Shown here: positions 1-34,370 of the stretch, piece after piece | How positions within the stretch are numbered: the stretch's first letter is position 1 | Layout of the letters: each line of letters begins with the position of its first letter | NCBI GenBank assembly: GCA_947455515.1 | Contig: CANGOF010000017.1 | Location: forward strand, 1 to 34,370 | DNA: 34,370 nucleotides | From: Flavobacteriia bacterium | GTDB lineage: Bacteria > Bacteroidota > Bacteroidia > Flavobacteriales_D > Crocinitomicaceae | Reading direction: 5' to 3' | The notes under the pieces: model-generated | What the model was told of the DNA's origin: nothing | Seen by the model: the letters and a program-made list of their open reading frames with translations, nothing else | The model's database searches: none | Program-made: the position numbers and the translations under genes

Positions 1-473
1 CCTCCGTTTCGCTGAACTCCTGGTAATGTTTGGATCGCCCCAACGATATCACCCTGACCTCCTGCTGTCGTTACAATATCCAATGGTTTCAAAACCGCTA
101 CACTACGCTCATTAGATGCTTCTATCAATCCAGCAGAAATGACTACTTCCTCCATCATTTTAACAGGGAAATTCATTACAATATTTAACACCATTTCATT
201 TCCAGAAATAAGAATAGGTTGTTTTAATTTTTGATACCCTAAACTTGAAACAATCAAAGTATCTTGTCCAGTTGTCCCTACCGAAAATGAAAACTCCCCC
301 GTCTCTGAAGAAACTCCGCCAACCTTAGCTAATTTCACATAGATATTAGCATACAAAACTGGCTTACCATTTTCATCCTTTATGGTACCCTTAATAAGGG
401 TTTGAGAATGGCCTACAAAAGAAAAAAGTGCCATCAATAGCACTATAAAAGAAAAATGAAATAAAACTTTCAT
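1..473 (-). CDS. TonB-dependent receptor, N-terminal part (runs off the left edge)
   Basis: This is the first ~157 residues of an outer-membrane TonB-dependent receptor; the rest lies beyond the left edge. The ATG is at 471-473. A signal peptide covers about residues 1-24 and ends in GHSQ. Residues ~26-105 form a carboxypeptidase-regulatory-like beta-sandwich (GTIKDENGKPVLYANIYV, then GEFSF, then SSLGYQ), the usual N-terminal extension of Bacteroidota receptors. The plug domain begins near residue 112 (EEVVISAG) and reaches QGDIVGAIQTLPGVQRNGG, the typical first plug motif. Substrate cannot be told from this part, and no SusD partner is visible because the downstream side is missing. The gene is 107 bp downstream of the DUF3820 gene, with a 23-bp palindrome between them. 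Confidence 0.93.
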   Translation of the reverse strand, partial: MKVLFHFSFIVLLMALFSFVGHSQTLIKGTIKDENGKPVLYANIYVKLAKVGGVSSETGEFSFSVGTTGQDTLIVSSLGYQKLKQPILISGNEMVLNIVMNFPVKMMEEVVISAGLIEASNERSVAVLKPLDIVTTAGGQGDIVGAIQTLPGVQRNG

Positions 474-525
474 AAATTAATTTTTAAAAAAAATACGAGT
501 AAAAATAGCCCAAATTAATTGCTTT

Positions 526-548
526 GAATAATAGTATTACTATTATTC
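526..548. promoter_or_regulatory. 23-bp perfect palindrome upstream of the TonB receptor
   Basis: Two 11-base arms, GAATAATAGTA and TACTATTATTC, flank one central T. The palindrome lies 52 bp upstream of the receptor start and 32 bp past the stop of the DUF3820 gene. No T-tract follows it on the minus strand, so it does not look like an intrinsic terminator. A dimeric-regulator operator is one reading; an AT-rich transcript hairpin is another. Confidence 0.45.
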
Positions 549-580
549 GACAAAACGTGTTTTATTAACGTTGAAAAGGT

Positions 581-811
581 TTATTTTTTGATCAATGGAT
601 AAATTAACTTCTCTAAACCATTCAGTTTAATCTCCATCATTTGAGCTAACTGATTTCCTAATTTTCCAGAAGGAAAACCTTTATTTTGGTACCAAACAAG
701 ATAGTTTTCGGGAATTTCAATGAGTAACTTACCTTCGTATTTACCATAGGGCATACGAGCATTCGCTAACGCTATCAATTCCTTCCTACTATCTTGCTGG
801 AAAGTATCCAT
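581..811 (-). CDS. DUF3820 family small protein
   Basis: A 76-residue protein matching the DUF3820 pattern: MPYGKYEGKLLIEIPENYL, then W, then a short helix with SGKLG and a hydrophobic tail. The family is small, soluble and without a settled function; some members are annotated as quorum-sensing-regulated virulence factors, which is weak evidence for a role here. The start is an ATG directly abutting the stop of the upstream J-domain/KTSC gene (TAA at 814-812, ATG at 811-809), so the two are very probably translationally coupled. No signal peptide or membrane segment is visible. Confidence 0.82.
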   Translation of the reverse strand: MDTFQQDSRKELIALANARMPYGKYEGKLLIEIPENYLVWYQNKGFPSGKLGNQLAQMMEIKLNGLEKLIYPLIKK

Positions 812-1261
812 TTATTGTGCTACTATCGGTTGTTGTGTAACCGCTCTATACGTAAATGCTTCACAAATTTTTCTTCGTGCAAAACGTGTTTGGATATCAG
901 ATTGACACATTTTCAAATATAAATCACGAGAAACACCAAAATATTCATAACTGTTACCATCGGAAAAATCCAAACGTAAAACTTGTCCTTTATGATTAAA
1001 GTCAACAACCAAAGAATTTGAAATACTTTCAATGTATTTATCCTTGTTCGCAGCAGCAGTTTCTGGTGAAATACTAACTAAAAAATGATATCCTTCAATC
1101 ACTTTCTTACTAACTTCTTCCGCTTCTGCTTTTTTAACTTCATCCTGAAATTTATCCGGATGATATTCCTTGACTAATTTTCTATAAGTCAATTTCATTT
1201 CCGCTAAAGTAGTTGAACGATCTGAATTATATAATTTTCTAAATTCTGTAATGCGCTTCAT
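812..1261 (-). CDS. J-domain protein with C-terminal KTSC domain
   Basis: A 149-residue soluble protein in two parts. Residues ~1-65 are a J domain with the diagnostic HPD tripeptide at 34-36 in YRKLVKEYHPDKF, followed by a helix ending YHFLVS; J domains stimulate the ATPase of DnaK-type Hsp70 chaperones. Residues ~82-140 match a KTSC domain (LRLDFSDGNSYEYFGVSRDLYLKM, then a basic FARRKI segment), a small domain named for its Lys-Thr-Ser-Cys motif; nucleic-acid-related roles have been suggested but are not established. There are no zinc-finger or Gly/Phe regions, so this is a short class III co-chaperone. It starts 41 bp after pepD and abuts the DUF3820 gene. The partner or client is unknown. 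Confidence 0.82.
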   Translation of the reverse strand: MKRITEFRKLYNSDRSTTLAEMKLTYRKLVKEYHPDKFQDEVKKAEAEEVSKKVIEGYHFLVSISPETAAANKDKYIESISNSLVVDFNHKGQVLRLDFSDGNSYEYFGVSRDLYLKMCQSDIQTRFARRKICEAFTYRAVTQQPIVAQ

Positions 1262-1302
1262 AGTTGTTGTTTATTTTATCAATTCAATGAAATGATAGAT
1301 TA

Positions 1303-2760
1303 TTAATTTTTTGCAGGAATTTGCGTTAATGTTTCTAATAAATACCCCCAATATTTTTGCACAGATGAAATCTGAACTTTCTCATCCGGAGAATGTGCTG
1401 CACGTATGTTAGGACCAAAAGAAATCATATCCATTTTCGGAAAATGTTTTCCTAAAATACCACATTCTAATCCTGCATGACAAGCTTTAATCTTTGGCTC
1501 TTCATTATATCGTTTAATGTATAAATCCTTCATGATTGTTAAAATCGGTGAATGAGCGTTTGGCGACCACCCAGGATAGTCTCCGTTTTGAACTACATCA
1601 CATCCAATCAACTCAAAAGAAGATTTAACCATATTAGCTACATCTTTTTTAGAACTCTCTACACTACTGCGTTGTAATGACTGTGTAGTAAATGATCCAT
1701 CTTTGATTATTACTCGCGCCAAACTAGAGGAAGCTTCTACCAACCCTTCAATATCTGGACTCATACGATAAACTCCATTAACTACGGAATACAATGTGTC
1801 TACAAATTTAATTGTATCATCAAAAGATGCAGCATTAGAAGGTAAATCAACGGTATTAAATTCAATGACTAATGCTGTTTCTACCGTTTTGAATTCTACC
1901 TTCAATTCTTCTGAAAAAGCCTTCACTAAACTTTCTATCGTTGTTAGTTCATTTGCTGAAAATACTATAGTAGCTTTCGCTTCTCTTGGTATCGCATTTC
2001 TCAAACTTCCTCCATCAAAAGATGCAACCCTCACTGAAGTGTGATCTAATAAATGACGAATAATTCGAGTCATTAATTTATTCGCATTCCCTCGACCTCT
2101 GTGAATATCCATTCCACTATGACCACCTAACAATCCTTTGATTACTATCTCTATTGCTTTTGAATCGGATGAAACAGATTCATTCGTATAGGCAAAAGAT
2201 GAATTAGTATCAATACCTCCTGCACAACCAATGGACAACTCGTCATCATCTTCAGTATCTAAATTTAAAAGTATAGTCCCAGAAATATTTTTCGGATCAA
2301 CATGAATAGCTCCTGTCATTCCTGTTTCTTCATCAATAGTAAACAATGCTTCAATTGCCGGATGTGGGATATCAGTCGACTCTAACAAAGCCATAATAGT
2401 TGCAACACCGATTCCATTATCTGCACCCAACGTTGTTCCATTCGCTGTAACCCAATCCCCTTCAATCAACATCTCGATTCCTTGCGTATCAAAATCAAAT
2501 ACAGTTTCACCATTTTTTTGATGTACCATATCTAAATGAGATTGTAAAACTACAGTCGCTCTATTTTCCATGCCAACAGTAGCAGGCTTTTTAATAATTA
2601 CGTTGTCAATGGAATCTTTAATCGTTTCCAATCCTAACGATTTACCAAATTCCATCATAAATGCTACTACCCTTTCTTCCTTTTTGGAAGGACGTGGAAC
2701 ATCATTTAAATCTGCAAAATGTTTCCACAACACTTGTGGCTCTAAATTTCTTACTGACAT
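1303..2760 (-). CDS. pepD: Aminoacyl-histidine dipeptidase (cytosol non-specific dipeptidase, M20C)
   Basis: A 485-residue cytoplasmic zinc dipeptidase of the PepD type, full length for the family (about 485 aa). It hydrolyses a broad range of unblocked dipeptides, including Xaa-His. Metal ligands and catalytic residues follow the family: His75 and Asp77 in SHLDMVH, bridging Asp114 in GADNGIG, general-base/ligand pair Glu144-Glu145 in TIDEETG, Asp168 in LNLDTED, and a C-terminal His456 in RAAHSPDE. The HSGMDIHRGRGNA segment is the lid/dimerisation signature. No signal peptide is present. The gene starts 20 bp after the VF530 gene and probably shares its transcript. It could supply amino acids from dipeptides, including those released by the S46 peptidase encoded at 17.5 kb (inference). 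Confidence 0.96.
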   Translation of the reverse strand: MSVRNLEPQVLWKHFADLNDVPRPSKKEERVVAFMMEFGKSLGLETIKDSIDNVIIKKPATVGMENRATVVLQSHLDMVHQKNGETVFDFDTQGIEMLIEGDWVTANGTTLGADNGIGVATIMALLESTDIPHPAIEALFTIDEETGMTGAIHVDPKNISGTILLNLDTEDDDELSIGCAGGIDTNSSFAYTNESVSSDSKAIEIVIKGLLGGHSGMDIHRGRGNANKLMTRIIRHLLDHTSVRVASFDGGSLRNAIPREAKATIVFSANELTTIESLVKAFSEELKVEFKTVETALVIEFNTVDLPSNAASFDDTIKFVDTLYSVVNGVYRMSPDIEGLVEASSSLARVIIKDGSFTTQSLQRSSVESSKKDVANMVKSSFELIGCDVVQNGDYPGWSPNAHSPILTIMKDLYIKRYNEEPKIKACHAGLECGILGKHFPKMDMISFGPNIRAAHSPDEKVQISSVQKYWGYLLETLTQIPAKN

Positions 2761-2768
2761 ATCTTTTA

Positions 2769-2796
2769 ACTTTTTACTTCCTACTTTTTACTTCCT
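2769..2796. repeat. 14-bp perfect tandem duplication at the VF530 stop
   Basis: ACTTTTTACTTCCT occurs twice in direct succession (2769-2782 and 2783-2796). On the minus strand the first-transcribed copy encodes the last VF530 codons and most of its TAG stop; the second copy fills most of the 20-bp spacer before pepD. This looks like a slippage duplication that lengthened the spacer. Confidence 0.85.
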
Positions 2797-3011
2797 ATTA
2801 TCTTCTTCAAATATAAATCCTCCACTTTTGTTCTAGCCCAAGGCGTTCTTCTTAAAAAGTGTAGACTCGACTTAATCGTCGGATTATTATTAAAACAATT
2901 TATAGGAATCAAATATCCCAAATGCTCCCAACCAAGTCTTTCAACTAGTTCAGTTACAATTTGCTCTAATTTAACTCCGTGTAATGGATTGTTCTTTTGC
3001 TCTTCAGCCAT
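2781..3011 (-). CDS. VF530 family protein (DUF2132)
   Basis: A 76-residue protein matching the VF530/DUF2132 family: [20 protein letters not shown], then W, then [26 protein letters not shown] and VEDLY. The family is a compact alpha-helical fold; DNA binding has been proposed from the structure, but no function is established. ATG at 3011-3009. It is the first gene after the 139-bp gap downstream of ettA and precedes pepD by 20 bp. The stop codon lies inside a 14-bp tandem duplication. Confidence 0.88.
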
Positions 3012-3068
3012 TAATCTATTTTTTTTAGACGTTGAATTTTATAAAAATTGTTTAATCGAGGCAGACAA

Positions 3069-3114
3069 AAAATTAATTTCGCAGTTTACAATAGTAAATG
3101 AGGAAATTAATTTT
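3069..3114. other. Nested-hairpin element between ettA and VF530
   Basis: A 46-base element with perfect outer arms AAAATTAATTTC (3069-3080) and GAAATTAATTTT (3103-3114). An inner stem TTTAC (3085-3089) / GTAAA (3094-3098) closes a 4-base AATA loop, separated from the outer arms by short unpaired GCAG and TGAG. Read on the minus strand it lies 37 nt after the ettA stop, and the outer arm runs into a short U tract, so it could end ettA transcripts. The plus strand through it is also free of stops for a long way, ending at TAG 3139-3141. Terminator, structured RNA, or a copy of a dispersed repeat are all possible. Confidence 0.5.
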
Positions 3115-3150
3115 GAAGTCGAACGAAGAAAAAACTATTTTTAGAGAATT

Positions 3151-4833
3151 CTAAGCTAGCTTTCTAAATTTAATTCGCTTTGGTGCAGCCTCTCCCAATC
3201 GCTTCTTTCTATTTTCTTCATAGTCAGAATAAGATCCCTCAAACCAATACACCTGAGAATCTCCTTCAAATGCTAAAATATGGGTACAAATACGATCTAA
3301 AAACCATCTGTCGTGAGAAATAACAACTGCACATCCAGCAAAATTCAAGATACCTTCTTCCAATGCACGAAGTGTATTCACATCAATATCATTCGTTGGC
3401 TCATCTAACAATAACACATTCGCTTCTGTCTTTAACGTCATTGCTAAATGTAAACGGTTACGTTCACCTCCAGACAAAATACCTACTTTCTTGTTTTGAT
3501 CAGATCCAGCAAAATTAAATTTAGATAAATATGCTCTTGCATTTATTTTTTGATTCCCGATCTCAATAAACTCCATACCATCGGCAACAACTTCAAAAAC
3601 TGTTTTTTCCGGATGAATGTCTTTATGACTCTGATCTACATACCCAATCTTAACGGTTTCACCAACATTAAATTGTCCTGAATCAGGCATTAATTCTTCC
3701 ATGATCATTTTGAAAATAGTAGTCTTACCTGCACCATTCGGACCAATAATTCCTACAATACCAGCTGGTGGCAATTTAAAGTTCAAATCATCATACAGCA
3801 ATTTTTCTCCAAAAGATTTTGCGACATTCTCTGCATCTATAACATTCATTCCTAAACGTGGACCGTTTGGAATTGGAATCTCTAATACATCTTCTCTGTC
3901 TTTTAAATCTTCGGATAATAATTTGTCGTAATTGGATAAACGCGCCTTACTTTTCGCTTGACGTGCTTTTGGATTCATACGAACCCACTCCAATTCTTTG
4001 GCTAACATTTTCTGTCTCTTAGAAGCTGTTTTCTCTTCGTCTTTCAAACGATTGCCTTTTTGTTCTAACCAAGAACTATAATTTCCTTTCCAAGGAATTC
4101 CTTCTCCTCTATCTAATTCTAAAATCCATCCTGCAACATTGTCTAAGAAATAACGGTCGTGAGTTACTGCAATTACAGTACCTGCATATTGTTGTAAATA
4201 TTGCTCTAACCAATCAATAGATTCAGCATCCAAGTGATTCGTAGGCTCATCTAACAATAAGACATCTGGAGTTTTTAATAACAAACGACAAAGTGCCACC
4301 CTTCTTTTTTCTCCACCGGAAAGTGTTTCGATCAATTGATCATCCGGAGGACAACGTAAGGCATCCATCGCTCGTTCTAATTTTGTGTCTAATTCCCAAG
4401 CATCCAACGCATCAATCTTATCAGAAATCTCCCCTTGACGTGCAATTAACTTATCCATTTTATCTGGATCATTTAGCACCTCTTCATCCATAAAAGCGGC
4501 ATTGATCTCTTCGTATTCTTTTAAAACATCTACTGTTTCTTGAACACCTTCCATCACGATTTCTTTTACTGTTTTAGTATTATCTAATTCTGGTTCTTGA
4601 GGAAGATAACCTACTGTATAACCTTGCGTAAAAACAACATCTCCTTGATACGCATTATCTAAACCTGCAATAATCTTCATTACTGTAGATTTTCCAGATC
4701 CATTTAAACCTATAATACCAATTTTTGCCCCATAATAAAAGGACAAATAAATATTCTTAATAATCTGTTTACCAGTTGGTGTCTGCTTTGACACATTCAC
4801 CATCGAAAAAATAATCTTCTTATCGTCTGACAT
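3151..4833 (-). CDS. ettA: Energy-dependent translational throttle protein EttA (ABC-F)
   Basis: A 560-residue tandem ABC ATPase without membrane segments. ABC1 has Walker A GLNGSGKST at 42-50 and signature LSGGEKRRVAL with LLLDEPTNHLD; ABC2 has Walker A GPNGAGKTT at about 362-370, LSGGERNRLHLAM and LLLDEPTNDID. Between them lies the charged linker helix pair (EWVRMNPKARQAKSKARL) that contacts the P-site tRNA in EttA. Length and linker match E. coli EttA (555 aa), which binds the ribosomal E site and gates entry into elongation according to the ATP/ADP ratio. The ATG is at 4833-4831, 55 bp after the helicase stop. The linker and the NHLD/NDID motifs fit housekeeping EttA better than antibiotic-resistance ABC-F proteins. 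Confidence 0.96.
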   Translation of the reverse strand: MSDDKKIIFSMVNVSKQTPTGKQIIKNIYLSFYYGAKIGIIGLNGSGKSTVMKIIAGLDNAYQGDVVFTQGYTVGYLPQEPELDNTKTVKEIVMEGVQETVDVLKEYEEINAAFMDEEVLNDPDKMDKLIARQGEISDKIDALDAWELDTKLERAMDALRCPPDDQLIETLSGGEKRRVALCRLLLKTPDVLLLDEPTNHLDAESIDWLEQYLQQYAGTVIAVTHDRYFLDNVAGWILELDRGEGIPWKGNYSSWLEQKGNRLKDEEKTASKRQKMLAKELEWVRMNPKARQAKSKARLSNYDKLLSEDLKDREDVLEIPIPNGPRLGMNVIDAENVAKSFGEKLLYDDLNFKLPPAGIVGIIGPNGAGKTTIFKMIMEELMPDSGQFNVGETVKIGYVDQSHKDIHPEKTVFEVVADGMEFIEIGNQKINARAYLSKFNFAGSDQNKKVGILSGGERNRLHLAMTLKTEANVLLLDEPTNDIDVNTLRALEEGILNFAGCAVVISHDRWFLDRICTHILAFEGDSQVYWFEGSYSDYEENRKKRLGEAAPKRIKFRKLA

Positions 4834-4888
4834 AACTATCTATTTTATTTATTTTCAAATTAACTCATTTTCAAATCTTCAAATTTGA

Positions 4889-6409
4889 TTACTCATCCTC
4901 TAAATTCATTCGAAACTTCTGTCTCAACTGTCTATTATAGGTCTCCATCAAATACTTAAAATAATTCGGTGTGCTTTTTGCAATGCACTTAGTATATTGC
5001 TTTAAACGATGCTCAATATGCTCTTGTAACATTTCCAATATGTCCAATGCATCGTAAAAATCAGTTGCCGTTTTCATAACAACATCATAGTGATTTTCTA
5101 ATGAAACATCCACTGCTAATTTCCCCTTCTCACCACGATCTAAACAAGCAAAATATTCATCTTTGATACAAAAAGATTCAAGTAAGGATACATCCAAACG
5201 TTCTTTATGTATTTTGTTAAACTCATATTCCACTTCAAATTCAATATCATCCCCTTCAGATAATCTAGATTCCAAAAATCGATCTGGAAAACGAAAAGCA
5301 TCCTGCCAATTGATATAATCTTGCCAATAACCAAAACGTCTCACATTATTACCCAAATCAATCAATTTAAACTGACTCTTAGTTGGCAACTTTCGAGACC
5401 CCCTTCCAATCATTTGATGATACAATGTCAATGACCTGGTTGCTCTATTAATTATAATTGTTTCTACAGTTGGTTCATCAAAACCGGTTGTCAAAATCCC
5501 TACTGAAGTTAATATCGCGTCCGGTGTAGATTTAAACCAACTTAATACGTCCTTACGATCTCGATCACTAAATGTAGAATCTAAATGTCTTATTTTATAT
5601 CCGCGTTTTTTAAACGTTTCTTCCACACGCAAGGAAGTGTCAATCCCTGAATTAAAAATCAACGTTTTATTCCCTACAGCAACCTCTTCATAGGCAAATA
5701 ATAATTTCTCTTGCATGAAATAATTACCATATACCAATTCCGAACTACTTACGGTAAAATCTCCATTCGATCCAATTTTTAAACCATGTAGATTAACATC
5801 GTAAGTATACGTTTCCGCATCCGATAAATATCCTTTTTCAATAAGAGAAGCTATACATTCACCAACGATTAATTTATTGTAATTATCATTGAGCGGCAAA
5901 GCTTTATTTGAACTTAACGGTGTAGCTGTCACTCCAAGTATATTGGCTTTCTGATAATATTGAAAAATCTTTCTAAAACTATTATAATGTGCCTCATCGA
6001 CAATTACCAAACCTACATCTTGAATGAAATTTTCATCATCTTGCAAACGATTATTCAATGTCTCTACCATCGCGATGTAACATTGAAAATCTTCACTGTC
6101 TTCTAATTTTTTAACATCACTATTTATAACTTTATTACCAACTTGGATTGCCGATAATTGTTTTGATGTTTGAACAGATAATTCGATACGGTGAGTCAAT
6201 ATCAAAACCTTCTTACCATACTCTTCAATATATCTTTTAGCTATCTCAGAAAAGATAACTGTCTTCCCTCCTCCTGTTGGAAGTTGGTACAATAAATTGA
6301 AATTCTCTCCATTAGTTTTTAATTCTTCTAAGATCGTTGAAACAGTATTTTCCTGAAAAGGATATAATGTTTTAATCTCGTAAACTTCTTTCTCTTCCAG
6401 TACTTCCAT
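4889..6409 (-). CDS. SF2 DEAH-box helicase (restriction-endonuclease-like ResIII/helicase C)
   Basis: A 506-residue superfamily 2 helicase. From the ATG at 6409: Q-like PFQENTV near 17, Walker A LPTGGGKT at 43-50, DEAH at 138-141 (VIVDEAHYN), motif III-like TATP at 161-164, GFDEP at 309-313 and motif VI QMIGRGSRK at 332-340, followed by a ~150-residue charged tail with no recognised domain. This resembles RadD/YejH-like and type III restriction-subunit helicases, but no methylase or nuclease neighbour exists, so DNA repair or RNA work is more likely than restriction. A TTG two codons upstream (6415) is open, but the ATG is preferred: the predicted promoter puts the transcript start around 6419, giving a very short leader. 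Confidence 0.88.
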   Translation of the reverse strand: MEVLEEKEVYEIKTLYPFQENTVSTILEELKTNGENFNLLYQLPTGGGKTVIFSEIAKRYIEEYGKKVLILTHRIELSVQTSKQLSAIQVGNKVINSDVKKLEDSEDFQCYIAMVETLNNRLQDDENFIQDVGLVIVDEAHYNSFRKIFQYYQKANILGVTATPLSSNKALPLNDNYNKLIVGECIASLIEKGYLSDAETYTYDVNLHGLKIGSNGDFTVSSSELVYGNYFMQEKLLFAYEEVAVGNKTLIFNSGIDTSLRVEETFKKRGYKIRHLDSTFSDRDRKDVLSWFKSTPDAILTSVGILTTGFDEPTVETIIINRATRSLTLYHQMIGRGSRKLPTKSQFKLIDLGNNVRRFGYWQDYINWQDAFRFPDRFLESRLSEGDDIEFEVEYEFNKIHKERLDVSLLESFCIKDEYFACLDRGEKGKLAVDVSLENHYDVVMKTATDFYDALDILEMLQEHIEHRLKQYTKCIAKSTPNYFKYLMETYNRQLRQKFRMNLEDE

Positions 6410-6425
6410 AATCAAAATTGGGCTA

Positions 6426-6456
6426 CAAAATTACGTTTCTTTTATGGATAATACAA
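6426..6456 (-). promoter_or_regulatory. Bacteroidota-type promoter for the helicase
   Basis: On the minus strand: TTG (complement of 6454-6456), a 20-base spacer, then TAATTTTG (complement of 6426-6433), matching the TTG / TAnnTTTG consensus exactly. Transcription would begin around 6419-6420, roughly 10 nt before the ATG at 6409. Confidence 0.6.
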
Positions 6457-6559
6457 GGATACTTGAATTCCAATGTAATAAAAGAAGTAAGTAATTGATA
6501 TTACTCTTTTCATTCATTAATTCAAAAACATTCAAGTGATAGATATTCAATTACTAAGC

Positions 6560-6590
6560 AAAAAAAAAGCCTCTCAATTTCTCGAGAGGC
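6560..6590 (-). terminator. Intrinsic terminator of the giant T9SS gene
   Basis: On the minus strand a 7-bp stem GCCTCTC/GAGAGGC (arms 6584-6590 and 6569-6575) with an 8-base loop is followed by a run of nine U residues (6568-6560). It starts 21 bp past the stop of the 1627-aa gene. Confidence 0.9.
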
Positions 6591-6610
6591 AATTCATTAA
6601 TTATTAAAAT

Positions 6611-9600
6611 TTATTTAATAACTTCTAATCTGATCATTTTTGAAGCACCTTCAAATTCAAGAGTTGCAAAATAAACTCCAACTCCGAATGAAGAAATATC
6701 AAAGGAATGATTTATTCCATTTGAAACCACATCCGAACTATAAACTTTATTCCCTAAAATATCTGTAACAATCAATTTATATGCTTCAATAGAAGATTGA
6801 ATCATAAATTCTCCTTTGGATGGATTAGGATAAACTTTTAAATTAATTAATTCAGAATCATCTAATCCTGCTGTTTTAGGATCCACTATTACTTTTACAG
6901 TGTAAGTAGATGTTGTTCCATTCTCTGCCGTTACAACATAATAAACATCCGATGTATAAGATAATTGCGTTGCTCCACTTGATTGTACTATTCCTCCTAT
7001 TGTAACTACAGCTCCAGAAGAAACTCCAAAGACAGAGGTTAATAAATTCAAACTTGTTCCAAATGGAACATGAACGGTTATCACTTTTGTAACATCATCA
7101 ATAATTGAAGTTGCCGAAGGAACTTCTAAGAATTTGAAGAAAGTAATTAACTTATCGCTTTTCTTAGGAATAGTAACCGTAATTACATAGTTTTTAGTAG
7201 AACCATCAGCTGCTGTTACAGTTACAGTTACAGGATTCGAGAAGTTTACTATAGAAACATTAGTTGTTAAAACAGCTCCATTTAATGTTAAAGTAGCACC
7301 CGCAGAAACAACAAAGTGAATTTGTTGTTTCGTAATATCTGAACCTGCTTGACCAATTATAGTAATATTTGTACCAGTGATTGTACCAGTAATATATGGA
7401 CTTAATAAATCAAACGAGGTAATATCTTTTGAACTATTACCAGTACCTCCTGATGGAGTTAAAACAGTTACTACTACTGTATAATCTTTCGTTGTTCCGT
7501 CTTGAGCAACAACAGTATAAAGTATAGAAGATGTAAAGTTATTCGTTGTTGTACCTGAAATCTGTATTACACCTCCTACTCGAACAGTTGAATTTGCAGA
7601 TGTTGTAAAGTTACCTACTAAAGCTGCTACATTCGTACCATAAGGTACCGTTAATCCAATTGTATTACCTGAAATTGTACCTATTGCTGTTGGAGAAGCG
7701 AATCCAAAAGTTAACATATCTTTTGCAGATGATAATAACGGAGTAACAGAAACAGTTACAATGTAAGTCTTAATTGTTTTGCTATCTTGAGAAGTAACGG
7801 TAAGAGTTACAGGAGCTGAATAATCCACTACACTTCCATTAGAGGTTTGTGTAATATTCGAAACTTTAACAATTGCCCCTGTAGATACTGTAAATGTAGA
7901 AACTAAAGACTTAACATTTGTTCCAAAAGGCACAGTCACAGCAACCGCAGACCCCGAAATCACACCAGTAACAGATGGATTTGTAAAACCAAAAGTTAAT
8001 AAATCTGCACCTGTATTTTGAGAACCTGAACTTATATTTACAGTAACTGTATAAGTTTTAGTAGTCAAATCTTCAGCGGTTACAACATATGTTACTGGAT
8101 TTGTAAAGTTAGTTGTATTCGCACCAGTAGTTACAGAAGATTTTGGAGAGGTAGTATAAACTGCTGTTAAATTACCCAACGATGTCCCTGAAGGCAATGT
8201 CAATGTAATAGTATTCCCAGAAATTGTCCCTTGTACTCCATTGATGGAATAAGTTAAGAAATCCTTATCCGTCGATTTTTGTGATGGTTGAATTGTTACT
8301 GTTATTGTATAATTCTTTGTAGAGCCATCTTCTGCCGTTACGGTATATATTTTTGACGTACTAAAATCATTTGCAGTTTGGCCACTAACTTGTGCAACTT
8401 GACCTATACTTACTATTGACTTAGGTGAATTTGTGAAGTTAGCAACTAATGAAGTTAATACAGAAGGATTAGTTCCTGTAGGTAAAGTCAAGGTAATTGT
8501 ATTTCCAGAAGTTGAAACTGTTCCTACTGGATTAGTAAAGTTAAAGCTTAACAAATCATTCGCAGAACTTAAATCACATACATTTGGGTAAACACCTAAT
8601 GAAAATCTTGCATTATCAGGCATGATTGTATCATAAACTGTAGTTGTTGCAGATGTTTTATAAGAACAATAAGCTGTGTTCAAGGTGGAACCTTGTGCTC
8701 CTGCAGTATTAGAATATAGCGCTATTGTATCTTGACTTACTGCTGCTGTTCCCCATTTATTTCTATATTTAACTTGAATACCAGAGTAGAAAGATCCTTT
8801 TACTTTGATATTATCATTACTTAAATCTAAGATATAGTCACCCGTATTACTCATATTAGCCTTTACTGTTTTTACTGCTATTCTTTTTGTAAATAATAAA
8901 GTGGTACCAGGTAATTGTGTAGTAGCATCTGGCAAGTATCCGATAAACAACATTGTGTTTGTATCATTACCAGCTACAACTTTTCCAAATGAATATTTCA
9001 CACTTGATAATTTATATGTTTTTGAATCATTTTTTAATGTTTCAAACTTTTCATATACTCCTTGGAAATAATAGGAACCAGTTCCTGTAAAATATCCATT
9101 ACCAGAGTATCCTGTTGAATCAGTTGCATACAATGCGGATGTAGTATTATTTCCATCTTTCCAGTTATTCAAATCCTTACATCCTAAAACTGGAGCTGAA
9201 GCAACTGTTACTTTTACTGTATAAGACTTTGTAGTTGTTCCGTCTTCTGCAGTAATAACATATACTAAATCAGATGAAAAAGTATTAGATGTTACTCCAC
9301 TTTGCTGTAATACAGCGCTTACTTTAGCAGACGCTCCTGTCGATAATACAAAAGTTGCAGTTTGTGTTAATGAAGATCCACTTGGTAAAGTCAAAGTAAT
9401 TACGTTTCCAGATATTGTTCCTTGCGTTACACCCATAGAGAATCCCGTAATATCGCATGCTGTACTTTTTGTAACTTGAGAAACATTTACAGTAACTGTA
9501 TAAGTTTTAGTAGTCAAATCTTCAGCGGTTACAACATATGTTACTGGATTTGTAAAGTTAGTTGTATTCGCACCAGTAGTTATAGAAGATTTTGGGGAGG

Positions 9601-11494
9601 TAGTATACACTGCAGTTAAATTACCTAGCGATGTCCCTGAAGGCAATGTCAATGTAATAGTATTCCCAGAAATTATCCCTTGTACTCCATTGATGGAATA
9701 AGTTAAGAAGTCTTTATCTGTCGATTTTTGTGACGGGGTCTCAATTACCTGAATAGTATAGGTCTTAGAAGTTTTCCCATCTTCAGAAGACACAATACAA
9801 GTTACTATGTTTGTAAAATCAAAAACATTTCCTGAATTTAACGAATTATTGTTCAACTTGATCGTCGCTCCAGGTGAAACAGTAAACAAAGTTGTCAAAC
9901 TCGTTTTTAATGTCCCATTAGGTACAGTTACAATTATTGTATTGTTTACGGAACTAATATTTCCTTGAATTAACGATGGAGCGTTCACCCCAAATGTTAA
10001 AACTTCTGCTTTATTTCCTTTAGCTGTAATAGAAACGTCATCAATTCTCAAATTGATTGTAGAATCTACTGCAGTATTCCTAGCTCTAAAACCTATGTAA
10101 TATACACCTTCAGAACTTACATTGAACGTGTTTGTATTAAGATAATAATTTCCATCAGGCTTTAATGTTTTTTCTGATCCAATTATAGTTGTCATAGAAC
10201 TAGCCACTGGAGACGCTCCAATACTTGTTTGAATTTTACCCGCATTTTTGCCAGATGATAATGCCCCAACCCTATTGTAAAATGATAAAGTATAGGTATA
10301 GTCTGGAGACAAATTTAAACATCTGGAATATAACCAATCCTCCGAAACTCTACTTACATTGTTTTCGAAAATCCTAAAACAATTAGCACTTGAAGAACTA
10401 TTTAATAATGTATTACCAACAGATGCTATTCCAAACTTAATACCATTTGGATCTATTGATTCAGAGGTAAATCCTCCTGTTTTATCAATTGGATTTTCAA
10501 AATCTTCGAAAAATGACTTTTGATTTGTTACTTGTGTAGGCGAATAATTTATTATTGTAGTTGTTGCTGTATCATTAGATGTATTTCCATCTCCATTCAA
10601 CTTTGAATAGACTTTAACTGTATATGTTTGAACTACGGATAAATCTATAGGTGTTGTAAAAAAATAAATTGCCGTATCTCCTTGTGCAAAAGTTGATTTT
10701 GCTTGTAATTTTGTTGACAACCAATTAGCACTTTCAACTACCTCACTTCCATTGTTTACCTTATATGCTACAGATGTTCCATTTGGAACTACATCTGTAC
10801 CATTATTTATTACTGCAAAACCAACTTTATCATTTGTCAAACCACAAGCTGAAGATTTTGAATAAAAGAAAGCATTTAATGCTGACAATTCTTTTGCTAC
10901 TATTTCTTCAACAATAACATCATCTATAAACCAAGCAAAATCATAATCACCAACTTTACCGGCATATACAAATCGTATCCAAACTTGAGGTTTATTTGCT
11001 GCTACAGATGAAATATCTACTGAATAAACGCTGGAGTTCGGTGTCCCCCCACCCATTGTAATTGTCGAATTACATATAAAAGGTGTCCAATTCGTTTGAT
11101 CAGTACTCACCTCAATAGACACAACATCTTGATATTTAGTATAAAACTGATTGAAACTTACTTTTACTTTTGATTTACCATTTGTACTAAAAGAATTTTT
11201 AGTTGTTATATAAGCCGTTCTATTACCTGCTCCTGTATTAGTACCGTCAACTACAGCATAATTACCAAGTGATTTCGAATTAAAAGCAGTAAAAGAACCT
11301 AACCAACTACTTAAAGTTTTGTTAAATGTCGTAGGTTTAGTAGAGGTAATTACCCAATTCAAAGAACCAGCGGCACTATTGTTTGTAATATTCCAATCAG
11401 AAGTATTACTAAAATCAGACGACCAGATGGTTGTCTGTCCAAAACTTAGGCAAGAAATCAAAAAACCCGCCAACAACAATACAATTTTCTTCAT
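6611..11494 (-). CDS. Giant secreted repeat protein with T9SS C-terminal sorting domain
   Basis: A 1627-residue exported protein. Residues 1-20 are a signal peptide ending SFGQ. An N-terminal jelly-roll (about 21-200: WSSDFSNTSDW to FAWFIDDVIVEE) resembles choice-of-anchor/MAM-like domains. After a CARDB-like stretch a second jelly-roll follows (about 330-490, FFEDFENP to LRIDDVSITAKG). Nine ~85-95-residue Ig-like repeats of DUF5018 type then occur, three at ~491-768 and six at ~973-1540; each carries a form of ISGNTITLTLP, NFTNPVTYVVTAEDG and a closing KTYTVTVTV. A unique ~205-residue insert (~768-973) separates the two blocks. The end (~1543-1627: LKVYPNPSKGEF, then FDISSFGVGVYFATL and a basic last strand) is a type A T9SS sorting domain. 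It is probably a surface adhesin or glycan-binding protein; no enzyme domain is seen. It has its own promoter and terminator. Confidence 0.93.
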   Translation of the reverse strand: MKKIVLLLAGFLISCLSFGQTTIWSSDFSNTSDWNITNNSAAGSLNWVITSTKPTTFNKTLSSWLGSFTAFNSKSLGNYAVVDGTNTGAGNRTAYITTKNSFSTNGKSKVKVSFNQFYTKYQDVVSIEVSTDQTNWTPFICNSTITMGGGTPNSSVYSVDISSVAANKPQVWIRFVYAGKVGDYDFAWFIDDVIVEEIVAKELSALNAFFYSKSSACGLTNDKVGFAVINNGTDVVPNGTSVAYKVNNGSEVVESANWLSTKLQAKSTFAQGDTAIYFFTTPIDLSVVQTYTVKVYSKLNGDGNTSNDTATTTIINYSPTQVTNQKSFFEDFENPIDKTGGFTSESIDPNGIKFGIASVGNTLLNSSSSANCFRIFENNVSRVSEDWLYSRCLNLSPDYTYTLSFYNRVGALSSGKNAGKIQTSIGASPVASSMTTIIGSEKTLKPDGNYYLNTNTFNVSSEGVYYIGFRARNTAVDSTINLRIDDVSITAKGNKAEVLTFGVNAPSLIQGNISSVNNTIIVTVPNGTLKTSLTTLFTVSPGATIKLNNNSLNSGNVFDFTNIVTCIVSSEDGKTSKTYTIQVIETPSQKSTDKDFLTYSINGVQGIISGNTITLTLPSGTSLGNLTAVYTTSPKSSITTGANTTNFTNPVTYVVTAEDLTTKTYTVTVNVSQVTKSTACDITGFSMGVTQGTISGNVITLTLPSGSSLTQTATFVLSTGASAKVSAVLQQSGVTSNTFSSDLVYVITAEDGTTTKSYTVKVTVASAPVLGCKDLNNWKDGNNTTSALYATDSTGYSGNGYFTGTGSYYFQGVYEKFETLKNDSKTYKLSSVKYSFGKVVAGNDTNTMLFIGYLPDATTQLPGTTLLFTKRIAVKTVKANMSNTGDYILDLSNDNIKVKGSFYSGIQVKYRNKWGTAAVSQDTIALYSNTAGAQGSTLNTAYCSYKTSATTTVYDTIMPDNARFSLGVYPNVCDLSSANDLLSFNFTNPVGTVSTSGNTITLTLPTGTNPSVLTSLVANFTNSPKSIVSIGQVAQVSGQTANDFSTSKIYTVTAEDGSTKNYTITVTIQPSQKSTDKDFLTYSINGVQGTISGNTITLTLPSGTSLGNLTAVYTTSPKSSVTTGANTTNFTNPVTYVVTAEDLTTKTYTVTVNISSGSQNTGADLLTFGFTNPSVTGVISGSAVAVTVPFGTNVKSLVSTFTVSTGAIVKVSNITQTSNGSVVDYSAPVTLTVTSQDSKTIKTYIVTVSVTPLLSSAKDMLTFGFASPTAIGTISGNTIGLTVPYGTNVAALVGNFTTSANSTVRVGGVIQISGTTTNNFTSSILYTVVAQDGTTKDYTVVVTVLTPSGGTGNSSKDITSFDLLSPYITGTITGTNITIIGQAGSDITKQQIHFVVSAGATLTLNGAVLTTNVSIVNFSNPVTVTVTAADGSTKNYVITVTIPKKSDKLITFFKFLEVPSATSIIDDVTKVITVHVPFGTSLNLLTSVFGVSSGAVVTIGGIVQSSGATQLSYTSDVYYVVTAENGTTSTYTVKVIVDPKTAGLDDSELINLKVYPNPSKGEFMIQSSIEAYKLIVTDILGNKVYSSDVVSNGINHSFDISSFGVGVYFATLEFEGASKMIRLEVIK
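8036..8287 (-). repeat. Near-identical 252-bp direct repeat, copy encoding repeat 5
   Basis: This copy matches 9485-9736 at all but about 11 positions by eye, in the same orientation and reading frame. It encodes the KSTDKDFLTYSING-type DUF5018 unit. The other seven units of the protein are far more divergent, so this pair is recent or kept alike by gene conversion. Confidence 0.93.
9485..9736 (-). repeat. Near-identical 252-bp direct repeat, copy encoding repeat 2
   Basis: Partner of 8036-8287. The offset between copies is 1449 bp, exactly 483 codons, so recombination between them would delete or duplicate repeats 2-4 plus the unique insert without breaking the frame. Confidence 0.93.
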
Positions 11495-11526
11495 AAAAAT
11501 GTAAATTAATTTTACTTATTCGTGTA

Positions 11527-11555
11527 CAAATATAAGTAAACGAATATAATTCAAA
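11527..11555 (-). promoter_or_regulatory. Bacteroidota-type promoter for the giant T9SS gene
   Basis: On the minus strand TTTG (complement of 11552-11555), a 17-base spacer and TATATTTG (complement of 11527-11534) give a perfect match to the -33/-7 consensus. The transcript would start near 11521, about 27 nt before the ATG at 11494. Confidence 0.75.
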
Positions 11556-11651
11556 CGAGTTGCCTAACCCTAAAAAATAGTTTATTAACAATTTGGCTTT
11601 GAGTTATAAACAATAGAAGAAAATAATATATATTTTCATTTAAAAATAATA

Positions 11652-11681
11652 TTGTAAAATCTGATTAATAGTTTAGTTTTG
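11652..11681 (+). promoter_or_regulatory. Bacteroidota-type promoter of the SGNH-SGNH-MBOAT operon
   Basis: TTG at 11652-11654, a 19-base spacer and TAGTTTTG at 11674-11681 match TTG / TAnnTTTG. The transcript would begin near 11688, leaving a leader of ~60 nt that is very A/T-rich and has no clear Shine-Dalgarno. Confidence 0.7.
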
Positions 11682-11749
11682 CAAACTTTTTTAATCAAAC
11701 ATTATTCTTTTTTTTATAGAGAATATAAAAGATTTTTAATTATTAATAA

Positions 11750-13111
11750 ATGCTTAAAAACAAGCTTTTTCATTCTTTCTTATTAGTTTTTCTCGTATGT
11801 AGTGGACTAATATTTTGCTCATATATTCCTAAAACAAAAGTTTTTGGATATGAAATAAAACGTATTGATGTATTTAGCGATATTAAATCTGAAAATACGA
11901 AAAAAGAAATTGTTAAAAACGTAATAAAAAAAGAGTTTGTGGACACTTGTCCCTCAGGAATGATTTGTTTTGAAGATTATTCAGTGAAGAAAAATGCACT
12001 TAATCATATTTTTGAAGCACTTAAAGACATACATGAAAACAAATCTAAAACTCGAATTGCTTTTTTTGGTGATTCTTTTATAGAAGGGGATATACTAACC
12101 TCAGAAGTAAGAAAAGTTCTTCAAAATAGATTTGGCGGCGGCGGTGTAGGTTTCGTTCCAATCACTTCGGAAATTGCAGGATTCAGACAGACTATACTTC
12201 ATCGATTTAAACAATTCAATACCTATAATATAATTACAAATGGAAAATCAAACATTCCTTTTGCTGCCGCAGGTTATTGTTCTTACGCACTCCCAGGCAA
12301 TCTTGTAACCTATGCAGGTGTAAATCATAATAAACGATTAAAGAGATTTAATAACATAAGAGTATTTTACGAAACAGGTAGTAAAGAAACCATAAGTTAT
12401 GCTATAGGAAATAAAACAACAAGCTTCCAAACTGTACCCTCAAATAAATTAGAAGCATACAATCTACCAAACATCAAAACAAGCCAAATATCTTTTGTTT
12501 TTCCAAGCTCACAGAATCTAAAACTTTTTGGTGTTTCTATGGAGGATAGCTCAGGAGTGATTGTAGATAATTTTGGTATGAAAAGTAATTCTGGTGTAGC
12601 ATTAGCTAACATCTCTGAAAAAAGACATAAACAATTTGATTCTCTTCAAAATTACAAGTTAATTGTACTACAATATGGTTTAAATGTGGTTGGACCAACA
12701 ACAACAAATCTGGATTGGTACATTCGATCAATGACAAAAATGGTCAAAAAAATTAAACGAAATTATCCTAACGCAAGTATCTTATTACTTGGAGTGTCTG
12801 ATAGAGGTACACGCCAAAACGGAAAATACCAAACGATGAACACGATTCCATTAATGATTGAGGCACAACGAAAAATTGCCAAAAACGCTGGAGTTGCTTT
12901 TTGGGACATGTTTGCTGCAATGGGGGGACAAAACACTATAGTAAAATATGTATTGAATTCACCTCCTTTAGCTAATAAAGATTTTACGCATCTGACTTTT
13001 AAAGGTGGTGAAAAAATTGCCGGTATTTTCACTAATACACTACTTTACGAATACAAAAAATACAATGACAAAAAAGCACATAATCGTGCTATGGGTGTTA
13101 ATAATCCTTAG
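11750..13111 (+). CDS. Exported SGNH-family hydrolase/acyltransferase (first of a pair)
   Basis: A 453-residue protein with an N-terminal hydrophobic signal or anchor (about residues 7-25, including LLVFLVCSGLIFCS; a cysteine near its end could be a lipobox, but the -3 residue is not ideal). SGNH block I is RIAFFGDSFIEGD with the predicted nucleophile Ser109; block V is KDFTHLTFKGG with Asp411 and His414; VLQYGLNVVG is the block III region. The fold family includes esterases and acetyltransferases acting on peptidoglycan and exopolysaccharides in the periplasm. It is the promoter-proximal gene of an operon with a second SGNH protein (overlap 47 bp) and an MBOAT, which points to O-acyl transfer to a glycan rather than lipid hydrolysis (inference). 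The acceptor is unknown. Confidence 0.85.
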   Translation: MLKNKLFHSFLLVFLVCSGLIFCSYIPKTKVFGYEIKRIDVFSDIKSENTKKEIVKNVIKKEFVDTCPSGMICFEDYSVKKNALNHIFEALKDIHENKSKTRIAFFGDSFIEGDILTSEVRKVLQNRFGGGGVGFVPITSEIAGFRQTILHRFKQFNTYNIITNGKSNIPFAAAGYCSYALPGNLVTYAGVNHNKRLKRFNNIRVFYETGSKETISYAIGNKTTSFQTVPSNKLEAYNLPNIKTSQISFVFPSSQNLKLFGVSMEDSSGVIVDNFGMKSNSGVALANISEKRHKQFDSLQNYKLIVLQYGLNVVGPTTTNLDWYIRSMTKMVKKIKRNYPNASILLLGVSDRGTRQNGKYQTMNTIPLMIEAQRKIAKNAGVAFWDMFAAMGGQNTIVKYVLNSPPLANKDFTHLTFKGGEKIAGIFTNTLLYEYKKYNDKKAHNRAMGVNNP

Positions 13112-14297
13112 TTTTCATTTAAAGTCTCAAGACTCAATTGAATTTAAGATTCCCAAAACGTATGGTTTTGAAAACATTCAAAGCGATACACTTGGGAATT
13201 TAATTTATTTATCCTCTTTTTTTCAAAAATTAAAAGCACAAAAATTATTTTCCAATCAAAAAATCTCAATTTTACATATTGGAGATTCTCACCTTCAAGC
13301 AGATTATATTACCCACACAACAAGAACAACACTTCAAAAACACTTTGGAAATGCAGGTCGTGGTTTTATTACTCCTTTAAAAATTTCAAAATCTAACGAA
13401 CCTTTCAATTATCAGACCGCTAGTAAAAACAATTGGAAAAGTAGCAGATGTGTATCATATAAAAACACTTTACCTATCGGATTAGGAGGTATGACAATAA
13501 AAACATATGATTCTGCTGCTCTTATTAAATTAAAAACATATAATACAGATAGTCTGAATTATGGATTTAACAAAATCATCCTTTACCACCAAAAGATTGA
13601 TTCAACCTATAATCTGTTAATTTCGGATACCACTGTCGAAAATCAAATCACTAAGAACATACTGCCAGAACTACCCTATAGATCTACGTTTTCGTTATCA
13701 AAAATCACAAATAATATAGAAATAAAAACCGAAAAAGTATCCAATATTCAATCTAATTTTGTGTTTTTTGGTGCATTATTAGAAAATAGTCAATCAGGAA
13801 TTCTTTATCATTCTATCGGCATTAACGGTGCTAAATATAAAGATTACAATAAAGCTTCTGATTTTTGCAGCCAAACACCTAGCTTATCTCCTGATTTAAT
13901 TATTGTTTCTTTGGGTACTAATGAATCTTTTCAAAAAAATTACAATTCAGATATTTTTTACAAAGAAATTGATTCATTAATAAAAAAAATTAAATTATAC
14001 AATCCAAATAGTCCAATTATAGTAACAACACCTGCAAATTCATTTTACTATCATAACATAAATCTTAACCTTCCGCTGATAAGTGAAACCATTATCAAAT
14101 ACGCAACAGAAAACGCTTTGGGAATTTGGGATTTATTTTCAATTACTGGAGGAAAAAATAGTGCTCAAGATTGGAGAAAAAACAATTTATTAAGTAGAGA
14201 TGGCATTCATTATACAAAAGATGGATATATTCACCAAGGAAATTTATTGACTAACGCCCTTATAAACGCTTACAACAAGTATGTTTCAAATCGATAA
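13065..14297 (+). CDS. Exported SGNH-family acetyltransferase/esterase (second of a pair)
   Basis: A 410-residue protein with a clear signal peptide (MTKKHIIVLWVLIILSFHLKSQ). Block I is SILHIGDSHLQAD with Ser75; block III is VSLGTNES; block V is DGIHYTKDGY with Asp379 and His382. The HIGDSH form, and the Ser...Asp-x-x-His spacing, resemble Ape1/PatB-type peptidoglycan O-acetyl enzymes. A GTG at 13005 would extend the protein by 20 residues without signal-peptide character, so the ATG at 13065 is chosen; even so it overlaps the upstream gene by 47 bp, and it overlaps the MBOAT gene by 17 bp, so the three are probably translationally coupled. It is only distantly similar to its SGNH neighbour, suggesting an old duplication or two different jobs. 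Confidence 0.86.
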   Translation: MTKKHIIVLWVLIILSFHLKSQDSIEFKIPKTYGFENIQSDTLGNLIYLSSFFQKLKAQKLFSNQKISILHIGDSHLQADYITHTTRTTLQKHFGNAGRGFITPLKISKSNEPFNYQTASKNNWKSSRCVSYKNTLPIGLGGMTIKTYDSAALIKLKTYNTDSLNYGFNKIILYHQKIDSTYNLLISDTTVENQITKNILPELPYRSTFSLSKITNNIEIKTEKVSNIQSNFVFFGALLENSQSGILYHSIGINGAKYKDYNKASDFCSQTPSLSPDLIIVSLGTNESFQKNYNSDIFYKEIDSLIKKIKLYNPNSPIIVTTPANSFYYHNINLNLPLISETIIKYATENALGIWDLFSITGGKNSAQDWRKNNLLSRDGIHYTKDGYIHQGNLLTNALINAYNKYVSNR

Positions 14298-15765
14298 ACT
14301 TAAACTCTGGAATCAATTCATTTACAATCCAGAAGAACCATTAATTTTTAGTTCTGGATTATTTTTGTTTCTATTCTGCGCATTTATGCTCGTTTATTTT
14401 ATGGTTCATAAACACCATAGAATTAAAACTTCTTTCGTTACGCTGTTTTCGTTATATTTTTATTACAAATCGAGTGGACTATATTTTACAATTCTTATTG
14501 GATCGACAATAGTAGATTTTACTTTAGCGAATTTCATTTACAAACAAAAAAATCTTCTAACTAAAAAAATAATATTAATTATTAGTGTAACATTAAATTT
14601 AGGATTACTAGCTTATTTTAAATACACTAATTTTTTCTACGAAATATTCTGTAATTTTTCACAAAATGAATTTAAACCAATGGATATCTTCCTTCCTGTT
14701 GGGGTGTCATTTTTTACTTTCCAGTCTTTAAGCTATACGTTCGATATATACAGAGGGACATTAAAACCTGTGAAAAACGTTTTAGATTATGCATTTTTCG
14801 TTTCTTTTTTTCCACAATTAGTTGCTGGTCCTATCGTTCGTGCTTCTGAATTTATCCCTCAATTATTTAAGCCTGTTGTTGTAACAAAAGATATGATTGG
14901 AAGAGCTGTTTTCTTAATTGGAAGTGGACTAATAAAAAAAACAATTATTGCTGATTATATAAGTATAAATTTTGTAGATCGTATTTTTGATAACCCTACA
15001 TTATATTCAGGATTAGAAAATTTAGTAGGTGTTTATGGTTATGCTTTGCAAATCTATTGTGATTTTTCAGGTTACTCCGACATGGCAATTGGAATAGCCT
15101 TATTAATGGGTTTTCATTTTAATGTAAATTTCGACTCATCCTACCAAGCAAAGAATATTACTGAATTTTGGAGACGTTGGCATATCTCTCTTTCTACCTG
15201 GTTGAAAGATTACGTTTATATAACTATGGGCGGAAACAAAAAAGGGAAAATACGAACTTATGTCAACTTACTAATCACAATGTTAATTGGTGGTCTTTGG
15301 CATGGTGCAGGATTCAGATTTATTATTTGGGGAGCGATGCATGGTGTTGCTCTTGTCTTCCATAAATTTTGGATGACGATTTTACCTAAAAAAATAGAAA
15401 ACAAGAAAACAGAATGGTTAAAAAATAGTTTAAGTTGGATCCTTACTTTTCATTTTATATGTTTTTGTTGGATATTCTTTCGTGCAGAGAATATGAAAAT
15501 TGCAAGTGAAGTGCTTTCACAAATTATATTGCATTTCAAACCTTCTATTTTTATAGAATTCATTTCTGGCTATCAAACTGTTTTAATAGTGATGTTAGTC
15601 GGATACTTTATTCATTTCACTCCAAAAAAATGGGAGAAAAAGATTGAAAACTGGATAATGAATACAACTTTAATAATTAAAGTGTGTTACTTAATCGCAA
15701 TAATATTAGTGGTAGTTCAATTTAAATCAGCTGAAATTCAACCATTTATTTATTTTCAATTTTAA
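14281..15765 (+). CDS. MBOAT family O-acyltransferase (AlgI/PatA-like)
   Basis: A 494-residue polytopic inner-membrane protein, close to the usual length of AlgI-type MBOATs. It begins with LWNQFIYNPEEPLIFSSG, typical of AlgI homologues, and has about 10-12 membrane segments. Signature motifs are FWRRWHISLSTWLKDYVY (about 295-312), GGLWHGAGFRFIIWG with the expected catalytic His341, and His354 in GAMHG. Such proteins pass an acyl group, usually acetyl, from the cytoplasm across the membrane to an SGNH partner that loads it onto a glycan. The two upstream SGNH genes are the obvious partners. Acceptor candidates are peptidoglycan or a capsular/exopolysaccharide; no glycosyltransferases are nearby to decide this. 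Confidence 0.94.
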   Translation: MFQIDKLKLWNQFIYNPEEPLIFSSGLFLFLFCAFMLVYFMVHKHHRIKTSFVTLFSLYFYYKSSGLYFTILIGSTIVDFTLANFIYKQKNLLTKKIILIISVTLNLGLLAYFKYTNFFYEIFCNFSQNEFKPMDIFLPVGVSFFTFQSLSYTFDIYRGTLKPVKNVLDYAFFVSFFPQLVAGPIVRASEFIPQLFKPVVVTKDMIGRAVFLIGSGLIKKTIIADYISINFVDRIFDNPTLYSGLENLVGVYGYALQIYCDFSGYSDMAIGIALLMGFHFNVNFDSSYQAKNITEFWRRWHISLSTWLKDYVYITMGGNKKGKIRTYVNLLITMLIGGLWHGAGFRFIIWGAMHGVALVFHKFWMTILPKKIENKKTEWLKNSLSWILTFHFICFCWIFFRAENMKIASEVLSQIILHFKPSIFIEFISGYQTVLIVMLVGYFIHFTPKKWEKKIENWIMNTTLIIKVCYLIAIILVVVQFKSAEIQPFIYFQF

Positions 15766-15766
15766 T

Positions 15767-15790
15767 AAAAAAGTATTTTTTTTACTTTTT
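15767..15790 (+). terminator. Possible weak terminator after the MBOAT gene
   Basis: AAAAAGTA (15768-15775) and TACTTTTT (15783-15790) form an AT-only 8-bp stem except one G-C pair, with a 7-T loop. Stability is low; it may only weaken readthrough toward the RRM gene. Confidence 0.35.
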
Positions 15791-15906
15791 AATAAAATAT
15801 TTCATCCGTTTTAAATCATAGAAACAATTTTTTGTTAATTTCGGATTAGAAAAATTTATAAATCAACTAAAACAACAAGAGGTAAAACTCTACTTTAAAA
15901 CAACTT

Positions 15907-16440
15907 ATGACGAACATTTTTGTTGCCAGATTAGACTACGGCGTTACTCAAGAGGAGTTAAAAAATGCTTTTGAGCAATATGGTCAAGTAAATAAGGTTT
16001 CGCTTGCCATTGACAAAGAAACAGGTAAATCAAAAGGATTTGCTTTCATTGAAATGAAAAATGAGGATGAAGCTAACGCAGCTATTAAAGGTCTTGATGG
16101 ATTTACAATGCATGGAAGACAAATTGCGGTTAAACAAGCTGAGGACAGATCAAATGGCGCACCTAAAAGAGATTTCAACTCAAACCAAGAAAGAAAACCG
16201 TTTGTTCGTGACAATAATACTACAACTTCTTTTAATAAAAGAGAAGAAGACGATGACTCCCACCCTACTACCCCAGAGGTTTTTATTCCTAAAACTACAC
16301 CAAGCAAAGTAGTGGATAAGAAAAAAGACCCTATTATGAAAAAAATAGAAGACCGTCCAAAAGCTAATAAAATGCAAGCTTATAAAAAAAGCGGTAAACA
16401 GAATCGATACTTTCCAGAAGATGACGATGATGATTATTAA
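15907..16440 (+). CDS. RRM-domain RNA-binding protein with charged tail
   Basis: A 177-residue cytoplasmic protein. Residues ~1-80 form one RNA recognition motif: RNP2 IFVARL at 4-9 and RNP1 KGFAFIEM at 43-50, both with the aromatic residues that stack on RNA. Residues ~80-177 are a low-complexity, charged tail rich in Lys, Asn and Asp that ends in an acidic EDDDDDY. Single-RRM proteins of this kind occur in Bacteroidota and cyanobacteria and are thought to act in cold response or post-transcriptional control; the target is unknown. A possible -7 element TAATTTCG (one mismatch to TAnnTTTG) lies at 15836-15843. A strong terminator follows directly. Confidence 0.92.
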   Translation: MTNIFVARLDYGVTQEELKNAFEQYGQVNKVSLAIDKETGKSKGFAFIEMKNEDEANAAIKGLDGFTMHGRQIAVKQAEDRSNGAPKRDFNSNQERKPFVRDNNTTTSFNKREEDDDSHPTTPEVFIPKTTPSKVVDKKKDPIMKKIEDRPKANKMQAYKKSGKQNRYFPEDDDDDY

Positions 16441-16454
16441 TATTAATTTTAAAA

Positions 16455-16477
16455 GCCCTATTAATTAGGGCTTTTTT
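16455..16477 (+). terminator. Intrinsic terminator of the RRM gene
   Basis: GCCCTA (16455-16460), a 5-base loop and TAGGGC (16466-16471), followed by six T residues. Flanking A and T bases extend the stem. It begins 15 bp after the RRM stop and ends only 16 bp before the ATG of the ROK kinase. Confidence 0.88.
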
Positions 16478-16492
16478 GTTGAAAAGAAGAAA

Positions 16493-17437
16493 ATGAAAAT
16501 TAAAAAATATGCTTTAGGAATTGATATTGGGGGGACCAATATTGCATATGGAATAGTAGATAGAAATGGAAATGTTCTTTTCGAAGAAAGTAAACCAACA
16601 CTAAATTTTACTAATCCAATTGATTTTATTGATTACCTATTTAACCAAAAAATCATTCAAGAAAATCTAAATGAAATAGTAGGTATAGGTATTGGAGCAC
16701 CGAATGGGAATCACTTTAAAGGTACGATAGATTTCGCTCCTAACCTACTTTGGAAAGGATGCATACCTTTAAAAGAAATGTTTGAAATTAAATTTAATAT
16801 TCCAACTCAATTAACAAACGATGCCAATGCTGCTGCGGTAGGTGAAAAAATTTTCGGCTGTGCTAAAGACTTGAAAAATTTCGTCACTATCACCTTAGGT
16901 ACAGGTTTAGGTAGTGGAATTTTTATTAATAACAAAATCGTATATGGAGAGCATGGATACGCCGGAGAATTTGGACATATTCGAATAATTCCAAATGGTC
17001 GTCTATGTAATTGTGGAAGAAAAGGATGTTTAGAAACGTATGTTTCTTCCACTGGAGTAGTTAAAAGTTTCAACGAATTAGAGTCTTCGAACAAAAAATC
17101 CTCCTCATTAAATGCGATTAATAACGTGAATGCAAAAATAATTTTTGAAGAAGCAGAAAAAGGAGATGTATTTTCTACGGAAATAATAAATTACACTGCG
17201 GAAATACTTGGATCAGCATTAGCTGATTTTACAGCATTTTCAGACCCGAAAGCTTATATTCTATTTGGTGGAATTGCTCAGAGCGGTGAAAATTTCAGGA
17301 AAAAAGTAGAAGATGCTATGGAAAAAAACACACTTAAAATATTCGAAAAGAAAGTAGAAATTAGAATATCAGCACTTCATGATAAAAATGCGGCTATTTT
17401 AGGAAATGCAGCAAGTGTATTTTTAGCAACGAAATAA
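16493..17437 (+). CDS. ROK-family sugar kinase (glucokinase-like)
   Basis: A 314-residue cytoplasmic kinase, full length for the ROK family. It has the phosphate-binding DIGGTN at 11-16, catalytic Asp110 in LTNDANAAAVGE, the second phosphate loop TLGTGLGSGIF, and the ROK zinc site made by His162 (EFGHIRI) with Cys172, Cys174 and Cys179 in CNCGRKGCLET. ROK kinases phosphorylate glucose, N-acetylmannosamine or N-acetylglucosamine; the HGYAGEFGH segment is compatible with glucokinase but does not settle the sugar. No DNA-binding domain is attached, so it is not a ROK repressor. It starts 16 bp after a terminator, so it must be transcribed by readthrough or from a promoter inside the RRM gene. 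Confidence 0.9.
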   Translation: MKIKKYALGIDIGGTNIAYGIVDRNGNVLFEESKPTLNFTNPIDFIDYLFNQKIIQENLNEIVGIGIGAPNGNHFKGTIDFAPNLLWKGCIPLKEMFEIKFNIPTQLTNDANAAAVGEKIFGCAKDLKNFVTITLGTGLGSGIFINNKIVYGEHGYAGEFGHIRIIPNGRLCNCGRKGCLETYVSSTGVVKSFNELESSNKKSSSLNAINNVNAKIIFEEAEKGDVFSTEIINYTAEILGSALADFTAFSDPKAYILFGGIAQSGENFRKKVEDAMEKNTLKIFEKKVEIRISALHDKNAAILGNAASVFLATK

Positions 17438-17555
17438 AATCTCAAAAGTTTATTTATCAAACACTGCTTAAAATAGATTATTTCACTAATTTTAACCCCT
17501 ATAACTATTTAATAATTTAGCCCTTTCATTAGGATAAGAAAAAAACTAATTGATT

Positions 17556-20138
17556 ATGAGAAAAATGAAACTTTTTGTACTTGTAACAGTGCTTTGCACA
17601 AGTTTGTTTTCAAGAGCAGACGAAGGTATGTGGCTTCCATTTATGCTTGGAAGAAACTTTGAAGATATGAAAAAACATGGTCTTAAATTGACACAAGAAC
17701 AAATTTATTCGATTAACCATTCATCTTTAAAAGACGCTGTTATTTCTTTTGGAGGATTTTGTACAGGAGAAGTTATTTCTAAAAAAGGTTTGGTATTAAC
17801 AAATCACCACTGTGGTTACGATGCTATTGCTGACGCTTCTACACCAGAAAAAAATTATTTAGACAAAGGTTTTTGGGCTAAAAATAATGCAGAAGAAATT
17901 CAAGTTCCAGGTTTAACCGCTACATTTATAGTTCGCATTGAAGACGTTACAAGCTTAATTCAAAAGGAATTAAATGAGTCTATGACACCTGAACAACGCA
18001 CAGCAAAAATTGCAGAAATCGCTAAAGTATTAGAAAAAGAAGCGGTTGAAGGCACACATTACGAAGCATTTGTAAGAGATTTTTATGCTGGTAACGAATT
18101 CTACCTTTTTGTAAAAGAAACATTTAATGACGTTAGATTAGTAGGTACTCCTCCTCAATCTTCTGGTAAATTTGGTGGAGATACTGACAACTGGATGTGG
18201 CCAAGACATACTGCAGATTTTTCTATGTTTAGAATTTATGCAGGAGCGGATAACAAACCAGCCGGTTTCAGCGCAAACAACGTTCCATATACACCAAAAC
18301 ATAGTCTACCGATTTCACTTGACGGAATTAAAAAGAATGATTACGCGATGATCATGGGGTATCCTGGACGCACAAATCGCTTTTTAACCTCTTATGGCGT
18401 AGAACAAGCTATCAAATTAGAACAACCAAAAATCGTTGATATCCGTGCTAAAAAACTTCAAATCATGAAGAAATATATGGATCAAAATGTAAAAGTTAGA
18501 TTAAATTACTCATCAAAATATGCACAAGTTGCTAATTACTGGAAGTATTTTATTGGACAAACTGCACAATTGAAAAACAATAAGGTAGCAGATAAAAAAC
18601 GTGAAATAGAAAATAACTACAACGCCTTTACTAAAGGTGAAGCAGAATATGCAAATGTATTAGCAGATATAGAAGACGCATATAGAGCTACAAATTCGGT
18701 GATTTACACTAAAGTTTACTTTGGTGAATTTTTAAATCAAGTAGACATTAATTCACATGTTTTAATTTATAAAAACATAGCTAATTTAGAGGCTCTTGGA
18801 AAAAAAGATCAATCAGCTCAATTACAAAAAATGGCTAAAGACCGTTGGAAAGAATTCTTTAAAAATAACAATCTTGATATTGAATTAGAAACGCTTTCTG
18901 AGGTTTATAAAATGTATTTAAAAGACATTCCAAATGCTCAAAAAGGCGCATTTGCTAAAATGTTAAACGAAAAAGGGATTAAAAAAATCGATAAATATTT
19001 AGCTAAAATTCAAAAAAAATCCATCTTCACCAATAAAGAGAGATTTATGGAGTTTTCGAAAGAATTCTCTTTAAGTAAATTATTAAAAGACCCATTATTC
19101 ATTTTAGTATCTGATATTGATGATGCATACCAAGCAACAATGGGTAAAAAGGCTATTAAAGAAGCGCAAATAAAATTACAACGTGCAAATAGATTATTTG
19201 TAAAAGGTGTAAGAGCAATGGATTTAAACAAGATGTATGCTCCAAATGCAAATTCAACTTTAAGAGTAACGTATGGTAATGTTTTACCATACGCTCCAAA
19301 AGATGCTGCTTTTTACGATTATCAAACAACTTTGAATGGTGTAATGGAAAAAGAAGATCCAACATCTCCAGAATTTAATGTAGATCCAATAATGAAAGAA
19401 TTATGGAAAAATAAAGATTATGGAAGATACGCTAACAAAAAAGGAGAACTTACTGTAAACTTTTTAACGAATAATGATATCACAGGAGGTAACTCTGGTT
19501 CTCCATGTATTAATGCAAATGGAGAATTAATTGGTGTAGCATTTGATGGAAACTGGGAAGCTATGTCTGGAGACATCTACTTTGAACCTAACATTCAACG
19601 TACTATTGTATGTGATATACGTTACGTTCTATGGATTATTGACAAATGTTATGGAGCTCAAAACTTAATCGAGGAAATGGATATTAAAAAATCCAACTCA
19701 AATGAAGTTGAACTTACAGAGGGTTCTGAAGGATCAACAGATGCGTCAAATGCGTCAAATAACAACACCAAAAACTTAAACTCTTTACCTTGTCCTAAAA
19801 CAGCAGCAGAATTAGGTGTGAAAGATGTTCAATTTGAAGTAGGAAGTTCATCTTTAAAAAATTCTCACGCTAACTTGGATAAAGTAGTAGAAATATTAAA
19901 AGCAAACCCAAATTTCACGATTGAAATTGAAGGTCATGCTGATCAAACTGGTGATGTTTGTAAAAACTTAATTTTATCTGAAAAAAGAGCTAAAGCTGTA
20001 GAGAAATATTTATTAGCAAAAGGTGTTAAATTAGATCGTATCAAAGTGAAAGGTTTTGGATCTGCTCAACCTAAAACTGAAAATAATACAAAAGATGGAC
20101 GAGCTCATAATCGTAGAGTATCTTTTATGTTTAAATAA
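17556..20138 (+). CDS. S46 dipeptidyl-peptidase (DPP7-type) fused to a C-terminal OmpA domain
   Basis: An 860-residue exported protease. A signal peptide covers about residues 1-21 (to SRA). The S46 domain (~22-715) has the triad His85 (TNHHCGY), Asp221 (WPRHTADF) and Ser647 (GGNSGSP). S46 enzymes remove dipeptides from peptide N-termini in the periplasm; the residue 18 positions after the serine is Gly (AFDGNW), as in DPP7, where DPP11 has Arg, predicting a hydrophobic rather than acidic P1 preference. After a Ser/Asn-rich linker with a 9-bp tandem duplication (19741-19758), residues ~755-860 form an OmpA-like peptidoglycan-binding domain (GHADQTG, LSEKRAKAVEKYL, GFGSAQP, NRRVSF). Typical S46 proteins are about 710-720 residues and lack this part. 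A TTG at 17550 is in frame, but the ATG at 17556 fits the signal peptide better. A strong terminator follows. Confidence 0.93.
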   Translation: MRKMKLFVLVTVLCTSLFSRADEGMWLPFMLGRNFEDMKKHGLKLTQEQIYSINHSSLKDAVISFGGFCTGEVISKKGLVLTNHHCGYDAIADASTPEKNYLDKGFWAKNNAEEIQVPGLTATFIVRIEDVTSLIQKELNESMTPEQRTAKIAEIAKVLEKEAVEGTHYEAFVRDFYAGNEFYLFVKETFNDVRLVGTPPQSSGKFGGDTDNWMWPRHTADFSMFRIYAGADNKPAGFSANNVPYTPKHSLPISLDGIKKNDYAMIMGYPGRTNRFLTSYGVEQAIKLEQPKIVDIRAKKLQIMKKYMDQNVKVRLNYSSKYAQVANYWKYFIGQTAQLKNNKVADKKREIENNYNAFTKGEAEYANVLADIEDAYRATNSVIYTKVYFGEFLNQVDINSHVLIYKNIANLEALGKKDQSAQLQKMAKDRWKEFFKNNNLDIELETLSEVYKMYLKDIPNAQKGAFAKMLNEKGIKKIDKYLAKIQKKSIFTNKERFMEFSKEFSLSKLLKDPLFILVSDIDDAYQATMGKKAIKEAQIKLQRANRLFVKGVRAMDLNKMYAPNANSTLRVTYGNVLPYAPKDAAFYDYQTTLNGVMEKEDPTSPEFNVDPIMKELWKNKDYGRYANKKGELTVNFLTNNDITGGNSGSPCINANGELIGVAFDGNWEAMSGDIYFEPNIQRTIVCDIRYVLWIIDKCYGAQNLIEEMDIKKSNSNEVELTEGSEGSTDASNASNNNTKNLNSLPCPKTAAELGVKDVQFEVGSSSLKNSHANLDKVVEILKANPNFTIEIEGHADQTGDVCKNLILSEKRAKAVEKYLLAKGVKLDRIKVKGFGSAQPKTENNTKDGRAHNRRVSFMFK

Positions 20139-20158
20139 TATTTATATTAAATTATGTG

Positions 20159-20196
20159 CAGGGCTATTTCTAAAAGAAATAGCCCTGTTTTTTTTT
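20159..20196 (+). terminator. Strong intrinsic terminator of the S46-OmpA gene
   Basis: A perfect 12-bp stem CAGGGCTATTTC (20159-20170) / GAAATAGCCCTG (20176-20187) with a TAAAA loop is followed by nine T residues. It starts 21 bp past the stop codon. Confidence 0.95.
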
Positions 20197-20259
20197 ATGA
20201 TATATATCCTATTTTAAGCACAAATCAATACGTATATTCGTGGTGTTAAATTTTGAATT

Positions 20260-21345
20260 ATGCTAAAAAAAATTATTGTATCAAATGTAATTTATTTATT
20301 ATTCAGTTGTAGTCATACTCCAATATCTACAAAAGTGGTTACCAAAAAAATCAATGAGACTGTTTATGCTTCTGGAAATATAGAAAGTAAAAATCAATAC
20401 CAGGTTATCTCTTTAAATAGTGGTTATATTAAGTCCATAAAAATTGAAGAAGGAGACAAGGTATCTAAAAACCAAACAATTATAGAATTAGAGAATGACG
20501 GAAGTTTAATAGCTTTAAAAAGCGCTGAATTAAATAGAAATTTCACTGATCTCAATCAAAACAAAAATAAAATCAAAGAATTGAAATTTTCATTAAACAC
20601 TGCGAAATCAAAATGGATGAATGATTCTATTCAATTAAAACGAAGACAAAACTTATTAATGAACAATGTGATTTCACAAAGTGATTTTGAAAATTATGAA
20701 ATAATTACAACCACTTCTAAATCAAATTACGTTTCCCTTTTACTACAATTAGATGATTTAACAAAACAGTTAAAATTAAACGACCAACTTGGAAAAAGAA
20801 ACTATGATCAATCCTCTAAAATAGTAAAGGATTTCAAAATAAAAAGTGATATAGATGGAGTAGTTTACACCATATTTAAAAAACCAGGAGAGTTAGTTAC
20901 TCCACAAACACCTATTGCTATAATTGGAGGATATAATAAGTATATATTAAAGCTTCAAATTGATGAATATGACATTACTAAAATTAAACTTGGACAAAAA
21001 ATAAAAGTAAAATTAGATAGTTATAAAGGGAAAGTATTTGAAGCTAAAATCACTAAAATTTCTCCTTTTATGAATGAAAAATCTAAAACGTTTACTATTG
21101 AAGGAAAATTTATATCTCAACCAGCTGTTCTATATCCTAATTTAACACTTGAGGCTAATATTATCATTCATACAAACCTAAAAGCCTTATTAATTCCTAG
21201 AGAATATTTATTCGACAACCATTTTGTTTATCTTAAAAATGGAAAAAAGAAAAGTGTTGAAACAGGAATCATGGACTTAAAATATGTTGAAATAACAAAA
21301 GGATTAGCTAAAAACACAGAAATTATCATTCCAGATGAAAATTAA
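20260..21345 (+). CDS. Periplasmic adaptor lipoprotein, HlyD/MacA family
   Basis: A 361-residue membrane-fusion (adaptor) protein. The N-terminus has a lipobox LFSC at 14-17, so Cys17 is predicted to be lipidated. Lipoyl/barrel half-motifs (ASGNIESKNQYQVISLNSGYI with EEGDKVSKNQTIIELEN) lie near 35-75 and their partner (DIDGVVYTIFKKPGELVTP) near 200. Between them is a predicted coiled-coil hairpin (~75-190), and a beta-barrel and membrane-proximal domain follow. These proteins link an inner-membrane exporter to an outer-membrane channel. The gene overlaps the FtsX-like permease gene by 11 bp, and an ATPase follows, so this is a MacAB-like ABC set rather than an RND pump; no outer-membrane channel gene is adjacent. 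A possible -7 element TATATTCG (one mismatch) is at 20233-20240. Confidence 0.88.
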   Translation: MLKKIIVSNVIYLLFSCSHTPISTKVVTKKINETVYASGNIESKNQYQVISLNSGYIKSIKIEEGDKVSKNQTIIELENDGSLIALKSAELNRNFTDLNQNKNKIKELKFSLNTAKSKWMNDSIQLKRRQNLLMNNVISQSDFENYEIITTTSKSNYVSLLLQLDDLTKQLKLNDQLGKRNYDQSSKIVKDFKIKSDIDGVVYTIFKKPGELVTPQTPIAIIGGYNKYILKLQIDEYDITKIKLGQKIKVKLDSYKGKVFEAKITKISPFMNEKSKTFTIEGKFISQPAVLYPNLTLEANIIIHTNLKALLIPREYLFDNHFVYLKNGKKKSVETGIMDLKYVEITKGLAKNTEIIIPDEN

Positions 21346-22594
21346 TTTAGTCTTTGATATTGCTAAATCACTTTTGATAGCACGATGGAAACAAACACTT
21401 GTTGCTGCTGTAGGAGTAACTTTTAGTATTACCATGTTCATTACTCTACTCGGTTTCATGAATGGACTAAATGAATTATTAGATGGTTTAATATTAAACC
21501 GAACACCACACATTAGGCTATTCAACGAAATAAAACCTTCTGAAAACCAACCTATAAATAAAAATTTAGATACGACAAAAGAATATAACTTTATTCAATC
21601 AATCAAACCAAATGGTGGAAGATTAAGTATCTATAACGCTATCCCCATTATTAATAAACTTAAACAAGATAAATTAGTTCTTGGAATCTCACCTAAACTT
21701 TCTGCTCAAGTTTTTTATAATGTAGGTGAAACCGATTTGAATGGAGTAATAAATGGAATTAATGTGCAAGACGAACAAAAACTATTTTCATTTGACACCT
21801 ATGTAATAGCTGGTAATTGCAATGATTTAAACATTGTTCCAAACAGTATTATCTTAGGAAAGGGTGCCGCCGACAAAATGTTAACTTCAATTGGAGACAT
21901 TATTCAAGTCACCACAAGTAAAGGTGAAAGAGTAAAACTAAAAGTAGTCGGTTTTTTTCAATCTGGAATTCAAGACATAGATAAGATTCAAAGTTATTGT
22001 TCTATTGAAACAACGCAAAAATTATTAGGTGTAACTAGTAACTACATTACGGATATTCAAATAAAATTATTTGAACTCAATAAAGCACCAAAATTAGCAA
22101 AATATTATAGTAAATTATTTAATATTGAAGCGGTTGATATACAAACCGCAAATGCACAATTTGAAACAGGAAGTTCAATACGTACATTAATTTCATATGC
22201 TGTGGGAATAACATTATTAATCGTGGCAGGATTTGGGATATACAACATTCTTAATATGATGATTTATGAAAAAATGGATTCAATCGCAATTTTAAAAGCT
22301 ACAGGATTTTCAGGTAAAGATGTCAAAAACATTTTCATTACTATTGCGCTATCCATTGGAATATTTGGAGGTTTTTTTGGTTTGGTTTTCGGGTTTGGAT
22401 TGACTTCAATTATTGACCAAATACCTTTTAATACTGCTGCTCTCCCTACTATTAAAACATATCCGGTATCATATAACCCATTCTATTACGTGATAGGTGC
22501 TTTATTTTCTATTGCTACCACCTATTTAGCAGGATTATTCCCCGCAAAAAAAGCAAGTAAAATAGATCCAGTAATAATTATTCGAGGTAAATAA
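21335..22594 (+). CDS. FtsX-like ABC transporter permease (MacB/LolCE type)
   Basis: A 419-residue inner-membrane protein with the MacB topology: one N-terminal membrane segment (about 20-45), a ~230-residue periplasmic MacB_PCD domain, then three membrane segments (around 290-310, 330-355 and 385-405). The end LAGLFPAKKASKIDPVIIIRGK is the typical FtsX-like C-terminus, with the Pro-Ala-x-x-Ala and Asp-Pro elements. It has no ATPase domain of its own; the next gene supplies it. Mechanotransmission permeases of this class move substrates from periplasm to outside or to lipoprotein carriers. The substrate is unknown. It overlaps its neighbours by 11 bp and 1 bp. Confidence 0.92.
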   Translation: MKINLVFDIAKSLLIARWKQTLVAAVGVTFSITMFITLLGFMNGLNELLDGLILNRTPHIRLFNEIKPSENQPINKNLDTTKEYNFIQSIKPNGGRLSIYNAIPIINKLKQDKLVLGISPKLSAQVFYNVGETDLNGVINGINVQDEQKLFSFDTYVIAGNCNDLNIVPNSIILGKGAADKMLTSIGDIIQVTTSKGERVKLKVVGFFQSGIQDIDKIQSYCSIETTQKLLGVTSNYITDIQIKLFELNKAPKLAKYYSKLFNIEAVDIQTANAQFETGSSIRTLISYAVGITLLIVAGFGIYNILNMMIYEKMDSIAILKATGFSGKDVKNIFITIALSIGIFGGFFGLVFGFGLTSIIDQIPFNTAALPTIKTYPVSYNPFYYVIGALFSIATTYLAGLFPAKKASKIDPVIIIRGK

Positions 22595-23271
22595 TGACAC
22601 CAAGTTTAGAAGCTAAGTTAATTCAAAAAGAATTCCACGATCCAGTAACTATTCAAGTCCTAAAGGATATTAATTTTAAAATAGAAAAAGGTGAATTTGT
22701 TTCCCTAACTGGTAAATCTGGTTGCGGTAAATCTACCCTACTCTATATTTTATCTACAATGGATACAGATTACACAGGTGATTTGTATATCGATGGAGTT
22801 GCTATGAAAAATAAAACGGAACAAGAATTAGCAAAAGTTAGAAATGAAAAAATTGGATTTGTATTTCAATTTCATTATTTATTAAATGAATTTTCAGTTC
22901 TAAAGAACGTCATGTTACCAGGATTAAAACTAAACAAATTTTCCCTGCAGGAAATTGAATATCGAGCAATGGAAAAACTAAGAATTTTAGGAATTGAAAA
23001 AGAAGCGTTAAAATTACCAAATCAATTATCTGGTGGCCAAAAACAACGTGTTGCAATTGCTCGATCATTAATTAACGACCCTTTAATTATTATGGGAGAT
23101 GAGCCAACGGGAAATCTTGATAAAAAAAACAGCTTAAACGTTTTTGAAATTTTTAAAGAGTTAGCTCACGAATTTAAACAAACACTTTTAATTGTCACTC
23201 ATGATCAAGAGTTTGCAAAAAATTGCGATCGAATTATAGAGATGGAAGATGGCAGGATTATTAGTACTTAA
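22594..23271 (+). CDS. ABC transporter ATPase (LolD/MacB-ATPase type)
   Basis: A 225-residue ABC ATPase with Walker A GKSGCGKST at 40-48, Q-loop FQFHYLL, signature LSGGQKQRVAIARSL from 145, Walker B LIIMGDEPTGNLD (164 onward) and the switch His in VTHD. The DEPTGNLD form is typical of the LolD/MacB/FtsE group that works with FtsX-like permeases. The ATG shares one base with the permease stop (TAATG), so the three genes form a tightly coupled operon. LolD itself would pair with LolC/E; here the HlyD adaptor upstream argues for an export pump. Confidence 0.95.
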   Translation: MTPSLEAKLIQKEFHDPVTIQVLKDINFKIEKGEFVSLTGKSGCGKSTLLYILSTMDTDYTGDLYIDGVAMKNKTEQELAKVRNEKIGFVFQFHYLLNEFSVLKNVMLPGLKLNKFSLQEIEYRAMEKLRILGIEKEALKLPNQLSGGQKQRVAIARSLINDPLIIMGDEPTGNLDKKNSLNVFEIFKELAHEFKQTLLIVTHDQEFAKNCDRIIEMEDGRIIST

Positions 23272-23357
23272 TCTTATTTATATATACTTAACTATAAAAT
23301 AATCTCAATAAATATAGAATTATTCACATAAAACAGAGCTAAATTATTCTATTACCT

Positions 23358-23365
23358 TATTTTTG
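23358..23365 (+). promoter_or_regulatory. -7 promoter element of the polyamine operon
   Basis: TATTTTTG matches TAnnTTTG exactly and lies 25 bp upstream of the ATG. No clear TTG is seen at the usual distance upstream, so only half of the promoter is supported. Confidence 0.45.
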
Positions 23366-23390
23366 TAACCGAAACTATAAACAAATAAAA

Positions 23391-24674
23391 ATGAGTCACG
23401 CTTTAGGAAATCATATTCTTGTTGAATTTATGGGTTGCGACCCACATATAATGAACGATGTTGCAAATATCGAACGTGATATGGTTGGCGCTGCTCAAAA
23501 AGCAGGAGCTACTGTTATAAATTCTACTTTTCACCATTTTTCTCCTTATGGAGTTTCAGGTGTTGTTGTTATTCAAGAAAGCCACCTTGCTATTCATACT
23601 TGGCCAGAATATGGTTATGCAGCAGTTGATTTATTTACCTGTGGTGAAATGGATGCTTGGATTTCTTTTGATTTCTTAAAAGAATGTTTTGGTGCAAAAA
23701 ACTATTCTGCTCTTGAAATGAAAAGAGGTTCTGTTAACCTATTAACAAGAAATGACTTTGATATAACTTCAATGCGTGAAAAAGCATCTGAAAGATCAAA
23801 CCCTGAAATGTATACCAGAAATGTTTGGTTTACAGATAAAGACGAAAGTCAAGCACTTTCTTTACGATTTACAGGTGAGGTGTTTTATGATGTTCAGTCT
23901 CCTTTTCAAAGAGTTAGAATTATTGAATCCTACAAATATGGTATGATGCTTGCATTAGACGATATGGTAATGACAACTATCAAAGATGAATTTCACTATC
24001 ATGAAATGATTTCTCACCCAGCAATGTTTACGCATGGAAATGTTAAAAACGTACTTGTTATCGGTGGTGGTGATGGTGGTACTGTTCGTGAAATTTTACG
24101 TCACCCTGGTGTTGAAAAAGTAACAATGGTTGAGATTGACGGGGAAGTTATAAAAGCTTGTAAAGAATTTTTACCTACAATCGCTGCCGCTTTTGACAAT
24201 CCTAAATTAGATCTTAAAGTAGACGATGGTATCGCATTTATTAAAGAAGCCAAAGCTAACTCTTATGACTTAATTATTGTTGATGGTTCTGATCCAGTAG
24301 GTCCTGCTGAAGGCTTGTTCTCAGTTTCTTTCTATACAAATTGTTATAATGCACTTAAAGAAGGTGGAATATTAGTTGCGCAAGGAGAATCTCCTAAGTT
24401 CAATGAAAAAGCATTTTCTGAATTAAATCATACGTTGCAAGATATTTTCGGTGAGAAAAATGCTCCTGTTTCCTTATTTTATGTTCCTACCTACCCTACT
24501 GGTATGTGGAGTTTCCAATACGGTTTAAAAGGTTCTATCCACCCTAAAACGGTTAATAAAGACGAGGAAATCGAAAATTTTGTTAGCACAGAAGGTTTAC
24601 GTTATTACAATTCAGATATTCATACAGGAAGTTTTGCAACTCCAAATTTTGTAAAAACATTATTAAAAAAATAA
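23391..24674 (+). CDS. Fused S-adenosylmethionine decarboxylase - spermidine synthase
   Basis: A 427-residue bifunctional polyamine enzyme. Residues ~1-118 are a bacterial AdoMet decarboxylase: the self-cleavage site is Glu63-Ser64 ([12 protein letters not shown]), with Ser64 becoming the pyruvoyl cofactor, and His69 and Cys84 match the processing and catalytic residues of the Thermotoga enzyme with a shift of one. Residues ~135-427 are a spermidine synthase: [16 protein letters not shown] binds decarboxylated AdoMet, TMVEIDGEV gives the acidic ligand, and [12 protein letters not shown] carries the catalytic Asp. Together they turn AdoMet plus putrescine into spermidine (or a related triamine), passing the unstable donor between domains. 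Such fusions are known in some bacteria. The stop overlaps the next ATG by one base. Confidence 0.94.
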
Positions 24675-25729
24675 TGAACGAAACATTTGACCCAAATGGT
24701 GTTGGTATTGCAAATGGAAACATTTTTGGATTTCCAGTAACACAAGATGAAGCAGATATTATAATTACCCCTATTCCATGGGACGCAACAGCTTCTTATG
24801 GCAAAGGAACAAGTGATGGTCCGCAAGCAATTCTTGACGCATCTACACAATTAGATTTTTATCATTTTCAATTAGAGGAAGCATGGAAAACAAAAGTTTT
24901 CATGTCACCAATCTCAAAAGAATGGAAAAAGATAAATGACGATCTATGTTTGCGTGGGATGGATTACATTCGTTTTTTAGAAGAAGGTGGAAATATAGAT
25001 AATTCTCCCGAATTTTTAACTTTGATTAACGAAATGAATGAAGCTCAAAATGCTTTAAAAGACAATTTAAAGGAAAAATCAGTTTCATTATTAAAAAATG
25101 GTAAAATACCAGCAGTTTTAGGTGGAGAACATAGTACACCACTTGGATTAATCGAAGCTATTGACAGTTTAAATATCCCTTTCGGAATTTTACAAATTGA
25201 TGCTCATGCAGACTTAAGAGATGCTTACGAAGGTTTTGAACAATCACATGCCTCTATCATGTTTAATGCTCTTAAAAACTGTTCAAACATTGAAAAACTT
25301 GTGCAAGTTGGGATCAGAGATGTAGCTCAAAGTGAAATTGAATTGATAAATGCAAAAGAAAATATATCTACTTTTTTTGATTGGAAAATAAAACAAGATT
25401 TATTTGAAGGTAAAACTTGGAAAACGCTTGTTTCAGAAATTATTTCTGAATTACCACAAAAAGTATACATCTCTTTTGATATTGATGGACTTAAGCCATA
25501 TTTATGCCCAAATACCGGTACTCCGGTAGCTGGAGGGTTTGAACTTGATGAAATCAATTATTTATTCTTCTCATTAGTTGAATCAGGTAAAGAGATTGTT
25601 GGTTTTGATTTAAATGAAGTTGGCACAGATAGTACAAGTGATTGGGATGCAAATGTAGGAGCTCGTGCATTATGGAATTTAGTATGTGTTACAGAAAAAA
25701 GTAGAAGAATTCACGCATTAATTAAATAA
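24674..25729 (+). CDS. speB: Agmatinase-family ureohydrolase
   Basis: A 351-residue member of the arginase/agmatinase family. The two-manganese site is intact: His153 (GGEHST), Asp176, His178 and Asp180 (IDAHADLRD), Asp269 and Asp271 (SFDIDGLKP). Agmatinase cuts agmatine to putrescine and urea, the diamine used by the fused spermidine synthase encoded just upstream; one-base overlap with that gene supports the role. The usual DGLDP motif reads DGLKP here, leaving the metal ligands untouched. Substrate assignment rests on context, because arginase, formiminoglutamase and guanidinobutyrase share the fold. An arginine decarboxylase to supply agmatine is not in the window. Confidence 0.88.
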   Translation: MNETFDPNGVGIANGNIFGFPVTQDEADIIITPIPWDATASYGKGTSDGPQAILDASTQLDFYHFQLEEAWKTKVFMSPISKEWKKINDDLCLRGMDYIRFLEEGGNIDNSPEFLTLINEMNEAQNALKDNLKEKSVSLLKNGKIPAVLGGEHSTPLGLIEAIDSLNIPFGILQIDAHADLRDAYEGFEQSHASIMFNALKNCSNIEKLVQVGIRDVAQSEIELINAKENISTFFDWKIKQDLFEGKTWKTLVSEIISELPQKVYISFDIDGLKPYLCPNTGTPVAGGFELDEINYLFFSLVESGKEIVGFDLNEVGTDSTSDWDANVGARALWNLVCVTEKSRRIHALIK

Positions 25730-25735
25730 ATAATT

Positions 25736-26239
25736 ATGGTACGTTTACTTGTACGTTTACTTAGAATACTTTGTGTAACATCGATAGCTGCATTAATGAC
25801 ATCTTTAGTATCATTAATTAACAACACCCTAAATATATTTGAATGGTTATCATTCTCGAAAATTTCTATTAGTGTATTAATTTTTTCGTTAATATACCTA
25901 TTATTAGACGATAAAAGATCTTCATTGATTGGAATATTGGCTTTAAATTTTTCGATTATTGGAATTTCATTACTAATACTTTCTATTAATTTATCATTCT
26001 TAAATAACTACTGGAATATTTCTTTTGGTTTAATAATTCTAAGTTTCATGCTTGTTTTATATAGTAAGTTTAAACTTCATTCAATCGCAGAGAAATCAAT
26101 ATTTTACAGTTCATTTCTTATCCCTGTAGGTATAATATTTGCTGTTGAAAACAGTTTATTTTATATAATTTCTCTTACAATTTTAATTTTATTAAGCCTA
26201 ACTACAATTGTATTCGTATTTAAAGGCAAATCAAATTAA
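25736..26239 (+). CDS. Small polytopic membrane protein of unknown function
   Basis: A 167-residue hydrophobic protein that I do not recognise. About five to six membrane segments can be seen (near residues 12-30, 40-56, 60-85, 92-112 and a long stretch 122-162), with short loops and a C-terminal FKGKSN. It starts 6 bp after the agmatinase stop, so it is probably co-transcribed with the polyamine genes, though a link to polyamine transport is only a guess from position. The start contains a perfect 12-bp tandem duplication encoding VRLL twice. Its stop overlaps the convergent lptD stop. Confidence 0.72.
   Translation: MVRLLVRLLRILCVTSIAALMTSLVSLINNTLNIFEWLSFSKISISVLIFSLIYLLLDDKRSSLIGILALNFSIIGISLLILSINLSFLNNYWNISFGLIILSFMLVLYSKFKLHSIAEKSIFYSSFLIPVGIIFAVENSLFYIISLTILILLSLTTIVFVFKGKSN
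25739..25762 (+). repeat. 12-bp perfect tandem duplication at the start of a membrane protein gene
   Basis: GTACGTTTACTT occurs twice directly after the ATG and encodes VRLL-VRLL. The frame is kept. Confidence 0.9.
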
Positions 26240-28770
26240 AATACGCTTGGTGGTTTTCGAAGTTCAAGTTTAGCATCTTGTAATAAAGTTGCATTTGAAA
26301 AAAGTCGTAATAAGAAACTTTTATTTGTACCAATTGGAGTTACCCAAAAAGACAAATTCCAGCAATGTAAATTTCTAGTTAAGGTAAAATTACAGTTTGT
26401 TATTTTATTTGTTTTAATATCAAAATAAGCCGTACCTGAAACTTTCCAGCGTTTTGTAAAACTAATATCTCCATTCATTGAAAGTGTTTGTATAGTCGAA
26501 AAATTCGTTGAATTTATGATTGTTTTATTTGTATTCGTTTGAACTGTGAAAATATGTGTAAAATTCATTTTCCATGGAATTGTGAAATCTAAAAATCGTT
26601 CTGGGAACATCGAATAATAATGAATATCAGAATTATATTTTGTAGTAAAAGCATCTTTATTCTCCGCTAATTTCCGTTTACCTTCTTTAGTAGTTAAAGT
26701 CCATGTTGTATTGATACTTGAAGATAACAAACGTCCCAAAGATTGATGTGATTGAATCGCATATTCTTTTTTTGTTTTTCCAGTTATTGGATCCCAAGAA
26801 TAAGGACTAAATGTTGATGATGCAACTACACTTATAAACGTCCATGGACTAAATCGTAAAGAAAGATTTAGATTTGTTAATTTCATTGAGTCAGCTAAAA
26901 AATTGTAACTCCCATTAATTGAAAATGCATCTATAATTTTTGTTTTCTTAAACCCTGTTACAGTATCTTTTGATGATTTAGTTTTTAATTCCAACGTATT
27001 CATCAGATCAAATGTAAATAAACTTGCTGCATTCGTACTTGATTGCCGATAAAGCGAATTCTCAAAGACTGAGTATGAAATTGCTTTGTTATTAATATCG
27101 CTATAAAATGATTGATGCACTTGATTTTTTGGTATGTAAGTGTACCCAAAACTTGGAGTTAATATATGTCTAAGTAAAGGCTTCTTTTTCCCTAGAAATC
27201 TATAGTAAGTATAAACTTGCGATGTTCCTCTAATTGAAAAATTAACATCGTAAAATGCTCCTTGCTTTTGAAGTGTTTGATTAATTAATTTGTTAGTAAT
27301 TGAATCAAATTGTTTATTGGTTTGTTGAAAATCATAATAATTAGAATAATTTATTGTAGGAGTAATCGACCATGTATTTTTTAATACTTTCATGGTTGAA
27401 GTAATCGTAATATTCTGTTTAAACCCATTAATAAACTTGTTTTTTATTGCAGAAAAATATTTTGTTCGAATTAAAGAATCTGCAAAAGTAGATATGTTTT
27501 TACCTTCAAAACCATAAGACATATTTATTTTATCATACCAGCGATCCCCTCCTATTCTATTTTTAAACAACACTTTGGTGGGTGCAAAACGAGTGACATT
27601 AAAAGTAAGAATTGGCGAGGTAACATCCATCATTTTAGTTATCGAATTTTGACTACTACTAATCTTAATCCCAAGCGTCATTGGTTTATTTGGAAAAGAA
27701 CGTGTAATATTAATATCCGATTTCATTGTGTTAGACAAATAATTAGGATTTATAGGATTTACAGTATTCTTGTTATTATTATCCGATACAAAATTTACAT
27801 TTGAACTGAAATTCCAATACGGATTCGATTTACTATCTTTAGAATGTTGCCAAATTAGACTAAATTTTTCGCCTAACTTCTTATGAGGAAACGATTGATA
27901 ATTCTGTTGGTAAAGTAAATTTAGTCTTCCATTAAATTTGTATTTCACTTTATATTCAGTATTATTTGACAGTAGCCAACTACCACTAGTATAAATATTA
28001 GCTAAAAAAGTCGTGTGTAAACTATCATTAATAGGTAAATAATAACCCAAATCAGAAATCCCCATTCCAAAAATAGATGTTGGAGCAAATTTTGGAACTA
28101 ATATTCCTGACTTACCTTTTTTTATATCTTTAGGTTTAGATTGAGGTATTACTAAATAAGGTAGGCCAATTGGTAATGAAATATCTCGTAAATAAACATT
28201 CATTTTTTTAGATACAATTTTTTTATTGGGAATGAGAACTGCCTTAGATAAATGAAAATGAAAGTGAGGTTCCCTCAAATCACAAGTAGTAAACATTCCA
28301 TCTCTAAAATGAATTTCTTCAGTTGGATGTCTTTTTGCTACAGACATTTGCAAATACATTTCCTCTTGTTTTATAGCTGCCTCTTGAATATATCCTTTCT
28401 TAGTTTTTAAATTAAAACGAATGGTTCCAGCTCGAAATTCCTCTCCATTTTGAATGATAATTGGTTCACCAACCCGAGAATTATCCCCTAATAATTTATA
28501 GGTCGCATAAACTTCTTCATTAACCATATCAAAAACAATATAGTGCGCTGAAAGTTTTACATCATTATATTCTAACTTAGCTTCTCCATATAAATAAACT
28601 TTTTTATTTTTTAAATCATTATAAATAGAATCTTTAGCAGAATACTTTCCAATATTTTGAATGGATACATCAGAAGTATAGATTGTGTCTTTTTGTGAAT
28701 AACCAAGTATTGAAACAAAGTTTATTAACAATGAAACGAAGAAAAATTGATATGAATAGACAATTTTCAC
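26236..28770 (-). CDS. lptD: LPS-assembly protein LptD (Bacteroidota type)
   Basis: An 844-residue outer-membrane protein. The signal peptide spans about residues 1-26 (ending LGYSQ). Residues ~35-170 are the periplasmic OstA/LptA-like beta-jellyroll (KKVYLYGEAKLEYNDVKLSAHYIVFD), which receives LPS from the Lpt bridge. The rest is the LptD barrel, with the Bacteroidota-typical LPIGLPYLVIPQSKPKDIKKGKSG region. Such proteins place LPS in the outer leaflet, usually with the lipoprotein LptE, which is not visible here. The start is GTG at 28770: an in-frame TAG lies just upstream, there is no upstream ATG, and the signal peptide begins right there. It is divergent from the amidase and overlaps the convergent gene by 4 bp at the stops. 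Confidence 0.92.
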   Translation of the reverse strand: MKIVYSYQFFFVSLLINFVSILGYSQKDTIYTSDVSIQNIGKYSAKDSIYNDLKNKKVYLYGEAKLEYNDVKLSAHYIVFDMVNEEVYATYKLLGDNSRVGEPIIIQNGEEFRAGTIRFNLKTKKGYIQEAAIKQEEMYLQMSVAKRHPTEEIHFRDGMFTTCDLREPHFHFHLSKAVLIPNKKIVSKKMNVYLRDISLPIGLPYLVIPQSKPKDIKKGKSGILVPKFAPTSIFGMGISDLGYYLPINDSLHTTFLANIYTSGSWLLSNNTEYKVKYKFNGRLNLLYQQNYQSFPHKKLGEKFSLIWQHSKDSKSNPYWNFSSNVNFVSDNNNKNTVNPINPNYLSNTMKSDINITRSFPNKPMTLGIKISSSQNSITKMMDVTSPILTFNVTRFAPTKVLFKNRIGGDRWYDKINMSYGFEGKNISTFADSLIRTKYFSAIKNKFINGFKQNITITSTMKVLKNTWSITPTINYSNYYDFQQTNKQFDSITNKLINQTLQKQGAFYDVNFSIRGTSQVYTYYRFLGKKKPLLRHILTPSFGYTYIPKNQVHQSFYSDINNKAISYSVFENSLYRQSSTNAASLFTFDLMNTLELKTKSSKDTVTGFKKTKIIDAFSINGSYNFLADSMKLTNLNLSLRFSPWTFISVVASSTFSPYSWDPITGKTKKEYAIQSHQSLGRLLSSSINTTWTLTTKEGKRKLAENKDAFTTKYNSDIHYYSMFPERFLDFTIPWKMNFTHIFTVQTNTNKTIINSTNFSTIQTLSMNGDISFTKRWKVSGTAYFDIKTNKITNCNFTLTRNLHCWNLSFWVTPIGTNKSFLLRLFSNATLLQDAKLELRKPPSVF

Positions 28771-28783
28771 TAATAGATATATC

Positions 28784-28791
28784 TAAATTTG
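28784..28791 (+). promoter_or_regulatory. -7 promoter element of the amidase-mlaD-FeS operon
   Basis: TAAATTTG matches TAnnTTTG. Transcription would start near 28797, leaving ~15 nt before the ATG at 28812. No good TTG lies at the usual distance, so support is partial. Confidence 0.5.
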
Positions 28792-28811
28792 TTTTTTTAG
28801 CAATAGAGACG

Positions 28812-30017
28812 ATGCAAAACTATAAAAATACAAGTATCTTACCATATAAAAAACGATTTTACTTTCGAAGAGTCATAGTATTGCTAATTATTGTTCTGAA
28901 TTCAATACCACTTTATAGCCAAAAAAAATCGGATATAAACACAATAAAAACGGTTTGTATAGATGCAGGTCATGGCGGTAAAGATCCTGGTTGCCACGGT
29001 AGTTCAGCAAATGAAAAAACAGTTTGTCTTCAAATAGCTTTATTATTAGGTGCAAAAATTAAAGAAGCCTATCCATCAATCAATGTGATTTACACAAGAG
29101 ATACAGATGTATTTGTAGAATTAGATGACAGAGCTAAAATTGCTAATCGTAATAATGCTGACTTATTTATATGTATCCATGCAAATTCAGCAGCTCCAGC
29201 AGCTTATGGATCAGAAACATTTGTATTAGGTTTACATAGAGCTGAATCACAACAAAAAATTGCAGACCGTGAAAATAGCACCATCTATTTAGAAGAAGAT
29301 AAAGGTGCAAAATATAAAGACTTTGACATGAGTCCAGACGCAATTATTGCCAGACAATTACAACTATCCATTTTTTTAGACCATTCCATAAGATTTGCTG
29401 AAATTCTACAAACAGAATTTAAAGAAATTGGAAGGTATAATCGAGGAGTTAAACAGGCTGGTTTTTTGGTTTTATATAAAACAACAATGCCTTCCGTATT
29501 AATTGAAACTGGTTTTTTAACAAATCCCTCCGATGAACTATTTTTAAAAAATCCGGAATCTCAAAACAAAATGGCTAGCGCCATGTTTGAGTCGTTCAAA
29601 AAATACAAAAATGAATTAGATGGTGTAGATGAAATAAAAAGTGATAAAAAAACAATAAATGATCCAACATTAAAAAACAGCACAATTATTGAACAATCAA
29701 ATACTCCAAAAGAGGAAAAAACAGAGACCTCTGAACAAAACAAAAAATCTACAATTATTTTCAAAGTTCAGTTAGAAACATCGGATAAAAAACTATCTTT
29801 AAAGTCACAAAAGTATACAGGAATCAGGATTGAAGAAGAAAAGGATGGAGTAATATTTAAATACATTACTGGATCATTTGAAAATGATTTTGAATCTGCA
29901 AATGCATTAAAAAATGAAATGAGAAAAAAAGGTTTTAGTGCAGCTTTTGTTTTTGCAACAGAAAATGGAGTAAGAATTCCATTAAATCAAGCAATTAACA
30001 AAATAATAAAGAAATAA
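28812..30017 (+). CDS. N-acetylmuramoyl-L-alanine amidase (Amidase_3) with SPOR-like tail
   Basis: A 401-residue exported peptidoglycan amidase. The N-terminal signal peptide is VIVLLIIVLNSIPLYSQ (about 21-37). The Amidase_3 domain (~45-245) has zinc ligands His54 (IDAGHGGKDPG), Glu68 (SSANEKT) and His123 (CIHANS), and catalytic Glu232 (VLIETGFLTNPSDE). A charged Lys/Ser/Thr linker follows, then a C-terminal SPOR-like domain (~315-400: FKVQLETS, FKYITGSF, RKKGFSAAFVF), which in other bacteria binds denuded septal glycan. It cuts stem peptides from N-acetylmuramic acid, probably at cell division. Longer in-frame starts at 28683 and 28752 add residues before the signal sequence, and the first overlaps lptD, so the ATG at 28812 is chosen. 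It heads a six-gene operon. Confidence 0.93.
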   Translation: MQNYKNTSILPYKKRFYFRRVIVLLIIVLNSIPLYSQKKSDINTIKTVCIDAGHGGKDPGCHGSSANEKTVCLQIALLLGAKIKEAYPSINVIYTRDTDVFVELDDRAKIANRNNADLFICIHANSAAPAAYGSETFVLGLHRAESQQKIADRENSTIYLEEDKGAKYKDFDMSPDAIIARQLQLSIFLDHSIRFAEILQTEFKEIGRYNRGVKQAGFLVLYKTTMPSVLIETGFLTNPSDELFLKNPESQNKMASAMFESFKKYKNELDGVDEIKSDKKTINDPTLKNSTIIEQSNTPKEEKTETSEQNKKSTIIFKVQLETSDKKLSLKSQKYTGIRIEEEKDGVIFKYITGSFENDFESANALKNEMRKKGFSAAFVFATENGVRIPLNQAINKIIKK

Positions 30018-30018
30018 A

Positions 30019-31056
30019 TTGAGATTAAGTAAGGAAATAAAATTAGGATTGATTGCAATATGTGCTATTGCTTTAATAATTACAGGAGTTAATTTTTTAA
30101 AAGGAAGTAGTTTTCTTGGAGGTGATGATATCTATTATGGCTATTTTCCAACTTCAGGAGGGATTATGCCAGCAAGTTCTGTTGCGGTAAATGGCGTTGG
30201 AGTAGGTAAAGTTTTATCTATCGAATATGTACCAAATGAGATTTTAGAACGAAAAGTAAAAGTTACTTTTAATATACAAAATAAAGATATCAAAATACCT
30301 AAGGGATCAAAAATTCAAATTGGATCTTTAGATTTATTTAACAAAGCAATTATTTTAACCTTTGCTGATGATATCAGTAAAGGTTATCATAAATCTGGAG
30401 CTATGTTTCAAGGTTCAGTTGCTTTAGACATGACTCAACAAGTGCAAGCTATGGCTGATCCTGTCTCTAAAAAACTACAGCATTTAATGGGAAACATAGA
30501 CCGAATGGTTAACTCTATTACAGTGCTTTTTGATACTACACGAGGCACCAACGATATACGATCAAGTATTAACGAAGCAAAGTTAGCAATCAAAAGATTC
30601 GGAAACTTATCGTTAGAAATGAATGATTTAGTTAGAGAAGAAAAAATCAAACTGAGTGATATACTACAAAATGTAGCTAATATTACAAGAAACTTAGATA
30701 AAAGTAATAAAGAGATTTCTGCAATTTTAGGAAATGCACATACATTTTCGAATGATTTAGTTAAATCTAATTTTAAAGATGTCATTTCTGGCGCTCATAA
30801 AACAATCACAACCATTAATAAAGCGTTAGAAGAAACAGAGCAAAATAGAGGGAATCTGTCCAAACTTTTAAAAGACGAAACGTTATATAATGAATTGGTA
30901 AATTCCAATAAAAAAATTCAAATCATATTAGATGATTTACACGAACATCCAGAAAAATATATAAAACTATCTGTATTTAGTAGAAGACCAAAAGGTCTTC
31001 AAATAACTAAAAAAGATGAAGAAAAATTAAAGAAAATATTAGATTCAATACCATAA
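30019..31056 (+). CDS. mlaD: MlaD/MCE family lipid-transport protein
   Basis: A 345-residue membrane-anchored protein: one N-terminal membrane segment (LGLIAICAIALIITGVNFL, about 9-27), then an MCE domain (~36-130, with FPTSGGIMPASSVAVNGVGVGKV), then a long helical region to the end. MCE proteins form hexameric rings or tubes that carry phospholipids between inner and outer membranes. The start is TTG at 30019, one base after the amidase stop; it is the only start that keeps the membrane segment whole, and the next Met lies beyond it. MlaE and MlaF partners are not in the window. The amidase-mlaD order is one I recall as common in Bacteroidota. Confidence 0.92.
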   Translation: MRLSKEIKLGLIAICAIALIITGVNFLKGSSFLGGDDIYYGYFPTSGGIMPASSVAVNGVGVGKVLSIEYVPNEILERKVKVTFNIQNKDIKIPKGSKIQIGSLDLFNKAIILTFADDISKGYHKSGAMFQGSVALDMTQQVQAMADPVSKKLQHLMGNIDRMVNSITVLFDTTRGTNDIRSSINEAKLAIKRFGNLSLEMNDLVREEKIKLSDILQNVANITRNLDKSNKEISAILGNAHTFSNDLVKSNFKDVISGAHKTITTINKALEETEQNRGNLSKLLKDETLYNELVNSNKKIQIILDDLHEHPEKYIKLSVFSRRPKGLQITKKDEEKLKKILDSIP

Positions 31057-31065
31057 AACCATCGT

Positions 31066-32370
31066 ATGTCAATTATTATTTTTAGTATCCTTTTTATCAC
31101 AGGATTTTACTTTTTTAGTAAAAACATTTTACAAGTGCGCTCAAACATTCTATTAGGTAAAGAAATAAATAGAACTGACAATTCTTCCGAACGATGGAAA
31201 ACAATGATTCTTGTGGCTTTAGGACAGAAAAAAATGTTTACAAGGCCTATTCCTGCCCTACTCCATTTGTGTTTATATGCTGCATTTATTATCACACAGA
31301 TAGAATTAGTAGAGATATTTACAGATGGATTTACAAATTCACATCGTTTCTTTAAACCATTTTTGGATGGATTTTATACGTTTATGATAAGTTTCATTGA
31401 GATTTTATCCATTTTAGCATTAATTGGAACAATCGCTTTCCTTTCCAGAAGAAATCTACTTAAACTTCCTCGTTTAAACATGAAAGAATTAGCAGGTTGG
31501 CCTAAAAATGATGCCAATTTAATTTTATTAATGGAAATTGTTTTGGTGACATTTATTTTTACGATGAATGGTGCAGATGAAGCTATTCTAAATTTAAAGG
31601 GTTCTTCCTATGATTTCGCGGTATCTTCCCATCTTGCAAATTTATTATTCGGTGGATTTGAAGAACATACACTGCACGTATTCGAACAAATAGGATGGTG
31701 GGGACATTTAATAATGGTTTTTACATTTTTAAATTACTTACCCTATTCTAAACATTTCCATATTGTATTAGCTTTTCCAAATACCTATTATTCTAATTTA
31801 GAAAAGAAAGGAAAATTTACCAATTTAGCTTCTGTAACGGAAGAAGTGAAAAAGATGATGGATCCATCCATCGACTCTTTTGCAACTACTGGTAACGAAG
31901 GAGATGTTCCATCTCGTTTTGGTGCAAAAGATATTACCGATTTAACTTGGAAAAATTTACTAGATGCATATACTTGTACTGAATGTGGTAGATGTACCTC
32001 TTCATGTCCAGCAAACCAAACTGGTAAATTGTTATCTCCTAGAAAAATCATGATGGATACACGTGATCGAATGGTTGAGATAAGAGAAGGAATACGTAAA
32101 AATGGTAAAGACTTCACCGACGGTAAAAGTTTATTAGGTGATTACATTACTGAAGAAGAAATTTGGGCATGTACTTCATGTAATGCTTGTGTTCAAGAAT
32201 GTCCTGTTAATATAGATCCACTATCCATTATTGTAGATTTAAGAAGATATCTAGTAATGGAAGAATCAAAAATGCCAACCGAATTAACTGGAATGTTGAC
32301 AAATATTGAAAATAATGGTGCTCCTTGGCAGTTTTCACCTTCAGATCGAGGTAACTGGATTAATGAATAG
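31066..32370 (+). CDS. Membrane-bound 4Fe-4S dicluster protein (heterodisulfide-reductase-like)
   Basis: A 434-residue protein of two parts. Residues ~1-230 contain about five membrane segments with His residues in LLHLCLYAAF and in HTLHVFEQIGWWGHLIM and YSKHFHIVLAF, as in b-heme-binding NarI/HdrE-like subunits. Residues ~295-385 form a soluble Fe-S domain with two clusters: Cys304, 307, 310, 314 (CTECGRCTSSCP) and Cys369, 372, 375, 379 (CTSCNACVQECP). This architecture carries electrons between a quinone/heme membrane part and a cytoplasmic redox partner. That partner is most likely the CCG-domain protein encoded two genes downstream. The physiological donor and acceptor are unknown. Confidence 0.9.
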   Translation: MSIIIFSILFITGFYFFSKNILQVRSNILLGKEINRTDNSSERWKTMILVALGQKKMFTRPIPALLHLCLYAAFIITQIELVEIFTDGFTNSHRFFKPFLDGFYTFMISFIEILSILALIGTIAFLSRRNLLKLPRLNMKELAGWPKNDANLILLMEIVLVTFIFTMNGADEAILNLKGSSYDFAVSSHLANLLFGGFEEHTLHVFEQIGWWGHLIMVFTFLNYLPYSKHFHIVLAFPNTYYSNLEKKGKFTNLASVTEEVKKMMDPSIDSFATTGNEGDVPSRFGAKDITDLTWKNLLDAYTCTECGRCTSSCPANQTGKLLSPRKIMMDTRDRMVEIREGIRKNGKDFTDGKSLLGDYITEEEIWACTSCNACVQECPVNIDPLSIIVDLRRYLVMEESKMPTELTGMLTNIENNGAPWQFSPSDRGNWINE

Positions 32371-32424
32371 TAGGTAATAAGCAAAAGAGAGGGAAAATCG
32401 AAATTGAAAATTAAAATATAGAAT

Positions 32425-32838
32425 ATGGAACTAATACCTTTAAGTGAAAATGGACATGCATTAAGTCCGGTTTTACCAGAAAATGTAAAAAATTACTTAA
32501 TTGATATTGACGGTACAATTTGTGATGATATTCCAAACGAAGAACCAGAAAGAATGCTAACTGCAGCAGTTTATCCAGAAGCATTAGTTACATTAAATAA
32601 GTGGTATGACGAAGGTCATATTATTACATTTTTCACATCCAGAACTGAAGAGCACAGAGCATTTACAGAACAATGGTTGGCGGAACACGGTTTCAAATAC
32701 CATGGAATTGTTATGGGGAAACCTCGAGGAGGAAATTACCATTGGATCGATAATCATATGGTTAGAGCAACACAATACAAAGGTAAATTTACCGATCTAG
32801 TAGAACAGCAAGTTACTATTCAAGTATTTGAAAAATAA
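32425..32838 (+). CDS. HAD-superfamily-like small phosphatase
   Basis: A 137-residue soluble protein. The HAD motif I is LIDIDGTICDD with Asp27 and Asp29; motif II is the Thr/Ser in ITFFTSRTEEH; the third motif would include Lys in MGKPRGG and the acidic residue in HWIDNHM. The short length means only a minimal core without a cap, like polynucleotide-3'-phosphatase or LNS2-type HADs. Homologues in Bacteroidota are, as far as I recall, sometimes labelled phosphoheptose isomerase, which the motifs do not support. It sits between the two Fe-S genes, 54 bp after the first and one base before the second. Substrate unknown. Confidence 0.78.
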   Translation: MELIPLSENGHALSPVLPENVKNYLIDIDGTICDDIPNEEPERMLTAAVYPEALVTLNKWYDEGHIITFFTSRTEEHRAFTEQWLAEHGFKYHGIVMGKPRGGNYHWIDNHMVRATQYKGKFTDLVEQQVTIQVFEK

Positions 32839-32839
32839 T

Positions 32840-33634
32840 ATGAGTACAGAATTTAAAGTATCAACCATGGCCGAAATGATGGCAAATGGTGAAACACCAG
32901 ACATTTTGTTTTGGGTAGGTTGTTCTGGTAGTTTTGATGACAGGGCAAAAAAAATAACGAAAGCAGTGGCTAAAATTTTACATCACTGTAATGTAAAATT
33001 TGCAGTCTTAGGTGCTGAAGAAAGTTGTACTGGTGATCCAGCTAAACGAGCAGGAAATGAATTTACATTTCAAATGCAAGCGATGATGAATATACAAGTC
33101 CTAGATGCATATGAAGTAAAAAAAATAGTTACAGCATGTCCTCATTGTTTTAATACATTAAAAAATGAATATCCTGAACTTGGTGGAAATTATGAAGTAA
33201 TTCATCATACCCAATTAATTCAGGATTTAATTAATCAAGGAAAACTTGGATTAGAAGGTAGTCAAACATATAAAGGAAAAAAAATAACCTTTCATGACCC
33301 ATGTTATTTAGGTCGTGCAAATGACGTATATGAAGCTCCGCGTGCATTGATTGAAAAATTAGATGCTGAATTAATTGAGATGAAACGTTGTAAAACAACA
33401 GGACTATGTTGTGGAGCTGGAGGAGCACAAATGTTCAAAGAAGCTGAGAAAGGAAATAAAGAAATTAATATTGAAAGAACAGAAGATGCATTAGAAACCA
33501 ATGCAACTATTATTGCGACTGGATGTCCATTTTGTAATACTATGATGACGGATGGCGTAAAGAATTTCAATAAAGAACATGACATTCAAGTATTGGATGT
33601 TGCAGAATTAATAGCAAATGCAGCAGATTTATAA
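32840..33634 (+). CDS. CCG-domain (Fe-S)-binding protein, HdrB/GlpC-like
   Basis: A 264-residue soluble protein with two cysteine-rich CCG domains. The second is complete: Cys155 (HDPCYLGR), Cys190-Cys191 (GLCCGAGGAQM), and Cys229/Cys232 (TGCPFCNTM). The first has Cys in WVGCSGSFDD, EESCTGDP and CPHC. CCG domains hold a noncubane 4Fe-4S cluster or zinc in heterodisulfide reductase HdrB, LutA, and GlpC-like proteins. Together with the membrane 4Fe-4S protein it likely makes a split HdrDE/GlpC-type redox unit. An in-frame TTG at 32828 overlaps the HAD gene and is rejected in favour of the ATG at 32840, one base after the HAD stop. Confidence 0.9.
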   Translation: MSTEFKVSTMAEMMANGETPDILFWVGCSGSFDDRAKKITKAVAKILHHCNVKFAVLGAEESCTGDPAKRAGNEFTFQMQAMMNIQVLDAYEVKKIVTACPHCFNTLKNEYPELGGNYEVIHHTQLIQDLINQGKLGLEGSQTYKGKKITFHDPCYLGRANDVYEAPRALIEKLDAELIEMKRCKTTGLCCGAGGAQMFKEAEKGNKEINIERTEDALETNATIIATGCPFCNTMMTDGVKNFNKEHDIQVLDVAELIANAADL

Positions 33635-34064
33635 TCTATTTGAGGGCTTTTCAGATGATAGTCGTATATGGCTATATAATTCAAGCCGACCTATAACACC
33701 AACAGAAGCTCTTTTCGTACAAGAAAATCTTGAACAATTTGCAATTAATTGGAAAGCACATAGCACGCCATTAAAAGCAAAGGCATGTATGTTAAATGAA
33801 TATACGATTGCATTTGTAGTAGATCAAACAACAGCAAGTGCTTCTGGTTGCTCTGTTGATAGTTCGGTAAGATTTGTAAAAGAACTAGGTAAAGAACTTA
33901 ATATAGATTTCTTTAATCGCTTAAATGTAATTATAGAGGATGAGTTTGGAAACAAATCATTATACCCATATAGAAAACTAAAAGAATTGAATAGAACAAG
34001 TTATTATAATCCTTTAATAGATACATTAAAAGGATTAAAAGAAGATTGGATAATTCAAATTTAA
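33618..34064 (+). CDS. Conserved short protein, often mislabelled ABC transporter ATPase
   Basis: A 148-residue soluble protein. I recognise its shape from Flavobacteria (SSRPITPTEALFVQENLEQF, NWKAHSTPLKAKACML, VVDQTTASASGCSVDSSVRF), where it is commonly named ABC transporter ATPase although it has no Walker A, signature or Walker B. The central ASGCSVDSS with a Cys and several Ser looks like a conserved functional site. No signal peptide or membrane segment. It overlaps the CCG gene by 17 bp and closes the operon. The role is unknown; the company suggests a link to the Fe-S redox pair. Confidence 0.75.
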   Translation: MQQIYNLFEGFSDDSRIWLYNSSRPITPTEALFVQENLEQFAINWKAHSTPLKAKACMLNEYTIAFVVDQTTASASGCSVDSSVRFVKELGKELNIDFFNRLNVIIEDEFGNKSLYPYRKLKELNRTSYYNPLIDTLKGLKEDWIIQI

Positions 34065-34087
34065 CTAATTAATAATTTTATTAATAT

Positions 34088-34120
34088 AAAAAAAGTCTAA
34101 CCTCAAGTTAGACTTTTTTT
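34088..34120. terminator. Bidirectional intrinsic terminator of the amidase-FeS operon
   Basis: AGTCTAAC (34094-34101), a 5-base loop CTCAA and GTTAGACT (34107-34114), flanked by seven A on the left and seven T on the right. It lies 24 bp past the last stop and can work on both strands. Confidence 0.92.
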
Positions 34121-34223
34121 ATGACATATAATTTAGTAAGAATTTTTGTTACATTTTCACAGGGATTTGAAATAGAATAAGATATTATATATATGTCTAT
34201 ATCTCATTAACGGACAAAAAAAA

Positions 34224-34256
34224 AGAGGCTGTCTCAAAAGGACAGCTTCTTTTTTT
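34224..34256. terminator. Hairpin with flanking A and T runs at the left end of the IS
   Basis: AGAGGCTGTC (34224-34233) pairs with GACAGCTTCT (34241-34250) through one G-U pair, with a 7-base loop. Nine A precede it (34216-34224) and seven T follow (34250-34256). It would stop transcription into the element. Confidence 0.75.
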
Positions 34257-34370
34257 ACTTAAAAAATCAGAATAACATTTTGTTATTTAATTGATAATCA
34301 GTATATTTAACCTGTATTATTGATTTTATATGGCAAAGCGTTTTCCTACATTCAAACCATACAATCAACA
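34225..34370 (+). mobile_element. Left end of an insertion sequence, probably IS1182-type (partial)
   Basis: From 34225 the sequence GAGGCTGTCTCAAAAG resembles terminal inverted repeats I recall for IS1182-family elements; 105 bp later a transposase-like start follows. Only the left end is inside the window, so the second inverted repeat and target duplication cannot be checked. The 80 bp before 34225 hold nothing I can assign. Confidence 0.55.
34330..34370 (+). CDS. IS1182-like transposase, first 13 codons (runs off the right edge)
   Basis: ATG at 34330 opens MAKRFPTFKPYNQ, which runs to the window end. The F-x-PYNQ start is typical of IS1182/DUF772-type transposases, whose next residues are usually Q-x-x-L-x-P. 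Too little is visible for more. The placement directly after a hairpin-bearing inverted-repeat candidate supports the reading. Confidence 0.55.
   Translation, partial: MAKRFPTFKPYNQ

Follow-up and report, generated by a model that had tools for sequence, protein, structure and literature searches.

A gene in the genome of a member of the Crocinitomicaceae (Flavobacteriia) codes, in one open frame, for a complete S46 dipeptidyl-peptidase that continues through a linker into a complete OmpA_C-like domain. It lies on the forward strand of the window, by which we mean the whole stretch of 34,370 nucleotides that was analysed. The joining of these two known domains is real, new and limited to one clade. 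We think it likely that the product is a DPP7-type enzyme, that Sec exports it, and that its C-terminal domain, on a flexible tether, attaches it non-covalently to peptidoglycan and so retains it. The features on which this reading draws are listed below, with positions numbered along the window.

17556..20138, +: DPP7-OmpA fusion gene, 860 aa; ATG at 17556, stop ending at 20138, frame open throughout
17556..17618, +: predicted Sec signal peptide, residues 1-21 (...FSRA^DEGMW), from the sequence
17619..19685, +: S46 peptidase domain, residues 22-710 (PF10459; Foldseek)
17808..17810, +: catalytic His85, near-invariant column of a 45-sequence alignment
18216..18218, +: catalytic Asp221, near-invariant column of the same alignment
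19494..19496, +: catalytic Ser647 (= PgDPP11 Ser655), invariant column of the same alignment
19548..19550, +: Gly665 (= PgDPP11 Arg673), S1 determinant and DPP7 marker, from the alignment
19686..19817, +: linker, residues 711-754, Ser/Asn/Glu-rich, mostly disordered and fast-evolving (pLDDT and divergence)
19818..20135, +: OmpA_C-like domain, residues 755-860 (PF00691; structural matches)
19941..19988, +: predicted DAP-binding triad Asp796, Asn804 and Arg811 in [TA]D(x)7NxxLSxxRA (motif comparison)
20158..20188, +: terminator-like hairpin, 14 pairs followed by a T run, between the fusion gene and the HlyD/FtsX/ABC genes

Domain architecture and S46 subtype

Pfam places Peptidase_S46 (PF10459) at residues 21-709 (profile positions 1-697 of 698, E = 4.8e-224, 746 bits) and OmpA (PF00691) at residues 760-853 (profile positions 2-98 of 98, E = 7.9e-23, 81 bits against a cut-off of 27.2), and since both profiles are matched nearly from end to end, both domains are complete. 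This bears out the original prediction, according to which a full S46 domain, a linker and a complete OmpA-like domain follow one another in an uninterrupted frame. The motifs GHADQTG and NRRV that it had placed in the OmpA-like domain are found at residues 793-799 and 852-855, and its proposed triad, His85/Asp221/Ser647, falls in near-invariant or invariant columns among the 45 aligned sequences. The Cys of the signal peptide has Leu before it and a lipobox is absent on reading the sequence, so that the signal is not of the lipoprotein type. The A^DEGMW junction is identical in PgDPP11, giving the same mature start, and the N-terminus observed for P. endodontalis DPP11 is Asp22 (PMC8048996).

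An AlphaFold model built on the 45-sequence alignment (mean pLDDT 87.6) has confident S46 and OmpA domains with a disordered linker between them. In the linker pLDDT is 25-60 over about residues 711-745, below 50 for 716-744 and below 30 in the core; in the OmpA domain it is mostly 78-93, with two weaker ten-residue blocks (62-69) near 831-850. The best Foldseek match of the S46 part is FpDPP11 (5jxf, target TM 0.94), while the tail matches domains of OprF, PorE (6top), CgOmpA and AbOmpA, including complexes with DAP or stem peptide such as AbOmpA with DAP (3td4/3td5).

The Asn, Trp, Asp and Asn residues with which S46 enzymes recognise the substrate N-terminus (PMC8041751) are conserved in the alignment as Asn212, Trp213, Asp664 and Asn327. 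Position 673 of PgDPP11 decides the subtype: Gly there denotes DPP7, and Arg or Ser denotes DPP11 (PMC8041751, PMC8048996). Because Gly665 occupies this position, the fusion enzyme is predicted to be DPP7-type, with hydrophobic P1 specificity, and a DPP11 identity is rejected; the earlier assignment to S46 therefore stands, and the choice between DPP7 and DPP11 that it had left unsettled falls to DPP7-type. The NCBIfam Dpp7 equivalog NF053519 is not reached (675.7 bits against a cut-off of 1200), so we use 'DPP7-type' on the strength of the S1 residue, by which PMC8048996 classifies these enzymes; so high a cut-off suggests that the model is tuned to close orthologues.

Just one further S46 gene was found in the same genome (L002, G000:C26); it has Arg at the 673 position, as in DPP11, and its product has no tail, ending ten residues past the S46 domain. 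The organism thus pairs a tailed DPP7 with an untailed DPP11, and since this Arg-bearing paralogue is without a tail, the tail is, to judge from these genes, specific to DPP7.

Distribution and origin of the fusion

The full fusion is present in 11 of 13 genus genomes, that of the window included, and the ten further copies are 71-91% identical to it. In one of the other two genomes (G007) the junction and tail are on a different contig from the N-terminus, and in the second (G011) the same linker start is followed by the end of the contig; all 12 genomes with a visible gene end therefore have the fusion, the thirteenth running off its contig. The G007 halves (C115/C91; L018, L182) overlap and are 82% and 66% identical to the window, which suggests a mixed bin. 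That the window's own genome is a draft of 167 contigs might raise the suspicion that assembly or annotation has fused two separate genes, but the ten independent full-length copies, with their conserved ROK-S46 synteny, refute this, and we give it virtually no credence.

Beyond the genus we drew on three samples of Bacteroidota, at the level of order (399 genomes), class (395) and phylum (395), about 1,100 different genomes overall. No S46 domain continuing into OmpA was found outside the genus among the matches listed for the order and class samples, which cover the higher scores, nor in the complete match list of the phylum sample. Of 206 S46 open frames whose end is visible, a count in which overlapping loci of one gene figure more than once, 22 include OmpA, and all 22 are from this genus. 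Fourteen candidates with long frames were fetched and rejected, as none has an OmpA tail; what makes them long is upstream frame or a short tail of another kind. The fusion is thus confined to one genus in the sampled Bacteroidota, the clade-limited pattern that had been put forward as a sign of novelty, and the opposite outcome, the same tail on many unrelated S46 proteins, did not occur among those examined. Among the papers searched, none combines S46, dipeptidyl peptidase and OmpA, and the single one that names both 'peptidase S46' and OmpA is a study of codon usage.

In a tree of S46 domains the fusions form one clade (100/100) inside the tail-less DPP7s and next to those of sister genera, which is most simply explained by a single, genus-level origin. 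Those DPP7s of sister genera that were examined stop just after the S46 domain, at ...EM[KN][LI][VI]K or similar. Loss of a stop codon, carrying the frame into a downstream OmpA gene, was rejected as the route, since in none of the sister loci examined is S46 followed by an OmpA gene; just one lies near S46 in these loci (G026), and it is upstream and a weak match. The closest OmpA domain found in the organism's own genome belongs to a probable beta-barrel OmpA (L221, 108.8 bits to the tail profile) and is a possible donor. Other Flavobacteriales have S46 proteins with C-terminal TPR-like tails (about 180 aa in L166, L167 and L168, about 90 aa in L031 and L240), so tails have been joined to S46 enzymes more than once. 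The three longer ones are likewise C-terminal additions to an S46 protein, but they belong to other families of the order and contain no OmpA.

Selection on the tail and its predicted role

Between genus members, dN/dS is about 0.02-0.10 in the S46 segment, 0.05-0.37 in the OmpA segment, which has changed more, and 0.2 to above 1 in the linker, values that are rough in that synonymous sites are near saturation in several genus pairs. Linker identity falls to 15-58%, with a composition rich in Ser/Thr/Asn/Asp/Glu/Lys retained. The S46 and OmpA parts are both clearly constrained by purifying selection, and the pattern fits two domains, each of them functional, that are joined by a free tether. 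Given the Pfam E-values and the purifying selection on the tail, a chance fusion is excluded and the fusion is genuine. Were the tail a recent neutral addition without a role, the nearly free evolution of the linker and the faster change of the OmpA part relative to the S46 part would be expected; this reading is already disfavoured by an OmpA dN/dS well below 1 despite high synonymous divergence, and with the tail retained in every genome where the gene end is visible and its DAP-contact residues invariant, we regard it as very unlikely.

The peptidoglycan-binding motif of OmpA_C domains is TD(x)7NxxLSxxRA (PMC5104382). The contacts in PorE are Asp576/Asn584/Arg591, that is, Asp, Asn (+8) and Arg (+15) (PMC7192894), and the DAP residues of AbOmpA are Asp271/Arg286 as quoted in PMC5974059. 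The Asp/Asn/Arg triad is kept in all 12 fusion tails available, and the position before Asp796 is Ala in most genus members as against the usual Thr. In Tp0624 the OmpA-like domain has lost DAP binding (PMC5104382), and its changes fall at the motif that the fusion tails retain. Alignment could have revealed a loss of the peptidoglycan-binding residues, and it did not; the proposal that the fusion tethers the protease to peptidoglycan is supported as a prediction, the intact site suggesting that the domain binds meso-DAP stem peptides. We also observed that Cys802 (19959-19961), which precedes the DAP-contact Asn by two residues, does not vary among the 12 tails, and that an equivalent Cys is absent from the other OmpA domains of the same genome among the matches listed.

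In the mechanism that we favour, a DPP7-type S46 enzyme would be exported by Sec, and its OmpA_C-like domain would grip meso-DAP stem peptides non-covalently at the end of a flexible tether of 30-45 residues. If the S46 part forms dimers like its relatives, the attachment may be two-handed and tighter. The benefit would be retention, the cell's only DPP7 staying in the periplasm at a fixed station where dipeptides are released, and anchoring would avert its loss by leakage or in outer-membrane vesicles. Since both DPP7 and DPP11 of P. gingivalis have been reported from the vesicle lumen (PMC8048996), vesicle loss would be a reasonable reason for anchoring DPP7. Dipeptides, once released, would reach POT-type importers encoded elsewhere; POT-family genes occur in 11 of the 13 genomes of the genus, and in the window's own they are on another contig (G000:C127).

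Two parts of the original prediction find no support, namely that the enzyme sits beside a peptide importer and that dipeptides are made near the inner membrane. The predicted anchor is peptidoglycan, not a membrane, and a search of the neighbours of the fusion gene found no peptide importer gene. Gene order in the genus is ROK kinase, DPP7-OmpA, a HlyD/FtsX-type permease/ABC ATPase set, speDE and arginase. The set is MacB-like, of exporter type, and because a strong terminator-like hairpin with a T run follows the DPP7 stop, it is probably a separate unit; in the most divergent genus member (L175) it is missing and speDE is next after the fusion. In sister genera with a ROK gene near S46, a GH92 gene lies between the two in both loci examined. 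Among other genes of the window, AdoMet decarboxylase and spermidine synthase are fused in one gene (23391-24674) with an arginase-family gene next, a 1627-aa protein (6611-11494, minus strand) combines DUF5018 repeats with a T9SS C-terminal sorting domain, and a small protein (812-1261, minus strand) combines DnaJ-like and KTSC domains. On contig C20 of the same genome, a PorP/SprF T9SS membrane protein is fused to an OmpA domain (L216:1474-2946).

OmpA-like domains also pair with porins (PMC5104382), and the tail might mainly dock or stabilise another envelope protein, as RmpM does for porins, so that DPP7 would sit next to an outer-membrane importer or porin; the organism's genome has 18 other OmpA-domain matches, several on outer-membrane or T9SS-type proteins. 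Docking alone would not need the full DAP-contact triad that every tail retains, however, and no partner gene is co-located, the hairpin following the gene and the downstream genes not being conserved in L175, so we judge this role unlikely. In a further reading the enzyme finds its substrates in the wall, where it would trim peptides attached to peptidoglycan or proteins associated with the wall, and the tail is a means of substrate targeting. Enzymes acting on the cell wall often bear peptidoglycan-binding modules, and an Amidase_3 gene lies 8.5 kb downstream in the same window. Yet a substrate of S46 enzymes must have a free N-terminus on an L-amino acid, with P1 followed by an ordinary peptide bond, a chemistry to which stem peptides (L-Ala-gamma-D-Glu-DAP) are unsuited. 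With the residues that recognise the N-terminus intact, as well as the S1 Gly of DPP7, and with 60-70% identity to tail-less sisters suggesting unchanged substrates, action on the wall seems highly improbable. The role of the OmpA tail is very likely localisation.

Relation to known enzymes and anchors

Descriptions of DPP7 and DPP11 from Bacteroidota present them as enzymes free in the periplasm that feed dipeptide importers, and known DPP7s end at the S46 domain, at about 700-720 aa. With the DPP7s of S. maltophilia (7dkb) and P. gingivalis the fusion shares the complete S46 domain, the triad, the residues for N-terminus recognition and the Gly at S1; what it adds is a linker and a predicted peptidoglycan-binding domain. 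Its best PDB matches in sequence and fold are DPP11s (PgDPP11, 4xzy; FpDPP11, 5jxf), from which it differs in having Gly at the place of the S1 Arg of PgDPP11 and in its tail, DPP11 being tail-less. The fold and DAP-site residues of the tail are common to OmpA, OprF and Pal domains, which are usually borne on a beta-barrel or lipid anchor and connect the outer membrane to peptidoglycan. In PorE/PG1058 and other multidomain OmpA_C proteins of Bacteroidota, OmpA_C tethers periplasmic modules to peptidoglycan (PMC5053529, PMC7192894). The likeness to PorE lies in a C-terminal OmpA_C tether with the DAP-contact Asp/Asn/Arg; whereas PorE is a lipoprotein scaffold (TPR, beta-propeller and CRD), the cargo here is an exopeptidase, and there is no lipid anchor.

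On balance, we think it more likely than not that this enzyme is immobilised on the wall, as no S46 exopeptidase was known to be before, through a genus-specific, single-origin switch of the sole DPP7 from a soluble to a wall-bound state while DPP11 is still soluble. An enzyme would thereby join the known cargoes of OmpA_C anchors. Setting the tethered DPP7 against the free DPP11 and the tail-less DPP7 of sister genera would provide a clean comparison of enzyme placement, one that bears on peptide nutrition, enzyme retention and vesicle loading. If this reading is true, the genus is an experiment of nature that can show whether peptide capture changes once a nutrient-processing exopeptidase is tethered.
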